Source of the DNA: Mesoflavibacter sp.
GTDB lineage: Bacteria > Pseudomonadota > Alphaproteobacteria > UBA8366 > Aestuariispiraceae
Assembly (NCBI GenBank): GCA_017792345.1
Contig: CP051228.1
Coordinates: forward strand, 1,178,001-1,242,000
DNA: 64,000 bases
Direction: 5' to 3'
The notes beneath the pieces were generated by a model, which saw only the letters and a program-made list of their open reading frames with translations, did not search any database and was not told where the DNA came from. The stretch's first letter is position 1. Each line of letters opens with the position of its first letter. Below are positions 1 to 64,000 of this stretch, in pieces. The position numbers and the translations under genes are program-made.

Positions 1-131
1 ACCACATAGACGCGGCTTTGCGGCACGACCTTTACGCCCTGGAAGACCAGGATCAGCGCGAACAGCACCAGGATCAGAACGATCACGCTGGACAGCGATT
101 CCTGGATCAGGTTCGAAATTTCGGGACTCAC
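1..131 (-). CDS. SPFH/band-7 (stomatin/QmcA-like) membrane protein, N-terminal fragment
   Basis: Only the first 43 codons lie in the window; the gene continues to the left. Translation from a GTG at 131 gives a short polar N-terminus, one strongly hydrophobic helix (about residues 12-32), and then a KVVPQSRVYVV stretch. That segment is typical of the start of the SPFH/band-7 domain in stomatin/QmcA-type proteins, which form membrane-bound oligomers. A GGGAGG-like ribosome site lies just upstream of the GTG. It lies downstream of hflC on the same strand, separated by a terminator, so it is probably a separate unit with a related membrane-scaffold role. A specific QmcA assignment cannot be made from this fragment. 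Confidence 0.72.
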   Translation of the reverse strand, partial: MSPEISNLIQESLSSVIVLILVLFALILVFQGVKVVPQSRVYV

Positions 132-194
132 AGGATATTCCTCCCCCAATCGAAAACGTGTTCTTCATACACGCTTAGCCGTTGTGGGGGGAAC

Positions 195-226
195 AAAAAA
201 CGGCCCCGGATCTTCTCCGGGGCCGT
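195..226 (-). terminator. Rho-independent terminator after hflC
   Basis: A perfect 10-bp stem (200-209 with 217-226) encloses a 7-nt loop. On the minus strand it is followed by a run of six T (positions 195-200 read in reverse). It lies 28 bp beyond the hflC stop codon and should end the hflKC transcript. Confidence 0.8.
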
Positions 227-253
227 CTTTCATTCGGTCGTGAAAGACCCGAT

Positions 254-1135
254 TTACTGCGATTCCGGCGGCGCGCCGGTCTCGTCCCGGAAGAACCGGA
301 AGAAATCGCTGTCCGGCGGGCCGACATAGGTCGTCGTGTCCCCGGAAAGACCTTTCTGCATGGCCTGCATGGACCGCCAGAAATCGAAGAACTCGACATT
401 CTTGCCATAGGCATTGTTGTAGAGACCCTGGGCTTCGGCGTCGCCTTCCCCGCGCAGGATTTCGGCTTCCCGCTGGGCTTCGGCCACGATGACCCGCTGG
501 CGCTTGTCGCCTTCGGCCCGGATACGCTTCGATTCCTTATCACCCTCGGCACGGACCAGACGGGCCTCCTGCTCTCGCTGGGTGCTCATCCGGTCGAAGA
601 TCGCCTTGCTGTTCTCGGCCGGAAGGTCGATGCGCTTGATGCGGACGTCGACGACCTCGACCCCGAAATCCTTCGCCTCGGCGGCGACGATCCGGGTGAA
701 CTCCTCCATCAGGCGGGCGCGTTCCGGCGTCAGAACGACGGACAGTTGGACTTCACCCAACACCCGGCGCAGGGCCGAGTTGATCAGCGCATCGAAGCGC
801 TGCTCCATGTTGAACTCGGTTCCCACCGTCGTATAGAAGTTCAGCTGATTGACGATGCGATAGCGGGCGAAGGCGTTGACGACCAACTGCTTCTGGTCCG
901 CCGTCGGAATTTCCTGAACCGTCGCGTCGTAATCCAGCACGCGCTTGTCGAAGAAGCGGGCCGTGTCGATGAACGGCAGCTTGAAATTCAGGCCCGGTTC
1001 GCTGATCGACCGTTGCACTTCCCCGAAACGCAGCACCAGAACCTGCTCCGTCTCACGGACGGTGAAGGCGGCGCTGGCCGTGACGATCAGGCCGATAACG
1101 ACGATGACGAGGGCTGCGATGCTTTTCTTGTTCAT
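254..1135 (-). CDS. hflC: HflC, modulator of FtsH protease
   Basis: This 293-residue protein is the normal size for HflC. It has one N-terminal transmembrane helix (about residues 6-28), then an SPFH domain beginning at the RETEQVLVLRFGE region, followed by a charged coiled-coil rich in Glu, Arg and Ala (about 190-245). HflC and HflK form a large inner-membrane complex, exposed mainly to the periplasm, that surrounds and restrains the FtsH AAA protease. The ATG overlaps the hflK stop by 4 bp (ATGA), so the two are translationally coupled. A strong terminator follows. Assignment rests on family-typical sequence plus the hflK-hflC order. Confidence 0.95.
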   Translation of the reverse strand: MNKKSIAALVIVVIGLIVTASAAFTVRETEQVLVLRFGEVQRSISEPGLNFKLPFIDTARFFDKRVLDYDATVQEIPTADQKQLVVNAFARYRIVNQLNFYTTVGTEFNMEQRFDALINSALRRVLGEVQLSVVLTPERARLMEEFTRIVAAEAKDFGVEVVDVRIKRIDLPAENSKAIFDRMSTQREQEARLVRAEGDKESKRIRAEGDKRQRVIVAEAQREAEILRGEGDAEAQGLYNNAYGKNVEFFDFWRSMQAMQKGLSGDTTTYVGPPDSDFFRFFRDETGAPPESQ

Positions 1136-2283
1136 TGGTTCGTCCCCCGGCTCTGGGAGGGATTCGTCAGACGGTCCAGCGGCAGATAAGGCAGGACGCC
1201 CTGACCGCCATTTTGGCTGTCATTCTGAATCAGGACCTTGTTCATGCGCTCCAGGATTTCCTCCATGGTCTGCAGATAGATCCGGCGTTTGGTGATATCC
1301 GGCGCCTGTTCGAATTCCGTCAGAATCGACAGGAAGCGCTGCGAATCACCCTGCGCCTGGTTCACCCGTTCCTCCTTATACGCCTCGGCGGCGCGCAGGA
1401 TGCGTTGCGCATCCCCTTCGGCGGTCTGGGTCACTTCGTTGAAATAGGCGGTCGCCTGGTTGATCATCCGCTCGCGGTCGGCATTCGCCGCCTGCACGTC
1501 GCGGAAGGCGCCGATGACTTCACCCGGCGGTTCCACGCTCTGCGGGTTGACCTGGGTGATCTCGATCCCCGCCTCGTAGCTGTCCAGGATTTCCTGAATG
1601 CGCTTCTGGGCGTCCAGACCGACGGCGTTCCGGCCACGGGTACGAATGTATTCGAACCCGCTTTTCCCGACGATTTCGCGCATTGCCGCCTCGGCAGCGT
1701 TGCGGACGCTTTCCTGCGGGTTGCGGACGTTGAACAGGAAGGACTGCGCATCGCTGATCTTCCAGAAGACCGAGAACTGCACGGCGACGATGTTCTCGTC
1801 CCCGGTCAGCATCAGGCTTTCCTCGTCGATCACGCGCTTGTTGCCGTTGCTGAGATTTTGGAAGCCGATGTTGACCTGGTTGATCGCGGTCACATTCGGC
1901 AACAGCACTTCGCCGATCGGTGCCGGGAAATTATAGTTCAGACCTGGCTCGGTCGTCGCGACAAGCTTGCCGAACACCAGTTCGGCGCCGCGCTGTTGCG
2001 GCTCCACGCGGTAGAAACCGGTCGCCAGCCAGCCGAGAACGACCAGCAGGGCCAGGGCGATGATACCCTTGCCGCCCAGTCCGCCCGGCATCATGGATTT
2101 CAGTTTCTCCTGGCCGCGCCGGACCATTTCCTCGACATCCGGCGGTTGACCGCCCGGTCCGCGGCCCCCGCCGCCACCGGGGCGTCCCCACGGGCTGTTG
2201 GGCCCGCCACCGCCGCCATTGCCGCGATTGCCGCCGCCGCCCGAGCCACCCCAGGGGCCGCCGCTGTTATTTTCCCATGGCAT
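1132..2283 (-). CDS. hflK: HflK, modulator of FtsH protease
   Basis: The 383-residue product has the HflK layout. A glycine- and proline-rich cytoplasmic N-terminus (residues 1-50, with many GGGG runs) is followed by one transmembrane helix (about 73-91), an SPFH domain starting at the YRVEPQQRGAELVFG segment, and a helical coiled-coil region near 280-340. It pairs with HflC to form the complex that regulates FtsH-dependent turnover of membrane proteins. It is the first gene of a two-gene operon and overlaps hflC by 4 bp. The upstream 313 bp is shared with the divergent apbC gene. Confidence 0.95.
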   Translation of the reverse strand: MPWENNSGGPWGGSGGGGNRGNGGGGGPNSPWGRPGGGGGRGPGGQPPDVEEMVRRGQEKLKSMMPGGLGGKGIIALALLVVLGWLATGFYRVEPQQRGAELVFGKLVATTEPGLNYNFPAPIGEVLLPNVTAINQVNIGFQNLSNGNKRVIDEESLMLTGDENIVAVQFSVFWKISDAQSFLFNVRNPQESVRNAAEAAMREIVGKSGFEYIRTRGRNAVGLDAQKRIQEILDSYEAGIEITQVNPQSVEPPGEVIGAFRDVQAANADRERMINQATAYFNEVTQTAEGDAQRILRAAEAYKEERVNQAQGDSQRFLSILTEFEQAPDITKRRIYLQTMEEILERMNKVLIQNDSQNGGQGVLPYLPLDRLTNPSQSRGTNQ

Positions 2284-2596
2284 CTCGTTCTATCCGTCCG
2301 CCGTTGTTGTGCTGATGCGTTCCGGCACCCTGCCCTGACCGTTCTCATGAATGTTCCCGGTCAGGGCACGCGATGGTGCGCTCCGAAATCCCCGTTTCGA
2401 CCGGGTTCGCGGCGCATAACACTCGATTTTACCGGTGCAAACAACCCGTGCGTCAACCACGGACCGGATTCCAGGGCTTTGCGCCGCCTCCCCGCTTCAT
2501 ATATGTAGCCAAAAGGCATTCGCCAGCGCCGAACCGTGAGAATGCGGCGCTTTGTCCGACAAAATCGACCGACCGTTCCCAGGAGGACCCGCATCC
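2284..2596. other. Divergent intergenic region hflK / apbC
   Basis: This 313-bp spacer should hold the promoters of both hflK (leftward) and apbC (rightward). I find no additional gene with a credible ribosome site and no strong consensus promoter. An AGGAGG at 2581-2586 is the apbC ribosome site. Confidence 0.4.
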
Positions 2597-3691
2597 ATGG
2601 CCGAGATCACCGAAGACAGCGTCCGCAAGGCCTTGACCGGGATACGCGCGCCGGGTGGCGGCGATGTGGTTAGCGCGGGGCTGATCGCGGCCGTCGCGGT
2701 AAAGGATCGAATGGTCCAGGTTACCCTGGAAATCGACGATCCTGCCAAGGCAGACGCGTATGAATCCGTGCGCCGGGATGTCGAAAAGACGGTCGCCGCG
2801 ATGTCCGGCGTGCTGAACGCCACCGCCGTCCTGACCGCCGAAGCGCCGAAAGGCGGCGCCCAGAAGCCGGCCGCCCCGGCGAAGAAAAAGGGGTCGGACC
2901 AGATCCACCACATCGTCGCGGTCGCCAGCGGCAAGGGCGGGGTCGGCAAATCGACCACGGCGGTCAATATCGCGCTGGCCCTGCGGCGCCTGGGTCTGAC
3001 GGTCGGCATGCTGGACGCGGATATCTACGGCCCGTCGCAGCCGCGCATGCTGGGCATTTCCGGCAGTCGCCCGAATTCGCCCGACGGCAAGACGCTGGAG
3101 CCGCTGGAAAGCTTCGGCATCAAGGTTATGTCGATCGGCTTCCTGGTCGCCGAGGACCAACCCGTCGTCTGGCGCGGCCCGATGGTCATGGGCGCGCTGC
3201 AGCAGATGCTGGACGACGTGAGCTGGGGCGAGTTGGACGTGCTGATCGTCGACATGCCGCCCGGCACCGGCGACGCGCAGTTGACCATGTCGCAGAATGT
3301 GCCGCTGGCCGGTGCGGTGATCGTGTCCACCCCGCAGGACATCGCCCTGCTGGACGCCCGCAAGGGGCTGAACATGTTCCGCAAGGTCGACGTGCCGGTC
3401 CTGGGCATTATCGAGAACATGTCGATGTATGTCTGCCCGAATTGCGGCCATGAGGCGCATATCTTCGGACATGGCGGCGCGAAGCTGGAAGCGGAGAAGC
3501 TGGGGACGCCTTTCCTGGGCGAAATCCCGCTGGAGATCGAAATCCGCGAAACGGCGGATGGCGGCAACCCCATCGTCGTGTCCAAACCGGACAGCCCGCA
3601 TGCCGCCGCCTATATGGCCGTGGCGGAAAAGGTCCGCGACGCGCTGGGCGCCGGGGGCGGCCGCGCGGCCCCGCGCTTCGTGACCGAGTAA
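2597..3691 (+). CDS. apbC: Mrp/NBP35-family Fe-S cluster carrier ATPase (ApbC)
   Basis: A 364-residue P-loop NTPase that carries and delivers Fe-S clusters to apo-proteins in the cytoplasm. The N-terminal 80 residues resemble the DUF59/FSCA domain and are joined by an Ala/Lys/Pro linker to the NTPase. The deviant Walker A GKGGVGKST is at residues 112-120, and the cluster-binding CxxC (CPNC) is at 280-283, as in bacterial ApbC/Mrp. An in-frame ATG exists 45 bp upstream. The chosen ATG has AGGAGG ten bases before it, and it gives the usual family length. The CAP-domain gene follows after only 15 bp, so they may be cotranscribed. Confidence 0.93.
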   Translation: MAEITEDSVRKALTGIRAPGGGDVVSAGLIAAVAVKDRMVQVTLEIDDPAKADAYESVRRDVEKTVAAMSGVLNATAVLTAEAPKGGAQKPAAPAKKKGSDQIHHIVAVASGKGGVGKSTTAVNIALALRRLGLTVGMLDADIYGPSQPRMLGISGSRPNSPDGKTLEPLESFGIKVMSIGFLVAEDQPVVWRGPMVMGALQQMLDDVSWGELDVLIVDMPPGTGDAQLTMSQNVPLAGAVIVSTPQDIALLDARKGLNMFRKVDVPVLGIIENMSMYVCPNCGHEAHIFGHGGAKLEAEKLGTPFLGEIPLEIEIRETADGGNPIVVSKPDSPHAAAYMAVAEKVRDALGAGGGRAAPRFVTE

Positions 3692-3706
3692 TCCGGGTCG
3701 GGGACG

Positions 3707-4630
3707 GTGGTCCGGGTCGGCGGCACGGCTTTCGGCGGGGCGATCTTCGCCCTGCTGACGGCGCTGTCGGTCCTGGCGCTGCCGGCACCAAGCCATGGCC
3801 AGGCGACGGATAAGCGGGACGAGACGGAATCCCGCCTGATCCAATTGATCAATTCGGCGCGGGCCGAACGCAGCTTGCCGCGCCTGAACTATGAACCCCG
3901 CCTGACGCAGATCGCCCGCGAACTGACCCGGTCGATTTATGCCGGTCAGCGGCTGAACGCCCTGTCGGACGGGCTGGAGCGGCTGCTGCAGGACAAGGGC
4001 TATCCCAGCATCATGTTCGGCGGCCGCTATGCGACGACCGACGGATCCGTCGGCGACATGCTGCGCGAATGGCTGGAAGAGGGCGGGCCGGAAAGCATCT
4101 TGATCAACCCGAACGTCCAGGAAATCGGCGTCGCCTATCTGAACAGCGACGGATCAACCGTCCGGGGCATTCCAACCAATATCTGGGCGGTGGTCATCGC
4201 GGAACCGGCCCGGCCCGCCGATGCCGATTGGCGCCGCCAGGTATTGCGGCTGGTCAATCAGTTCCGCGCGGCGAACGGGTTGGCCGCGCTGCAGCCCAAT
4301 GCCTTTCTGGACCGCGCCGCGATGGGCCATGCCCGCGACATGCTGGCCCGCGATTTCTTCAGCCATATCAACCCCAGCAGGATCGGGCCGGGCGACCGGG
4401 CAACGGCGGCGGGATACAAATATCTGCAAATCCTGGAGAACATCGCCATCGGCCAGCGCACCCCGCGTGAGGTCGTCAACGCCTGGGTCGCGTCCAAGGA
4501 CGGGCACCGGGAGGCCATGCTGAACCCCTCGGTCACGGAACTGGGCATCGGCTATGTCTTCACGCCCTTCGATCCCGGCAGAATCACGTCGCGCCACTAC
4601 TGGTCGATGAGCCTCGGCAGGCCCCAATAG
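3707..4630 (+). CDS. Exported protein with two CAP/SCP domains
   Basis: This 307-residue protein starts at GTG and has a signal-peptide-like N-terminus (hydrophobic to about residue 30, ending near HGQA). The C-terminal half (about 170-307) is a clear bacterial CAP (CAP/SCP/PR1) domain, with LVNQFRAANGL, the histidine in HARDML, FFSH, and the GHREAMLNP signature. The first half (about 45-165) repeats the same order in weaker form: LINSARAERSL, then ESILINPNVQEIGVAY. It therefore looks like a diverged duplicate lacking the GHR motif. The biochemical role of most bacterial CAP proteins is unknown. It follows apbC closely. Confidence 0.82.
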   Translation: MVRVGGTAFGGAIFALLTALSVLALPAPSHGQATDKRDETESRLIQLINSARAERSLPRLNYEPRLTQIARELTRSIYAGQRLNALSDGLERLLQDKGYPSIMFGGRYATTDGSVGDMLREWLEEGGPESILINPNVQEIGVAYLNSDGSTVRGIPTNIWAVVIAEPARPADADWRRQVLRLVNQFRAANGLAALQPNAFLDRAAMGHARDMLARDFFSHINPSRIGPGDRATAAGYKYLQILENIAIGQRTPREVVNAWVASKDGHREAMLNPSVTELGIGYVFTPFDPGRITSRHYWSMSLGRPQ

Positions 4631-4674
4631 CCGTGCTAGTCTCCCGCCGCAGCCACGGGACAGGAGACACAATC

Positions 4675-5118
4675 ATGCGGCTATCCGCGATCGCCGCCGC
4701 ATTTGCGGCCGTCATTACTCTGACCGGAACCCTGACGGGACCGGGCCCTGCTGACGCGTCGCAGCCTCCGCCACCCGGCGCCCGGGTCTTCTTTGCCAAT
4801 TTGAAGGACGGCGACACGGTGAAAAGCCCCTTCGTGGTCCAGTTCGGGGCGGAAGGCGTCAAGGTCGTCAAGGCGGGCATCACCCTTCCCGGAACCGGGC
4901 ACCATCACCTGTTGATCGATCGCGAATTGACCGCCGACGACAAGGGCTTCTCGATCCCCGCCGACGACAATCACCTTCATTTCGGCGGGGCGCAGACCGA
5001 GGTGGAGCTGTCGCTGCCGCCCGGCCAATACACATTGCAGCTTGTCTTCGGGGATGGCGATCATGTCCCCTATGAGCCGATGCTGACCTCCGAACGAATC
5101 ACCATAACCGTCGAGTAA
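4675..5118 (+). CDS. DUF4399 exported protein
   Basis: A 147-residue protein with a signal peptide (about residues 1-24, ending ADAS) followed by a single beta-rich domain. The spaced motifs VFFANLKDG, FGAEGVKV, TGHHHLLID, and NHLHFG are typical of DUF4399. The several histidines hint at metal binding, but no function is established for this family. The start at 4675 is chosen over an in-frame ATG-less extension because it has AGGAGA seven bases upstream and begins the signal peptide directly. It sits between the CAP protein and an HpcH/HpaI aldolase on the same strand; no functional link is evident. Confidence 0.8.
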   Translation: MRLSAIAAAFAAVITLTGTLTGPGPADASQPPPPGARVFFANLKDGDTVKSPFVVQFGAEGVKVVKAGITLPGTGHHHLLIDRELTADDKGFSIPADDNHLHFGGAQTEVELSLPPGQYTLQLVFGDGDHVPYEPMLTSERITITVE

Positions 5119-5132
5119 TAAGGGTATCTTCA

Positions 5133-5885
5133 ATGAGCGCCGTTCAAACCCTGCGGGCCGGCGGATTTGCCGTCGGCACCATGATCATGACCGACAGCAT
5201 GCTGACCGCCGAAATCGCCGCGCGGTCCGGCTTCGATTTCCTGTGTCTGGACCGCCAGCACGGGCTGATCGACGATGCGCTGCTGTGGCGGCAGATCGCC
5301 GCCATCGGCGCGATCGGCAAGGCTTCTCCCTGGGTCCGTGTGCCCTGGAACACCGCCGCCGACGCGATGCGCGCCCTGGACGGCGGCGCAACCGGGATCA
5401 TCGCGCCGATGGTCAACAACCGGGACGAGGCCGAGGCACTGGTCCGCGCCTGCCGCTATCCGCCGGCGGGGGAACGCAGCTGGGGTCCGGTCCGCGCCGG
5501 TCTGGACGATCCCTTCGGCTATACCGAACGGGCCAATGACGAAACCTTCGTTGCCGCCATGATCGAAACCAAGGACGGATACGAGAATCTGGAAGACATC
5601 GCCGCGACGGAGCATCTGGACGCGCTGTTTGTCGGGCCGAACGATCTCAGCCTCGCCCTGGGTCACTGGCAGCCGGCCATGCCGACGGAAGATGGCGTGG
5701 TCGCGGCGCTGAAGCGCATCGCCGAGGTCGCGCAGGCCCATGGCAAGATCGCCGGCATCCATTGCAGCGACGCAGCCATGGCCCGCGCAGTGCGGGACTG
5801 GGGCTACCGCTTCGTCACCATCGCCGCCGATATCGCCTTTCTGCGCCAGGCCGCCGCCGCGACGGTCGACGACGCCCGGAAATGA
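5133..5885 (+). CDS. HpcH/HpaI-family class II aldolase/lyase
   Basis: A 250-residue member of the HpcH/HpaI aldolase family (phosphoenolpyruvate/pyruvate TIM-barrel superfamily). These metal-dependent enzymes cleave or form C-C bonds of 2-keto-3-deoxy or 2,4-dihydroxy acids. Visible hallmarks are FLCLDRQHGLID near residue 30 (the usual D-x-E/Q-H region), VRVPWN, the ATGIIAPMVNN segment, ETKDGYENL (the metal-binding glutamate), and FVGPNDLSLALG. Substrate cannot be predicted; there is no aromatic-degradation operon around it. Its TGA overlaps the next ATG by 4 bp (ATGA), so the PqiA-like gene is coupled. Confidence 0.87.
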   Translation: MSAVQTLRAGGFAVGTMIMTDSMLTAEIAARSGFDFLCLDRQHGLIDDALLWRQIAAIGAIGKASPWVRVPWNTAADAMRALDGGATGIIAPMVNNRDEAEALVRACRYPPAGERSWGPVRAGLDDPFGYTERANDETFVAAMIETKDGYENLEDIAATEHLDALFVGPNDLSLALGHWQPAMPTEDGVVAALKRIAEVAQAHGKIAGIHCSDAAMARAVRDWGYRFVTIAADIAFLRQAAAATVDDARK

Positions 5886-6406
5886 CCGGCGGCGGGTCCG
5901 AATCGAGCCCTACCCTGAAACTGCGCCAGGCCGCAACCGGCCTGTGGCGGCTGACCGGGCTTGCCTTTCTGATCGCCTTCGGCTGTTGGGCGGCGGGGAT
6001 CGTGCTGCCGGTCCTGCATGTGACGGAACTGTTCGTGTTCGAGAACGACGTCTCCCTGCTGGGCGTGGTTCGAGGCCTGTTCGCGGAGGGCGAAATCTTC
6101 GTCGGCGTGCTGGTGCTTCTGTTCACGCTGCTGCTGCCCCCGGCCAAGCTGCTGCTCGGCGCGGGGTTATGGCACCTGTCCTCGGCCGGGGGAGTCGGCG
6201 CACGGCGGGGTGTCGCGCTGTTGGATGCGATCGGCAAATGGGCGATGTTGGACGTGCTGATCCTGGCCTTGATCGTCGTGATGCTGAAGTCGAACTGGCT
6301 GGCGGACGCACAAGCCGGGACGGGCCTGTATTTCTTTGCCGCTTCCGCGATCCTTTCAATGATCGCCGGACATGGGTTGCGGCTGACCCTAAGGTCAGCC
6401 GCCTAG
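5882..6406 (+). CDS. PqiA-family (paraquat-inducible protein A) membrane protein
   Basis: A 174-residue polytopic inner-membrane protein with about four transmembrane helices (near 28-48, 74-96, 116-138 and 150-168). The spacing of helices and the AAGIVLPVLHV and LLLPPAKLLLG motifs match one PqiA domain. In PqiA/PqiABC and YebS systems such domains belong to envelope lipid-transport or stress machinery. Here only a single-domain version is present and no PqiB-like MCE partner is nearby. Its start overlaps the aldolase stop (ATGA). The 3' end runs 12 bp into the convergent LysE-family gene. Confidence 0.78.
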   Translation: MTGGGSESSPTLKLRQAATGLWRLTGLAFLIAFGCWAAGIVLPVLHVTELFVFENDVSLLGVVRGLFAEGEIFVGVLVLLFTLLLPPAKLLLGAGLWHLSSAGGVGARRGVALLDAIGKWAMLDVLILALIVVMLKSNWLADAQAGTGLYFFAASAILSMIAGHGLRLTLRSAA

Positions 6407-7000
6407 CACAGAGATCGCGACGGACAGAACCAGCAGAACGGCGAAGACGATATTAGCGACGCGCCCGGCCTTCGGATCACGCAGAACCGTCGACAGCATC
6501 GTGCCGAAAATCAGCCAGGATCCATTGGCGATGAAGATCATGCAGGTAAGGCCTCCGACTTTCGCCGCCGCGTCGCCATAGGGGTCGCCTGGAATAAGGC
6601 TGTGGCCGGCATAGAGCGCGCCCAAGGCCGCAAAGGCTTTCGGATTGGCGACGGCTAGAAGGTAACCGCTGAGGAAGGAAGGGGCGTCGGCGGTATCGCC
6701 TTCGGCGCCGCCCTTCAGGATCGGTGCGGTGGCGATACGATAGGCGAGGTAGAGGATGTAGGCCGCCGCCAGCACTGTGATGACCGGGGCCAAACCGGGC
6801 ACCGACAGCAGCGCCGCCGTCAGGCCCGAGGCAACGATCAGCAGGACGCTGAACGTCCCGGCGACAATGCCGAAATAGTATCGCAGCGCCCGCGCCGGTC
6901 CGAACGCCGCCCCCATCGCGGCAACGCTCAACACCGCAGGACCGGGACTGAGCATCAACGGCACGGCAGATCCCCAGAGCTTCAACAAATCGACAATCAT
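6395..7000 (-). CDS. LysE/RhtB-family amino-acid exporter
   Basis: A 201-residue membrane protein with about six hydrophobic helices. It has the family N-terminal motif PGPAVLSVAAMGAAFGPARALRYYFGIVAG near residues 19-48. The segment LAVANPKAFAALGALY near 112-127 corresponds to the conserved NPK motif of LysE/RhtB exporters. Members export amino acids or small metabolites; the substrate here is not inferable. It is convergent and slightly overlapping with the PqiA-like gene, which leaves no room for a terminator hairpin. The upstream 70 bp separates it from the next lipoprotein gene, which faces the same way. Confidence 0.85.
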   Translation of the reverse strand: MIVDLLKLWGSAVPLMLSPGPAVLSVAAMGAAFGPARALRYYFGIVAGTFSVLLIVASGLTAALLSVPGLAPVITVLAAAYILYLAYRIATAPILKGGAEGDTADAPSFLSGYLLAVANPKAFAALGALYAGHSLIPGDPYGDAAAKVGGLTCMIFIANGSWLIFGTMLSTVLRDPKAGRVANIVFAVLLVLSVAISVLGG

Positions 7001-7072
7001 CGGCCGGTTCCCTCGCTTTCAAAGCAAGGAAATCACGCGCAGCGCATGTCGGTCTTGAACGTTCGTGCGGGT

Positions 7073-7636
7073 TTACTGGGTGATCGTGACGACGCCGCCA
7101 CTGCCGGTCGACAAGCCGGTGGCGCGTTCCGCCGTGCGGCCGGCCGGGGCGACGACGACATCGACCTCGACGCCGTATTCCAGCGGCAGGACCCGGACGG
7201 TGGCGAAACGTTCGCCCTTCACATAGGTCAGGGAGGTCCGGCGAGACCGCACGATGGCGGTTTCGACCCAGCCGTATTCCGGCATGTTCCGGCGCATGAA
7301 CTCGACCACCTGAACCGGCTGATTGGCGTCGCCGATCATCACGACCTGCCCGGTCCAGGCCAGATCGTCGCCGACGATGACCGTATCGCCCAGCACGACC
7401 TGCGATCCCGGCGGGACCGGCAGATCCGGGATGGTCAGCACATTGGGGGGCAGTTCGCCCTGCGGCGCGACGGCATTCGGATCATTGGGCGAAACCGCCT
7501 GAACGCCGGCGGTCGGGCCGCGCGCCACGGTGCCCCCGCCCAGATTGTTGACGCAGGCCGCCAGCAGCAGCAGACCGGCCGCGGATGCGCCCAGTCTCAG
7601 CATTCCGGTCGTGCGAATTCTTGTCGGTTGCGTCAT
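7073..7636 (-). CDS. Hypothetical lipoprotein
   Basis: From the ATG at 7636 the product is 187 residues. It has a basic N-terminus, a hydrophobic stretch and a lipobox LLAAC with Cys28, so it should be lipidated and held in the envelope. The mature part starts with a low-complexity Gly/Pro/Asn linker and then a compact domain (about 95-170) with mixed strands, including QPVQVVEFMRRNMPEYGW and TLTYVKGERFATVRVLP-like segments. These resemble small periplasmic domains that act as accessory folds, but I do not recognise the family. An in-frame extension upstream would run into kdsB and has no ribosome site. Confidence 0.6.
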   Translation of the reverse strand: MTQPTRIRTTGMLRLGASAAGLLLLAACVNNLGGGTVARGPTAGVQAVSPNDPNAVAPQGELPPNVLTIPDLPVPPGSQVVLGDTVIVGDDLAWTGQVVMIGDANQPVQVVEFMRRNMPEYGWVETAIVRSRRTSLTYVKGERFATVRVLPLEYGVEVDVVVAPAGRTAERATGLSTGSGGVVTITQ

Positions 7637-7739
7637 GTCGCCATCGTCTTTTGGCGCGGCACCGCCGCGCACCTGTCCCACCACTCGACACTTGGCGGCG
7701 ATTCGGCCGGTCCGGGCAATGCGTTTCCCGCCAAAAACG

Positions 7740-8495
7740 CTATTTTTTCGCCAGAATCTCGCGGGCGCGCTCCAGATCCTCCGGCGTATCCACCCCCAGC
7801 GGGACATCATCGACCAATGCGACGTCGATTCGCATGCCGGCTTCCAGCGCGCGAAGCTGTTCCAACCGCTCGCGCCGCTCCAGGATGCCCGGCGTCATCG
7901 TCACGAACCGGTTCAGCGCCGCCCGGCGATAGGCGTAGAGCCCGATATGATGATACAGCGGCCCGTCGCCCCAGGGCGCCGTCGCCCGGGTGAAGGCCAG
8001 CGCGCGGGCGATGTGCAGATCATCCGTCGACCCGTCGGAAAAACCGGCCAGAACTTTGACGACATTGGGGTTTTCCCGCTCTTCCAAACGCGTGATGACG
8101 GCGGCGATGGTCGCGATATCGACATCCGGCCCCCGTTCCAGCGGCGCCAGCGCTGCGCGCACCGACCGGGGATCTAGGGTCGGCAGATCGCCCTGAACAT
8201 TGACGATGACGTCGTACCTTCCGTCCGCATCCACCAGGCCCAGTGCCTCATGGATACGGTCCGACCCGGACGGATGGGCCGGATCCGTCGCGACGGCCGT
8301 ATGGCCGAAATCGCGCACGGCGGTCACGATCTCCGCATCGCCGGCGGCGACCGCGACGGGGCCGATATCGGCCTCCAGCGCGCGTTCGACGCATTGAACG
8401 ATCATCGGTTTTCCGGCGATCTCGGCCAGCGGCTTGTTCGGCAGTCGCGTCGACGCCAGTCGCGCGGGGATCAGCACGATCGGGGAGAGCGGCAT
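7740..8495 (-). CDS. kdsB: 3-deoxy-manno-octulosonate cytidylyltransferase
   Basis: A 251-residue cytoplasmic enzyme that activates Kdo as CMP-Kdo for lipopolysaccharide inner-core synthesis. The nucleotidyltransferase signature [23 protein letters not shown] is at the N-terminus (split here as [15 protein letters not shown] then AEIAGKPMI). [10 protein letters not shown] near residue 100 is the CTP-metal loop, and [10 protein letters not shown] is present in the second half. The length matches KdsB. The ATG at 8495 is chosen because the longer open frame upstream has no homology-like sequence. This gene is a direct sign of a Gram-negative, LPS-making cell. Confidence 0.95.
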
Positions 8496-8571
8496 GGAAA
8501 CCTTTCCAATGCAAGGGGTTAGCGACCGGACGGCCGGGATCGGTGCGACCACCCGCCGCGAACCGGTAGCG

Positions 8572-8600
8572 TTGATTATCGGACCGGGACAGGATATATC
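8572..8600 (+). promoter_or_regulatory. Candidate sigma-70-type promoter for cytochrome c gene
   Basis: TTGATT (8572-8577) and TATATC (8595-8600) are separated by 17 bp in the kdsB/cytochrome divergent region. They would give a leader of about 145 nt before the cytochrome ATG. This is a pattern match only. Confidence 0.35.
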
Positions 8601-8750
8601 GCAGGGCAGAGTTGGCAATCGGGTCGCGCCGGTTCGGGGGGATGGCACTTGGTACATGCTCTTTCCCGTCCGAACCCTTGTCGCGGACCCTTAGGAACAC
8701 AGATTTCGGCGATTGGCCGGCGCAGGCCGGAACAGCCTCGGGGATGAGCC

Positions 8751-9311
8751 ATGAAGAACGATCCGCTTCTCATCAATAAGATCGCCGCCGCAGTGCTGGT
8801 GGCCGGTTTGCTGGCAATGGTCACGAATGACCTGTCGGGCGCGCTGTTCCATGCCGAAGGCGAACAGGCGATCGACCAACAGGCCTTCGTCATCGCCGAG
8901 CCGGCCGAAGAAGGCACCGCCACCGCGATGGCCGACACGGATCAGGCCCCGGCGGGCCCGGCCGACATTCTGCCGATGCTGGCCAGCGCCGATGTGGCGA
9001 GCGGCGAGAAAGTCGCGAAGAAATGCGGCTCCTGCCACAGCTTCGACCAGGGCGGCCCGCATAAAGTCGGCCCGAACCTGTATGACATCGTCAACGCGTC
9101 GATCGGCGGCAAGGACTTCAACTATTCCGACGCGATGGCCGGTCACGGCGGCGCCTGGGATTTCGCGGCCCTGAACGAGTTCCTCTATGACCCGAAAGGC
9201 TATGTCGACGGCACGAAGATGAGCTTCAAGGGTATCAGCAAAGATCAGGACCGCGCCGATCTGATCGCCTATCTGCGATCTCTGAGCGGCAATCCGGCCC
9301 CGCTGCCGTAA
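8751..9311 (+). CDS. Membrane-anchored class I cytochrome c (CycM-like)
   Basis: A 186-residue protein. It has an uncleaved-looking N-terminal membrane anchor (about residues 10-28), an Ala/Glu-rich periplasmic linker to about residue 78, and a class I cytochrome c domain. The haem-binding CGSCH is at 92-96, and the axial methionine is probably Met157 in GTKMSF. The layout matches alphaproteobacterial CycM/cytochrome c552-type electron carriers between the bc1 complex and aa3 oxidase. A strong terminator follows, so it is probably monocistronic. It is divergent from kdsB. Confidence 0.9.
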   Translation: MKNDPLLINKIAAAVLVAGLLAMVTNDLSGALFHAEGEQAIDQQAFVIAEPAEEGTATAMADTDQAPAGPADILPMLASADVASGEKVAKKCGSCHSFDQGGPHKVGPNLYDIVNASIGGKDFNYSDAMAGHGGAWDFAALNEFLYDPKGYVDGTKMSFKGISKDQDRADLIAYLRSLSGNPAPLP

Positions 9312-9337
9312 TCGGCGCGTCACCGGAACACGCTATC

Positions 9338-9371
9338 AACGGGCGGCGGGTCATCCTGCCGCCCGTTTCTT
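9338..9371 (+). terminator. Rho-independent terminator after cytochrome c
   Basis: A perfect 10-bp GC-rich stem (9338-9347 with 9358-9367) has a 10-nt loop and is followed by TCTT. It lies 27 bp past the cytochrome stop. Confidence 0.7.
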
Positions 9372-9417
9372 ATTGATCCCGTTTCTTTGTAACCCTGCGA
9401 CATGCATGGAGCCCCCG

Positions 9418-10209
9418 ATGACCGACGCCCCCGCACCCTGCCCCCAGGATTGGATCGATCTGGCCCACCGGCTGGCGGATATCGCACGGCCCATCGCGCG
9501 CCAGTATTTCCGCACGCCGCTGTCGATCATCGCCAAACAGGATGACAGCCCCGTCACCATCGCCGACCGGTCGATCGAAGCCGCAATGCGGGAGGAGATC
9601 GAAAAGACCTTCCCCGGCCACGGCATCCTGGGCGAAGAGCACGGATCCGTCCGCCTGGACGCGGAGGCCGTCTGGGTCCTGGATCCGATCGACGGCACCA
9701 AGGCCTTCGTCACCGGCATGCCCAGCTTCGGCACGCTGATCGCCTGCTGCGCCGCCGGACGCCCGGTCCTGGGCATCATCGACCAGCCGATCCAAGAGGA
9801 ACGCTGGCTGGGTGCCGCCGGCCGGGTCAGCACCTATAACGGGGCGGAGATCGCCGTGGCCGGGCGCGAGACGCTGGCCGAATCCGTGCTCTATGCGACA
9901 GGCCCGGAAATGTTCGTCGGCACGCCGGAAGAGGCACGGTTCGCGCGACTGCGCGATGCGATGCGCTTCACCCGCTACAGCGGCGATTGTTACGCCTATG
10001 GTCTGCTGGCGGCGGGTCATGTCGACCTGGTCGTCGAGGCGCAGCTTCAACCCTATGATTACTGTGCCTTGGCCCCGGTGATCGAAGGTGCGGGCGGGAC
10101 CATCACAGATTGGGACGGCAAGCCGCTGTCCATCGCATCCGACGGCCGGGTCGTCGCGGCGGGCAGCACGGCCCTGCACCGGGCAGCGCTGGAGCATCTG
10201 TCGGCCTAA
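9418..10209 (+). CDS. hisN: Histidinol-phosphatase, inositol-monophosphatase family
   Basis: A 263-residue enzyme of the Mg2+-dependent inositol monophosphatase fold. Metal-binding motifs are GEEH (residues 72-75) and DPIDGT (89-94), with a C-terminal APVIEGAGG segment completing the site. The sequence TKAFVTGMPSFGTLIA after DPIDG is characteristic of the HisN histidinol-phosphate phosphatase branch, which catalyses the eighth step of histidine synthesis (L-histidinol phosphate to histidinol). The first ATG of the frame (9373) and a second at 9406 are possible, but the third (9418) gives the standard HisN N-terminus. The yej cluster begins about 80 bp downstream. Confidence 0.88.
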   Translation: MTDAPAPCPQDWIDLAHRLADIARPIARQYFRTPLSIIAKQDDSPVTIADRSIEAAMREEIEKTFPGHGILGEEHGSVRLDAEAVWVLDPIDGTKAFVTGMPSFGTLIACCAAGRPVLGIIDQPIQEERWLGAAGRVSTYNGAEIAVAGRETLAESVLYATGPEMFVGTPEEARFARLRDAMRFTRYSGDCYAYGLLAAGHVDLVVEAQLQPYDYCALAPVIEGAGGTITDWDGKPLSIASDGRVVAAGSTALHRAALEHLSA

Positions 10210-10290
10210 CACGGCAACGGTTGCTCTTTCCCGCAAGAAGCCCAACTGTATGGGACAACAGAGCTTCACCGATCGGGAGAGACGCGACAC

Positions 10291-12174
10291 ATGACGCGCC
10301 GCCTTGCTGCCTGCCTCGCCGCCGCCGCACTGGCCTGTTCCGTCCAATTCGCCCCGCCGCCCGCCGCCGCGCAGGAGACCGTCCGCGCCCACGGATGGGC
10401 AATCAGCGGCGATCTGAAATACCCGCCCGGCTTTGCGCATTTCGATTATGTGAACCCCGACGCGCCGAAGGGCGGGACGATCACGCTGGGCGCCGGCGGC
10501 ACCTATGATTCGCTGAACCCCTTCATCATCAAGGGCACCTCCGCCATTGCCCGAATCGGGGCCGGCGGCGCGATCGCGGAAACCATGGTCTACGACACGC
10601 TGATGGCGTCGAACCTGGATGAATCCGGCGCGGAATACGGCCTGTTGGCGGAATGGATCGAGGTCGATTCCGACGCCGACGGCATCTTCACCGCCGTCCG
10701 GTTTCATCTGCGCGAGGAAGCGCGATTCCATGATGGCGAACCGGTCCGCGCCGACGATGTGGTCTGGACCTTCAACACGCTGATCGAACAGGGCGCGCCG
10801 CAATACCGCTTCTATTACGGCAATGTCGCCGAAGTCGTGGCCCTGGACGAGCGCACCGTGGAGTTCCGCCTGACACCGGGCGAGAACCGCGAGATACCGT
10901 CGATCCTCGGGCAGCTTCCGATCCTGCCGAAACATTACTGGCAAGACCGGGAGTTCAACGCGACCACGCTGGACCCGCCCCTGGGCGGCGGCCCCTACCG
11001 GATCGCCGACGTCAATGCCGGTCAGTCGATCACGATCGAGCGGGTAAAGGACTATTGGGCCCAGGACCTGCCGGTGAATGTCGGCCAGAACAATTACGAC
11101 CGCATTCGCTACATCTTCTTCCGCGACCGGGTCGTCATGCTGGAGGCGTTGAAAGCCGGCGACATCGATTTCCGGGCCGAGAATTCCGCCAAGAACTGGG
11201 CCACCGCCTATGACGTGCCCGCCGTCGAGGACGGCCGGATCGTGCAAAAGGAGTTCGACCACGAACGCGGCACCGGCATGCAGGCCTTTGTGATGAACAC
11301 AAGGCGCGAGATTTTCCAGGACTCCATCGTACGCGAGGCGATGAACTATCTGTGGGATTTCGAATGGGTCAACAAGACGATCATGTTCGACGCCTATACC
11401 CGGACCGACAGTTTCTATGAGAATTCGGAACTGGAAGCGACCGGCCTGCCGGGTCCGAAAGAACTGGCGGTACTGGAACCGCTGCGCGACCGGATTCCCG
11501 AACGCGTCTTCACCCAGGATTACGAACCGCCGGTCACCGACGGATCGGGAAACAGCCGGGAACCGCTGATGAAGGCGCTGGAACTGCTGCGCCAGGCGGG
11601 GTGGAATGTCGACGGCAACCGCAAGCTGGTGCATGGTGAAACCGGCAAACCCTTCGCCTTCGAGGTCCTGCTCTATTCCGACCTGCTGGTTCCCCATACC
11701 CAGGCGCTGAAGCGTGGTGTGGAACGACTGGGCGGATCGGTGGAGTTGCGCGTGGTCGATGCTGCGCAGTATCAGAACCGCCTGCAAAGCTACGATTTCG
11801 ACATGGTCGTATCCGGCTGGCCGCAATCCCTTTCGCCCGGGAACGAACAGCGGGAGTTTTTCGGATCGGACGCCGCGGATCGGGAGGGCGGACGCAATAC
11901 CGCCGGCGTTCGGGATCCTGCGGTCGATATCCTGATCGAGGAACTGATCGCCTCGCCCGACCGCGAAACGCTGATCGCGCGCACCAAGGCGCTGGACCGG
12001 GTGCTGCTGTGGAGCTTCTACGCCATCCCGATGTTCCATTCGAAGACCGACCGGTTCGCCTTCTGGAACCGTTTCGGATATCCGGAGAACCCGCCTATGA
12101 TGGGGACCAACCCGAACATCTGGTGGATCGATCCCGAACTGGACGCGGCGCTCCAGCGCAAGGGACGGTCCTGA
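10291..12174 (+). CDS. yejA: Peptide ABC transporter, periplasmic substrate-binding protein (YejA-like, SBP family 5)
   Basis: A 627-residue protein with a signal peptide (about residues 1-28, ending AAAQ). It has the family 5 solute-binding architecture of the oligopeptide/dipeptide binders. The start of the mature domain (HGWAISGDLKYPPGFAHFDY) and the long size are typical of YejA-type proteins. In YejABEF the substrate binder delivers peptides to the inner-membrane permease; family members have been linked to antimicrobial peptide or microcin uptake. It heads a contiguous four-gene cluster with one binder, two permeases and one double ATPase. GGGAGAG lies 13 bases before the ATG. Confidence 0.9.
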   Translation: MTRRLAACLAAAALACSVQFAPPPAAAQETVRAHGWAISGDLKYPPGFAHFDYVNPDAPKGGTITLGAGGTYDSLNPFIIKGTSAIARIGAGGAIAETMVYDTLMASNLDESGAEYGLLAEWIEVDSDADGIFTAVRFHLREEARFHDGEPVRADDVVWTFNTLIEQGAPQYRFYYGNVAEVVALDERTVEFRLTPGENREIPSILGQLPILPKHYWQDREFNATTLDPPLGGGPYRIADVNAGQSITIERVKDYWAQDLPVNVGQNNYDRIRYIFFRDRVVMLEALKAGDIDFRAENSAKNWATAYDVPAVEDGRIVQKEFDHERGTGMQAFVMNTRREIFQDSIVREAMNYLWDFEWVNKTIMFDAYTRTDSFYENSELEATGLPGPKELAVLEPLRDRIPERVFTQDYEPPVTDGSGNSREPLMKALELLRQAGWNVDGNRKLVHGETGKPFAFEVLLYSDLLVPHTQALKRGVERLGGSVELRVVDAAQYQNRLQSYDFDMVVSGWPQSLSPGNEQREFFGSDAADREGGRNTAGVRDPAVDILIEELIASPDRETLIARTKALDRVLLWSFYAIPMFHSKTDRFAFWNRFGYPENPPMMGTNPNIWWIDPELDAALQRKGRS

Positions 12175-12213
12175 CGGAGCGGCGGCGGGGAATCTGGGAG
12201 AGCCGGAGCGACA

Positions 12214-13290
12214 ATGTACGCGTACATACTGCGACGCCTTCTGCTGATCGTCCCGACCTTGTTCGTCATCATGGTCATCAATTTCGTGGTCATCCAAGCG
12301 GCGCCGGGCGGGCCGATCGATCAGATCATCGCCGAACTGCAGGGCTTCGCGCCGGGCGCGCTGGAACGGGTATCCGGATCGGCCGGCGATCCGGGAAGCG
12401 ATGCCGGATCGTCCCGCGCGTCACGAGGCCTGCCGCCGGAGTTTCTGGCCGAACTGGAGAAGCAGTTCGGTTTCGACAAACCGGCGCATGAACGCTTCGC
12501 GATGATGATGGTCGATTACCTGACCTTCGATTTCGGCACGTCCTATTTCACCGACCGCACAGTCATCGACCTGATCAAGGAAAAGCTGCCGGTTTCGATC
12601 TCGCTGGGGCTCTGGACCACGGTCATCACCTATCTGGTCGCGATCCCGCTGGGCATCCGAAAGGCGGTGCGGGAGGGCAGCCGGTTCGACGTCTGGACAT
12701 CGGGAATCCTGTTCGCCGGTTACGCCATCCCCAACTTCCTGTTCGCGGTGCTGCTGATCATCCTGTTCGCGGGCGGCCAGTTCCTCGACTGGTTCCCCCT
12801 GCGCGGCCTGGTATCCGAGAATTTCTCCCAGATGAGCTTCTGGGAGAAAGTCGCCGACTATTTCTGGCATCTCGCACTGCCGCTGACGGCCCTGATCGTC
12901 GGAGCCTTCACGACCCTGACCATGCTGACCAAGAACTCCTTCCTGGACGAGATCAACAAGCAATATGTGATCACCGCGCGCCAGAAGGGTCTGGGCGAAC
13001 GCCAGGTCCTCTACGGTCATGTCTTCCGCAATGCCATGCTGATCGTCATCGCCGGTTTCCCCAGCGCCTTCATCTCCATCCTGTTCACCTCGTCCCTGTT
13101 CGTGGAAGTGATCTTCTCCCTCGATGGACTCGGCGCCCTGGGATTCGAAGCTGCGCTGAACCGCGACTATCCGGTCATGTTCGCGACCCTCTACATCTTT
13201 ACCCTGCTGGGCCTGGTCATGGGACTGATCGGCGATTTGATGTATGTCGCGGTCGATCCCCGCATCGATTTCGACGCGCGGGAGGGCTAG
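12214..13290 (+). CDS. yejB: Peptide ABC transporter permease (YejB-like)
   Basis: A 358-residue integral inner-membrane permease of the DppB/OppB family. The first transmembrane helix (about 9-29) ends in the [15 protein letters not shown] segment typical of the family. Five further helices follow from residue 130 onward, and the cytoplasmic EAA-like loop appears around [18 protein letters not shown] (about residues 258-276). The long loop after helix 1, containing Ser/Gly-rich residues, is a feature of YejB. Start is an ATG with GGAG upstream. It is followed after 3 bp by yejE. Confidence 0.92.
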
Positions 13291-13293
13291 GCG

Positions 13294-14370
13294 GTGGTGT
13301 CGGAGGCCCGTACGCATACGCATTCCCGCGACCGGTTCCTGGGCATGACGGTTACGCCTATCACCCGGCGCCGGATCGAGCGCTTCCGCCTGAACCGGCG
13401 GGCCTATTGGTCTCTCATTGTCTTCCTGATCCTGTTCGTCCTGTCGCTCTTCGCCGAGTTCATCGCCAACGACAAACCGATCCTGGTCCGGTATGACGGC
13501 AAATTCTACTTCCCGGTGGTCGAAAGCGTCCCCGAAACGACATATGGCGGCTTCTTCCCCTCCGAAGCGGTCTATAGCGACCCGGCAGTGCAGGATCTGA
13601 TCCGCGAAAAGGGCTGGTTCCTGATGCCGCCCATCCCCTATGGCAACAATACGCCGGCCTATGACCTGGACCGCGCCGCGCCGACCCCGCCGGATTGGAA
13701 CCATTGGCTGGGCACCGATGACGAAGCGCGCGACGTGGTGGCGCGGCTGATCTACGGCTTCCGAATTTCCGTCCTGTTCGGCCTGGCCTTGACCCTGGTC
13801 AGTTCCGCGATCGGCGTCACGATCGGTCTGATCCAGGGCTATTTCGGCGGGCTGATCGACCTGATCGGCCAGCGCGGGATCGAAATCTGGACCAGCCTGC
13901 CGACGCTCTACATCCTGATCATCCTCGCCTCCATCGTGCAGCCGAACTTCTGGTGGTTGCTGCTGTTGATGATGATCTTCTCCTGGCCGGCGCTGGTCGG
14001 ACTGGTACGGGCGGAAACGCTGCGGGCCCGCAATTTCGACTATGTCCGGGCCTCCAAGGCGCTGGGTGTCGGCAATGCGACCATCATGCGCCGCCATGTC
14101 CTGCCCAACGCCATGGTGGCGACGATCACCTTCCTGCCCTTCATCACCACCGGTTCGGTCACGACGCTGACCGGGCTGGATTTCCTGGGTTTCGGCCTGC
14201 CGCCGGGATCGGCCTCGCTGGGCGAGTTGATGAAACAGGGCAAGGAGAACCTGCAGGCGCCCTGGCTCGCCTTGACCGGCTTCTTCACAATCGGGATCAT
14301 GCTGACCCTGCTGGTCTTCATCGGCGAGGGCGTACGCGACGCCTTCGATCCCAGAAAGAGCGTGACCTGA
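13294..14370 (+). CDS. yejE: Peptide ABC transporter permease (YejE-like)
   Basis: A 358-residue inner-membrane permease of the DppC/OppC family. TPITRRRIERFRLNRRAYWSL near the N-terminus (about 20-40) immediately precedes the first helix and is YejE-like. A large periplasmic loop (about 65-150) follows, with a WLGTDDEARDVVARLIYGFRIS segment that marks the start of the conserved permease core. The EAA loop is near SKALGVGNATIMRRHVLPNAM. The GTG at 13294 has GGAGG 8 bases before it; an ATG at 13345 would give a shorter N-terminus and cannot be excluded. It forms the channel with YejB. Confidence 0.9.
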   Translation: MVSEARTHTHSRDRFLGMTVTPITRRRIERFRLNRRAYWSLIVFLILFVLSLFAEFIANDKPILVRYDGKFYFPVVESVPETTYGGFFPSEAVYSDPAVQDLIREKGWFLMPPIPYGNNTPAYDLDRAAPTPPDWNHWLGTDDEARDVVARLIYGFRISVLFGLALTLVSSAIGVTIGLIQGYFGGLIDLIGQRGIEIWTSLPTLYILIILASIVQPNFWWLLLLMMIFSWPALVGLVRAETLRARNFDYVRASKALGVGNATIMRRHVLPNAMVATITFLPFITTGSVTTLTGLDFLGFGLPPGSASLGELMKQGKENLQAPWLALTGFFTIGIMLTLLVFIGEGVRDAFDPRKSVT

Positions 14371-14371
14371 T

Positions 14372-16021
14372 TTGTCCGATACGAACCCCGCCAAAGACGC
14401 CCCGATCCTGACCGTCGACGACCTGTCGGTGTCCTTCGACCTGCCCGGCGGTCCGGTCGAAGCGGTGAGGCATGTCGGCTTCACCCTGTCGCGCGGCGAG
14501 ACCCTGGCCCTTGTCGGCGAAAGCGGATCCGGCAAATCCGTCACCGCCCTGTCGGTCCTGCAATTGCTGCCCTATCCCACCGCGTTCCACCCCAACGGGT
14601 CGATCCGGTACGAGGGGCAGGAACTGGTCGGAGCGAAGGAAGGTGTGCTGCAGAAGGTCCGCGGCAACGACATCGCGATGATCTTCCAGGAGCCGATGAC
14701 CAGCCTGAATCCGCTGCATACGGTCGAAAAGCAAGTCGCGGAGGCCCTGATCATCCATAAGGGGATGAGCCGAAGCGAGGCCCGGCCGCGCGTCCTGGAC
14801 CTGTTGTCGAAGGTCGGCATCCGCGAGGCCGAAAGCCGATTGAACGCCTATCCGCATGAACTGTCCGGCGGCCAGCGCCAACGCGTGATGATCGCCATGG
14901 CTTTGGCCAACGAGCCGGACCTACTGATCGCCGACGAGCCGACCACCGCCCTGGACGTCACCATCCAGGCGCAGATTCTGAAACTCCTGAAGGATCTGCA
15001 GCGGGAAACCGGCATGGCGATGCTGTTCATCACCCATGATTTGGGCATCGTCCGGCGCTTTGCCGACCGGGTCTGTGTCATGCGCCAGGGCGAAATCGTC
15101 GAAAGCGGCAGGACGGCGGATATCTTCGACAATCCGGGCCACGAATACACCAGGGCGCTGCTGGCGGCCCAGCCCAGCGGCCGCAAGGAACCGGTGGCCG
15201 ACGGCGCGCCGCTGGTCCTGCGCGGCGACGGGGTGAAGGTCTGGTTCCCGATCAAGAAGGGCCTGATGCGCCGCACCGTCGACCATATCCGGGCCGTCGA
15301 CGGCATCGACGTGACGGTCCGCGAGGGACAGACCGTCGGCGTGGTCGGAGAAAGCGGCTCCGGCAAGACGACGTTGGCCATGGCCCTGCTGCGCCTGATC
15401 GGATCCCAGGGCGGAATCGAGTTTGAAGACAAACCCATCGCCGAGCTAAGCGGCAAGGAATTGCGGGCACTGCGCCGGCGCATGCAGGTCGTCTTCCAGG
15501 ACCCCTATGGCAGCCTGAGCCCGCGCATGTCGGTCGGCGAGATCGTTGCCGAAGGGCTGGAAGTTCACCGGATCGGCGAGAACGCGGCCGAGCGCGACCG
15601 GATGGTCGTCGATGTCCTGCGCGAGGTCGGTCTGGATCCCGAAAGCCGCCACCGCTATCCGCATGAATTTTCCGGCGGCCAGCGTCAGCGCATTGCCATC
15701 GCGCGCGCCCTGATCCTGAAACCGCGCTTTGTCGTGTTGGACGAGCCGACATCGGCCCTCGACATGTCGGTCCAGGCACAGATCGTCGATCTGCTGCGCG
15801 ACCTGCAGCGAAAGCACAAGCTGGCCTATCTGTTCATCAGCCACGACCTCAAGATCGTGCGCGCCATGGCCGATACGGTGATCGTCATGCGCGACGGCAA
15901 GGTCGTGGAAACCGGGCCCGCCGACCGGATTTTCGACAGCCCGTCCGACCCCTACACCAAGGCCCTCCTGGCCGCCGCCCTGGATTTGAAGGCGGATGAA
16001 AGCGGTGTGGTGGCGATGTAG
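14372..16021 (+). CDS. yejF: Peptide ABC transporter, double ATPase (YejF-like)
   Basis: A 549-residue protein made of two fused oligopeptide-type ATP-binding domains. The first has Walker A GESGSGKS (49-56), Walker B LLIADEPT (about 185-191) and signature LSGGQ (164-168). The second has Walker A GESGSGKT (326-333) and an FSGGQ signature followed by [11 protein letters not shown]. This double-domain form is diagnostic of YejF, rather than separate DppD/DppF. The start is TTG at 14372, directly after the yejE stop, with no ATG available nearby. It completes the yejABEF importer. Confidence 0.93.
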
Positions 16022-16030
16022 GGGCGCCGG

Positions 16031-16351
16031 TCAGCTCAGCGTGACGGCGGTTCCATTGGCGACGACCATCAGCATGCCGTTTTCCTTACCCAGAACCTCA
16101 TAATCCAGATCGACGGCGACGATGGCATCGGCGCCCAGATCTTCGGCCTGGCGCTGCAGATCCTCCAACGCCGCTTCCTTGGCGTCGCGCAGCACCTTTT
16201 CATAGGAACCGGAACGGCCGCCGACGACGTCGCGGATGCTGGCGAACAGATCGCGGAAGATGTTGGCCCCGATGATCGCCTCCCCGCTGACGATGCCTTT
16301 ATAGCCGGTGATCTGTCGGCCTTCGACGGAATCGGTTGTGGTGACGATCAT
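16031..16351 (-). CDS. YbjQ family (UPF0145, heavy-metal-binding domain) protein
   Basis: A 106-residue soluble protein with the conserved YbjQ/UPF0145 pattern: [22 protein letters not shown] near the start, [20 protein letters not shown] in the middle, and [16 protein letters not shown] near the end. The family has been called a putative heavy-metal-binding domain, but a physiological role is not established. It forms a ring-shaped pentamer in known structures. It converges on yejF with only 9 bp between stops and is divergent from the MFS gene, so it may share that 60-bp promoter region. Confidence 0.88.
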
Positions 16352-16414
16352 GGTGGGACGCTCCCTTCAAAGTGTGTTAAGCCGACGCACAAACTAACGG
16401 GAGATCATTGCAAA

Positions 16415-17668
16415 ATGAACCGAAAAGCCGTCCTCGGCTGGTGTCTGTACGATTGGGCGAATTCCGCCTTTCCGACGCTGATCTCCACCTTCGTCTTCGC
16501 GACCTATTTCACCCAGGCAGTGGCGGAAAATCCGGACAAGGGCACGGCGCAATGGGGCTATGCGACCTCGGCCGCGGCGCTGATGATCGCCGTCCTGGCA
16601 CCGGTCCTGGGCGCAATCGCGGACCGGTCGGGGCGGCGAAAGCCCTGGCTGCTGGTCCTGACCTTGATTGGGGCGCTGACGACGGCGGCGCTGTGGACGG
16701 CCACGCCGGAACCGTCATCAGTCCTATCGGCGCTGACGCTGATGGCTCTGGCCACGGTCTGTTTCGAACTGGGCATGGTCTTCTATAACGCCATGCTGCC
16801 GGATATCGCGCCGGAGGCCATGACCGGGCGCGTATCCGGTTGGGGTTGGGGCCTCGGCTATGGCGGCGGGCTGGCGGCGCTGGTCCTCAGCCTGGTCCTG
16901 TTCGTACAGCCCGATCCGGCGCTGTTCGGTCTGGACAAGGAAACCAGCGAACATATACGCGCCATCCCGGTCCTGGCCGGGATCTGGATGGTGGTCTTTG
17001 CGCTGCCGATCTTCCTGTGGACGCCGGACCGGCCGGGCAATGCGGCGATCAGCCACCATTTGGCGGTGCGCCAGGGGCTGCGCACCCTGTGGAAGACCCT
17101 GCGGTCGCTGCATCAGTACGGAACCGTGTTGCGCTTCCTGATCGCGCGAATGTTCTATATCGACGGATTGAACACGCTGTTCGCCTTCGGCGGCATCTTC
17201 GCCGCCGCCGCCTTCGGCATGACCGGGGAGGAGGTGCTGCTGTTCGGCATCTCGCTGAACGTCACCGCAGGGATCGGCGCGGCGGCTTTCGCCTTCCTGG
17301 ACGACCGCTGGGGGCCGAAGCCGGTCATCGCGATTTCCGTCGGCGCCATCGCCTTGATCGGGCTCGCCATGCTGGTGGTGGAGGACAAGGCCGTGTTCTG
17401 GGGGCTGGGCCTCGGCATCGGCCTGTTCCTGGGCCCGTCCCAGGCCGCCAGCCGGTCCCTGATGGCGCGCATCGCGCCCGAGGCGCTGCGCACGGAATTC
17501 TTCGGACTCTATGCCCTGTCGGGCAAGGCGACGGCTTTCCTCGGTCCGGCTCTGCTGGCCTTCGTCATTGACCAGACCGCCAGCCAGCGCCTCGGCATGG
17601 CGACGATCCTGCCCTTCCTGGCGATCGGGCTGGTATTGCTCTGGGGCGTGAAGGTGACGCGGGCCTAG
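16415..17668 (+). CDS. UMF1-type MFS transporter
   Basis: A 417-residue inner-membrane protein with about 12 hydrophobic helices. The N-terminal CLYDWANSAFPTLISTFVFATYF segment is the hallmark of the UMF1 (Atg22-like) branch of the major facilitator superfamily. The loop AIADRSGRRKPWL corresponds to the MFS motif A between helices 2 and 3. These proteins are usually predicted to export small solutes such as amino acids, but the substrate cannot be given here. It converges on dapB. Confidence 0.88.
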   Translation: MNRKAVLGWCLYDWANSAFPTLISTFVFATYFTQAVAENPDKGTAQWGYATSAAALMIAVLAPVLGAIADRSGRRKPWLLVLTLIGALTTAALWTATPEPSSVLSALTLMALATVCFELGMVFYNAMLPDIAPEAMTGRVSGWGWGLGYGGGLAALVLSLVLFVQPDPALFGLDKETSEHIRAIPVLAGIWMVVFALPIFLWTPDRPGNAAISHHLAVRQGLRTLWKTLRSLHQYGTVLRFLIARMFYIDGLNTLFAFGGIFAAAAFGMTGEEVLLFGISLNVTAGIGAAAFAFLDDRWGPKPVIAISVGAIALIGLAMLVVEDKAVFWGLGLGIGLFLGPSQAASRSLMARIAPEALRTEFFGLYALSGKATAFLGPALLAFVIDQTASQRLGMATILPFLAIGLVLLWGVKVTRA

Positions 17669-17676
17669 CGATCGCG

Positions 17677-18492
17677 CTAGTCCAGACCCAACACGTCGCG
17701 CATCGTGTAGAGACCGAAGGGCTGCTTGCGGGCCCAGCGGGCGGCACGGACGGCGCCCGCGGCGAAAATCTTGCGGTCGCTCGCCTTATGGCCGATCTCG
17801 ATCCGCTCCCCGTCGCCGGCGAAAATCACCGTGTGCTCGCCGACGACATCGCCGCCGCGCAAGGTGGCATAACCGATCTTGCCGGCCGGTCGCGCACCGG
17901 TATGGCCTTCGCGCGACAGGACGGCGGCCTCGTCATGGGCAACATCACGGCCCTTGGCGGCCGCCTTGCCCAGGCCCAGCGCGGTCCCGGACGGGGCGTC
18001 GACCTTGTGGCGGTGATGCATCTCGACGATCTCGATATCGTAATCGTCGCCCAGCACCGCCGCGACCTTCTCGGTCAGGGCCAACAGCAGATTGACGCCG
18101 ACCGACATGTTCGGGGCATAGACGACCTGGCAATGGCGCGCGGCCAGTTTCAAAGCCGCCTCGTCATCCTTGGTCATGCCCGTCGTGCCGACGATATGGG
18201 CGGCATTCGCCTGGGCGCACAGCCGCGCATGCTCCACCGTCGCGTCCGGCGTGGTGAAATCGATCACCGCATGGGCGCGGGCGATGACGGGGGCCGGGTC
18301 GTCCTCGATATGGACGCCCAGCGATTTGACGCCGGCCAGCGCCCCGACATCCTCGCCGATATGCGGCGCGCGCTCGCGGCCGGTCGCGCCGGAGACGCGG
18401 CAGCCATCGGTCATCGTGACCTCGCGGACGAGCATCTGCCCCATCCGGCCGGCGGCCCCCATGATCGCGATATTGAGCGTGTAGTCCGACAT
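17677..18492 (-). CDS. dapB: 4-hydroxy-tetrahydrodipicolinate reductase
   Basis: A 271-residue cytoplasmic enzyme that reduces hydroxy-tetrahydrodipicolinate with NAD(P)H in the diaminopimelate/lysine pathway. The nucleotide-binding loop IMGAAGRMGQML is at residues 9-20. VIDFTTPDATVEH (about 97-109) is present, as is the catalytic EMHHRHKVDAPSGTAL (about 156-171) with the conserved histidine and lysine. The length is standard. It is not in a dap cluster here; neighbours are an MFS transporter and a LysR regulator. Confidence 0.96.
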   Translation of the reverse strand: MSDYTLNIAIMGAAGRMGQMLVREVTMTDGCRVSGATGRERAPHIGEDVGALAGVKSLGVHIEDDPAPVIARAHAVIDFTTPDATVEHARLCAQANAAHIVGTTGMTKDDEAALKLAARHCQVVYAPNMSVGVNLLLALTEKVAAVLGDDYDIEIVEMHHRHKVDAPSGTALGLGKAAAKGRDVAHDEAAVLSREGHTGARPAGKIGYATLRGGDVVGEHTVIFAGDGERIEIGHKASDRKIFAAGAVRAARWARKQPFGLYTMRDVLGLD

Positions 18493-18567
18493 TCGTGACC
18501 CCTGCTGACACTGATTCCGTTGACGACGGTCGTCACTATGGGTTTAGACGGAATAGCCCCGCCGGGG

Positions 18568-19404
18568 TCAAGCGAAGTTTCCGCGGCGCAAGGCGGAAAT
18601 CAGCCAATCAGCCACCGCCGAGACCGACGCGCGCGTCCGTGACCGGGCGTGGATCAACATCCAGATCTCGCGTTCCAGGACCGGCGGCCCGTCCGCCGCG
18701 ACGCCCGGCAATCCCGCCGCCACGGGTGCGGGCAGCAGGGTCCGGCCGATACCGGCCTGGACCGCGGCGATGGCCGTTTCCAGATCCGCGACTTTCAGCC
18801 CACCCGATTGTGGATCGGCCTGCGCGGCGATCCAAACCGCCTGCGGCAAATGGCCCGCCGCCGCGTCATAGGCGATCCAGGGCAGGGATTCGGCAGGACT
18901 TTCGGCGGGGCGGCAGGGTACGAAATCGACGCGGCCGACCCGTTTGGTCAGGGCGCCCGAATCCGTGTCGGGCCGGGCGAAGCGCAGAGCGATATCGGCC
19001 TCGCGCCGGGTCACGCTGAGGTTCTGGGAATCGGGCAGAAGCGACAGGGCAATCCCTGGGTAAGCTGTTCCAAAGTCGCCATAATTCGGCACCAGCACCC
19101 GCTGGATCAGCCACGGCACGGCAGTCACCCGCACCGCGCCCTGGGGCGATTCCGGCGTGTCGGGATAGCAGGCGTCCTCAACCGCGATTTCCATATCCGC
19201 CGCGCGATTCAGGACGTCCGCGCCCCGGATTGTCGGCATGAAGCGGCCGTCGGCGCGGTCGAAGACGGCATGGCCCAGCGCCGCCTCCGCCGCAGCCAGA
19301 CGACGGGCGACGGTGGTCTGATCCACACCGAGACGCCGCGCCGCCCCGGACAGCGATTCGGCCCTCGCAAGGGCCAATAGAAAGCGGAAATGATCCCAGT
19401 TCAT
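18568..19404 (-). CDS. LysR-family transcriptional regulator
   Basis: A 278-residue LysR-type regulator. The N-terminal winged helix-turn-helix (about residues 1-60) contains SLSGAARRLGVDQTTVARRLAAAE-like sequence, and the rest is a periplasmic-binding-protein-like effector domain, somewhat short for the family. The start at 19404 is preferred because MNWDHFRFLLALA is the normal LysR beginning; a longer open frame exists upstream. It is divergent from a YciI-like gene across about 118 bp, which suggests that it regulates that gene. A short perfect dyad lies in the shared region. Confidence 0.87.
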   Translation of the reverse strand: MNWDHFRFLLALARAESLSGAARRLGVDQTTVARRLAAAEAALGHAVFDRADGRFMPTIRGADVLNRAADMEIAVEDACYPDTPESPQGAVRVTAVPWLIQRVLVPNYGDFGTAYPGIALSLLPDSQNLSVTRREADIALRFARPDTDSGALTKRVGRVDFVPCRPAESPAESLPWIAYDAAAGHLPQAVWIAAQADPQSGGLKVADLETAIAAVQAGIGRTLLPAPVAAGLPGVAADGPPVLEREIWMLIHARSRTRASVSAVADWLISALRRGNFA

Positions 19405-19425
19405 GCCCAAAACATACTCCAACGC

Positions 19426-19441
19426 TCTGCATTTTTGCAGA
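19426..19441. promoter_or_regulatory. Dyad, possible LysR operator
   Basis: TCTGCA-TTTT-TGCAGA is a perfect 6-bp inverted repeat, 22 bp upstream of the LysR start codon and 80 bp upstream of the YciI gene. It fits an autoregulatory site, but the LysR T-N11-A rule is only loosely met. Confidence 0.3.
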
Positions 19442-19522
19442 ATAAAACGGAACAATCGCGGATTTATGCAGCCATCATCAAGTCTCAGACTGGCTCCGGT
19501 TTACAGCACAGGAGACTGACCC

Positions 19523-19813
19523 ATGAAATTCGCGATCCTCTTCACGGACAATCCGGAGCATGCCGAGGCGCGCGACCGGTTGATGCCGGACCATCTGAGT
19601 TTTCTGGACCGCCATGCCGACCGGATCGAGGCGGCGGGGCCGTTGAGCGAAAACGGCGACCCGGCGGGCGGGCTTTGGATCGTCGAGGCGGAGGATGCCG
19701 CGGCGGCGCGGGCGCTGGTCGAGGCCGACCCGTTCTGGCCGACAGGTTTGCGCCGGGAGGTCCGGATCCTGGCCTGGCGGCAGGTCTTCGCGGCGGGGCG
19801 GCGGCGCATATGA
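19523..19813 (+). CDS. YciI-like (YCII domain) protein
   Basis: A 96-residue single-domain protein. The start MKFAILFTDNPEHAEARDRLMPDHLSFL and a later LWIVEAEDAAAARALVEADPF stretch match the YCII fold, a small ferredoxin-like barrel with a conserved histidine and aspartate. The aspartate is in the FTDN region and the histidine is in PDHLSFL. Catalytic roles are known for only a few members. AGGAGA lies 9 bases before the ATG. It is divergently arranged with the LysR gene, probably its regulator, and precedes serA by about 100 bp. Confidence 0.82.
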   Translation: MKFAILFTDNPEHAEARDRLMPDHLSFLDRHADRIEAAGPLSENGDPAGGLWIVEAEDAAAARALVEADPFWPTGLRREVRILAWRQVFAAGRRRI

Positions 19814-19913
19814 TCCGTTCTTGCGGCACTGCGGCAAGATGGGGTTTGTCCGGCGCGGCGCGGCGCGGTAGAAGCGCGCGTCACATGCCGCAGAATCGAA
19901 AGGACATGCCGCA

Positions 19914-21158
19914 ATGTCGCAACAGGAACCCCTGCCCGAAGATATCGCCGGATCGAAAATCCTGCTGCTGGAAGGCATTTCCGAGAAGGCGGTCCGGCAT
20001 TTCGAAATCCTGGGCTTCCGCCATGTCGTGCGCGAGACCAAGGCGCTGCAGGGCGACGATCTGGTCGCCGCGCTGAAGGATGTGCGCATCCTGGGCATCC
20101 GGTCGCGCAGCCAGGTCGACGATGCGATCCTGGCGCGGTCCGAGATGCTGCGCGTCGTCGGCTGCTTTTCGGTCGGCACCAACCAGATCGATCTGGACGC
20201 CGCCCAGCGCCGGGGCATCCCGGTCTTCAACGCGCCGTTTTCGAACACGCGCAGCGTCGCCGAACTGACCATCGCCGAGGCGGTGATGCTGCTGCGCCGG
20301 GCCTTCGCGCGGTCCATGGCCGCCCATGCGGGCCGCTGGGACAAATCGGCGGCCGGCAGTTACGAGCTGCGCGGCAAGACGCTGGGCATCATCGGCTACG
20401 GCAATATCGGCACCCAGCTTGCGGTCCTGGCCGAGGCGATGGGCATGCGGGTCGTCTATTTCGACCATACCGACAAGCTGCGCCACGGCAATGTCGAGCC
20501 GATGGAGAGCCTGGACGCCCTGCTGGCCACGTCGGACATCATCAGCCTGCATGTCCCGGAAACGCCCCAGACCAAGGACATGATCGGCGCCGCCGAGATC
20601 GCGAAGATGAAGAAGGGCGCCTATCTGATCAACAATGCGCGCGGCACGGTGGTCGACCTGGACGCCCTGGCCAAGGCCTTGCGCGAGGAGCATCTTGCAG
20701 GCGCGGCGGTCGACGTCTTCCCGGTCGAGCCGAAATCCAACGCCGATTCCTTCGAATCGCCCCTGCGCGGGCTGGAGAATGTCATCCTGACCCCGCATGT
20801 CGGCGGCTCCACCCTGGAAGCGCAGGAGCGGATCGGCGACGAGGTGTCCCGCAAGCTGTCGGAATACGCCAATAACGGATCGACGGTCGGCGCGGTCAAT
20901 TTCCCGCAGGTGCAATTGCCGCCGCGCACGGATGTCACGCGCTTCATTCAGGTACAGCGCAACCTGCCGGGCGAGCTGCGCAAGCTGAACGACATCTTCG
21001 CCGACCGCGAGGTCAACATCGCCGCCCAGCATTACCAGACGAAGGGCGAGATCGGTTATGTCGTGCTGGACGCGGAAGGCACGGTCGACGATGCCGATGC
21101 CATTGTCGCGGCAATCAAGACCCTGCCCGGCACCCTGCGCGCCCGCGTCCTGCGCTGA
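19914..21158 (+). CDS. serA: D-3-phosphoglycerate dehydrogenase (E. coli-type, with ACT domain)
   Basis: A 414-residue NAD-dependent enzyme that makes 3-phosphohydroxypyruvate, the first step in serine synthesis. The Rossmann loop GIIGYGNIGTQLA is near residues 155-170. The catalytic arginine and glutamate occur in FSVGTNQIDLDAA and VDVFPVEPKS contexts, and the catalytic histidine is in LTPHVGGSTLEAQ (about 292-304). The last about 75 residues form an ACT domain (LRARVLR end), which mediates serine feedback. The length is that of the E. coli type, not the longer type with an intervening domain. A strong terminator follows. Confidence 0.94.
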   Translation: MSQQEPLPEDIAGSKILLLEGISEKAVRHFEILGFRHVVRETKALQGDDLVAALKDVRILGIRSRSQVDDAILARSEMLRVVGCFSVGTNQIDLDAAQRRGIPVFNAPFSNTRSVAELTIAEAVMLLRRAFARSMAAHAGRWDKSAAGSYELRGKTLGIIGYGNIGTQLAVLAEAMGMRVVYFDHTDKLRHGNVEPMESLDALLATSDIISLHVPETPQTKDMIGAAEIAKMKKGAYLINNARGTVVDLDALAKALREEHLAGAAVDVFPVEPKSNADSFESPLRGLENVILTPHVGGSTLEAQERIGDEVSRKLSEYANNGSTVGAVNFPQVQLPPRTDVTRFIQVQRNLPGELRKLNDIFADREVNIAAQHYQTKGEIGYVVLDAEGTVDDADAIVAAIKTLPGTLRARVLR

Positions 21159-21186
21159 CGCTCGATCCCTGCATTACAGCAGTAAG

Positions 21187-21222
21187 GAAAAACCCCGCCT
21201 CGGTCTCGAAGCGGGGTTTTTC
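21187..21222. terminator. Bidirectional terminator between serA and DUF4167 gene
   Basis: A perfect 12-bp stem (21187-21198 with 21211-21222) starts with A-rich sequence and ends with a T run on both strands. It can stop serA from the left and the DUF4167 gene from the right. Confidence 0.85.
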
Positions 21223-21275
21223 AAACCGTCTGTAAACATGCCGCGCGGCCGTTCCGGCCGGCGCATCCATCCCGG

Positions 21276-21917
21276 TCAGTCGACGGTGACGGACAATTCC
21301 TGCTGGGCGGGGGCTTCCGCGATGGCCGCCGGGGCCTCGCCGCCGGCACCGGCGGTTTCCGCCGAAGACGCTTCGGCATCCGCCGAGCGCGACCGGCGTC
21401 CGCGGCCACGACCCGTACCGCCGCCGCTGCTGCCGCCACCATTGCTGCCACTGTTCCCGGCATTGCTGGACCGGCGTCCCCGACCGCGGCCCGTGCCGCC
21501 GCCATTGTTGCCGCCGCCACCATTACCGTCGGCCTGGGCGCCCTGCGCGGCGTCGTCGCCGGTCTGCTGAGCGTCGGCCCGGTTGTCGTCGTCACCGGAA
21601 TCGCCGTTGTCGTCATTGTCGACATCCGGCTGGCTTTCATTGGCCGGATCGGCATGCTGAGAACGCGCCGGGCGGTCGTTGCTGCCGTCGTTCAGGATGC
21701 GGTAATAATGCTCCGCATGCTGAAGCATGTTTTCCGCCATGACGCGGTCGCCCGAGCCCTGCGCGTCGCGGGCGAGCTGAATGTACTTCTCATAGACCTG
21801 GGTCGCGTTACCGCGAATCCGAATGCCGGGACCGTTGGAATCGAAATTCTGTCGGGAAGGATTACTGCGGCGGGCGTTGTTGCGGTGCCGCCCGCGATTT
21901 TGCTTCGAATTATTCAC
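21276..21917 (-). CDS. DUF4167 domain protein
   Basis: A 213-residue protein typical of Alphaproteobacteria. The N-terminal 80 residues hold the DUF4167 domain (RGRHRNNARRSNPSRQ, then IRGNATQVYEKYIQLARDAQ and HAEHYYRILND). The remainder is a low-complexity tail of Asp/Asn, Gly and Arg-rich repeats ending in acidic and Ala-rich sequence. Arg/Gly-rich tracts and the RNA-related settings in which the family is often found suggest RNA contact, but this is not established. In many relatives it follows prfA-prmC; here those genes are not adjacent. It ends near the shared terminator. Confidence 0.9.
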   Translation of the reverse strand: MNNSKQNRGRHRNNARRSNPSRQNFDSNGPGIRIRGNATQVYEKYIQLARDAQGSGDRVMAENMLQHAEHYYRILNDGSNDRPARSQHADPANESQPDVDNDDNGDSGDDDNRADAQQTGDDAAQGAQADGNGGGGNNGGGTGRGRGRRSSNAGNSGSNGGGSSGGGTGRGRGRRSRSADAEASSAETAGAGGEAPAAIAEAPAQQELSVTVD

Positions 21918-22272
21918 GCGTTACCTCTTGAGGTCCGATTGCGTCATGCGAGGGGACGAGAATGTCCGTGTCATCGCGGCGCCCGATCAAAATCGGGTCC
22001 ATTCGTCTTCGCGCTCGCGGAAGGCCGGACCCGCTCCGCTTCGGTGAAGAAACATCCCTCCGGGGTCCGACGCCCCGCAAAGTAGCCTGTGGCCGCACCC
22101 AATCCAAGCTTTTTTTGTGGGATTGCGCCCAAACCGCCCTAATTTCCGGGGGTTGCGGCACTTTGGCACCCCCGGAACGCGGCCGAACAACCCGGCCCCA
22201 TCCCGAATCGCTTCAAGGGGCACAGGTGCTTCACCGGACGGTCACGAGTGACCCGGCCCCTCCGACGCCGCC
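21918..22272. other. Noncoding 355-bp region with a strong hairpin
   Basis: I see no credible gene here. It carries a perfect 10-bp inverted repeat, 22144-22153 (TTCCGGGGGT) with 22168-22177 (ACCCCCGGAA), with a 14-nt loop. No T tract follows on either strand. The region is upstream of DUF4167 on the minus strand and downstream of the methyltransferase, so the hairpin could be a leader element, a processed 3' end of the methyltransferase transcript, or part of an unannotated RNA. Confidence 0.4.
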
Positions 22273-22926
22273 TTACTGAAAGGCGCCCCAGGCGACGACA
22301 TGCTCCTCCGGGACCTTGGCCTTGATGATGCCGCCGATCCCGGCATTGAGCCTGGCCAGGGGCAGCGACAGATCGGCCGCCGCCGACAGCATGTAAAGGC
22401 CGATATAATTGTGAATGAAGAAGGTCTGGATGTTGGGGAAGCTGGCGATGACCTCTTCATGCGACCAGTCGTCCTTCACATGGGCCTCATACGGGTTCCC
22501 ATGCACCTCGCCCTGCGGGTAATGGATGATCGGGATGGAGATCAGGATCATCCGGGAATTTTCCAGAAGCTTGGAAATCAGGACCTGCGCGTCTTCCTTT
22601 TCCATATGCTCCAGCACATCGCCGCAAAGCGTCAGGTCGAAACCGGGGCCCGGCTCGCCCCCCGGGATCAGCGATCCGTAATCCAGTTCCCGCGCGTCGG
22701 CGCGGTGAATGACATCGTATTTCGAATGCAGATCGTATTCCGCCAGATAGGGTTCCCAGACCTCGACCCCATGCCATTCCGCGTCCGGCGTATGCCCGCG
22801 CAGAAAATCGCTATAGGTTCCGGACCCCGCGCCGATATCCAGCACACGCCGGATCAGGCCTTCCTCGAACAGCTTCTTAACCGCCAGAATGGTGAACAGC
22901 TTTCCGTATTCCGACGATCCCGCCAT
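22273..22926 (-). CDS. Class I SAM-dependent methyltransferase
   Basis: A 217-residue methyltransferase. Motif I is VLDIGAGSGTYSDFL (about 29-43), motif II is EWHGVEVWEPYLAEY, and a DLTLCGDVLEHMEKEDAQ segment represents motif IV/post-I. The sequence resembles methyltransferases found near glycan or LPS genes, but no such context is present and the substrate is unknown. The ATG at 22926 is chosen because GGGGGAG lies ten bases before it; the frame stays open for 11 codons upstream. It is transcribed toward the DUF4167 gene. Confidence 0.82.
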   Translation of the reverse strand: MAGSSEYGKLFTILAVKKLFEEGLIRRVLDIGAGSGTYSDFLRGHTPDAEWHGVEVWEPYLAEYDLHSKYDVIHRADARELDYGSLIPGGEPGPGFDLTLCGDVLEHMEKEDAQVLISKLLENSRMILISIPIIHYPQGEVHGNPYEAHVKDDWSHEEVIASFPNIQTFFIHNYIGLYMLSAAADLSLPLARLNAGIGGIIKAKVPEEHVVAWGAFQ

Positions 22927-23054
22927 TGGCCCAGCGCTCCCCCAATATGTCCGACGCAACCCGATCCCGCCTCCCGCGCCCGGCTTATGCCGGAACTGGG
23001 CGGTCGGGACAGGCTAGCCACCGGACGTGAAAACCACAACCCGCCCGCGCGCGC

Positions 23055-23960
23055 TCACGCCTCCCAGGGTGGGGTCTCGCCGTAGCTGCCGGCGAGGTGG
23101 TCGACGAAGGCGCGGATTTTCGGGGACAGGTTCTTGCGGTCGGAATAGACGGCCAGGATGGACGAGCCTTCGTAGGAATAGTCGGGCAGGACCCGGACAA
23201 GGCGGCCGTCGCGCAGGTCGGGGCCGACCAGATAGGTCGACAGGCGCGCGATCCCCAGTCCGGCCAGGGCGGCGTGATAGACGGCGTCGGCGCTGTTCAC
23301 TTCCAGATTGCCGCGGACCTTCAGGGTCTTCGGCCCTTCCGGCGTATCGAAGCGCCAATCGTTCCAGCGCGACACCGTGGTCAGCGTCAGGCAATTGTGC
23401 CGCATCAGGTCTTCCGGCGTCTGCGGCATGCCATAGCGCTCAATATATTCCGGCGCGGCGCAGCAGACCCGCCGGTTCGCGGCCAGCTTACGGGCGACCA
23501 GCGTGTCGTCATCGATCTGTTCGGTGAACCGGATCGCGACGTCGATCTGTTCCGCGACGAGATCCAACGGCCGGTCGCTCAATTCCAGCACGACCCGCAC
23601 ATCGGGATTATCGCGCATGAAGCCCGGCAGATGCGGCAGAAGCTGCGTCTTGCCGAAGGCAACCGTCGACGCGACCCGCAAGGTCCCCTGCGGATGGTCG
23701 CCCAGCGAGACCATCGCGGCCTCGGCCTCCGCCACTTTCTCGGCGATTTCGACGCAGCGGCGGTAGAAGGATTCGCCTTCCTCCGTCAGCGACATGCGGC
23801 GCGTGGAACGGTGCAGCAGGCGCACGCCAAGCCGGTCTTCCAATTGTCCGATCTGCTTGCTGATCGCCGAAGGGGTCAGCCCTTCACGCCGGGCCGCGGC
23901 GGAAAATCCGCCTTCCTCCACGACTTTCGCGAACAGCAGCATCTGCGGCGCGAGGTCCAT
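23055..23960 (-). CDS. LysR-family transcriptional regulator
   Basis: A 301-residue regulator with the normal LysR length. The HTH (about 1-60) contains VVEEGGFSAAARREGLTPSAISKQIGQLE, and the remainder is the effector domain, including LSDRPLDLVAEQIDVAIRF. The sequence style is that of the DsdC/AaeR-like large LysR subgroup that includes many regulators of neighbouring oxidoreductases. The ATG at 23960 has GGAGG eight bases upstream. It is divergent from a small unknown gene, and two near-identical 16-bp repeats lie between them. Confidence 0.9.
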   Translation of the reverse strand: MDLAPQMLLFAKVVEEGGFSAAARREGLTPSAISKQIGQLEDRLGVRLLHRSTRRMSLTEEGESFYRRCVEIAEKVAEAEAAMVSLGDHPQGTLRVASTVAFGKTQLLPHLPGFMRDNPDVRVVLELSDRPLDLVAEQIDVAIRFTEQIDDDTLVARKLAANRRVCCAAPEYIERYGMPQTPEDLMRHNCLTLTTVSRWNDWRFDTPEGPKTLKVRGNLEVNSADAVYHAALAGLGIARLSTYLVGPDLRDGRLVRVLPDYSYEGSSILAVYSDRKNLSPKIRAFVDHLAGSYGETPPWEA

Positions 23961-24046
23961 TTTCGCCTCCGGCCATTTGTTCCTGAAACTAACAGGGCAT
24001 TGGAGTCTTATACCCCTTCCTGTTTCGCCATTCACATATCATCTTG

Positions 24047-24083
24047 TTGTGCAACGCAACATGAAACTTGTGCGACGCAACAT
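24047..24083. promoter_or_regulatory. Two 16-bp direct repeats, candidate operator
   Basis: TTGTGCAACGCAACAT (24047-24062) and TTGTGCGACGCAACAT (24068-24083) differ at one base. They start exactly 21 bp apart, or two helical turns. Each contains partial dyad symmetry (TTGnG...CnCAA). They lie 26 bp before the small gene at 24109 and about 90 bp before the LysR start, in the place expected for an operator. Confidence 0.5.
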
Positions 24084-24108
24084 TTGCCGCACGCGAAGGA
24101 GAGCAGAA

Positions 24109-24318
24109 ATGGCCGATTTCAATGCCGAGCGCGATATTCGCGCGCTGAACTATGACGAAGTCCGGGGCTACATCGCCGAGGGCCGCCGCCAGCAGGGTGC
24201 CGCGTTCCGGTCGATGACCGCGCGCGCCGGAAAGAGCCTCTATCGCCTGGCGCGGAACACGGTTCAGGGTGTCCGCCACGCACTGCACCTGGACGGTCAC
24301 GCCAATCCGGCGCGCTGA
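24109..24318 (+). CDS. Small basic protein of unknown function
   Basis: A 69-residue protein starting at an ATG with AAGGAGAG nine bases upstream, a strong ribosome site. The sequence begins MADFNAERDIRALNYDEVRGYIAEGRR and continues as predicted amphipathic helices with many Arg/Lys residues (RSMTARAGKSLYRLARNTVQG), ending in NPAR. It has no membrane segment or signal peptide, and I do not recognise a family with confidence; the length and Arg-rich helices are in the range of DUF1127-like small proteins. It is divergent from a LysR regulator with repeated sites between them. Confidence 0.65.
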   Translation: MADFNAERDIRALNYDEVRGYIAEGRRQQGAAFRSMTARAGKSLYRLARNTVQGVRHALHLDGHANPAR

Positions 24319-24363
24319 GCCAGTACCGGCAAATCCGGAACGGCGTCGCGCGCTAGTTGAGCT

Positions 24364-25248
24364 TTACACGCCGCGCGCTAGGGTCAGTGTCGACCAACCG
24401 TCGCGCCGACGCCGCCGGACCAGCCGCAGTCCCTGCATTCTGTAGGGACCAAAGACCATGTTTTCCTGTTCGGTCAGCAAGCCGGACAGGATAAGTTGCC
24501 CGCCCGGGCGCAGCGCGCGGCTGATGTCGCGGGCCAACAGCATCAGCGGCCGGGCCAGGATATTCGCGACAATCAGATCATAAGGCGCCGACCCCCGGAT
24601 CGCCGGATGGTTCAGCCCCGTCGCCACCGCCAGGCTCAGCCCCGGCGCAGGCGTCCCGTTCAGTCGGGCATTGACCCGCGCGACCCGCACCGCTTCGGGA
24701 TCGATATCGCTGCCGACCACGCGGCGCGCCAGATTCTCCTTGCGCATCGCCATGGCCAGGATCGCCGTCCCGCAGCCCAGATCCAGCGCCGTGCTCCCTC
24801 GGAAGCCCTCGCGCGCTAGGCGGTCGATCTCCATCAGACAGCCCCAGGTCGTCGCATGCGTGCCGGTGCCGAAGGCCGTGCCGGCATTGACCATCAGCGG
24901 CGTCGCCCCGGCCGGAACCGGGCCTTCGAAGAATTCCTGATGGACGAAGAAACGGCCGGCATGGATCGGCTCGAAACTTTTCTGATTCTCCGCCACCCAA
25001 TCGATATCCGGCAGCGGCGCCACGATCGGATCCGGCTCCGCAATGCCGGCCTGCGACGCGGCCGAGGTCAGGCGCGGGGCCAGATCGGCCATCGGCGGCA
25101 GACCGTCGGTATAGAATTCCAAGGACCAGTTCGGCCCGCCTTCCCATTCGAAGGCGGCGGTGCCCAGGCAATAGGGCTCGACGGCGTCCTGGAACGGGGG
25201 CACGGCGGCCTCCCCCGGCAGGATCAGGATGGTTTTATAGACCGGCAT
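24364..25248 (-). CDS. prmA: Ribosomal protein L11 methyltransferase
   Basis: A 294-residue enzyme that trimethylates ribosomal protein L11 at several lysines. The N-terminal substrate-recognition domain (about 1-100) has the PrmA-like EGGPNWSLEFYTDG segment. The C-terminal Rossmann methyltransferase has FGTGTHATTWGCL (about 125-140), then motif I LDLGCGTAILAMAM (about 155-168) and VANILARPLMLLARD. FGTGxHxTT is diagnostic of PrmA. It stands alone, with a 100-bp gap to the chemotaxis-like gene. Confidence 0.93.
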   Translation of the reverse strand: MPVYKTILILPGEAAVPPFQDAVEPYCLGTAAFEWEGGPNWSLEFYTDGLPPMADLAPRLTSAASQAGIAEPDPIVAPLPDIDWVAENQKSFEPIHAGRFFVHQEFFEGPVPAGATPLMVNAGTAFGTGTHATTWGCLMEIDRLAREGFRGSTALDLGCGTAILAMAMRKENLARRVVGSDIDPEAVRVARVNARLNGTPAPGLSLAVATGLNHPAIRGSAPYDLIVANILARPLMLLARDISRALRPGGQLILSGLLTEQENMVFGPYRMQGLRLVRRRRRDGWSTLTLARGV

Positions 25249-25350
25249 GGCAAAGACTTAGCCGCCCCGGACGGGTCCGGCAAGCGGCGGCGCATGCGTT
25301 CCGCCGCCGCTTCACACCAAACCGGCCAAAGCCGGGTCCCAACAGCGCGA

Positions 25351-26226
25351 TCAGCCGTTCTGGCGAATCTGCTCCGCCATCTTGGCGACGCGGCGGCGCA
25401 GGTCCTCATTCGCCTCGGTCACCGCGATCACCGTCTGGCCGATGCGATCCGAAATGGACTTGGTCTCCAGCGCCTCTTGGGCGACGGTACCGATATTCCG
25501 GGACACTTCCTGTGTCCCCGCGGCAGCGTCGGAGATGTTGCGCGCGATCTCACCGGTGGCCGAGCGTTGTTCGTCCACCGCCGTCGCGATTTCCTCGAAG
25601 GCGGAGGCAACGCCGCCGATCCCGGTGTCGATCCGCGCCAGCGCCTGGATCATGGCGTCCGTGCGTTCCTGGATCGTGTCGACCTTGTCGCGGATGTCTT
25701 CGGTCGCGCGCTGGGTCTGGGTCGCCAGCGACTTCACCTCGTTGGCGACGACGGCGAAGCCCTTGCCTGCCTCGCCCGCCCGCGCGGCCTCGATCGTCGC
25801 GTTCAGCGCCAGCAGGTTGGTCTGGCTGGCGATGTCGGTGATCAGCTTCAGGATATCGGTGATTTCCTTGGTCGACGCGGCCAGGGAGCGGCCGATCTCG
25901 TTGGCCGATTTGACGTCGTTGGTCGAAGTGGAGACGGTCCCGCTGGCGCGGCTGATCTGATTGTTGATCTCTTCGATCGAATGGGTCAGCTGCTCAGACG
26001 ACGCGGCCACGGTCGACGCATTGGCCGTCGCCTCTTCCGACGCGGCGGCGACCGCTTCGGCGCTGGAACTCAGATTGTCGGCAATGGATGTCAGCGACGT
26101 GATTTCGGATTTCAGACCGTCGCCGTGACGGCTCAACGCGTCGATGGAGGCATTGAACTCATCCTCCAGAACCTGCGCCAGCTTGTTCATTTCGGCGCGG
26201 CGTTCTTCAACATCGAACTCACTCAT
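25351..26226 (-). CDS. Soluble methyl-accepting chemotaxis-like signalling protein
   Basis: A 291-residue protein without a signal peptide or transmembrane helix. Nearly all of it is the long helical-hairpin signalling domain of MCPs. The highly conserved tip is around [34 protein letters not shown], here about residues 147-180, which contacts CheA/CheW. No N-terminal sensory domain such as PAS or GAF is visible, so the input is unclear. Chemotaxis genes are not adjacent. The ATG at 26226 is preferred over an upstream in-frame codon because it follows a GGGGGAA element. Confidence 0.86.
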
Positions 26227-26327
26227 CTTTACGGTTCCCCCGGTGTTCTGCGACAGGACTGAAATGCCCACCGCGCTTATAAGGCATGCAGTGTTAAGAT
26301 TCCCTGAACCTGTGCCAGAATTGAGTA

Positions 26328-26717
26328 TTAAATCGCCGGCGGATCGAAGGTCGCGTCCAGCGCGTTCAGGTAAAAACCCAAATGGCCGCGAATGCTGGTC
26401 ATGCCTTCGATCGGCTCTTCATAGCTCCACGCCCCCGGATCGGCGACGCCGCCCCCCGGAAGGGCGATCTTCCAATGCGCGGCATCGCCCTTATACGGGC
26501 AATGGGTGACCTTCTCCGCCGGGGAGAGCACCGCCGGATCGACGGCCGATTTCGGCAGGTAATAGACCGGCGGATAGGCCGCTTCCCGCAGGATCAGCGC
26601 CGAATCGGTCCGGGCCAGAACCATACCATCGCGGGACAGGGTGACAGGACCCGGCGCTTTCTCGACCGTAATCGGATGGGACGGCGTCCCGGCGCGTTCC
26701 AGAATTTCCGCGGTCAC
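26328..26717 (-). CDS. DUF427 domain protein
   Basis: A 129-residue protein of the DUF427 family, starting at GTG. The typical features are the [23 protein letters not shown] stretch (split here: [13 protein letters not shown] and [15 protein letters not shown]), YYLPKSAV near residue 53, and the [12 protein letters not shown] motif near 71-82. The CPYKG segment with its cysteine is the family hallmark. Function is not established. It begins 4 bp after fghA and therefore belongs to the formaldehyde-detoxification transcript. Confidence 0.9.
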
Positions 26718-26721
26718 GGCC

Positions 26722-27558
26722 TTACCCTTTCAGTCGTTCGGCATGCCAGGCGACATGGTCGCCGATGAAACTGGAAACGAAGTAATAGCTGTGATCGTAG
26801 CCCGGCTGCATGCGCAAGGTCAGCCGCGTACCGGATTTGGCGCAGGCATCCTCGAACAGGCCTGGACGCAGCTGCTGTTCCAGGAACGTGTCGGCGTCGC
26901 CCTGGTCGACCAGGATATCGCCCTGCCAGCCCCGGCTTTGGATCAGCGAACAGGCATCGTGTTCCAGCCAGGCGGCCGTGTCGTCGCCGAGATAGCGGCC
27001 CAGCGCCTTTTCGCCCCAGGGGACGCGGGCCGGCGCGACGATGGGGGAAAAGGCGGAAACCGACCTGAAGCGTTCCGGATGGCGCAGGGCCAGGGTCAGC
27101 GCGCCGTGCCCGCCCATGGAATGGCCGGAAATCCCGCGGATGTCGGACGCGCCGTCGATGTCGGATTCGACCAGCGCCGGCAATTCGTCGACGACATAAT
27201 CATACATCCGGTAATGCTTCGCCCAGGGCTGCTGGGTCGCGTTGACATAGAAGCCGGCGCCCTTGCCGAAATCGTATTCGTCCGCCGCGTCCGGCACGTC
27301 GTCGCCGCGCGGGCTGGTATCCGGGCAGACGATCATGACGCCCTGTTCCGCCGCCCAGCGTTGGGCGCCCGCCTTGGTCACGAAATTCTCCCAGGTGCAG
27401 GTCAGGCCGGACAGCCAGTAAAGCACCGGAAACGGCCCGGTCCCGGCCGGGCGGAACACCGCGAATTCCATCCGCGTGCCGGTCGCCCGGCTGGCATGGG
27501 CGTAAACCGATTGCGACCCGCCGAAACATTTCCATTCGTTCAGTTTTTCAAGCGACAT
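26722..27558 (-). CDS. fghA: S-formylglutathione hydrolase
   Basis: A 278-residue alpha/beta-hydrolase of the esterase-D/FrmB family. It hydrolyses S-formylglutathione to formate and glutathione in the cytoplasm. The nucleophile elbow GHSMGGHGALTLAL is at about residues 145-158, and the conserved YWLSGLTCTWENFVTKAGAQ near residue 50 corresponds to the oxyanion-hole strand. The start MSLEKLNEWKCFGG is the family-typical beginning. It lies in the same direction as adhC (29408-30520) and completes the glutathione-dependent pathway. Confidence 0.94.
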   Translation of the reverse strand: MSLEKLNEWKCFGGSQSVYAHASRATGTRMEFAVFRPAGTGPFPVLYWLSGLTCTWENFVTKAGAQRWAAEQGVMIVCPDTSPRGDDVPDAADEYDFGKGAGFYVNATQQPWAKHYRMYDYVVDELPALVESDIDGASDIRGISGHSMGGHGALTLALRHPERFRSVSAFSPIVAPARVPWGEKALGRYLGDDTAAWLEHDACSLIQSRGWQGDILVDQGDADTFLEQQLRPGLFEDACAKSGTRLTLRMQPGYDHSYYFVSSFIGDHVAWHAERLKG

Positions 27559-27596
27559 ACCGATCCTCTGACTGTTGGTTTCGGCCCGGCACCGCG

Positions 27597-28040
27597 TTAC
27601 GCGGACCAGTCCGGAATGACACCTTCCGCCGACGCCCCGGCGAATTTGGAAACCGTGCCCGCAACGCTGTCCGGCAGGGCCTCGCCGGTCGCGGCGCGCG
27701 CGGTGTCGATCAGCCGGCGCTCGGCGGTCAGGCACTGGTCCCGCGCGACCCGCGCCGCATCGCCGGACATGCCGGCGCGGATATCGGCCCAGGTCGATTC
27801 CAGCACCTCCCATTCATGGGGCAGACCCTCGTCCGGCGGGGTGTGGTCCAGATCGCGCACCGCGTCCGCCAACGCCTCCGCCAGGGCCTCGCGCGCGGCG
27901 GCAAGCTCTTCCAGCGTCGCGGCGGCATCGCCCGCGGCCCCGTTCTCGACTGCGTGACGCAGGACCCGTGCGCCGTGCATCGCGGCGGAGATCAGATCGT
28001 TCATGGCGGCGACTTCAGGCGGCAGCAGCAGGCTCATCAT
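27597..28040 (-). CDS. Hypothetical helical protein in formaldehyde operon
   Basis: A 147-residue mainly alpha-helical protein, rich in Ala, Glu, Asp and Leu, with no signal peptide or membrane segment. Around residues 40-65 are heptad-like runs (AAATLEELAAAREALAEALADAVRD). The start overlaps the upstream lipid-kinase stop by 4 bp (ATGA), and another ATG follows after one codon. I do not recognise a family. The tight coupling within the adhC-fghA unit suggests a role linked to neighbours, but no motif supports a particular reaction. Confidence 0.55.
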   Translation of the reverse strand: MMSLLLPPEVAAMNDLISAAMHGARVLRHAVENGAAGDAAATLEELAAAREALAEALADAVRDLDHTPPDEGLPHEWEVLESTWADIRAGMSGDAARVARDQCLTAERRLIDTARAATGEALPDSVAGTVSKFAGASAEGVIPDWSA

Positions 28041-28945
28041 TCGGTTCCCGTCGGCTGTTCGTATTCCGCGCGCGGCGGGGCCAGTACGGATAACCGGCCC
28101 GGCAGTACCGTCACCCGCGCCGGGGTCTGTCCCACGATATCACCGTCGACATTGATCTTCTTGGGCCGGGACGCGCGGATTTCGATCTCCTTGGCGGTCG
28201 CGGTAAAGGCCTCGCCATGCTGACGAAGCGTGCCGCGCCAGAGCGACGGGAGCAAGCGGAACCAATCCGTCGTCCGCCGCGCCGCCAGATAATAGAGGCG
28301 CAGATTGCCGTCATCGGGCCGTGCCTCTTCGTCCAGGGTCAGGCCGCCGCCATAATGACGTCCGCAGCCGACGCCCAGCAGGGAACAGACGACCCGCCGC
28401 CTGTCGCCGTCGATGGTCAGTTTCAGCCGCAACGGCCGATGCCGCCGCCAGGCCTCGACCCAGCGCATTGGATAGGCGAAGCGGCCCAGGACCTTCTTCA
28501 CCCCATCCTCATGCAGGTCGGCGACCTCGACGCTGATGCCCAGGCTGGACACGTTCAGAAAGGGGCGGTCATTCATCCGGCCGATATCGACCTTGCGGAC
28601 ATGGCCGGCCGCGACGATATCGGCGGCCTGTTCCGGATCCACCGGGATCGACAGCGCGCGGGCGAAATCATTCGCCGTGCCCAGCGGCAGGACGCCCAGC
28701 GGCTCTTTCCGGTCCAGCAGGGCGGGCAGCATGCCGCTCAGGGTCCCGTCCCCGCCGCCGACCAGGATCGCGTCGGTTTCCGGCAGATCGCGGATCGCCT
28801 GCAGCGCCTCTTCGAGGGACCCCGTCTTGTGCAGGGACACCGCGATACCCCTGGCCTCGACGGCGGCGATGAATTCCGACGCCCGGGCCTCCGCCGCGCG
28901 CGCCTTCGCATTCACGAAACAGGCGGCGTTACGGATTTCGGGCAT
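28037..28945 (-). CDS. Diacylglycerol/lipid kinase (DAGK catalytic domain)
   Basis: A 302-residue protein of the diacylglycerol kinase/YegS family, which phosphorylates lipid or sphingosine-like substrates with ATP. The nucleotide-binding loop VGGGDGTLSGML (about residues 62-73) is followed by PLGTANDFARALSIP (about 88-102), both defining the fold. ISVEVADLHEDGVKK and the C-terminal beta-sandwich complete it. The ATG at 28945 begins the family-typical sequence (CFVNAKARAAE). It overlaps the next gene by 4 bp. A lipid kinase inside a formaldehyde operon is unexpected. Confidence 0.87.
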   Translation of the reverse strand: MPEIRNAACFVNAKARAAEARASEFIAAVEARGIAVSLHKTGSLEEALQAIRDLPETDAILVGGGDGTLSGMLPALLDRKEPLGVLPLGTANDFARALSIPVDPEQAADIVAAGHVRKVDIGRMNDRPFLNVSSLGISVEVADLHEDGVKKVLGRFAYPMRWVEAWRRHRPLRLKLTIDGDRRRVVCSLLGVGCGRHYGGGLTLDEEARPDDGNLRLYYLAARRTTDWFRLLPSLWRGTLRQHGEAFTATAKEIEIRASRPKKINVDGDIVGQTPARVTVLPGRLSVLAPPRAEYEQPTGTE

Positions 28946-28961
28946 CTTTGTTCGGCCGCCT

Positions 28962-29407
28962 CTAGAGATCCAGCAAGGCGCGGAATTCGGCCTGCAGCGC
29001 CGCGCGCCCTGCGGCCAAGCCGGCCTGGTGACCTTCGTCATAACCGGCCGCGCGGCCCGCGGATTCCACGTCGCTTTGCGCGGCGGCCTTGCCCTCCGAA
29101 TACCCGTCATACCAGGCGCGGCAGGCGGCCTCCGCGGCCAGAAGCGCAACATGCAGGGACAGGGATGCCGGGAAGGTGATCAATTCGCGCCCCGGCACCT
29201 TGGCGTCGACGGCGGCCGCCATCGGCCCGTCCAGACGGATCGCCACCCTGTCCGAGATCAGCCACGGGTCGCGGCCGCTCAACACGTCGGACACCGTGCT
29301 GGCGCCCGATACGTCCTTCTCAGGTCCCGGACGGTCGGCGGTCGGGCCGAAGCGCAGCCGCAATTTGCCGCTCGCCCCGCCCGACTTCGCCTCCGGACCA
29401 TCCGCCA

Positions 29408-29408
<1 letters not shown>
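28962..29408 (-). CDS. Hypothetical protein in formaldehyde operon
   Basis: A 148-residue protein starting with ATG that shares one base with the adhC stop (TGATG). The N-terminus is Gly/Pro-rich with FGPTADRPG; the middle has a DPWLISDRVAIRLDG segment; and the C-terminal third is helical with repeated Ala, Gly and Asp (AAGYDEGHQAGLAAGR). No transmembrane helix or signal peptide is visible. I do not recognise it. Its position between adhC and a lipid kinase with minimal gaps argues for co-expression. Confidence 0.55.
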
Positions 29409-30520
<1,112 letters not shown>

Positions 30521-30642
30521 CTCGTTAAACTCCCCGGTAGGACGTTTGATTTTCGGTTTCCGGGAGACTGCCAGCCGGTCGGAATCCGCGCAAGGCAAAG
30601 CTGCCCCTTGGCGTCACGGAAACAGGCGGGCAGACTGGCTGC

Positions 30643-31701
30643 ATGACTGATCCCCTGAAAGATCCCCTGGCTGTCTTCTGGCATCCCGCCGTCCTGGACC
30701 ACGATACCGGCATGGGCATCCTGGAGGCGGAGCCGCGGCCCGATCTGGGCATCGCGGAGGAGCATCCCGAAAACGCCCTGCGCGTGCGCAATATCAAGAC
30801 CGTGCTGGAGCGCGGGCCTCTGTCCGGCCATATCGCCTGGCAGGACGGGCGGTTGGCGACGCGCGACGAGTTGGAACGATTCCACACCCCGGCGCATCTG
30901 GACCGGGTGACGTCCTTCGACGCAACCGGCGGGCGGGTCACCTCAACCACCGTCTTCGGCAAGGGAAGCTGGAAACCGACCCTGGCGGCGGCCGGCACGA
31001 CGGTCGCGGCGGTGGAGCATGTCCTGGCCGGTCACGGCGCGGCCTATGCCCTGGTCCGGCCGCCGGGCCACCACGCGGCGCGCGACCGGGTCGACGGCTA
31101 TTGCTTCGTCAACAATATGGGCGTGGCCATCGAACACGCGATCGCCAAGGGCGTCACGAAAGTGGCCGTCATCGACTGGGACGTGCATCACGGCAACGGG
31201 ACGCAGGCCGGATTCTACGACCGGCCGGACGTGCTGACCATCTCGCTGCACATGAACCACGGCGCCTGGGAAGGCGACGCCCATCCCGAGACCGGCGCGG
31301 CGGACGAGGTCGGCACCGGTCCGGGCGAAGGCTACAACATCAACATCCCGCTGCGGCTCGGCCTGGGCGATGCGGCCTATCGCAAGGCCTTCGACGATCT
31401 GGTGATCCCCGCTGTCCGGGCCTATGCGCCCGAATTGATCGTCGTCGCGGCGGGCCAGGACGGCAACCAATTCGACCCGAACGGCCGGATGTGCCTGACC
31501 ATGGCCGGGTATCATTGGATGGGCGCGCGGGTCCGGGAACTGGTCGCGGAGCTTTGCCCCGGCCGCCTGCTGGCGGTGCAGGAAGGCGGCTATGCCCGCA
31601 CCTACACAGCCTATTGCACACATGCTGCATTAAGCGGCCTGATTGGCGCGGAGATCGGCATCGACGATCCGCTGGCCTATCTGCCGGACGACGGGCGATA
31701 G
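30643..31701 (+). CDS. Histone deacetylase / acetylpolyamine amidohydrolase family
   Basis: A 352-residue zinc hydrolase of the arginase-deacetylase fold. Motifs include PPGHHAARDRVDGYCFVNN (about 133-151), which holds the catalytic histidine pair; DWDVHHGNGTQ (about 173-183), with the zinc-binding Asp and His; and a later VVAAGQDGNQFDPNGRM segment with a further Asp. Bacterial members deacetylate acetylpolyamines or other acetylated substrates; histones are not implied. It is divergent from adhC across a 122-bp spacer, and this shared region may coordinate them. Confidence 0.9.
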   Translation: MTDPLKDPLAVFWHPAVLDHDTGMGILEAEPRPDLGIAEEHPENALRVRNIKTVLERGPLSGHIAWQDGRLATRDELERFHTPAHLDRVTSFDATGGRVTSTTVFGKGSWKPTLAAAGTTVAAVEHVLAGHGAAYALVRPPGHHAARDRVDGYCFVNNMGVAIEHAIAKGVTKVAVIDWDVHHGNGTQAGFYDRPDVLTISLHMNHGAWEGDAHPETGAADEVGTGPGEGYNINIPLRLGLGDAAYRKAFDDLVIPAVRAYAPELIVVAAGQDGNQFDPNGRMCLTMAGYHWMGARVRELVAELCPGRLLAVQEGGYARTYTAYCTHAALSGLIGAEIGIDDPLAYLPDDGR

Positions 31702-31710
31702 GCCGGGGAC

Positions 31711-32757
31711 TTATCCCCGGCGGCGGCGGCGACGACGGCCGCCGTCATCACCTTCAGGGCTGCAGGAATGGCCTGCATGGCCGTGCATCGGCCGGTCGGT
31801 GACGCCGGCCAGCGGGCCCAGCTTTTCGACGATGGTTTCCATGGTCGGCGGTTCGCCCGGCTCGTACCCGTCCAGCGCGTCGCGGATGGCCTTCAGGACC
31901 ACACCGGTCGTGCCGCAACAGCCGCCGATGATGCGGGCACCCGAATCCCGCGCAAGGCGGGCATAATCGGCCATCAGTTCCGGCGTGCCGGTGAAGCTGA
32001 ATGCCCCGTCCTTGAAGACCGGCACACCGCAATTCGCTTTGGCGACTAGGACCGAATCCGGTCCGACCGCCTCCCGCATGCCCAAAAGGGACAGGACGTT
32101 TTCCGTCGCGCCCAGGCCGCAATTCGCGCCGATGGCGACCGGGGCGATCGGCAGGGTGGTCAGGTGGCGGAAGGCATCCGCCGGCGTCACGCCCATCATG
32201 GTGCGCCCGACCGTATCGAAGGTCATGGTGGAGACGACCGGCAGCCCCGCCTCCGCCGCGCCCGCGACCGCCGCAGCACTTTCTTCGCGCGACGAGATGG
32301 TTTCGATCCACAGAACGTCGGCCCCGCCGTCGCGCAGCCCCTTGGCCTGTTCGGCGAAGGCAGCCCGTCCGGCCTCGAAAGTCACCGGGCCGACCGGTTC
32401 GAACAGTTCGCCCGTCGGACCGATGGAGCCCGCGACCACGACGGGACGGCCCGCCTTGTCGGCGACGCCGCGCGCGACCTCTGCGGCGGCCTTGCACAGC
32501 TCATAGGCGCGGTCCTGGGCATTGTGCAGCTTCAGCCGGAAGCTGCTGCCGCCGAAGGAGTTGGTCAGGATGATATCCGCACCATTGTCGACGAATTCCT
32601 GGTGCACGCTGGCGACCCGATCCGGATGGTCGACATTCCACAATTCCGGCGCATCGCCCGACATCAACCCGCGTTCGAACAGGTTCGTGCCCATCGCGCC
32701 GTCGGCGATCAGATGGCTGCGTTCGGCCAGCAGCTTCAGGAAGAGATTGTCGCTCAT
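31711..32757 (-). CDS. Homocysteine S-methyltransferase family (betaine-homocysteine methyltransferase-like)
   Basis: A 348-residue zinc-dependent methyltransferase that would transfer a methyl group to homocysteine to form methionine. The N-terminal DGAMGTNLFERG and ILTNSFGGSSFRL are family-specific. The zinc cysteines are likely in GANCGLG (about residue 204) and GGCCGTT (about 280). The last about 20 residues are unusual: a HGHAGHSC segment followed by an arginine run. It is in the same direction as the downstream-facing metY with a 23-bp gap, so both likely form a methionine unit. The methyl donor is not known. Confidence 0.88.
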   Translation of the reverse strand: MSDNLFLKLLAERSHLIADGAMGTNLFERGLMSGDAPELWNVDHPDRVASVHQEFVDNGADIILTNSFGGSSFRLKLHNAQDRAYELCKAAAEVARGVADKAGRPVVVAGSIGPTGELFEPVGPVTFEAGRAAFAEQAKGLRDGGADVLWIETISSREESAAAVAGAAEAGLPVVSTMTFDTVGRTMMGVTPADAFRHLTTLPIAPVAIGANCGLGATENVLSLLGMREAVGPDSVLVAKANCGVPVFKDGAFSFTGTPELMADYARLARDSGARIIGGCCGTTGVVLKAIRDALDGYEPGEPPTMETIVEKLGPLAGVTDRPMHGHAGHSCSPEGDDGGRRRRRRRG

Positions 32758-32780
32758 GGCGGGAACCCTTTTTGCTTCGT

Positions 32781-34070
32781 TTAGGCGGCGGCCTTGGCCA
32801 GCGCGCGGTCCAGGTCACGGATCAGATCGTCGACGGTTTCAAGGCCGATGGAAAGCCGGATGACTTCCGGACCGGCCCCGGCGGCAATGCGCTGTTCCTC
32901 GGTCAACTGGTTATGCGTGGTCGACGCCGGATGCAGGATCAGCGATTTGGCGTCGCCGATATTGGCCAGATGGCTGAAAAGTTCCACCGATTCAACCAGT
33001 TTCCGCCCGGCCTCGAACCCGCCCTTCAGGCTGACCGTGAAGACGGAGCCCGGTCCCTTGGGCATGTATTTCCGCGCCAGCGCGTGGAACGGGCTGGATT
33101 TCAGCCCGGCGTAATGCACCGCCGCGATGGCGGGATGGCCGTCCAGATGCTCCGCCACTGTCTGCGCATTGGCGATATGCCGGTCCATGCGCAGCGGCAG
33201 CGTTTCGATCCCCTGCAGGGTCAGGAAGGCATTCATCGGCTGTTGCGCCGGGCCGATATCGCGCAGGCCCACCGCATGGCCATAGAGGGTATAGGCCAGA
33301 TTGCCGAAGGTCTCGGTGAAGGTCAGGCCGTGATATTCCGGCGCCGGGGTCGCCAGGCTGGGGAACTTGTCCGGCTGGTTGAAGTCGAAGCTGTCGCAAT
33401 CGACCACCGCGCCCCCAAGGGCCGTCCCCTGGCCGGAAATGAACTTGGTCGTCGAATAGGTGACGATATCCGCCCCGAACGCGCCCGGCCGGCACAGATA
33501 GGGTGTCGCCATGGTGTTATCGACGATCAGCGGGATGCCCACCTCATGCGCGATGGCGGCGACCGGTTCCAGATCGACGATCACCCCGCCCGGATTGGAC
33601 AGGCATTCGACGAAAATCGCCTTGGTCTTCGGGCGCAGGGCCTTGCGGAAATTCTCCGGTGCGGTCGGGTCGACGAAATCCACCTGCCAGTCGAATTTCT
33701 TGAAGGTATGGCCCATCTGGGTGATGGACCCGCCATAGAGTTTCGACGAGGCGACGACATGATCGCCCGGCCCCATCAGCGGCAGCAGCGCGATGATCTG
33801 CGCCGCGTGGCCCGACGCCGTCGCCGTCGCGCCGATCCCGTTTTCCAGCGCGGCCAGCCGTTCTTCCAGCACCGCGACCGTCGGGTTGGTCAGGCGCGAA
33901 TAGATGAAGCCCGGCTCCTGCAGATTGAACAGCGACGCGGCATGGTCGGCATTGTCGAAGACATAGGACGTGTTCTGATAGATCGGCACGGCCCGCGCCC
34001 CGGTCGCGAGGTCCGGTGCCGCCCCGGCATGCAGCGCCAGGGTTTCAAACCCATAGTCTTCCTTCGCCAT
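32781..34070 (-). CDS. metY: O-acetylhomoserine aminocarboxypropyltransferase / sulfhydrylase
   Basis: A 429-residue PLP enzyme of the Cys/Met metabolism family. It uses O-acetylhomoserine plus sulfide to make homocysteine (or methanethiol to make methionine). Key elements are the start ETLALHAGAAPDLATGARAVPIYQNTSYVF (split at DLATGARAVPIYQNTS) and the PLP-lysine motif TYSTTKFISGQGTALGG (about residues 197-213). RLSIGLETVDDLIRDL is at the C-terminus. The length is that of MetY rather than MetB/MetZ. It is followed by the homocysteine methyltransferase gene on the same strand, giving a short route to methionine. Confidence 0.93.
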   Translation of the reverse strand: MAKEDYGFETLALHAGAAPDLATGARAVPIYQNTSYVFDNADHAASLFNLQEPGFIYSRLTNPTVAVLEERLAALENGIGATATASGHAAQIIALLPLMGPGDHVVASSKLYGGSITQMGHTFKKFDWQVDFVDPTAPENFRKALRPKTKAIFVECLSNPGGVIVDLEPVAAIAHEVGIPLIVDNTMATPYLCRPGAFGADIVTYSTTKFISGQGTALGGAVVDCDSFDFNQPDKFPSLATPAPEYHGLTFTETFGNLAYTLYGHAVGLRDIGPAQQPMNAFLTLQGIETLPLRMDRHIANAQTVAEHLDGHPAIAAVHYAGLKSSPFHALARKYMPKGPGSVFTVSLKGGFEAGRKLVESVELFSHLANIGDAKSLILHPASTTHNQLTEEQRIAAGAGPEVIRLSIGLETVDDLIRDLDRALAKAAA

Positions 34071-34142
34071 GGCAGGAGTCCGTCCGGCCGATAATTTCCA
34101 GTTAACCGGTGTTATATAACCCGCCCCGTCGTCCGTCGAGGG

Positions 34143-34169
34143 ATGATTGGCCCCTATGATTGGGCCCCT
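34143..34169. repeat. Short tandem repeat upstream of metY
   Basis: ATGATTGGCCCCT (34143-34155) is directly followed by ATGATTGGGCCCCT (34156-34169). They differ by one inserted G. The pair lies between the metY start and the stop of the upstream EEP gene; a regulatory role is only a guess. Confidence 0.5.
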
Positions 34170-34182
34170 GCCCGGACCGGTA

Positions 34183-35226
34183 TCAGATCTGCGATTCCAG
34201 ATAAGGCAGCCCGAAATCGATGGGCAGTTCGATCCAGATCGGGAAGTGATCGGATAGCTGTTTGCGGCGGTAATGGTTGCGGTAATAGCTGCGCTTGTTG
34301 CCGGGCACGGTGCCGTCGGCGCGGGTCAGGCCGGCCTCGTAGAACCGCGTGAAATTGGCGTCGGAATAGAAGACTTCGAACAGGTCCAGCACGCCCAGTC
34401 CGGCAGGCGCCACATTGGTGTCGGCCAGCAGATAGGCGATCTGGTCGTAGTAGCGCGCGTCAGCCCCGGCATTGGTCTGGGTCAGTTCCGCGCGCCCGAC
34501 CGGTATGGTGAAGCCGTTGTCTTCCAGCGCCAGATAGGCGCGGCTGTGTTCGTTGAAGAAGTTGAAATCGCCGATCAGGAAGGTGTTGCGCGACCAGGTA
34601 CCGCGATCGGTCAGGGTCCGCCGCCGCATGAACTTGGCCAGCGCCTCCGCCTCGCGCACCCGGTCGGGATCCTCCGCGTCCCCGGTCGCCCAGGCCAGAT
34701 GCACGGTCGCCAGCTGGAAATTGAACCAGCCGGCGGAGAAGCCGGCCAGGAACGGCGTGCGGTCGAACTGGACCGGCGGCTGTTCGGTGCCGTCATCCAG
34801 CTCCACCGGCGGGATCACCAATTCCCCGGCCAGACCGGAAAACCGCACCTTGCGGGAATCGTAGACATAGGCCAGCCGCTCGTCATTGCCGTCCGTGCCC
34901 TCGGTCACGTCGGTCACGACATAGCGCCACCACGGGCCCATCAACTTGAGGACCGCCTCCAGATCGTCCAACTCGCGCTTCACCTCCTGCACGGCGACGA
35001 TGTCGAAGGTCGACAGGATCTCGGCGATGTACCACAGCGCCTCTTCCGACCGGCCTGTCCCGCCGAAATGCTGGATGTTCCAGCTTGCCATCAGCAGGGA
35101 GGATTCCAGCGATTTACGCGGCACGCCCGACGCGCCGAGATAGGTCTTGAAATCGCGGATCGTCTCCGCCACCCGCGCCACCGGAAAATCCGGCCCGACG
35201 GCAGAGAAATCGTAACGAAATGTCAT
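34183..35226 (-). CDS. Endonuclease/exonuclease/phosphatase (EEP) family protein
   Basis: A 347-residue protein of the EEP fold (DNase I-like). The catalytic pattern is visible as LLMASWNIQHFGG (about 43-55, conserved Asn), VAVQEVKRE (about 76-84, metal-binding Glu) and IGDFNFF (about 217-223, Asp and Asn). A terminal SDHFPIWIEL carries the catalytic Asp-His pair. Substrate could be DNA, RNA or a phospho-lipid; the sequence does not decide. No signal peptide is evident. It precedes metY on the same strand by 112 bp, with a separate role likely. Confidence 0.86.
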   Translation of the reverse strand: MTFRYDFSAVGPDFPVARVAETIRDFKTYLGASGVPRKSLESSLLMASWNIQHFGGTGRSEEALWYIAEILSTFDIVAVQEVKRELDDLEAVLKLMGPWWRYVVTDVTEGTDGNDERLAYVYDSRKVRFSGLAGELVIPPVELDDGTEQPPVQFDRTPFLAGFSAGWFNFQLATVHLAWATGDAEDPDRVREAEALAKFMRRRTLTDRGTWSRNTFLIGDFNFFNEHSRAYLALEDNGFTIPVGRAELTQTNAGADARYYDQIAYLLADTNVAPAGLGVLDLFEVFYSDANFTRFYEAGLTRADGTVPGNKRSYYRNHYRRKQLSDHFPIWIELPIDFGLPYLESQI

Positions 35227-35292
35227 GGCGCACCCCCGGAATTGCGTGGGGGATCATAACATCCTTTGGTAGATTTTTTATGAATTTTCGGC

Positions 35293-35946
35293 TTATGCCA
35301 CGTCGCGCAGCCGCCAGACGCCGGCATTGCGCAGGTCGGTGTCTTCCATCAGGCCGGTCGTCTCGGACGCGTAGCGCGCGACGCGCTCCATCCCCATGCT
35401 GGGCAGATAGAAGCGGCCCGGGTCGCCGATCAGGACGGTGCGGCCCAGGACCTCCAGCTCGCGCAGCCAGGGCAGGACCAGATCGGCCAGGCCCTTGTCG
35501 TAGAAGACGTCGCCGATCAGCACGACCTCGAAGTTCGGATCGGTGCTGCCGATGACATCCTCGGTCAGGATGTCCAGATGGACGTCGTTCATTTCGGCAT
35601 TCAGGCGCATCGCCTCGGCGGCGACGGGGTCGATATCGGCGGCGATGACGTCAAAGGCCCCGGCCAGGGCCGCGGCGATCGCGACCATGCCGGACCCGGC
35701 GCCGAAATCCAGCACCTTGCGGCCGCGCACGACGGAGGGATTGTCCAGGAGATACCGGCCCAGCGCCTGCCCGCCGGCCCAGGCGAAGGCCCAGTAGGGC
35801 GTGCCGATGCCCAGCGCGTCCAGCTCATCCTCGCCCATGCGATAGAGCGGCACATCGTCCTGCGCCAGATACAGCTTCATTTCGGGCAGCAGGCGCGGCG
35901 AGACCGCGCGGGTATTGTCGACCACCAACGAAGAATACGACCTCAC
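35293..35946 (-). CDS. ETF-beta protein-lysine methyltransferase-like enzyme
   Basis: A 217-residue class I methyltransferase. VDNTRAVSPRLLPEMKLYLAQDD near the start (about 9-31) and TPYWAFAWAGGQALGRYLLDNP (about 49-70) are the hallmarks of the METTL20/EtfB lysine methyltransferase group. Motif I follows as VLDFGAGSGMVAIAAALAG (about 77-95). In this family, bacterial members methylate lysines of the ETF beta subunit and so affect electron transfer from acyl-CoA dehydrogenases. It starts at GTG, overlapping the stop of a 111-residue unknown gene (GTGA). Annotations of relatives as plain methyltransferase or PrmA-like are common. Confidence 0.8.
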   Translation of the reverse strand: MRSYSSLVVDNTRAVSPRLLPEMKLYLAQDDVPLYRMGEDELDALGIGTPYWAFAWAGGQALGRYLLDNPSVVRGRKVLDFGAGSGMVAIAAALAGAFDVIAADIDPVAAEAMRLNAEMNDVHLDILTEDVIGSTDPNFEVVLIGDVFYDKGLADLVLPWLRELEVLGRTVLIGDPGRFYLPSMGMERVARYASETTGLMEDTDLRNAGVWRLRDVA

Positions 35947-36278
35947 TCGTCAAACCCCTTCAAAACACGCCCCGTGAGGTCGTCAACTTTCTCAAACGGA
36001 AGGAAGTACATCTCCTGGTCCTTGTATTTTCCTTCCGGCACGACGGTGCCCAGCGCCTCCAGTAGGCGCCTGATTTCATATCCACATATCGGCTGCTTAT
36101 CGCCATCGTCGCCGCCAAACAATCGCGTAATCCGGCGGATGACTGATTTGGACTCGCCGGCGTTGTTTCGCACCTCCAGCCGAAGGTGCTCCGCCAGTTC
36201 CCGATTCGTCAGCGGCCGTGCAAAGTTATACCGATCTATCGCCCGCGCATGATGGCCCGACACGCCCCCGAACATCAC
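35943..36278 (-). CDS. Hypothetical 111-residue protein between ubiA and the EtfB methyltransferase
   Basis: A small soluble protein starting with ATG-ATG and ending in KGFDE. It contains PLTNRELAEHLRLEVRN, KSVIRRITRLFGGDDGD and YEIRRLLEALGTVVPEG segments, predicted as helices and turns, and no membrane segment. I do not recognise a family. Base composition is visibly less GC-rich than the genes on both sides. Its stop overlaps the methyltransferase start by 4 bp, and its start is 15 bp from the ubiA stop, so it may be an insertion into an older ubiA-methyltransferase pair. Confidence 0.55.
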   Translation of the reverse strand: MMFGGVSGHHARAIDRYNFARPLTNRELAEHLRLEVRNNAGESKSVIRRITRLFGGDDGDKQPICGYEIRRLLEALGTVVPEGKYKDQEMYFLPFEKVDDLTGRVLKGFDE

Positions 36279-36292
36279 AATTCCCCCAACAA

Positions 36293-37282
36293 CTAACCCA
36301 GCGTGATCCCACCAAGGGCCAGGGCCGCCGTGACCAGCATCCCGGCATGCCGGTTGCCCTTGAAATGCATGATCAGGTTCTTCGGATTGTCGAATTCCAG
36401 GGTCTTGAGCTGCCAGACGAAATGGCCGGCAGCGGCGGCAAGCCCGATCCAGAATAACGGCCCCGCCACGCCGTGCATCCAGGCCGCAACGGCGATCAGC
36501 ACCAGGGTCGCGGCCATGAAGCCGCCGATGATCGGGCGTGTCCGGTCGCCGAATTTCAGCGCCGTCGACTTCACCCCGATCAGGATATCGTCATCCTTGT
36601 CCTGATGGGCGTAGATCGTGTCATAGGACATGGTCCAGCAGAAACCCGCCGCGTAGAGCACCAGGATCTGCGGCGCGATATCCCCCATCAGCAGCGCGCC
36701 CGCGACCAGAACGCCCCAGTTGAAGGCGATGCCCAGAAACGCCTGCGGGAAATAGGTATAGCGCTTCATGAAGGGATAGATCGCGACCACGGCCAGCGAG
36801 GCGATGGCGACGATGATCGCTTCCCAGGTGAACTGGGTCAGGACCGCCAGACCGACCAGGCATTGCAGCGCGATGAAGGCCAGCGCCTGTTTCACGCTGA
36901 CCTGGCCGGAGGGGATCGGCCGCGTCGCGGTGCGCGCGACCTTGCCGTCGATATCCCGGTCGGTGATGTCGTTCCAGGTACAGCCCGCCCCGCGCATCGC
37001 CGTCGCGCCGATGCCGAACAGCACGCCGTACCAGATCAGCATCCAGACCGGTTCGCCCGATCCATGCCCCGCCATGGCGACGCCCCACCAGCAGGGCAGC
37101 AGCAACAGCCAGGTGCCGATCGGCCGGTCCCAGCGGGCGAGGCGCGCATAGGGCCGGACCGGGCCGGGCAGCCAGCGGTCGACCCAATTGCCGGCGATGA
37201 TGTCGCTGCGGTCCCGGCGCGCCGGGTCGCCGTCTGTGGGGCTGTCTGAGGGGCTGTCTGAGGGGCTGTTTGCAGGGGTCAT
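36293..37282 (-). CDS. ubiA: 4-hydroxybenzoate polyprenyltransferase
   Basis: A 329-residue polytopic inner-membrane enzyme that joins the polyprenyl tail to 4-hydroxybenzoate in ubiquinone synthesis. The first aspartate-rich motif is WNDITDRDIDGKV (about 118-130), and the second is YDTIYAHQDKDDD (about 236-248). Multiple transmembrane helices surround them. LARWDRPIGTWLLLLPCWWG begins the core. The N-terminal 25 residues carry repeated Ser-Pro-Ser-Asp units from a short DNA tandem repeat. The ATG at 37282 is divergent from rsmE with 50 bp between starts. Confidence 0.95.
   Translation of the reverse strand: MTPANSPSDSPSDSPTDGDPARRDRSDIIAGNWVDRWLPGPVRPYARLARWDRPIGTWLLLLPCWWGVAMAGHGSGEPVWMLIWYGVLFGIGATAMRGAGCTWNDITDRDIDGKVARTATRPIPSGQVSVKQALAFIALQCLVGLAVLTQFTWEAIIVAIASLAVVAIYPFMKRYTYFPQAFLGIAFNWGVLVAGALLMGDIAPQILVLYAAGFCWTMSYDTIYAHQDKDDDILIGVKSTALKFGDRTRPIIGGFMAATLVLIAVAAWMHGVAGPLFWIGLAAAAGHFVWQLKTLEFDNPKNLIMHFKGNRHAGMLVTAALALGGITLG
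37237..37270. repeat. 12-bp tandem repeat in the ubiA 5' end
   Basis: The unit GGGGCTGTCTGA is repeated about three times with small changes, giving serine-proline-aspartate repeats in the UbiA N-terminus. Repeat number may vary between strains because the tail is outside the enzyme core. Confidence 0.65.
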
Positions 37283-37332
37283 TGTCCACCGCTTCCTTGA
37301 ACTCGGATGCGAAGCCGAGAATAGTGTCCGGC

Positions 37333-38082
37333 ATGGCCACCGCAACCCGTCTTTTCGTCGCGCAGGACCTGACCGAGGGCAGCCCGGTTCAGGCAACTCA
37401 GGACCAGGCACATTACCTGGGCCGCGTATTACGCCTGACCGAGGGCGCGCGGCTGATCCTGTTCAACGGCCGCGACGGCGAGTGGTCCGGCGAACTGACC
37501 GCCATCGGCAAGTCGAAGGCGGAGATCACCCTGCTGGAGCGCCGCCGCGTCCAGGCCGCCTCGCCGGATGTCTGGCTGGCCTTCGCGCCGGTCAAGAAGA
37601 CCCAGACCGACTTCATCGTCCAGAAGGCGACGGAGCTGGGGGTGTCCCGCCTGATCCCCTTGATCACCGAGCGCACCCAGGCGGAACGGGTAAAGACCGA
37701 CCGCCTGCAGGCGACCGCCGTCGAAGCGGCCGAACAGAGCGAGCGCCTGGACGTGCCGGAAGTGACCGAACCGGTCAAACTGACCGACCTGATCCGCGAC
37801 TGGCCCGACGGCCGCGCACTTTTTTTATGCGCCGAGGCGGGGGAGGCAACGCCGCTCGCCGCCGCCGCGAGCGCGGAAACCCGCGGTTCTGTCGCATTTG
37901 TGACCGGACCCGAGGGCGGTTTTTCCGTGGCGGAACTTGACTTCATGCGTCGCTCGCCTTTAGTCCAGGCCGTCGGTCTCGGCCCGAGAATCCTGCGGGC
38001 GGAGACGGCGGCAGTGGCGGCCCTGGCCGTCTGGCAGGCCGTTGTGGGGGATGGGTCATACCGCCCCGAACCACGCGGGTGA
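37333..38082 (+). CDS. rsmE: 16S rRNA (uracil-1498-N3)-methyltransferase
   Basis: A 249-residue SPOUT-class methyltransferase that modifies U1498 in 16S rRNA. An N-terminal PUA-like region contains QAHYLGRVLRLTEGARLILFNG (split: HYLGRVLRLTEG, LILFNG). The trefoil-knot SAM site is in the last 60 residues: FVTGPEGGFSVAELDFM, then VGLGPRILRAETAAVAAL. These are diagnostic of RsmE. The ATG at 37333 begins the family-typical sequence; upstream in-frame starts would overlap the ubiA 5' end. It precedes gshA by 49 bp on the same strand. Confidence 0.93.
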   Translation: MATATRLFVAQDLTEGSPVQATQDQAHYLGRVLRLTEGARLILFNGRDGEWSGELTAIGKSKAEITLLERRRVQAASPDVWLAFAPVKKTQTDFIVQKATELGVSRLIPLITERTQAERVKTDRLQATAVEAAEQSERLDVPEVTEPVKLTDLIRDWPDGRALFLCAEAGEATPLAAAASAETRGSVAFVTGPEGGFSVAELDFMRRSPLVQAVGLGPRILRAETAAVAALAVWQAVVGDGSYRPEPRG

Positions 38083-38131
38083 TCGAAGCTCAAGGCCCGG
38101 GAATAAGGGCCGCCATTGTGAGGAACGTTAG

Positions 38132-39502
38132 ATGTCGTCCCCCGCCGCCCTCGACGAAACCGTCATCGATTCCAAGGATCAGTTGATCGCCTATATCGCG
38201 TCCGGCGAGAAGCCGCGCGACAAGTGGCGCATCGGGACGGAACACGAAAAGTTCCTGTATTGCGCCGACACGCTGCGCCCGCTGGCCTATGACGGGACGC
38301 CCGGCGTGAAAGGCCTGCTGGAAAGCCTGGCCGGCCCGGATTGGGAACCGGTCCTGGAAAAGGGCAACATCATCGCGCTGAAGGGCCGCGACGGCGCGTC
38401 GGTGACGCTGGAACCGGGGGGTCAGCTGGAACTGTCCGGCGCGGCGCTGGAAAACATCCACCAGACCTGCAGCGAGGTGCACCGTCACCTGCACCAGGTC
38501 GTCGAGGCCTGTAACGAGGTCGGCGCCGGCACGGTCGGCCTCGGCTTCAACCCGATCTGGAAGCGCGGGGACATCCATTGGATGCCCAAGGGCCGCTATA
38601 AGATCATGAAGGAATACATGCCCAAGAAGGGCAATCTGGGCCTAGACATGATGTGTCGGACCTGCACGGTTCAGGTCAATCTGGACTTCGCAACCGAAGC
38701 CGACATGATCGAAAAGATGCGCATTTCGCTGGCGCTGCAGCCGATGGCGACGGCGCTGTTCGCGAATTCGCCCTTCACCGAGGGCAAGCCCAACGGCTTC
38801 CTGTCCTATCGCAGCCATGTCTGGACCGATACCGATCCCGACCGCTGCGGCATGCTGCCCTTCGTCTTCGAAGACGGGTTCGGCTATGAGCGCTGGGTCG
38901 ACTATCTGCTCGATGTGCCGATGTATTTCGTCTACCGCGACGGCGTCTATCACGACGTGTCGGGCAAGAGCTTCCGCGATTACATGGCGGGCAAGCTGGA
39001 AGGTTTCGAAGGCAAGAAGCCGACCATGACCGACTGGTCCGACCATATGACCACCGCCTTCCCGGAAGTGCGGCTGAAGAAATTCATCGAAATGCGCGGC
39101 GCCGACGGCGGGCCTTGGGGCAATCTTTGCGCCCTGCCGTCGCTGTGGGTCGGGCTGCTGTATGACGCGCAGGCGCAGTCGGAAGCCGCGGCGCTGATCG
39201 CCGATTGGAGCATCGACGAGATTTCGGCAATGCGCGACGGCGTGCCGAAAACCGCCCTGAAGACGCCGTTCCGCGACGGCACGGTGCTGGACGTCGCGCG
39301 CGAGGCCCTGAAGATCTGCCGCGGCGGCCTGGAACGCCGGGCGCGGTTGAGCCCGACCTCCGGCCTGGACGAGACCCAGTATATCAAGCCGCTGGAATCC
39401 ATCGTCGAGTCGGGCAAGACCCTGGCCGAGGATCTGCTGGAAGCCTATGAGACGCGCTGGGGCGGCAAGATCGATCCGATTTATGAAGAGTGCAAATACT
39501 GA
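38132..39502 (+). CDS. gshA: Glutamate-cysteine ligase, plant/alphaproteobacterial type
   Basis: A 456-residue ATP-dependent ligase making gamma-glutamylcysteine, the first step of glutathione synthesis. The WRIGTEHEKFLY segment (about 31-42) is the metal/ATP-binding start of the GCS2 fold. LEPGGQLELSGA (about 90-101), then KGRYKIMKEYMPKKGNLGLDMM and RTCTVQVNLDF are characteristic of the plant-type enzyme found in Alphaproteobacteria. The product supports the glutathione-dependent formaldehyde pathway elsewhere in this window. GAGGA lies before the ATG. Confidence 0.95.
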   Translation: MSSPAALDETVIDSKDQLIAYIASGEKPRDKWRIGTEHEKFLYCADTLRPLAYDGTPGVKGLLESLAGPDWEPVLEKGNIIALKGRDGASVTLEPGGQLELSGAALENIHQTCSEVHRHLHQVVEACNEVGAGTVGLGFNPIWKRGDIHWMPKGRYKIMKEYMPKKGNLGLDMMCRTCTVQVNLDFATEADMIEKMRISLALQPMATALFANSPFTEGKPNGFLSYRSHVWTDTDPDRCGMLPFVFEDGFGYERWVDYLLDVPMYFVYRDGVYHDVSGKSFRDYMAGKLEGFEGKKPTMTDWSDHMTTAFPEVRLKKFIEMRGADGGPWGNLCALPSLWVGLLYDAQAQSEAAALIADWSIDEISAMRDGVPKTALKTPFRDGTVLDVAREALKICRGGLERRARLSPTSGLDETQYIKPLESIVESGKTLAEDLLEAYETRWGGKIDPIYEECKY

Positions 39503-39591
39503 TCCGGACGATTGATCCCCATTCGTTAACCCGTACGGAAAGGTTTTGTCTCTACAGTCCCCGCCGGGACACGGTCTAGAATTGGGATCAT

Positions 39592-40095
39592 ATGGGACGG
39601 ACCATCCAACCGGGGTTTGAGTTTGGCACCGCATTCCTGTCGGATTGCGGTGACGATATTCGCGAAATCTACCACTACTGGAATGACCGGCGCGGCTCCC
39701 GGCGAAGCCCGTCCCGGTCGGATATCGATCCCCTGGACTTTCACAGACTGCTTCCGGGCATCACCCTTCTGGCCGTCGTTTCCACCGACCCGCTGGACCT
39801 TCTCTATAAGGTGGTCGGCACGCGGGAAGTCGCCTTTCGCCGGCGCGATCCGACCGGCCTCACGGTGTCCGAGGCGTTTCACGGTCCCAGCCCGGAAAAC
39901 GCTCTGCGGAGCTATGCCGCCGTCATTGAGCGGCACGAACCCCTGTTCCGCCGCGACGCCTTACGCAGCCTGACCGGCAACATGGTGCGGGAAGAAAGGC
40001 TCTTCCTGCCCTTATCGGCTGACGGCGAGACGGTGGATCAAATTCTTCTCTATGCAACGGACCATAGGGAAATCCCCGAATCCTTCGGACTCTAG
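39592..40095 (+). CDS. PAS-domain (PAS_5-like) protein
   Basis: A 167-residue protein with one PAS-like domain of the PAS_5 type common in Rhodospirillales. YHYWNDRRGSRRSPSRSDIDPLDFHRLLP is the distinctive start (about residues 28-56), followed by a LYKVVGTREVAFRRRDPTG core. No output domain is attached, so it may be a small sensor or a structural adaptor. It lies between gshA and the tandem GGDEF/EAL-like genes and shares their direction; a signalling link is possible, but there is no direct evidence. Confidence 0.8.
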   Translation: MGRTIQPGFEFGTAFLSDCGDDIREIYHYWNDRRGSRRSPSRSDIDPLDFHRLLPGITLLAVVSTDPLDLLYKVVGTREVAFRRRDPTGLTVSEAFHGPSPENALRSYAAVIERHEPLFRRDALRSLTGNMVREERLFLPLSADGETVDQILLYATDHREIPESFGL

Positions 40096-40225
40096 GCCCC
40101 GGCATCGTCGATTTTCCGGGACGCGGGATTCTTTTTCCGCATCACGCAGACGCCTAACCGAATATTAACCCCGTGCCCGATACACTTCCCGGACCCGACC
40201 TGTTTGACCGATGGAGTTAAGCGGC

Positions 40226-41638
40226 ATGTGCGCGAAGAAATGTGGCTCTATGACGGAATTTCTGTCCCTTGTAGGGACGGCAGAGGGATCCGAGTCGCTG
40301 AATCTTGGCCAGATCGTCTGCTTGGGGGCCGAGGATCTGAGAGAACGGCTGGGCGATGCGCGGTGGGCAAAGGCGCAAGACCATATCGGCGACACGATCG
40401 AAAAGGCGATCGGGGAGCATTGCGGCGCGCGAGACGCCTATTTCAAATGCCGCGACGCGTCCTTTCTGATCGTTTTCGCATCGCGCAGCGCCGACAAGGC
40501 GGAGCTGGTTTCCGCCGCAATCGCCAATGCCGTGAACAAGATCCTTATGGGAACGGAGGAACTGCGCGCGGTCACGGTGCGCGGCATCAGCCAATCCGGC
40601 CGCAACCTCACCTTGTCGGCGGCCAAGGACCCCCAGGGCATTTTGAACGCCCTGCAAAGCAGGGCGCATAGGGTCTCCATCAGCAACGACGACCATGAAC
40701 CGGCGGCCAACCGGGACCGCCCGGCGGTTTCGACACCCGCCGCCATCTCCTCGGGTGCCGTCTCTCAGGCCGCCGTCTCTCAGGCCGCCGGCCGCGCCGG
40801 CGCCGGCGGAAAGCTGCCGTCCATTCCGAAAGGCAACCGCGCGGAGCTTCTGGCCAAGTTGAGCGTCATCAAGGATGCGCCGGTCGAATTCCGGTTCCTG
40901 CCGATCTGGTTCAACGGCGAACGCAAGATCTGGACGTTCAATTGCGCGCCCATGCGCCCGTCGACAATGGTGGGCGAAACGACATGGAATTACGGGGTTC
41001 TTGGCGCCAATCCGCAGATATCGGAAGTGGTCGACCTGGATATCGCCGCGTTGGAACATGGCCTGATCGAACTTACAGATCATTTGGTTGCCGGGCGCGA
41101 ATGCCAGTTGGTGCCAAACTTCCATTTCGAGACACTGACGAACTATCGCGGCCGGAACGAAATTTCGTCCTTGCTGAGCGCACTGCCGCAACGCCTCCGC
41201 CAGAGCATCCTTCCCAATGTGATGTATGTGCCGCAAGGGGTTCCGGATGGGCGACTGACGGACATCACCGGTCACCTGAAGCCCTTCTGCAAGGAAATCG
41301 GGGCAATCATCGTGCCCAGCAAGCTGGAAGGGGACGTCGTCCGTTCATTGACCCGCCTCAAGTCCTGCGGCTTCAATGGCATCTTCGTCAGGGCCAACCA
41401 GACGATCACCCGCAATCACATGGATTGGATCCTGCATGTGATCGACAAGATCAATGCGATCGGCGGCGTCTCGGGCGTCACCGCCATTCCGGACGACGAG
41501 CATATGTTCAAGCTGGCTTACAGCGCCGCAAAGGTTTGCGCCGGCCAATCCCTCGGCGGACCGTTCGAAACCATGCCGGCACCGTTCGAATTCGATGCCA
41601 GAAAGCTAGAAAAGACTGATCTTGCCGCCATCGCATAG
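40226..41638 (+). CDS. Tandem paralogue A: degenerate GGDEF-EAL-like protein
   Basis: A 470-residue soluble protein. In the first 100 residues, GQIVCLGAEDLRERLG and the CRDASFLIVF strand-loop-strand (75-84) can be laid over a GGDEF domain, with RDASF (76-80) in the place of the GGDEF signature. A linker (about 150-205) with a repeated SQAAV unit leads to a region (about 220-455) that resembles an EAL domain. In it, FRFLPIWFNGERKIWTFN, LDIAALEHGLIELTDHLVAG and a final GGPFETMPAPF fall in EAL-like order. The catalytic EAL, second Glu and DDFG residues are missing, so activity is unlikely. The start at 40226 has GGAG nine bases upstream. Assignment is an inference. Confidence 0.55.
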   Translation: MCAKKCGSMTEFLSLVGTAEGSESLNLGQIVCLGAEDLRERLGDARWAKAQDHIGDTIEKAIGEHCGARDAYFKCRDASFLIVFASRSADKAELVSAAIANAVNKILMGTEELRAVTVRGISQSGRNLTLSAAKDPQGILNALQSRAHRVSISNDDHEPAANRDRPAVSTPAAISSGAVSQAAVSQAAGRAGAGGKLPSIPKGNRAELLAKLSVIKDAPVEFRFLPIWFNGERKIWTFNCAPMRPSTMVGETTWNYGVLGANPQISEVVDLDIAALEHGLIELTDHLVAGRECQLVPNFHFETLTNYRGRNEISSLLSALPQRLRQSILPNVMYVPQGVPDGRLTDITGHLKPFCKEIGAIIVPSKLEGDVVRSLTRLKSCGFNGIFVRANQTITRNHMDWILHVIDKINAIGGVSGVTAIPDDEHMFKLAYSAAKVCAGQSLGGPFETMPAPFEFDARKLEKTDLAAIA

Positions 41639-41680
41639 TCACCACCGCACAGTCCGGCAGTCAGGTAGAAGTTTGCAGAC

Positions 41681-43027
41681 ATGGCCCCTCAGAAACTAGA
41701 CGGTATGGATAAGATCCTGGGCGCGGTGTCGTCGCGCTCCGGGGAATCGGATTTCAATCTCGGACAGATCATTTGTATCGGGATCGACGACCTGAAAGCG
41801 CGCCTGGGGGAGGAACGCTGGAACCATTCCCAGGCCCTGGTTTCGCAATTGATCGAGAAGGCCGTTCAGCGCTATTGCGGCCCGAAGGACATGTATTGCC
41901 GCTGCCGCGACGCGTCCTTTCTGATCATATTCGACACGTCGGAAGAACTCGAAGCCCGAACCGCCGCAACCAATATCGCCGGTTTCGTCAACCGGTCGCT
42001 GTTCGGGTCCAGCGACACGCAGGGCCTCAGCGTGAAGAGTGTCGTCCATCCCTGCCGGGCCCAAACCGCTTCCGCGCCCTCCGCCGACGACACGCCCGCG
42101 GCTTTCCTGAACGCCTTGGAAGAGCGCGTCACCGAGGTCAAAAGGAAACCGCCGAGTGAGACGGCTGCGGCGCCTGTGGACGCTGCGCCATCCGGCAAGG
42201 CCGCCCCGAAGGAATCCCAGAAATTCGAAAGCCGACGCAACGAACTTCTGGATAAGCTGGGCGCCGTTCAGGGTGGCGAGATCGAATTTTGCTTTGTACC
42301 GCTCTGGCGCATCGGTGAGCCCAGCGTCGGGTCCTTCGTATGCCTGCCGACCCGCAGTGCGCCGCTGTCGGACCGCCCCGACTGGGGATATGACGTGCTG
42401 GGTGCCGATCCGGATGTCACGCGGATCGTGGAACTGGACATCGCGGCGCTTGAGCGCGGATTGTTGGAAATGACGGAGCATTTGCTGAGCGGCCGGGAAT
42501 GCAACTTTGCCGCCAGCTTTCATTTCGAAACCCTGGCCAACCGCAAGGGGCAGGAGGAAATCTTCGCGCTGTTGAAGGAACTGCCGCACCATATCCTGGC
42601 CCGGCTGCACGCCGTGGTAACGGATATTCCGGAAGGCGTGCCAGATACCCGCCTGTCGCTTCTGACCTCGCCGCTGCGGAACCATTGCCGAAAACTAAGC
42701 GCGGTCCTGCCGATGACCGGCATTCGTGTTCAGCCACAGAACGTGTTGGCCAAACTGCGCAAGGCGGGATTCTCCGGCATTTTCCTGAAGCTGACGTCGG
42801 AATCCAAACAAGACGTGGAAAGCGCCATCTGCTTCGGCGAGGCGGCAAGCAAGACCGGCGTCGAAGCCGGCGTCACCCACATCATGGACGAGGACATCCT
42901 GATCAAGCTGGCCTACAGCACCCTGCAATGGTGCTCGGGAACCGCGATCGGCGGCCCCTATGCCAAAATGCCCGCGCCCTTCCGTTTCGACGCGAGCAAT
43001 CTGGAGAGCCATGAGGCGGACGACTGA
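41681..43027 (+). CDS. Tandem paralogue B: degenerate GGDEF-EAL-like protein
   Basis: A 448-residue protein and clear paralogue of the gene 42 bp upstream. Shared blocks include NLGQI at 26-30, CRDASFLIIF with RDASF again at exactly 76-80, LDIAALERGLLEMTEHLLSGRECNF, FHFETLAN and a final GGPYAKMPAPFRFDA. Overall layout is the same: a GGDEF-like N-terminal part, an Ala/Pro/Lys linker, and an EAL-like C-terminal part without the catalytic residues. The pair most likely arose by tandem duplication. If the fold is right, they could bind c-di-GMP or act as partners rather than enzymes. No membrane segment or signal peptide is visible. Confidence 0.55.
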   Translation: MAPQKLDGMDKILGAVSSRSGESDFNLGQIICIGIDDLKARLGEERWNHSQALVSQLIEKAVQRYCGPKDMYCRCRDASFLIIFDTSEELEARTAATNIAGFVNRSLFGSSDTQGLSVKSVVHPCRAQTASAPSADDTPAAFLNALEERVTEVKRKPPSETAAAPVDAAPSGKAAPKESQKFESRRNELLDKLGAVQGGEIEFCFVPLWRIGEPSVGSFVCLPTRSAPLSDRPDWGYDVLGADPDVTRIVELDIAALERGLLEMTEHLLSGRECNFAASFHFETLANRKGQEEIFALLKELPHHILARLHAVVTDIPEGVPDTRLSLLTSPLRNHCRKLSAVLPMTGIRVQPQNVLAKLRKAGFSGIFLKLTSESKQDVESAICFGEAASKTGVEAGVTHIMDEDILIKLAYSTLQWCSGTAIGGPYAKMPAPFRFDASNLESHEADD

Positions 43028-43036
43028 CCGCCCGCC

Positions 43037-43735
43037 CTATCCTTCCAGCAGGTCCGCCAGATCCTTCGGCTTCGCAATCATCGCGTCGTGGCCGCAGGCG
43101 ATCTCATGGATCGGCCAGCCCAGATCCTTCGCCCGTTCGCGGTGGGCCGCCAGTGACGAATAGACCGGTGCCGTCGCCATGATATAGGCGACGTCCAGCC
43201 CGGCCCCCGGGTCGCCGTCGAAGTCGATCGCCGTCTCATAGGTGCGCAGCGGATGCGGCGTCAGATGCCGGTCGATGAATTCCACCTGCTTCGCGTCGGA
43301 AACACCGAAAGCGGCGGCCGGCGGACAGGGCAGGCAGGGCACGCCGACATGGTCGATCACACCGGCCCGGCGTTCGGCCCAGACCTTGGGCGGCACCGTC
43401 TCGCACGGCGCGACGCCGCTTTGCGGCACCATGGCGTCCAGATAGATCAGCTTCGCGATCCGGTCCGGCACGCGCGCCGCGGCGCCGGTGATGACATTGC
43501 CGCCGAAGGAATGACCGACCAGAACGGTGTCGGTCATGTTTTCCGCCTCCAGATGGGCGACCAATTCGTCGACCCAGGTCTGAAGCGTGAGCTCCGGCGA
43601 CAGGAAATGCGCATTCTCGCCCAGGCCCGACAGGACCGGCCGCGACACGCGATGCCCGCGTTCCCGCAGCAGCGGCGTGACAAAATCCCAACACCAGGCG
43701 CCATGCCAGGCGCCGTGCAACAAGGTGAAATTCAT
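43037..43735 (-). CDS. Alpha/beta-hydrolase (salicylate esterase/hydroxynitrile lyase-like)
   Basis: A 232-residue alpha/beta-hydrolase. FTLLHGAWHGAWCWDFV (about 3-19) is the oxyanion-hole segment typical of the HNL/methylesterase-like branch. The nucleophile elbow VGHSFGGNVITGAA is at about 72-85, and HEIACGHDAMIAKPKDLADLL near the C-terminus has the catalytic histidine. Such enzymes act on small esters or similar substrates; no specific one can be named. It converges on the tandem signalling genes with only 9 bp between stops. Confidence 0.84.
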   Translation of the reverse strand: MNFTLLHGAWHGAWCWDFVTPLLRERGHRVSRPVLSGLGENAHFLSPELTLQTWVDELVAHLEAENMTDTVLVGHSFGGNVITGAAARVPDRIAKLIYLDAMVPQSGVAPCETVPPKVWAERRAGVIDHVGVPCLPCPPAAAFGVSDAKQVEFIDRHLTPHPLRTYETAIDFDGDPGAGLDVAYIMATAPVYSSLAAHRERAKDLGWPIHEIACGHDAMIAKPKDLADLLEG

Positions 43736-43899
43736 GCTGATCCAAACCTCCCGAACGGATTTTTATTCTTGTCTTGAACAAAGCCTACCCCCGCGCCCCG
43801 GCCGACCTTATGGCGGCACGGTCCGATGACACGACGATGACATAGTAACGGCGATTCCGGGCTGTGCCAGCGCTGCGAAACGACGCGGGCCGGGCATCC

Positions 43900-45252
43900 C
43901 TATTCGGACAGCCGCACAAGCTCCATCCGGGCGATGCAGGAATTGCCGCTGGGCGCGGAGATGCTGCCCCAGCCGCTGCCGTCGCCGACATTCAGGACCG
44001 TGCGGCGGCGCGGATAATAGCCCCAGCTGCCGATATAGGTTTCGACCGTGGCCGAACCGCCGTCCGAAATCTGGATCTTCAAATCCGCCCGGCCGCCTTT
44101 TTCGGAGCGCATGTCGCCCTTGAACCGGCCGTTGCGGATCGACAGGTCCTGGCTGCCGGATTCCCCGGCCCGGCACCAATCCGAATGCGCGAAGCCGGAT
44201 TCGACCTCCCAGGTGAACCGCCAGGTCCCGTCATAGGGATGGGAGGGCGCGGTCACCGGCGCCGGTGGGGCAGCGGGTGCGGCGGGGGCCGCGGGGGCCT
44301 GACCCAGCGCCGCGATCTTGGCGCTGGCCAGCGGCGCGTAGAGACCGTCCGGAAAGGCCTGCAGATAGCTTTCCAGCTGAACCTTGTCGCCGCTATCCGC
44401 GACCGAGTTCCAGAAGGCGATTTCGGCGCTGCGGTCCGGTTCGGCGGAAACGGCAGGCGCGGCGGCGGCCACAACGGGCGGCGCGGGTTCGGCCGGCGGG
44501 AAGAAATAGAAATCCCCGGTCAGGGACGAGCTTTCCCAGGGCACCTGCCGGTTGCCGGTCCGTTCCATGACCGAAATGCGGACCTGTTTGAAGACCTGCT
44601 CCACCGGCAGGCCGGGCGTGCGCAGGGTCCGCGCCAGGGCGGCGGTATAGGGGCTGTTGCGGTCCGTCCCGTCCGCCGCCACCTCTCCCGGCGCGGTGGA
44701 ATAGGCCAGCAGGGTGCCATAAGGGGCATCGACCCGCGCCAGGCCGCGCGTGCCCGAGCGGCTCACCGCCGGGAAGGGATTGTTGCGGCAGGCATCCAGC
44801 ACGACGAGGTTCAGCCGGTTCCCGGCGCTTTCCAGGCTGCGCATCACCGTATCGATTTTCAGCGATTGGATTTCCAGATCCAGCGCGTCCTGAATATCGG
44901 CATCGACGGGGATCAGATAGTTCTCGCCCTCCGCCTGGACCGCGTGGCCGGCGTAATAGACCATGCCCACCGTGTCGGGGCCGGACGCGGCCAGCCGCCG
45001 CGCGAAATGAACCACCGCGCGCTGCATGTCGCGATAGCCCAGATCGGACGCCTGCGTGACGTCGAATCCCGCCTCGGTCAGCGACCGCGCCATCAACCCG
45101 GCATCGTTGACCGGATTGGCCAGCGGCCCGATCGCGTAATCCGAATTGCCGATCACCAGGGCCAGACGGTCCTCCGCCCGGGCTGTGCCGCCGCCCATCG
45201 CGCCGACCGAAAAGACCGCCACAAACGCCAGTATCGTCAGAACCGTCCGCAC
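43900..45252 (-). CDS. Exported caspase-family (C14) protein
   Basis: A 450-residue protein from a GTG at 45252 that follows a GGGGGAG site. It begins with a signal peptide (about residues 1-26, ending ARAED). The caspase fold follows: LALVIGNSDYAIGPLANPVNDA (split at LANPVNDA), the catalytic histidine in VYYAGHAVQ (His103) and the catalytic cysteine in LVVLDACRNN (Cys155). After a Pro/Ala-rich linker (about 335-355), a C-terminal domain of about 100 residues looks beta-rich. The fold points to an Arg/Lys-directed cysteine protease, located in the periplasm. A longer TTG start lacks a ribosome site. Confidence 0.87.
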   Translation of the reverse strand: MRTVLTILAFVAVFSVGAMGGGTARAEDRLALVIGNSDYAIGPLANPVNDAGLMARSLTEAGFDVTQASDLGYRDMQRAVVHFARRLAASGPDTVGMVYYAGHAVQAEGENYLIPVDADIQDALDLEIQSLKIDTVMRSLESAGNRLNLVVLDACRNNPFPAVSRSGTRGLARVDAPYGTLLAYSTAPGEVAADGTDRNSPYTAALARTLRTPGLPVEQVFKQVRISVMERTGNRQVPWESSSLTGDFYFFPPAEPAPPVVAAAAPAVSAEPDRSAEIAFWNSVADSGDKVQLESYLQAFPDGLYAPLASAKIAALGQAPAAPAAPAAPPAPVTAPSHPYDGTWRFTWEVESGFAHSDWCRAGESGSQDLSIRNGRFKGDMRSEKGGRADLKIQISDGGSATVETYIGSWGYYPRRRTVLNVGDGSGWGSISAPSGNSCIARMELVRLSE

Positions 45253-45445
45253 CGCTTCTCCCCCGCCGTTTTCGGACCGGAAAAGTCTATGGAAGAACCG
45301 GGGACGCTTCAACCGGGGGCGGGACAATCCGACAAATCAAGGTTGTAAACCACAGCCTCTACAGCCCGTTTACCATTCTATATTGCAGTGGAATATGATT
45401 AGATGACCATTGTCGGCCGATGCAGGCAGGGCAGAGGAGGGGGTC

Positions 45446-45670
45446 TTGGGCGCGTTTCTGAAGAGTTTTCTGACGATCAAGGGCGGCGGCATCGATGCAT
45501 TGATCGCGACGGCGCTGTCCTTTGCGATTTATTACTACATCGTTGAAATGAACGGGCTGGCACTGTCCCCGCTGGCGGCGGCCGGGATCGGCGCGGTCAT
45601 CGCCTTTGCCATCCGTCTGGTGCGCCATGCCTTTTTCGACGGCAAGAAAGACGAAGGGAACGGCCAATGA
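45446..45670 (+). CDS. Small membrane protein, divergent from caspase gene
   Basis: A 74-residue protein from a TTG at 45446. AGGAGG lies five bases upstream, a better site than for a longer in-frame TTG at 45410. Two transmembrane helices are predicted, about 15-33 and 39-56, followed by a basic, charged tail (FFDGKKDEGN). Its stop overlaps the next ATG by 4 bp, so it is coupled to the downstream lipoprotein. I do not recognise a family. Its divergence from the exported caspase gene across 193 bp suggests a shared envelope-stress function. Confidence 0.6.
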   Translation: MGAFLKSFLTIKGGGIDALIATALSFAIYYYIVEMNGLALSPLAAAGIGAVIAFAIRLVRHAFFDGKKDEGNGQ

Positions 45671-46713
45671 CCGCCTTGATCCGGATCGCGCTGACCGCCG
45701 CGCTGCTGCTGACGGCGGCCTGTACCGCCAGTTTCGACAAATCGGGTCAGGACGACCCGGCGGCACAGCAGGTCGCGCTGATCGAGGCCAGTGCCGACCA
45801 GGCCGAGCAATCCGTCACCGCGGCCGAATCCGCGCTGCAGGCGGGCGATATCGAAAGCGCGGTCCGAGCGGCGCAGGCGGCGATGATGATGGCGCAGGAT
45901 TCCGCGACATTGCTGGAAAGCGCGGCCAATGCCTATGGCGAGGCGGCGGTCGATTATCCGCGCCGGGCCGGACGGATCGAAGGGCTGGGGCAGCAGGCCT
46001 TCACCATTCTGGAATCGGCGATGCCGCCGACCGCCGCCGGCATCGAACCGGCCCCGCCGCCACCGGCTCAGGCGACGGCGGAGATCGAGCTGCTGGATCT
46101 CGGCGTCTCGCTCTATGACACGTCCTACGGGCCGGACGGGCGGTTCGGCTATTTCGCCTATGTCGCCTTTCCCAGCAGCGCGCAATCCTCCTGCGCCCAG
46201 CGGCGCTATGTCGTCCGCCATGTGCTGGATATCCTCAGCGACGTGCCGCGCCTGTCCCAGGCCCTGGGCGTCCAGGACAATGCCCTGCTGGCCGGGCTGC
46301 TGGTCCCGATCCATCCGCAATTCGGCGACCGCATCGCCGCGATCCAGCAATCCAAGGACGAGGATCTGCTGTTGCAGGCCTATAATTATCCCCATGCCCG
46401 GCAGTTCGTCCGCGCCCTGGGCCTGAACGAGGACGGGGTCTATCTGCTCGCCTATCCGGAGCCGTTCGAATATCTGTCCGGCCCGCCCGACCCGGCGCAG
46501 CTGGGCCTGATCGACCTGACCGGCGCGAACGAGAAGCGCGTCGCCGCCGCGATCAAGGAGCTGCGTGCCCAGGCGACGATCAAGAGCTACGAGTTCCAGC
46601 AACGCCCCGACCGCCTGGCCGTCGCCATGGTCGCCGCCTTCGAATCCGTCGGCAATTTCCTCGCCAGCTTCGGCGCGACCGAGGCCAGGGCGTCGGATGT
46701 AACCTGCCCCTGA
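45667..46713 (+). CDS. Hypothetical lipoprotein, coupled to small membrane protein
   Basis: A 348-residue protein with a lipoprotein signal (lipobox LTAAC, Cys19). The first part of the mature protein (about 30-110) is Ala-rich and helical, including repeats such as EASADQAEQSVTAAESALQAG; this is followed by a Pro/Ala linker (PAPPPPA) and a C-terminal folded domain (about 135-300). That domain has FAYVAFPSSAQSSCAQRRYVVRHVLD and YNYPHARQFVRALGLNEDGVYLLAYP segments. No known family is recognised. It overlaps the small membrane protein start/stop by 4 bp and is divergent from the caspase. Confidence 0.62.
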   Translation: MTALIRIALTAALLLTAACTASFDKSGQDDPAAQQVALIEASADQAEQSVTAAESALQAGDIESAVRAAQAAMMMAQDSATLLESAANAYGEAAVDYPRRAGRIEGLGQQAFTILESAMPPTAAGIEPAPPPPAQATAEIELLDLGVSLYDTSYGPDGRFGYFAYVAFPSSAQSSCAQRRYVVRHVLDILSDVPRLSQALGVQDNALLAGLLVPIHPQFGDRIAAIQQSKDEDLLLQAYNYPHARQFVRALGLNEDGVYLLAYPEPFEYLSGPPDPAQLGLIDLTGANEKRVAAAIKELRAQATIKSYEFQQRPDRLAVAMVAAFESVGNFLASFGATEARASDVTCP

Positions 46714-46836
46714 CGCGCGCCGCGCCTTTCCCCCCCGAGACGCCGCCGCGCCGGTCCCCCCTTCCCCCGCCCCACGCGCGGGCCTAGGATGGCACCCGGA
46801 TTACCGCCAACCGAGAGAGGCAAGGGAGCGTCCGCC

Positions 46837-47169
46837 ATGAAAGCCATCGACCGCCAACAGACCGGCACCGCCTTCCTGGACCCCGGCGCCGCCGACTGGC
46901 AGGACACCGACGCCCCCGGCTTCCGCATCAAGCCGATCTTCACCGACAGCAAGACCGGCGAGTCCACCGCCCTGATGCAGATCGCGCCGGGCGCCTATTC
47001 CCCGCCCCACGCCCATGACCAGTTGGAAGAAATCTACGTCCTGGACGGCGATTTCCACGACGACGAATACACCTACACAAAAGGCCAATACTGCCAACGC
47101 GCCATCGGCGCGGTCCACAGCGCGGGGTCGGAGAACGGGTGCACGGTGCTGTTGGTGTATCGGGGGTGA
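46837..47169 (+). CDS. Cupin-domain protein
   Basis: A 110-residue single-domain cupin. FTDSKTGESTALMQIAPGAYSPPHAHDQLEEIYVLDG (about 31-68) contains the cupin motif 1 histidines and glutamate, here H-x-H-x4-E; the second motif is less clear. Cupins of this size bind a metal and act as sensors or small dioxygenase-like enzymes; no substrate can be given. The ATG at 46837 follows a GGGAG site and is preferred to an in-frame start at 46789. The adjacent gene is a deleted Fic remnant. Confidence 0.8.
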   Translation: MKAIDRQQTGTAFLDPGAADWQDTDAPGFRIKPIFTDSKTGESTALMQIAPGAYSPPHAHDQLEEIYVLDGDFHDDEYTYTKGQYCQRAIGAVHSAGSENGCTVLLVYRG

Positions 47170-47185
47170 AGGTTAAGCGATTGCC

Positions 47186-47490
47186 CTAACCGCCCGGCTT
47201 TTCCGGGAACAGGCCGGGCATCCAGCGCGCCGCCAGCCGCGCCGGGAAGGCGAGACGCAACGGCGCCCGGCTGCTCTCCGACGTCAAGGTCCCCGATTCC
47301 AGCAGAACCGACGTGATCCGCCGGGCGTGCCGGTCGGTCATGTTGAGCAGCCCCGGCACCCCGGCCCGCAGCGCCGCACTCTCCCGCGTCAGCACCAGCG
47401 CCTTATCCACAAGCCCCGCCCGGTGCCGCGCGCCTTCGGGCACGCGCAAGGGTCCATCATCGCGATGGGTTCGTTTCGGTCTTGGGGTGT
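47186..47490 (-). pseudogene. Fic-family remnant with internal deletion
   Basis: In one minus-strand frame, PLRVPEGARHRAGLVDKALVLTRESAALRA resembles the N-terminal start of DUF4172-type Fic proteins (shown split: PLRVPEGARHRAGL, VDKALVLTRESAAL). It runs directly into LLESGTLTSESSRAPLRLAFP and ARWMPGLFPE, which resemble their C-terminal winged-helix end. The core with the HPFxxGNGR AMPylation motif is missing. No ATG with a ribosome site begins the fragment; a TTG at 47449 is the first usable start. It is therefore likely an in-frame deletion derivative, at the edge of the foreign AT-rich stretch. Recognition is from memory of family patterns only. Confidence 0.5.
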
Positions 47491-47811
47491 TTTCATGTCC
47501 GGTTCTTTGTCCGGTTTTTGGATTGAATAATCGTTTGCTATCAATTTTTTACCATTGGATCGCAACACAAAACTGCAGGAGTGTGTCCGGTTCCTCGTTC
47601 GATCTCGCTCTTCCAGTTTCGAGACAGCTTCATCTGTCGCGCCCCACGACCACACCCAGCCTACTCCCAAATTGGATATGTTCACCGCATCCAAATACAT
47701 GGAAACGAACTCAGCTTCTCATTTTTGGGTAAATTAAGATTGCTTTTCTACGTATGCTATCTATCGTATTATTTCTTCACTCTTCTGGGCGCTATTCCAA
47801 GGATTCACTAC
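47491..47811. other. Junction region leading into AT-rich island
   Basis: This 321-bp stretch marks a visible change from GC-rich to AT-rich sequence. The 9-mer TGTCCGGTT occurs three times (47496-47504, 47508-47516 and 47582-47590). No integrase, terminal inverted repeat or tRNA is seen. A long upstream open frame exists but without a ribosome site; the gene at 47812 has AAGGA eight bases before its ATG. Confidence 0.4.
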
Positions 47812-48858
47812 ATGGATAATCGACCACTTCGGAAAGTACTATATTCGAAGGTACGTGATGAGCAGGAGATTGAGGGGTACGGTCATTTAGTAACTGTCCC
47901 ATCTTTATCGACTAAAATTTCCGACGCGCTGTCTCATGACAACTTCAGCTTGGCCAGAAACCCGCAGAAGCGAATACTTAGCCTTGAGACCGGCCGCCAA
48001 TGCGTCCTGGGTCCGTACAGTGACAATAAAGATGGATTCTATGGGACGCTATACGAGTTCGAACCTGGCGGCTACCAGGCAGTTTTAAAGTTTGTGGACG
48101 AAATGAGGGATCAACCGGAAGTCAATTTAGTTGAAGTAAGTCAATACAAAACACAACCTGGTCAAGAGTTTATCCAAAACTGGGTTTATTTTTATATAAG
48201 AAACAACAACATTTGCTTCATTCAATCCAGAAATATTGGTGCAAACATAATTTCCAATTACTGCAACTTCCTACTCAAGGAATCTTCAATAATAGACTCT
48301 GATAAAGAGATTTCTCTAAAAACGCAATTCGATCTGTCCCTGCTTGGGAAAGATCGGGGAAAGATAAAATCGGTACAAGTTGGAAACACAATAATCGCCC
48401 CCATGAACGAAGATCGCCAAGAGCAGTCATCAGGAAAATTTGTTGAAACCACAAAGGAGGAAAAAATAGGAGGAATTCAAAAATCCATTGGCGCTGGATC
48501 ATATGCTATTAATCAGATTGCAATAATACTTGGTTGCACCCAACATGAAGCGGAATCTTTGATCGAAGATCGCGCTCCGGACACAGAACTACTGGTACGT
48601 GCCCAGGTAATCGCAAAAACACGTAACAAGGAATGGAGGCAAAAATTTTACAGAGAAGTAGAGGCAATTGTCCAGGGAATGGATCATTCCCAGATTAAAC
48701 TTTCGACATCGACTGGAACAATCAATGGTCAAAAAGCGATCCTGAGCGATGATCAAAAATTTACCATGACGGGTAGCCTACCCATTCTAGCAGAAGCCTG
48801 GGCTACCCTTCGGAAGGTTTATGAACGGTGGGTTGAAGATGACAAGATAGAGATATAA
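47812..48858 (+). CDS. Unknown soluble protein in AT-rich two-gene cassette
   Basis: A 348-residue protein encoded by AT-rich DNA unlike its neighbours. Its N-terminal 200 residues look like a mixed alpha/beta domain, with segments such as FYGTLYEFEPGGYQAVLKF, NWVYFYIRNNNICFIQSRN and ISNYCNFLLKES. The C-terminal 130 residues are helical, with acidic/basic mix (QHEAESLIEDRAPDTELLVRAQVIAKTRNKEWRQKFYREV, seen as two parts). No membrane segment, signal peptide or catalytic motif was recognised. Its start follows AAGGA; a 77-codon upstream extension is unsupported. It forms a pair with a membrane protein 42 bp downstream, in a location and composition typical of acquired defence or conflict modules. 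Confidence 0.65.
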   Translation: MDNRPLRKVLYSKVRDEQEIEGYGHLVTVPSLSTKISDALSHDNFSLARNPQKRILSLETGRQCVLGPYSDNKDGFYGTLYEFEPGGYQAVLKFVDEMRDQPEVNLVEVSQYKTQPGQEFIQNWVYFYIRNNNICFIQSRNIGANIISNYCNFLLKESSIIDSDKEISLKTQFDLSLLGKDRGKIKSVQVGNTIIAPMNEDRQEQSSGKFVETTKEEKIGGIQKSIGAGSYAINQIAIILGCTQHEAESLIEDRAPDTELLVRAQVIAKTRNKEWRQKFYREVEAIVQGMDHSQIKLSTSTGTINGQKAILSDDQKFTMTGSLPILAEAWATLRKVYERWVEDDKIEI

Positions 48859-48900
48859 TTTCCAGGGTCGGTTTAGCCAGAAGATGGGTAAGGACAAAAC

Positions 48901-49557
48901 GTGAACAAGGTAGCCAAAATTCTGAGGCGTTTGGCTAAAAGTTTGCCCGCGCTGGCGGTGTTTTTAGTTGGCTTCGGCCTGTCTAGAGACCATTGGTCAG
49001 AGTTAACAACCCCAGTTTTAATCGTTGTAGGGATCATTGCGGCAGCAATGTTCTCCAAATCTGGCGGGTTCAATCTGCTTGCTTCGAGGGAGCAATTAAC
49101 AGACGAAGATGCTGTAAAGGCTGAAATTTCCAGAAAAAACTCTATTCAAGACTACCTTTCACTAGGTGTCAGACTATCCATTCTAACAGGCATAATGGTA
49201 ACGATAAGACCAATTCTATTTGGAGGGGAATCTGCATCTAACTTCTTGTCTAATGTCTTGGCTCAAATCTATCCCATCACCATCAACTATTTTAATATAT
49301 TAATTCAGATCATGGAGAATATTTATGGTGGCATTACCGCCATAATATTTTCATTTACTCTTAGGCAAGCCTGGATGATTGTCGCAATCGAGAAGAACGA
49401 ACAGAAAGTTATCCACAATCGCATTTTAGAAGAAGTAAACGGCTTGCAGGCCGAGAGAAGGAGGAAAGAAGAACTTGAACACCTAAGCACTTCGCCTCCA
49501 CCAAAGGGCCCGGAAGGGTTTGGTGAAACTATCGAAGATTTTCCTAAGAATAGCTAA
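48901..49557 (+). CDS. Unknown four-helix membrane protein in AT-rich cassette
   Basis: A 218-residue membrane protein from a GTG, with AAGGA five bases upstream. Hydrophobic helices lie at about 13-30, 35-51, 83-104 and 129-155, so it probably spans the inner membrane four times. Between the second and third is a loop with charged residues (ASREQLTDEDAVKAEISRKN). The C-terminal 55 residues are cytoplasmic-looking and coiled-coil-like (IEKNEQKVIHNRILEEVNG, AERRRKEELEHL), ending in a Pro/Gly tail. No family is recognised. It could be a membrane effector paired with the upstream soluble protein. Confidence 0.65.
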   Translation: MNKVAKILRRLAKSLPALAVFLVGFGLSRDHWSELTTPVLIVVGIIAAAMFSKSGGFNLLASREQLTDEDAVKAEISRKNSIQDYLSLGVRLSILTGIMVTIRPILFGGESASNFLSNVLAQIYPITINYFNILIQIMENIYGGITAIIFSFTLRQAWMIVAIEKNEQKVIHNRILEEVNGLQAERRRKEELEHLSTSPPPKGPEGFGETIEDFPKNS

Positions 49558-49576
49558 CGGAAGCAACTTATCCCCA

Positions 49577-52054
49577 TCACCCCCGCTCCACGAACCCCGC
49601 CACAACCGTCTTCGTCCCAGCCTTGTCGAACTCGATCGTCAGGCGGTCGCCGTTGATGTCCGTGATGGTGCCGGGGCCGAATTTTTGGTGGAAGACGCGT
49701 TCGCCTTCTCCGAAATCGTGGTCCTGAGTGCGGTCGGCGTCGATGATGGGGGGGCGGGTGGCACTGAGGCCGCGCTGTTTGAGGCGCTGCCAGCCGGGGC
49801 CGCCGCCCTGGGAGGAATAGGCGGTGGCGGGGTTACCGTAGGCGGCGCCGCCGGTACCGCCGTATCCGTCTTTCGGGCCGCTGCCGCCCGCCCCTGAACC
49901 ATAGGCGCCGCCCGCGTTGCCGCCCCCGTATGATCCCCCACCATAGGCGTTGCCGCCGCCGTAGCCGCCGAAGGTGAAGGCGGCGCGGTCTTCGGCGCGG
50001 CCGCCGCCGATGCCGCCATAGACGCCGCGGTCGGCCTCCATCTGGATATGGTCGGCGGGCAGTTCGTCGATGAAGCGGCTGGGCAGGGCCGATTGCCAGG
50101 AGCCGTGGATGCGGCGGTTGGCGGCGAAGCTGATCTCGCAGCGTTTCTTGGCCCTTGTGATGCCGACATAGGCGAGGCGGCGTTCCTCCTCCAGCCCGGC
50201 GAGGCCGCTTTCGTCCATCGCCCGCTGGTGCGGGAACAGGCCTTCCTCCCAGCCGGGCAGGAAGACGGTGTCGAATTCCAGCCCCTTCGCGGCGTGCAGG
50301 GTCATGACCGAGACCATGGGAAGGTCGGTATTCTGTTCGATCTCCATGACCAGGCTGACATGTTCCAGGAAACCGGGCAGATCGTCGAACTCCTCCATCC
50401 CGGTCAGAAGTTCCTTGAGATTTTCCAGCTTGCCTTGGGCCTCGGGCTTTTTCGACTGCTGCCAGAAATCGGTATAGCCGCTTTCCTCCAGCACGGTTTC
50501 GGTCAGCTCCACATGATCGGCCCCGGCGGCGAGATCGCGCCAACGGTCGAACAGATCCAGCGCCGCGCGCAGCTTGCCCCGCGCCGCCGGTTTCAGCTCG
50601 TCCGTCTCGACCAGCCTTTGGGCGGCGATGGACAGCGGCAGGCCCTCCAGCCGCGCGGCGGCATGGACCGATTGCAGGGTGGTCTTGCCGATGCCGCGGG
50701 CGGGCTTGTTGATGATGCGCTCGAAGGCCAGATCGTCCGCCGGCTGATGGATCACGCGCAGATAGGCGATGGCGTCGCGGATTTCCTCGCGCTCATAGAA
50801 ACGCGGACCGCCGACGACGCGGTAGGGGATGCCCAGGGTGATGAAGCGTTCCTCGAACTCGCGGGTCTGGAAGCCGGCGCGGACCAGGATCGCGATCTCG
50901 TCCAGCGGATGTTTCTTCATCTGCAGGGCCTCGACCTCGGACGCGATCTCCCGCGCCTCCTCGTCGCCGTCCCACAGGCCGCGCACCACGACCCGGTCGC
51001 CGTCGTTGCGGTCGGTCCACAGGGTCTTGCCCAGCCGCCCCTCGTTCCGTTCGATCAGGCCGGAGGCCGCGCCCAGGATATGCGGGGTCGAGCGGTAATT
51101 GCGCTCCAGCCGGATCACCTTGGCGCCGGGGAAGTCCTTTTCGAAGCGCAGGATGTTGCCGACTTCCGCTCCTCTCCACCCATAGATCGACTGATCATCG
51201 TCGCCGACGCAGCAGATATTGGTCTGGCCGTCCTCATGACCCTGGGCCAGGAGGCGCAGCCAGAGATATTGCGAGACGTTGGTGTCCTGATACTCGTCGA
51301 CCAGGAAATAGCGGAACAGGCGGCGGTATTGCCGGATGACGTCCTCATGCTGGGTGAAGATCGTCAGATTGTGCAGCAGCAGGTCGCCGAAATCGCAGGC
51401 ATTCAGGATTTTCAGGCGTTCCTGATACTGGCGGTAGATTTCGACCGCGCGGCCATTGGCGATCTCGCCCGCCTCCGCCGGGGTCAGGCGGTCCGGCGTC
51501 TGGCCCTTGTCCTTCCAGCGCTGGATGACATGGATCAGCATGCGCGCGGGCCAGCGCTTGTCGTCGATATGCTCCGCCTCCAGGATCTGCTTCAAGAGGC
51601 GGATCTGATCGTCCGTGTCCAGGATGGTGAAGTTGGATTTCAGGCCGACCAGCTCCGCATGGCGGCGCAGGATGCGCGTGCCCAGGGCGTGGAAGGTGCC
51701 CAGCCACATACCCTCCGTCGCCGGGCCGACCAGATCGGCCACCCGCTCCTTCATCTCGCGCGCGGCCTTGTTGGTGAAGGTGACGCAGAGGATCTGATAG
51801 GGCTTGGCCCGGCCTTCGTGCAGGATCTGGGCGAGGCGCGTGGTCAGGACGCGGGTCTTGCCCGTGCCCGCGCCGGCCAGCACCAGCACCGGCCCGTCGA
51901 TCGCCTCCACCGCCTCACGCTGGGCGTCGTTCAGCCGTTCCAGCCAGGGCGGCGGCGCGGCCGGCTGTCCCAGGGCTGGACGGCCCGGATAGGCGGGCGC
52001 GGGGCCGCTGGGCGTCGGGAAGTCGAGATCGTCGTAATCGAAGGGGTCTGACAT
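49577..52054 (-). CDS. uvrD: DNA helicase UvrD/PcrA (superfamily I)
   Basis: An 825-residue SF1 3'-5' helicase for nucleotide-excision and mismatch repair. Q-motif LNDAQREAVEAIDGPVLVLAGAGTGKT contains Walker A AGAGTGKT near residue 60. VDEYQDTN (Walker B), VGDDDQSIYGWRGAEVGNIL, and VSVMTLHAAKGLEF with AYVGITRAKK are other family motifs. A long Gly/Tyr-rich stretch (about 680-760) separates the helicase core from a C-terminal Tudor-like domain (GERVFHQKFGPGTITDINGD). ATG at 52054 is chosen; another ATG lies two codons upstream. The low-GC cassette ends only 19 bp from its stop. Confidence 0.95.
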   Translation of the reverse strand: MSDPFDYDDLDFPTPSGPAPAYPGRPALGQPAAPPPWLERLNDAQREAVEAIDGPVLVLAGAGTGKTRVLTTRLAQILHEGRAKPYQILCVTFTNKAAREMKERVADLVGPATEGMWLGTFHALGTRILRRHAELVGLKSNFTILDTDDQIRLLKQILEAEHIDDKRWPARMLIHVIQRWKDKGQTPDRLTPAEAGEIANGRAVEIYRQYQERLKILNACDFGDLLLHNLTIFTQHEDVIRQYRRLFRYFLVDEYQDTNVSQYLWLRLLAQGHEDGQTNICCVGDDDQSIYGWRGAEVGNILRFEKDFPGAKVIRLERNYRSTPHILGAASGLIERNEGRLGKTLWTDRNDGDRVVVRGLWDGDEEAREIASEVEALQMKKHPLDEIAILVRAGFQTREFEERFITLGIPYRVVGGPRFYEREEIRDAIAYLRVIHQPADDLAFERIINKPARGIGKTTLQSVHAAARLEGLPLSIAAQRLVETDELKPAARGKLRAALDLFDRWRDLAAGADHVELTETVLEESGYTDFWQQSKKPEAQGKLENLKELLTGMEEFDDLPGFLEHVSLVMEIEQNTDLPMVSVMTLHAAKGLEFDTVFLPGWEEGLFPHQRAMDESGLAGLEEERRLAYVGITRAKKRCEISFAANRRIHGSWQSALPSRFIDELPADHIQMEADRGVYGGIGGGRAEDRAAFTFGGYGGGNAYGGGSYGGGNAGGAYGSGAGGSGPKDGYGGTGGAAYGNPATAYSSQGGGPGWQRLKQRGLSATRPPIIDADRTQDHDFGEGERVFHQKFGPGTITDINGDRLTIEFDKAGTKTVVAGFVERG

Positions 52055-52184
52055 GCCCATGAGTATAGTGCCGCGTCGGGAAAGGGTCATCCCGTTCCCA
52101 CGCGATTCGGAACGAAAGGGCCACAAAAATCGTGGCGGGCCTGCCCGGCCCAGTTCCCTTCGGCCCTCACCGCATGCCCTAAGG

Positions 52185-52280
52185 GCCCTCACCCCAACCC
52201 CTCTCCCAGGGGGAGAGGGGCTTTACGGGGCTGCACCACATAACTCCCTCTCCCTGGGGGAGAGGGTTGGGGTGAGGGGC
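52185..52280. repeat. Large intergenic palindrome
   Basis: The left arm, starting GCCCTCACCCCAACCCCTCT (52185-52219), and the right arm (52247-52280, ending GGGGTGAGGGGC) are near-perfect inverted copies. Each arm itself contains a smaller CTCTCCC/GGGAGAG dyad. This looks like the CCCTCACCCCAACCC-type repeated palindrome often found between bacterial genes. It lies between uvrD and glnK and could form a strong RNA hairpin. Confidence 0.75.
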
Positions 52281-52300
52281 GTTTCGGCCTCTGAGGGGCG

Positions 52301-52639
52301 TTACAGCGCCTCGCCGCCGGACTCCCCGGTGCGGATGCGGATCGCTTCGCCGACATCGAGGACGAAGATCTTGCCGTCGCCGATCTTGCCAGTCTTGGCG
52401 GAGGCCGCGATGGCCTCCACCACTGCGGCCGCGCGGTCGTCGTCGACGACGATCTCGATCCGCGATTTGGGGACGAAATCGACGACATATTCAGCACCGC
52501 GATAGATTTCGGTCTGGCCGCGCTGACGCCCGAAGCCCTTGACCTCGGTCACGGTCATGCCCTGGACGCCCAGGCCGGTCATCGCCTCCCGCACATCCTC
52601 CAGCTTGAAGGGCTTCACGATGGCTACGATCATTTTCAT
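52301..52639 (-). CDS. glnK: Nitrogen regulatory protein P-II
   Basis: A 112-residue P-II protein, the normal size. KMIVAIVKPFKLEDVREAM starts it, and the T-loop segment GQTEIYRGAEY ends in Tyr51, the known uridylylation site. The second PII signature, KTGKIGDGKIFVLDV, is near 89-103. It senses ATP/ADP, 2-oxoglutarate and glutamine and binds AmtB to block ammonium uptake. AAGGAG precedes the ATG. It follows amtB on the same strand (29-bp gap), reversing the usual glnK-amtB order. Confidence 0.94.
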   Translation of the reverse strand: MKMIVAIVKPFKLEDVREAMTGLGVQGMTVTEVKGFGRQRGQTEIYRGAEYVVDFVPKSRIEIVVDDDRAAAVVEAIAASAKTGKIGDGKIFVLDVGEAIRIRTGESGGEAL

Positions 52640-52668
52640 GGGTCTTCTCCTTTCGTGACGGCAGGCGG

Positions 52669-53967
<1,299 letters not shown>

Positions 53968-54226
53968 GGAATGCCTCTCCGATTTCCAACGCGGCATCGC
54001 GACCGGCGGCACCCCTGCCCCGGCCATTCAACCGCACCCCGACAAATGGGCCTGAGGCCCTTATGCTGAAAATTTCGGCATTGTTTTGCGCCTTTCCGCC
54101 TATTAAACAGGCAGAAAGAGGGAAAAATGCCGCTTTTCAGCGCTTATGCCGGTGTTATGGCAAGTATGGGGCCAGTTGCGCCCCAGGTGGCGGTCAGACG
54201 GCGGCCAGGTGGCGCCCAGGCGGCGA

Positions 54227-55159
54227 TCAGGCTTTGCCGCGGCCTTCGCGCCACCAGATGAACAGGCCGCTGGCGACGATGACGGCCCCGCCCAGGGCCA
54301 TGTTCCAGGCCGGGACATCGCCCCAGATCAGGAAGCCCATCAAGGTGGCGAACAGCAGGCTGACATAGCGGAAGGGGGCGACCAGATTGACCGGGGCGAA
54401 GCGGAAGCTTTCGATCTGGAAGAAATAGGCGCCGAACATGAAAACGGCGGAAGCCAGGACGAGGCCGATTTCGAAATCTCCCGGCATCACCCATTCCCCG
54501 CCCAGCGCCGTCGCATAGCCCGCGACCGCGACACAGAGGACGGTATAGAACATGATCGCCAGCGAATCGTCGCCCGACACCAACCGGCGGGAGGAGACGT
54601 CGCGCACCGCGATCAGAAGGGCCGTGACCAGCGGCAACATCGCCACCTGCCAGCCATAGGGTGCGGGCTCCCCGGACAGAAGCCCGCCCGGATTGAGGGC
54701 GATGAAGACGCCGACGAAACCGATCGCCATCGCCGCCCAGCGCCGCCAGCCGATCTTTTCCTTTAAGATCGCGATGGCCAGCAGGGTCGCGAAGACGGGT
54801 GAGATGAAGGCGATAGCCAGCGCATCGGCGATCGGCATCAGGCTGAGCGCGGTCAGAAAGGTGAAGGTCGCCGCCGTGATCGACAGGGCGCGGACGGCCA
54901 TGACCGGCTTGTTCTGAATCCGCAAAGCCGACAGATTGCCCCGGACCGCCATGATGATCAGGATTGCCGTCACGATGACGGTGCCGCGCAGCCCCATGAT
55001 CTCGCCGACCGGCCAGCCTTCGGACAGAAGTTTCGCGACGCTGTCGTTCAGGGTCAGCAGCAGCGACCCGAAGACCGCGAAGGCCATGCCGCGCGCCGGC
55101 CGGTCCGAGGTAACCGGACGCGGCGGGGCCGGAATGTTAGGGGGGGCCGGACCGGTCAA
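54227..55159 (-). CDS. EamA/DMT-family transporter
   Basis: A membrane protein of about 310 residues with ten hydrophobic helices arranged as two EamA (DUF6) halves. ITAATFTFLTALSLMPIADALAIAFISPVFATLL ends the first half and NLVAPFRYVSLLFATLMGFLIWGDVP is in the second; the pattern is that of small-metabolite exporters (substrate unknown). The start is uncertain. A TTG at 55159 overlaps the ClC-gene stop (TTGA) and follows GGAAGAGG; an ATG 33 bp upstream also fits the frame, but its ribosome site is weak. It is downstream of and coupled to the ClC gene. Confidence 0.82.
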   Translation of the reverse strand: MTGPAPPNIPAPPRPVTSDRPARGMAFAVFGSLLLTLNDSVAKLLSEGWPVGEIMGLRGTVIVTAILIIMAVRGNLSALRIQNKPVMAVRALSITAATFTFLTALSLMPIADALAIAFISPVFATLLAIAILKEKIGWRRWAAMAIGFVGVFIALNPGGLLSGEPAPYGWQVAMLPLVTALLIAVRDVSSRRLVSGDDSLAIMFYTVLCVAVAGYATALGGEWVMPGDFEIGLVLASAVFMFGAYFFQIESFRFAPVNLVAPFRYVSLLFATLMGFLIWGDVPAWNMALGGAVIVASGLFIWWREGRGKA

Positions 55160-56922
55160 ATCGCCTCTTCCCGACGGGTTTCGATGATGCATTGGTGATA
55201 ACGGGCCATGACGTCATGCTCGTGCAGCACGCCCATCAGGCGCGGATCGTCGGGGCCGGCAACGACGGCGATATGCTCTTCGTTGCAATCCTCCAACAGG
55301 TTCATCGCCTCCTCCAGGTCCATATCGACAGTGGCGACCGGCGGCGACCGGCGGCAGACATCGATGGCGCGCAGGTCCTTGTCGCGGTCATGGGTGAAGG
55401 CATGCTTGCCCAGATCGGCCAGCATGATGGTGCCGACCAGCCGCGCCTCCTCGTCGGTGACGAAGATCTCGCTGTAACGGGTCTGGGTCAGCTTATCGCG
55501 CATTTCCGGCAACAGGGCATTGGGCTGGATGGTGACGTAATCCTGCTCCATCACAGCCTGGACATTGGTCTGGCGGATGATCCTGGATTCGCGGCTGCCC
55601 ATCAGGTTGATACCGCGCTCCGCCAACTGCCAATGGAAGAAGGAACGCTGATAAAGCGCGGTGAAGATCTGGGTCGCGATCACGGTCGCGATCATCACCG
55701 CAATGGTCAGGGCCGGTTCCCGCGTCAGTTCGTAGACAATGAAGAAGGTGGAGATCGGCGCGCCCAGTACCGCACCGGCCACCGCCCCCATCCCGACCAG
55801 CGTATAGGCACCGTGGCCGGAGGACAGATGCGGCAGGAACTCCGTCGCGATCAGCCCGAAAGCGCCGCCCAGCATGGCGCCCAGGAACAAGGACGGCGAA
55901 AAGATCCCGCCGCCGAAACCGGATCCCAGCGTGATTGCCGTGGCCGCCGTCTTGGTCACGATCAACAGGACCAGCATGTAGAGCGGCAGCATCTCGTTCA
56001 GCGCCTCGTCCGTCGCCTCATAGCCGACGCCCATGACTTCCGGGAAGACGATCCCGATCGCCCCGACCAGCAGCCCGCCCGCCGCCGGGCGCAGCATCGG
56101 GGGAATCTTGATGTGGTCATGGGCCGTGCGGACGATCTTGACCGACCAGACCAACGCCATGGCGACGGCGGCGCTGAGACAGCCCAGAATGGCGAAGGCC
56201 GGGAACTCCCAGAAGGATGCGATTTCGTGCTGCGGGATGATGAAGGCCGGGAAATCGCCGAAATAGGAGCGGCTGACGATGGTGCCGGTCACCGAGGCGA
56301 AGACCACCGGCGCGAAATTGGCCAGCGCGTAGGAGCCGATGACGACCTCCAGCGCGAAGAAGACGCCGGCGATGGGCGCGTTGAAGCTGGACGCTACCCC
56401 AGCCGCCACGGCGCAGCCCAATAGAATGCGCCGGAATTCCGGATCCAGCCCGCAGGCGCGCGACACCAGGGTCGACAGGAAGGCGGCGAAATGGACCACG
56501 GGACCTTCCCGGCCCGCCGACGCGCCCGACCCGATGGTGATGGCCGACACGACGAAGCCGCCGATCCCCATGCGGCGGCTCATCCGGCCGCGCCGGAAGG
56601 CGGATGCTTCCATGACGTCAGCGACCCCCTGGGGCCGCCGGTCCGGCATCAGATAATGCACGATCAGCCCGACGATCAGGCCGCCCACAGCCGGTGCCAG
56701 CAGGATGATCCAGAACGGAATCGCCTCGGCGTTGGAATGAAATCGCTCGTCCGAAAAGCCGAAGAACAGATATTGGATCAGGCCAATCGCTTCACGGAAG
56801 GCGATGCCGGCGCCGCCGCCCAATCCGCCCACAAAGACGGCCAGACACGCGACGCGTATCTGCTCGTTGCCGACAAACCGGCGCAGCCGCGCCGTCAGGC
56901 CATTCGGTTCGACCGTCGCCAC
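55156..56922 (-). CDS. ClC-family chloride channel/antiporter with CBS domains
   Basis: A 588-residue protein with a ClC membrane core (about residues 20-430) and two CBS domains at the C-terminus (about 460-580). The ion-path motif GSGASAGREGPVVHFAAF (about 130-147) includes the gating Glu in REGP, and a later GSGFGGGIFSPSLFLGAMLGG (about 346-366) corresponds to the GXFXP motif. CBS domains usually sense adenine nucleotides. In bacteria such proteins exchange Cl- for H+ or pass Cl- passively; which is not clear. The EamA transporter gene is coupled to its end. Confidence 0.92.
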   Translation of the reverse strand: MATVEPNGLTARLRRFVGNEQIRVACLAVFVGGLGGGAGIAFREAIGLIQYLFFGFSDERFHSNAEAIPFWIILLAPAVGGLIVGLIVHYLMPDRRPQGVADVMEASAFRRGRMSRRMGIGGFVVSAITIGSGASAGREGPVVHFAAFLSTLVSRACGLDPEFRRILLGCAVAAGVASSFNAPIAGVFFALEVVIGSYALANFAPVVFASVTGTIVSRSYFGDFPAFIIPQHEIASFWEFPAFAILGCLSAAVAMALVWSVKIVRTAHDHIKIPPMLRPAAGGLLVGAIGIVFPEVMGVGYEATDEALNEMLPLYMLVLLIVTKTAATAITLGSGFGGGIFSPSLFLGAMLGGAFGLIATEFLPHLSSGHGAYTLVGMGAVAGAVLGAPISTFFIVYELTREPALTIAVMIATVIATQIFTALYQRSFFHWQLAERGINLMGSRESRIIRQTNVQAVMEQDYVTIQPNALLPEMRDKLTQTRYSEIFVTDEEARLVGTIMLADLGKHAFTHDRDKDLRAIDVCRRSPPVATVDMDLEEAMNLLEDCNEEHIAVVAGPDDPRLMGVLHEHDVMARYHQCIIETRREEAI

Positions 56923-57056
56923 GGTCGACCTCCCCTTTTGGGCGGTTGCGCCATCGGGCGCAGACCGCGATCCGCTTTCGCGATGAAGGGTTTAGACAAA
57001 CAGAGTCGCCGCCGACCGGCAAGGCCGCAAGGACGTCCGAAGCCGGGGCACGTGCC

Positions 57057-58106
57057 TCAGCGGGCCTCGATCGTTTCCAGCTGGGTTTCCAGGACGGTCT
57101 GATTCCGGCCATTGCCCTTGGCGAAGTACAGGCCCTCGTCCGACCGGTGGATCAGATCGGACAGGGGTTCGCCCGGGCGGAACTGGGCGACGCCGATGGA
57201 CAAGGTGATATTGCCCATTTCCTCGCCCGTCTGGCGGTTCCGGATACGTTTGGTCGACACCGTGTCCCGGATCTTGTCGCACAGGGTCCGGGCGTGTTTC
57301 AGCTCCGTATTCGGCAGAATCAGGGCGAATTCCTCGCCGCCATAGCGCGCGGCGAGATCGTTGCCCTTGACGTTGCCCTGCATGATGCGGGCGACGAGCT
57401 TCAGCACCTGGTCGCCGGTCTGGTGGCCATAGGTATCGTTGAATTTCTTGAAGAAATCGATATCGGTCAGGGCCAGGCACAGCATCGTGCCGTCTTCCAT
57501 CGCTTCCATCGCGCGCTTCCGCAGGGTCGCGTCGAACATCTTGCGGTTCGCGATCCCGGTCAGCGCGTCGGTCATCGCCTCGCGCTGGACATCTTCCAGG
57601 TTCTGCCGCAGCGAGGCGATTTCCTGAGAGCTCTCCTTGAGCTTTTCCTGCAGCGCCGAATTGGACTGCTGCATCTTCTGGGTTTCCATCGCCAGGCTCT
57701 GCACCGCGGCGCGAATCCCGTCCAACCCCTGGGATTCGGCGATGGCGCCCAGGCTGTCCTGCAGCGATTGTCCGAAGTTTTCCACCCCGCCCGATGCGTC
57801 GCCGATCATGGTCAGGACGCGGCCGACCTGATCCTCGATCCGTTTCGACGTCTCCTGCAGCGCGAGGCCTTCCTCGTTATGCGTGAAGAACTTGTCGTAG
57901 ATTTCGTCGTTTTTCTCGGGCGTGAAGTTCTGCTTGTTGGAGCGCAGGACATCCAGGGTCTTCTTCAGATCCGGATATTTCTCATTCACATAGGAGTACC
58001 AGACGGCGAAGTTCCGCGGCGTCGCCGGAATCTGATGTTCGCGCATCAGGTCCAGGGTACGTTCCGCATACGACTGTGCCTGCTCCAACCCTTCGGAATA
58101 TTCCAC
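57057..58106 (-). CDS. Diguanylate cyclase (GGDEF)
   Basis: A 349-residue protein, starting at GTG. The first 150 residues are helical and lack a clear sensor domain, and a coiled-coil (about 140-185, SALQEKLKESSQEIASLRQNLE) leads into a GGDEF domain. DALTGIANRKMFD begins it. The signature is RYGGEEFALIL (about residue 265), an intact GGEEF active site, so it should make c-di-GMP. No RxxD inhibitory-site motif is obvious before the signature. This is the only clearly active GGDEF domain seen in the window. Confidence 0.93.
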   Translation of the reverse strand: MEYSEGLEQAQSYAERTLDLMREHQIPATPRNFAVWYSYVNEKYPDLKKTLDVLRSNKQNFTPEKNDEIYDKFFTHNEEGLALQETSKRIEDQVGRVLTMIGDASGGVENFGQSLQDSLGAIAESQGLDGIRAAVQSLAMETQKMQQSNSALQEKLKESSQEIASLRQNLEDVQREAMTDALTGIANRKMFDATLRKRAMEAMEDGTMLCLALTDIDFFKKFNDTYGHQTGDQVLKLVARIMQGNVKGNDLAARYGGEEFALILPNTELKHARTLCDKIRDTVSTKRIRNRQTGEEMGNITLSIGVAQFRPGEPLSDLIHRSDEGLYFAKGNGRNQTVLETQLETIEAR

Positions 58107-58462
58107 CTAAATCACTCCCCGGACCATATTCCTATACCGCGAGGCTTCCTATACCGCGAGGCGCCGCGCCTCCGAAATCGGTCGATCGCAAGCTAAAGCC
58201 GGTTTACTGCCCGTCCGCCCACCGACACCACCGATTCGTGAGGCCCCATTGAACCCGCACCACGCGATCGGTGAAATTGTCATGCTGTGGCGGCACCCCT
58301 TACCCGGATCCCGGACGACCCGGAACCACGGACATACGCCTTCGTTAACTCGCATGCTACCAAATTGTTCTCAGGCCTCAACCGTTTTAGCGGCCCGCCC
58401 GGAATCGCCGGCAAATCAGCCCCGGGCAAACCCGCGCGGACGCGGAAAGCCGCGGCGCCACC
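58107..58462. other. Noncoding 356-bp region
   Basis: No convincing gene is present. It contains a perfect 17-bp tandem duplication near the GGDEF start (58129-58162). The rest lacks clear promoters or terminators. Confidence 0.4.
58129..58162. repeat. Perfect 17-bp tandem duplication
   Basis: TTCCTATACCGCGAGGC occurs at 58129-58145 and again at 58146-58162 without a base between. It begins 22 bp upstream of the GGDEF start codon, so it may lie in its leader or promoter. Confidence 0.9.
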
Positions 58463-58945
58463 CTACCGGGATTCAGCACCCAACCCGCCCCAACCGGATG
58501 GTACCGCCAGACCGGAATGGCGTGCCGCCGCGTCCTGAAAGTCCCGCAGCGCCGCCCCGGCCAGCGCACAGGCGGAGCCGGTCGCCGGGGCAAAAGCGAT
58601 GTCGAAACGTTCTTCGATCGCGGCCAGATAAGGGTCCTCTCCGGCATAGAGCGCTTGCAGCAGATGCAGCCCCCCGGCGCCCGCCGACAGAACTTGCGTG
58701 GTCATCGTCAAGGTCGCGCCGCCCGGAATTTCCCGCAGATAGTCGATGCGGCTGCGCGCGGTGCGCAACGGCACGTCTTCCGCAATTCCGAGATCCCCCC
58801 GGAATTGCCGCGCCGCCATGTCGAAGGCCTGGGCGTAATAGGCGACGTTGAAATGGTCGTTATAGTCCGTCCAATCCGGCACGACGGTGGGCCGGCAGGC
58901 ATTGGTGACTTCCGCCCCGAAATAGGGCGCGTCCGGCGACGGCAT
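58463..58945 (-). CDS. Thioesterase-like (hot-dog fold) protein
   Basis: A 160-residue protein resembling acyl-CoA thioester hydrolases of the 4HBT type. VVPDWTDYNDHFNVAYYAQAFDMAARQF (about 22-49) is the helix-preceding segment with the catalytic-type Asp/Asn/His, and TARSRIDYLREIPGGATLTMTTQVL follows in the expected strand order. The substrate cannot be inferred. The ATG at 58945 follows GGGGAG eight bases upstream; a 26-codon in-frame extension upstream is possible but has poor start context. Confidence 0.76.
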   Translation of the reverse strand: MPSPDAPYFGAEVTNACRPTVVPDWTDYNDHFNVAYYAQAFDMAARQFRGDLGIAEDVPLRTARSRIDYLREIPGGATLTMTTQVLSAGAGGLHLLQALYAGEDPYLAAIEERFDIAFAPATGSACALAGAALRDFQDAAARHSGLAVPSGWGGLGAESR

Positions 58946-59352
58946 GGCAAGGCTCCCCAAATTTTTCTTACCGGCAAGAATGCCGATTTGCGCAGGAAGG
59001 TCAAAACCCGGAATTGTCGACACAAATTCGGGTGACTTGGCAAATTTGCAACAGTATTTCGATGAAATCCCAGAGCGCCGATAAGCGCTGTGGAACGGCC
59101 CCCACGCCTATGGTACCTGAGCAGTTGGAATGGGGTCGTTTAGTGCCCCATCGCTTGGCTTAAGTTTCTTGCCGGGACGCGTATGGGGGCAACGGTCCCG
59201 CCCGGGAACCGAAGCGAAGACAGGACCGCCCAATCCGCCGCAGAATGCGGCCTTGCCAGGTGGTCGCGGGAGTAATGAGCGCGTAAAGTCTTGATTAAGC
59301 GACGCAATCACCGATTTCGGGCACGCGCCGCACGGGTTTAGGGACGTATAGA
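58946..59352. other. Noncoding 407-bp divergent region before mlaA
   Basis: No gene is credible here. It should hold the mlaA promoter. A small dyad, TGATT-N9-AATCA, lies at 59292-59310, about 45 bp before the mlaA start. No clear -35/-10 pair was found. Confidence 0.4.
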
Positions 59353-60198
59353 ATGCCGGCTGGTCTTGTTTCGATTGCTTCCATCAAACGCCTTTGCGCC
59401 GGCATCGTGCTGTCCGTCGCGCTTGTCGGCTGCGCCACCGCGCCGACCGATCCCGTCGAACGGGAAATCTATGACGAAGCGAACGACCCGGTTCAGCCGC
59501 TGAACGAGGCGATCTTCGAATTCAACATGGCCGTCGACCGCGCCGTCCTGCGCCCGGTCGCCCAGGCTTACGAATTCATTCTGCCCGATCTGGTGCGCGA
59601 CGGCGTCCGCAACTTCCTGCGCCACATCAAGACGCCGGTCATCCTGGCCAACGACCTGATGCAGGGCGATATCGACCGCGCGGGCGAAACCATGGGCCGT
59701 TTCATCTTCAACACGGTCGCCGGTTTCGGGGGCGTGTTCGACGTCGCCGGCGAGGCGGGGATCGAATACCACCAGGAAGATTTCGGCCAGACGCTGGCGG
59801 TTTGGGGCGTCGAGGAAGGCCCCTATCTGATGCTGCCCTTCATCGGCCCGTCCAGCGGGCGCGACGCGATCGGCATCATCGTCGATGCGGGTCTCGATCC
59901 GCTGCGCTGGTGGGGCTACAATTCCAATGACTACATCATCGAACATAACGGCCTGATCCGCACGCTCACCGAGGCGGTGGACACGCGGTCCCGGAACTAC
60001 AAGCAACTGGAAGACCTGGAAGAAACCTCCCTGGACTTCTACGCCACGGTGCGGAGCCTCTATCGCCAACAGCGTGAAAGCCTGATCCGGAACGGCGTGC
60101 CCGACGACGATGCGCTGCCCAATATCGGTTTCGAAGGCTATGAAGGCATCGACACGGAGTCGGATGGGAAAGACACCCAGGCCAGCCTTGTCAACTGA
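59353..60198 (+). CDS. mlaA: MlaA, outer-membrane lipid-asymmetry lipoprotein
   Basis: A 281-residue lipoprotein. The signal ends in lipobox ALVGC (Cys about residue 27). The VacJ/MlaA domain follows, with NDPVQPLNEAIFEFN, RNFLRHIKTPVILANDLMQGD and EDFGQTLAVWGVEEGPYLMLPFIGPSSGRDAIG as markers. MlaA removes misplaced phospholipids from the outer leaflet of the outer membrane and passes them to MlaC. mlaC follows directly (11-bp gap). No mlaFED permease genes are seen here, so they must lie elsewhere. Confidence 0.94.
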   Translation: MPAGLVSIASIKRLCAGIVLSVALVGCATAPTDPVEREIYDEANDPVQPLNEAIFEFNMAVDRAVLRPVAQAYEFILPDLVRDGVRNFLRHIKTPVILANDLMQGDIDRAGETMGRFIFNTVAGFGGVFDVAGEAGIEYHQEDFGQTLAVWGVEEGPYLMLPFIGPSSGRDAIGIIVDAGLDPLRWWGYNSNDYIIEHNGLIRTLTEAVDTRSRNYKQLEDLEETSLDFYATVRSLYRQQRESLIRNGVPDDDALPNIGFEGYEGIDTESDGKDTQASLVN

Positions 60199-60209
60199 GG
60201 CATTTGTTC

Positions 60210-60842
60210 ATGTCGCGGCGTAGGTTTATCGGCGGTCTGTTCGCCGGTTTCATAGCACTCATCGGATTTGCGGGAACGTCGGACGCCCGAGCGGCGGAAG
60301 ACGCCGGCACGTTCATCATGCGCATGGCCGACAAGGCCGTCGGCGCCCTGTCCAACCCCGATCTCAGCAACCAGGACCGCGCCGAAAGGTTCCGCACCCT
60401 GCTGCGCGAAGGCATGGATATCTCCGACGTCGCGCGGCGTGCGCTGGGCCCTTATGTCCGCCGCGCCACCGATGAAGAATTGAACGAGTTCGAATCCCTG
60501 CTGGAAGAGAACATCGTTCGCAAATACGCGATCCTGTTCAAGAATTACAGCGGTCAGAAGGTCGAACTGGTCGACACCAAGGAAGGCCGCCGCGGCACCC
60601 AAAACGTCACCGTCCTGATTCACCGCAACGACGGCGCCCCGCCGGTCAATGTGCGCTGGGTCGTCCATGAAATCGACGGGTCGCTGAAAGTCATCGACAT
60701 CATCGTCGAGCGCGTATCCATGGTGACGACGCAGAAGGAAGAATTCGTCTCGGTGATCCGCCGCAACGGCGGGCAGATCGACGCCCTGCTGCAGGAACTA
60801 CGCGAACGGAACGCCGAGATGGCGGACAACGTCAAAGGGTGA
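60210..60842 (+). CDS. mlaC: MlaC, periplasmic phospholipid carrier
   Basis: A 210-residue periplasmic protein with a signal peptide (about 1-27). The Arg-Arg-Arg-Phe run near the start is twin-arginine-like. The MlaC/Ttg2D fold is marked by ISDVARRALGPYVRRATDEELNEFESLLEE, YSGQKVELVDTKEGRRGTQNV and VRWVVHEIDGSLKVIDIIVE segments. It shuttles phospholipid between MlaA and the inner-membrane MlaFED complex. A TTG six bases upstream is possible but less likely. The order mlaA-mlaC supports a two-gene operon. Confidence 0.92.
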   Translation: MSRRRFIGGLFAGFIALIGFAGTSDARAAEDAGTFIMRMADKAVGALSNPDLSNQDRAERFRTLLREGMDISDVARRALGPYVRRATDEELNEFESLLEENIVRKYAILFKNYSGQKVELVDTKEGRRGTQNVTVLIHRNDGAPPVNVRWVVHEIDGSLKVIDIIVERVSMVTTQKEEFVSVIRRNGGQIDALLQELRERNAEMADNVKG

Positions 60843-60876
60843 CCCTCCGGGACGCCGCGCGCCGTCCGGACATTCC

Positions 60877-61470
60877 TTACTGAAGCGAATCCAGTTCCGC
60901 GCCCTCCGCCGCGCCCGCCCCCGGCACCGTGGCGGCCACCAGGATTTCGAACGCATCGCGCGGCATGTCGCCCGTCGCGATCCCGGCCATCGACGCATAA
61001 CGGATCAGATTGCCGCGCACCAGTCCGGCGCGATCCGCCGCCCGGCCGTCGGTTCCGGACAAATGATCCATCAGGGTCACCAAGTGATCCTGTTCGATGA
61101 ACTCCGCATCCAGCTCCGCCTCCTTGATCTTGCGGCGCAGGGCGGCGGCGGTTTCCGCACCGATACCGCCGACCGAGGCCTTCAGGCGGCGGCGCAGCGC
61201 CCGCAGCGGGCCGATCGCCGTTTCGCGCCACGGGGCGACGGCCTGATCCGCGCGACGCAACGTGTCCGTCGGCAGGCGGACGCCATGACGTCCGACCCAG
61301 CAGCACAGCAACAGAAGATTGACGTCCAGCCCGTGGCTTTCCTGCAGCGCCAGGCAAACGCCCTCGACCTGCGGCGCACTATAGGCGGTCAGCGAGAACT
61401 GGCGGAATGCCGCAGCCGGATTGGTCGCGGGATCGGGTACGGGGCTGATGGCGTCTTCTTGATCCGTCAT
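60877..61470 (-). CDS. TIGR02444-family (DUF2390) protein
   Basis: A 197-residue protein with AFRQFSLTAYSAPQVEGVCLALQESHGLDVNLLLLCCW (about 21-58), which is the TIGR02444 signature. The rest is helical with basic residues. No role is established for the family. Its start lies directly opposite the short DUF465 gene with overlapping 5' regions, and its end is close to the convergent mlaC stop. Confidence 0.87.
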   Translation of the reverse strand: MTDQEDAISPVPDPATNPAAAFRQFSLTAYSAPQVEGVCLALQESHGLDVNLLLLCCWVGRHGVRLPTDTLRRADQAVAPWRETAIGPLRALRRRLKASVGGIGAETAAALRRKIKEAELDAEFIEQDHLVTLMDHLSGTDGRAADRAGLVRGNLIRYASMAGIATGDMPRDAFEILVAATVPGAGAAEGAELDSLQ

Positions 61471-61612
61471 GCGCGTCAGGGTGACGCCCCGGCGTCACGG
61501 ATGCAAGCTGGTGCTTCCGCGCGACGACGGATTACTCTATAATCCGCCAGTCCGACCCGCCGTCACCGGCGGGTCCGTTGTTTTCAGTCGTTACCGGGAA
61601 ACCCAGCCGAAG

Positions 61613-61819
61613 ATGGACGAGGAAGAAGAAGCCGAAATCAAGGCCCAGATCGCCGGCCTGACGGAAGAACATCGCGACCTGGACCAGATGATCGCCCGCG
61701 TTTCCGAAGCGGCGCCCTTCGACCAGCTTCAATTGCAGCGCATGAAGAAGCGGAAGCTGATGATCAAGGATCAGCTGTCGCGGCTGAACGCCATGCTGGT
61801 GCCCGACATCATCGCCTGA
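61613..61819 (+). CDS. YdcH/DUF465 small protein
   Basis: A 68-residue acidic and basic helical protein, beginning with a run of glutamates. LTEEHRDLDQMIARV (about 13-27), then LQRMKKRKLMIKDQLSRLN (about 43-61) are the DUF465 marks. It likely forms a helical hairpin. Function is unknown; relatives are abundant in Alphaproteobacteria. The ATG at 61613 is the family start; a longer open frame upstream overlaps the divergent gene. Confidence 0.9.
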   Translation: MDEEEEAEIKAQIAGLTEEHRDLDQMIARVSEAAPFDQLQLQRMKKRKLMIKDQLSRLNAMLVPDIIA

Positions 61820-61841
61820 CGAACCACGCGGTCCACTTTCC

Positions 61842-62612
61842 TTAGCTTTCGGCGTCGCGATCCGCGCGGTCGAGCGCGTCCAGCGGCGATTCCCCCGATT
61901 GCAGGTCCGTGCGTCCGACCGACAGGCTGCCCGGCCGAAGTTCGACCGTTTCCACCGAATGATCGATCGCCGCGGCCAGGGCGTGGGCCAGGGCCTCCGC
62001 CCGGGCCAGGGCCGCATCGCCATGCAGTCCGGTCAGCAGGACAGCGAACTCCCCGTCGCGCAGCCGGCAGGCGGGTTCCGCCGGATCGACCGCGCCTGCC
62101 AGCGCCCGGGACAGGATCCGCTCTGCCCGGTAGGCGGCGGCCAATCCCACCCGGCGGCGGAAATCCTCGAATCCGTCGATCCGCAAGACCGCGACTTCGC
62201 TGCGCACGCCTTCGCGCTGATCCAGCAGTTCCAGATGGCGGGTTTCCGAAAAGAACTCGTCGCGCCGCAATAGGCCGGTATCGGGATCGTGGCGACGGGC
62301 CTCCTCGGCACGCGCCAAACGCTCTTCAGCCGCCTCCAGCGCCTCGTGCAGACGGGCTAGATCGGCGGTGAACGTCCCGATGACCTGGCGCGTCGCCTCG
62401 TCGCTTTGTTCCAAATCCAATCCGTGGACGCGCACGGGGTCGGCGGACTTGCGCCCGGAATCCAGGCTTTCCCGCCAGGCGTCCAGCGCGTCCCATTCCC
62501 GTTCGGACGCGCTGCGCGGATGCGACGCGGCGGATCGCGCCGCCGGGTCGATGGGCATCCTGCGCGGTACCTTGGCCGGGTCGCGCGGCAGATTGGTCTC
62601 ATCCGTCTTCAT
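61842..62612 (-). CDS. GGDEF-domain protein with altered signature (RDGEF)
   Basis: A 256-residue cytoplasmic protein. A charged N-terminus and a helical region (about 75-105) lead to a GGDEF-like domain. HDPDTGLLRRDEFF (about 109-122) is the usual start, and CRLRDGEFAVLLTGL (about 183-197) occupies the position of the GGDEF strand but reads RDGEF, losing one of the two glycines. Such a domain is probably not a working diguanylate cyclase, though it could bind nucleotide or act as a scaffold. A TATAAT box (on the minus strand) is so close to the ATG that a nearly leaderless transcript is possible. Confidence 0.7.
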   Translation of the reverse strand: MKTDETNLPRDPAKVPRRMPIDPAARSAASHPRSASEREWDALDAWRESLDSGRKSADPVRVHGLDLEQSDEATRQVIGTFTADLARLHEALEAAEERLARAEEARRHDPDTGLLRRDEFFSETRHLELLDQREGVRSEVAVLRIDGFEDFRRRVGLAAAYRAERILSRALAGAVDPAEPACRLRDGEFAVLLTGLHGDAALARAEALAHALAAAIDHSVETVELRPGSLSVGRTDLQSGESPLDALDRADRDAES

Positions 62613-62619
62613 GACACCT

Positions 62620-62625
62620 ATTATA
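62620..62625 (-). promoter_or_regulatory. Candidate -10 box for RDGEF gene
   Basis: The minus strand reads TATAAT, with its 3' base 8 nt before the ATG at 62612. A matching -35 was not found. If used, the mRNA would be close to leaderless. Confidence 0.3.
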
Positions 62626-62640
62626 TAGGGATTCCATGTC

Positions 62641-62668
62641 TTGCGCGCACGGAACGCGCCCCTATACT
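62641..62668 (+). promoter_or_regulatory. Candidate promoter for purEK
   Basis: TTGCGC (62641-62646) and TATACT (62663-62668) have a 16-bp spacer. They would give a leader of about 50 nt before the purE ATG, in the divergent region with the RDGEF gene. Confidence 0.45.
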
Positions 62669-62725
62669 CCCGGCCTTTCCGCCCGGCGGGCAGTTTCCGG
62701 GTCGATCTGACGAGGGGGTTAGGGC

Positions 62726-63217
62726 ATGACGCAGCCTGTGGTCGGTATCATTATGGGCAGCCAGTCCGACTGGCCGACGATGAAACACGCGGCGGACACG
62801 CTGGAGCAGTTGGGCGTGCCGTTCGAGACGCGCATCGTCTCTGCCCACCGCACCCCGAAACGCATGGCCGAATACGCTGAAACGGCACGCGACCGTGGCC
62901 TGAAGGCGATCATCGCCGGGGCCGGCGGCGCGGCCCATCTGCCCGGTATGACGGCGGCGATGACGCCGCTGCCGGTGTTCGGCGTGCCGATCGAATCGAA
63001 AAGCCTGAAGGGGCAGGACAGCCTTCTGTCCATCGTACAGATGCCGGCCGGCATTCCGGTCGGAACCCTGGCCATCGGCCGGGCGGGCGCGATCAACGCC
63101 GCGCTGCTGTCGGCATCGATCATCGCCCTGATGGACAGCGATGTCGCCGCCGCGCTGGACGCGTTCCGCGCGAAGCAGACCGACTCCGTCGCAGAGGTTC
63201 CGTCCGACGATGTCTGA
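62726..63217 (+). CDS. purE: N5-carboxyaminoimidazole ribonucleotide mutase
   Basis: A 163-residue class I Pur[42 protein letters not shown] is the characteristic start, here about residues 7-48; [25 protein letters not shown] follows (split: [23 protein letters not shown]). It converts N5-CAIR to CAIR in purine synthesis. GAGGGGG lies before the ATG. Its 3' end overlaps the purK start by 8 bp, so the two are coupled as purEK. Confidence 0.96.
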
Positions 63218-64000
63218 GATCAGCGTCATCGCGCCCGGCGCGACCATCGGCATTCTGGGCGGCGGCCAATTGGGCCGGATGCTGGCCGTCGCCGCCTCGC
63301 GCCTGGGCTATCGCTGCCATATCTTCGAACCGCAGGCCGATTGCCCGGCCAGCCATGTCGCCGCCCATACCGCCGCCGGTTATGACGACATGGCGGCGCT
63401 GGACGCCTTCGCCGCCGCCGTCGATGTGGTGACGCTGGAATTCGAGAATGTGCCGATCGCGGCCGTGGAACGCCTGGCGCGGCAAGTGCCGGTCCGCCCG
63501 GGCGCCGCCGCCCTGGCCGTGGCGCAGGACCGCGCGGAGGAGAAGGCCTTCCTGAACAAGGCCGGGATCGAAACCGCCCCCTGGGCACCGGTCCTGTCCC
63601 AGGCCGATCTGGAAAACGCCCTTGCCTTCACCGGCCGGCCGGCGGTCCTGAAGACGGCGCGGCTGGGCTATGACGGCAAGGGACAGTCCGCGATCCGGCC
63701 CGACACCGATATCGACGGGCTGTTTGACCGGATGGGCGGCGTCGCCTGTGTCCTGGAAGGCTTCGTCGACTTCGACCTGGAAGTCTCGGTCCTGGCCGCG
63801 CGCGGACTGGACGGCGAGATCGCCTGTTTCGAGACGGTGGAGAACATCCATCGCGATCACATCCTGCACCGCACGCTGGTCCCGGCGCGGGTATCGCCCG
63901 AAATCGACGCCCGGGCGCAGGAAATCGCCCGGCGCACGATCGAGGCGCTGGACTATATCGGGCTGCTGGCGGTGGAGATGTTCGTCTGCGCCGACGGGCG
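63210..64000 (+). CDS. purK: N5-carboxyaminoimidazole ribonucleotide synthase, N-terminal part
   Basis: At least 263 residues, truncated by the window end. It starts with ATG inside the purE 3' end. [22 protein letters not shown] (split: [19 protein letters not shown]) near residue 13 is the PurK pre-ATP-grasp nucleotide fold. [18 protein letters not shown] and [12 protein letters not shown] (about 148-159, ATP-grasp P-loop) follow. The enzyme makes N5-CAIR from AIR, bicarbonate and ATP, the substrate for PurE. The missing C-terminus would carry the rest of the ATP-grasp domain. Confidence 0.95.

Follow-up and report, generated by a model that had tools for sequence, protein, structure and literature searches.

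Two adjacent genes in the window (the whole 64,000-nucleotide stretch of DNA analysed here) appear to follow the domain order of GGDEF-EAL proteins and lack the signature residues of both domains. The question raised by this locus is what such proteins are: enzymes in decay, receptors of c-di-GMP, or proteins which have taken on another role in signalling.

The tandem pair and its predicted fold

The first gene, P0001, occupies positions 40226 to 41638 of the forward strand and is followed on the same strand by P0002 (41681 to 43027; 448 aa), both being open and intact. The reading frame of P0001 opens at 40211, with a likely start at 40226 that gives a protein of 470 aa; this start is favoured by a GGAG located 5' of the ATG at 40226 and by alignment with the gene of the sister species. 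Residue numbers of P0001 are given here in the numbering of the 40211 frame, except those of the RDASF motif. In this numbering, a degenerate GGDEF domain (approximately residues 27 to 130) is joined by a variable linker of low model confidence (approximately 131 to 206) to a degenerate EAL domain (approximately 207 to 470), and the same layout is found in P0002. Only some 22 to 27 residues precede the GGDEF-like half in the two proteins, and a maximal 19-residue hydropathy of 1.1 leaves no membrane helix, indicating that both are soluble.

P0001 and P0002 are full-length paralogues, with a BLASTP identity of 36% across 465 columns (309 bits, E 3e-105), a likeness far beyond chance. The two neighbouring colinear genes described in the sequence-only reading are therefore real, as are the finer similarities it listed. 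RDASF stands at residues 76 to 80 of both proteins (codons 40451 to 40465 in P0001, counted from the 40226 start, and 41906 to 41920 in P0002, both on the forward strand), and the C-termini match as GGPFETMPAPF and GGPYAKMPAPF. The absence of the GGDEF, EAL and DDFG signatures was also seen correctly, with no canonical motif present in either protein.

Neither protein gave a match to PF00990 or PF00563 up to E 10 in the Pfam search, nothing passed any Pfam or NCBIfam cut-off, and no significant PDB match was obtained with phmmer. The best sub-threshold NCBIfam match of P0002 was to LapD (NF045673; E 0.0011, 17.4 bits vs a cut-off of 1020). With hhalign, profiles of the two halves of the family defined below were set against profiles built from genuine GGDEF and EAL domains encoded in the window's genome. 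The N-terminal half matched GGDEF (probability 86.5, E 4.6e-6) and the C-terminal half matched EAL (probability 97.2, E 4.1e-11, 229 columns), the two matches being colinear and covering nearly whole domains, while the decoys (crossed GGDEF/EAL comparisons and a REC profile) reached probabilities of only 0.1-0.4. In single scans at E<=0.01, Pfam EAL (PF00563) was matched by seven of 44 relatives (best 9.7e-11) and Pfam GGDEF (PF00990) by two of the 44 (best 9e-8).

AlphaFold2 models were computed from six sequences, namely the window pair and four proteins from the loci of relatives; this shallow alignment, together with an EAL strand that can be read in two registers, limits structural claims at the level of single residues. 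Mean pLDDT was 70 for P0001 and 75 for P0002, with most of the EAL half at 80-92, and the models contain eight EAL strands and a disordered linker. In Foldseek searches against the PDB, the best match of both proteins was the LapD GGDEF-EAL dual domain 3pjw (E 7.9e-13 for P0001 and 3.8e-14 for P0002), followed by other GGDEF-EAL proteins; unrelated folds were not seen. Full-length TM-scores were modest (~0.4-0.5, compared with 0.6-0.7 for EAL-only targets), which is what a different relative placement of the two domains would produce. Both the profile-profile and the structural comparison thus bear out the order of blocks, GGDEF then EAL, which had been proposed from the letters alone.

Loss of catalytic and ligand residues

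The window proteins were aligned site by site with genuine GGDEF and EAL domains from their own genome. RDASF fills the five GGDEF columns in both proteins, and the metal-binding aspartate is replaced by glycine (G39 in P0001 and likewise a glycine in P0002); in this alignment the signature of an active diguanylate cyclase, GG[DE]EF with the metal aspartate, is absent from both. The I-site RxxD has become GxxD, with D75 kept in P0001 and the arginine position taken by G72, again a glycine in P0002, and the receptor motif of the PopA and PelD type is consequently missing from the GGDEF-like half of either protein.

The EAL phosphodiesterase set tested comprised ExLxR, N, ExTE, DDFG, K, EGVE and Q. 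Only N303, the asparagine of the vNvS strand, is retained by P0001, and P0002 retains no catalytic residue at the aligned columns. The E of ExTE, both D, the K, the E of EGVE and the Q are gone from both proteins, and ExLxR reads CxPxR or NCAPM. The two readings arise from the two registers of this strand, one residue apart in the union alignment, and the catalytic glutamate is missing in each.

These alignments support the view that P0001 and P0002 are catalytically dead GGDEF-EAL proteins. The earlier description of the pair as pseudo-enzymes accordingly stands, by virtue of both fold and motif loss; its further suggestion that they may bind c-di-GMP is disfavoured. Canonical turnover or binding of c-di-GMP appears unlikely, since the EAL, DDFG, KID and QG residues have been lost, as has the arginine of the I-site, and since ExLxR has been described as determinative for c-di-GMP binding by inactive EAL domains (PMC10333796). 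Escherichia coli CsrD, which carries ExMxR, is listed in the same review as not binding c-di-GMP (PMC10333796).

Family, selection and gene neighbourhoods

A genome-contig scan with P0001 alone returned no relatives. With a family profile, P0001 and P0002 score 554 and 538 bits, both being among the model's own rows, and family members range from ~60 to 550 bits, whereas the canonical GGDEF/EAL proteins that the window's genome encodes reach at most 24 bits. Of the 28 genomes searched with the profile at the level of the order, 13 carry members; for the class Alphaproteobacteria the figure is 86 genomes among the 387 sampled (55 of 263 genera). In the phylum sample, all of the matches listed belong to this same class. 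Carriers include Pacificispira spongiicola and Marivibrio halodurans (Aestuariispiraceae) as well as plasmids of Azospirillum lipoferum 4B (AZO_p3) and Azospirillum sp. B510 (pAB510c), where the proteins are annotated as 'hypothetical protein'. These two plasmid genes (L170:5884-7176 and L171:5908-7197; 243 and 233 bits) lie just upstream of the [NiFe]-hydrogenase maturation genes HyaD/HybD, HypC, HybE and HypA, and in A. lipoferum genes for HupU and for the large subunit of a hydrogenase are located upstream.

The family has no Pfam or NCBIfam model, which agrees with the sequence-only reading, to which no named family with this pattern was known, and no description of it was found in the literature; it is apparently unnamed. 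Degenerate GGDEF-EAL proteins as a kind are already known. What appears to be new is a deeply diverged family with its own motifs and an association with kinase and REC-EAL genes. Other degenerate proteins of the window's genome were also noted, including two weakly matching EAL proteins with degenerate motifs (G000:C1:1997287-1997811 and G000:C1:4142656-4143315; Pfam EAL scores of 41 and 67 bits; L037 and L036, respectively) which fall outside this family, and a degenerate-looking GGDEF protein within the window (approximately 61854 to 62291, reverse strand; 37 bits to PF00990) in which RDGEF replaces GGDEF.

The motifs peculiar to the family, CxPxR, HFETL and PxGxPxxRL, lie in the EAL half, and P0001 and P0002 combine them with a full-length match to the profile. 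Counted over 44 divergent members, the conserved residues of this half are P231 (41), W233 (38), C245 (30), P247 (32), D277 (41), H305 (35), T308 (37), L309 (40), P341 (39), G343 (30), P345 (35) and R348 (35). HFETL occupies the NvSxxxL site of real EAL domains, and PxGxPxxRL follows the ExTE strand. In the predicted models the motifs would sit at the C-terminal ends of strands 2-4, which in EAL enzymes form the face bearing the active site. In comparison with the sister species (G003), dN/dS was 0.09 and 0.04 in the two domains of P0001 and 0.43 in its linker, and 0.04 and 0.06 in the domains of P0002, the orthologues being ~80% and 87% identical. The genes of the pair are not decaying and are under strong selection.

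No kinase, receiver or phosphodiesterase gene lies beside the window pair, and the same is true of its closest stand-alone orthologues. A gene for a PAS_5 protein (39592 to 40095, forward strand; Pfam match) is indeed present upstream, as had been remarked, and has an orthologue in the sister species. Its standing as a conserved neighbour did not survive comparison. In the sister species, two opposite-strand genes (cytochrome bd subunit-like by eye) part it from the pair, and the 21 kb surrounding the pair of Pacificispira yielded no orthologue. This separation, together with 22 PAS_5 matches in the window's genome, makes the link weak; the PAS_5 protein was set aside as a functional partner, and its gene is probably incidental and outside the system. 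On the other side, a convergent alpha/beta-hydrolase-like gene (43037 to 43735, reverse strand) adjoins the pair in both the sister species and Pacificispira, and marks the conserved locus, with no functional role proposed for it. Next to this gene the window also encodes a protein that looks caspase-like (peptidase C14) by eye (43900 to 45327, reverse strand; conserved, at 78%, in the sister species).

The tandem pair itself is conserved in the sister species. In Pacificispira, where a pair stands beside the same alpha/beta-hydrolase gene, each copy is the closest relative of the other in the tree, with full support, which indicates a separate duplication or gene conversion there; a single old duplication behind all tandem pairs was thus not borne out. 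Further adjacent family pairs were found at three loci (L117, L125 and L154), and a dimeric function could fit such repeated duplication in tandem.

Among relatives more generally, a receiver-domain gene was found within 200 bp of 20 of the 66 family genes and a histidine kinase gene within 200 bp of eight; four of the 66 proteins are themselves fused to REC. From the 58 receiver matches over cut-off in the window's genome (4.9 Mb, with ~4,600 genes assumed), an adjacent receiver gene would be expected for ~2.5% of genes, vs the ~30% observed (20/66); the excess is clear, and its size is rough, given that the background comes from one genome and that the loci share descent. At six loci (L112, L117, L118, L126, L139 and L162) the family gene is accompanied by a REC-EAL gene and a large sensor-kinase-type gene. 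By Pfam, the kinases of L112 and L117 contain PAS, HisKA, HATPase and REC, and the REC-EAL architecture is confirmed for L112, L117 and L118. The EAL motifs of the REC-EAL partners are intact or nearly so. One of the six, L126 (G000:C1:3220000-3234000), belongs to the window's genome, at a distance of ~2 Mb, and consists of a large receiver-bearing protein (the kinase-type gene, of which profiles detected the receiver part alone), a REC-EAL protein with intact motifs, a family member of 505 aa (L083, a distant relative at 63 bits) and a single receiver protein. Approximately 70% of the sampled relatives have no adjacent receiver, kinase or phosphodiesterase gene. A second kind of conserved neighbour was observed in two relatives, from a MAG and from Marivibrio, where a PAS-LuxR type regulator is divergent from the family gene (L060:9074-9784 and L061:8991-9791).

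Proposed role and comparison with known systems

Considered together with fold, loss of motifs, selection and family spread, the neighbourhoods of relatives favour the "structural partner" of the sequence-only reading over c-di-GMP binding. P0001 and P0002 are probably soluble, dead GGDEF-EAL interaction modules of c-di-GMP or two-component signalling, maintained under strong selection. They would act by protein contact, as scaffold, adaptor or allosteric partner, the catalytic motifs of the EAL half having been swapped for CxPxR, HFETL and PxGxPxxRL. In several relatives the module is fused to REC or encoded next to it, and shares an operon with a hybrid histidine kinase carrying PAS and with a REC-EAL phosphodiesterase that is intact; there it may dock on the phosphodiesterase or the kinase through its GGDEF and EAL surfaces, and such docking may couple phosphorylation to output. 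The window pair would then be orphan copies which form homo- or heterodimers and do the same job on a partner encoded elsewhere, presumably with no part for c-di-GMP binding. YdiV and CsrD provide precedents for a role through protein contact (PMC10333796), and strong heteromers of degenerate GGDEF domains have been reported in E. coli (PMC5635695).

A wider proposal is more tentative and less likely than not, namely that this large, unnamed family has recast the whole GGDEF-EAL tandem as a new interaction or ligand module, with conserved motifs of its own on what was the active-site face, and that it serves as a dedicated dead partner of receiver/REC-EAL circuits and has been repeatedly duplicated in tandem. 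If the partner reading is right, many species hold at least one dedicated dead GGDEF-EAL partner of kinase/REC-EAL circuits, and the family would offer a natural test case for the change from enzyme to scaffold and for the role of new motifs on an active-site face. Counts of c-di-GMP proteins in Alphaproteobacteria miss this family, which lies below Pfam/NCBIfam detection.

Three other explanations have to be weighed. A degenerate receptor of the LapD/FimX type would lack catalysis, bind c-di-GMP through its EAL half and relay the signal to partners. LapD likewise has a degenerate GGDEF followed by a degenerate EAL domain, provides the nearest solved fold for both proteins and is the sub-threshold best NCBIfam match of P0002; moreover, one of the two strand registers keeps an arginine in CxPxR and P0001 keeps the vNvS asparagine. 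This explanation is nevertheless unlikely. The ExLxR motif, decisive for binding by EAL receptors (PMC10333796), is replaced in either register, the remaining EAL ligand residues are lost from both proteins and the I-site has no arginine, and the inner-membrane anchor and periplasmic domain of LapD have no counterpart in the window proteins. FimX (REC-PAS-degenerate GGDEF-degenerate EAL) ranks high in Foldseek, and some family members are similarly REC-fronted, but it binds c-di-GMP through its EAL domain, whereas the window proteins have neither PAS nor ExLxR.

Slightly less likely still is that the old active-site face was rebuilt as a pocket by which the proteins sense another small molecule. 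The conservation of the three motifs in 44 divergent members and their position where EAL catalytic residues reside, at the ends of strands 2, 3 and 4, would suit such a pocket, but this placement comes from the predicted model alone and the motif residues could also serve folding or protein contacts. That the genes are recently decayed, non-functional GGDEF-EAL remnants would account for the loss of all catalytic motifs, but can be rejected as highly improbable in view of the open frames, a domain dN/dS of 0.04-0.09, the high identity of the sister orthologues and the family-wide conservation of new motifs.

As a putative soluble partner acting by contact, the family resembles several known proteins in part. 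CsrD/MshH, a degenerate GGDEF-EAL partner in RNA decay, also has both domains inactive, but CsrD carries a GAPES4-HAMP membrane N-terminus, whereas the window proteins stand alone, and the motif loss is far deeper in the latter. The anti-FlhDC proteins YdiV and STM1697 have an EAL fold with neither catalysis nor c-di-GMP binding and work by protein contact, in their case with FlhD4C2 (PMC10333796); compared by description, they are EAL-only proteins from gammaproteobacteria, and the window proteins add a GGDEF-like half. Pairs of a hybrid kinase and a REC-EAL protein of the RocR/VieA type are encoded beside relatives of the family, where the REC-EAL proteins are phosphodiesterases with intact motifs and the family member constitutes an extra, dead GGDEF-EAL component.
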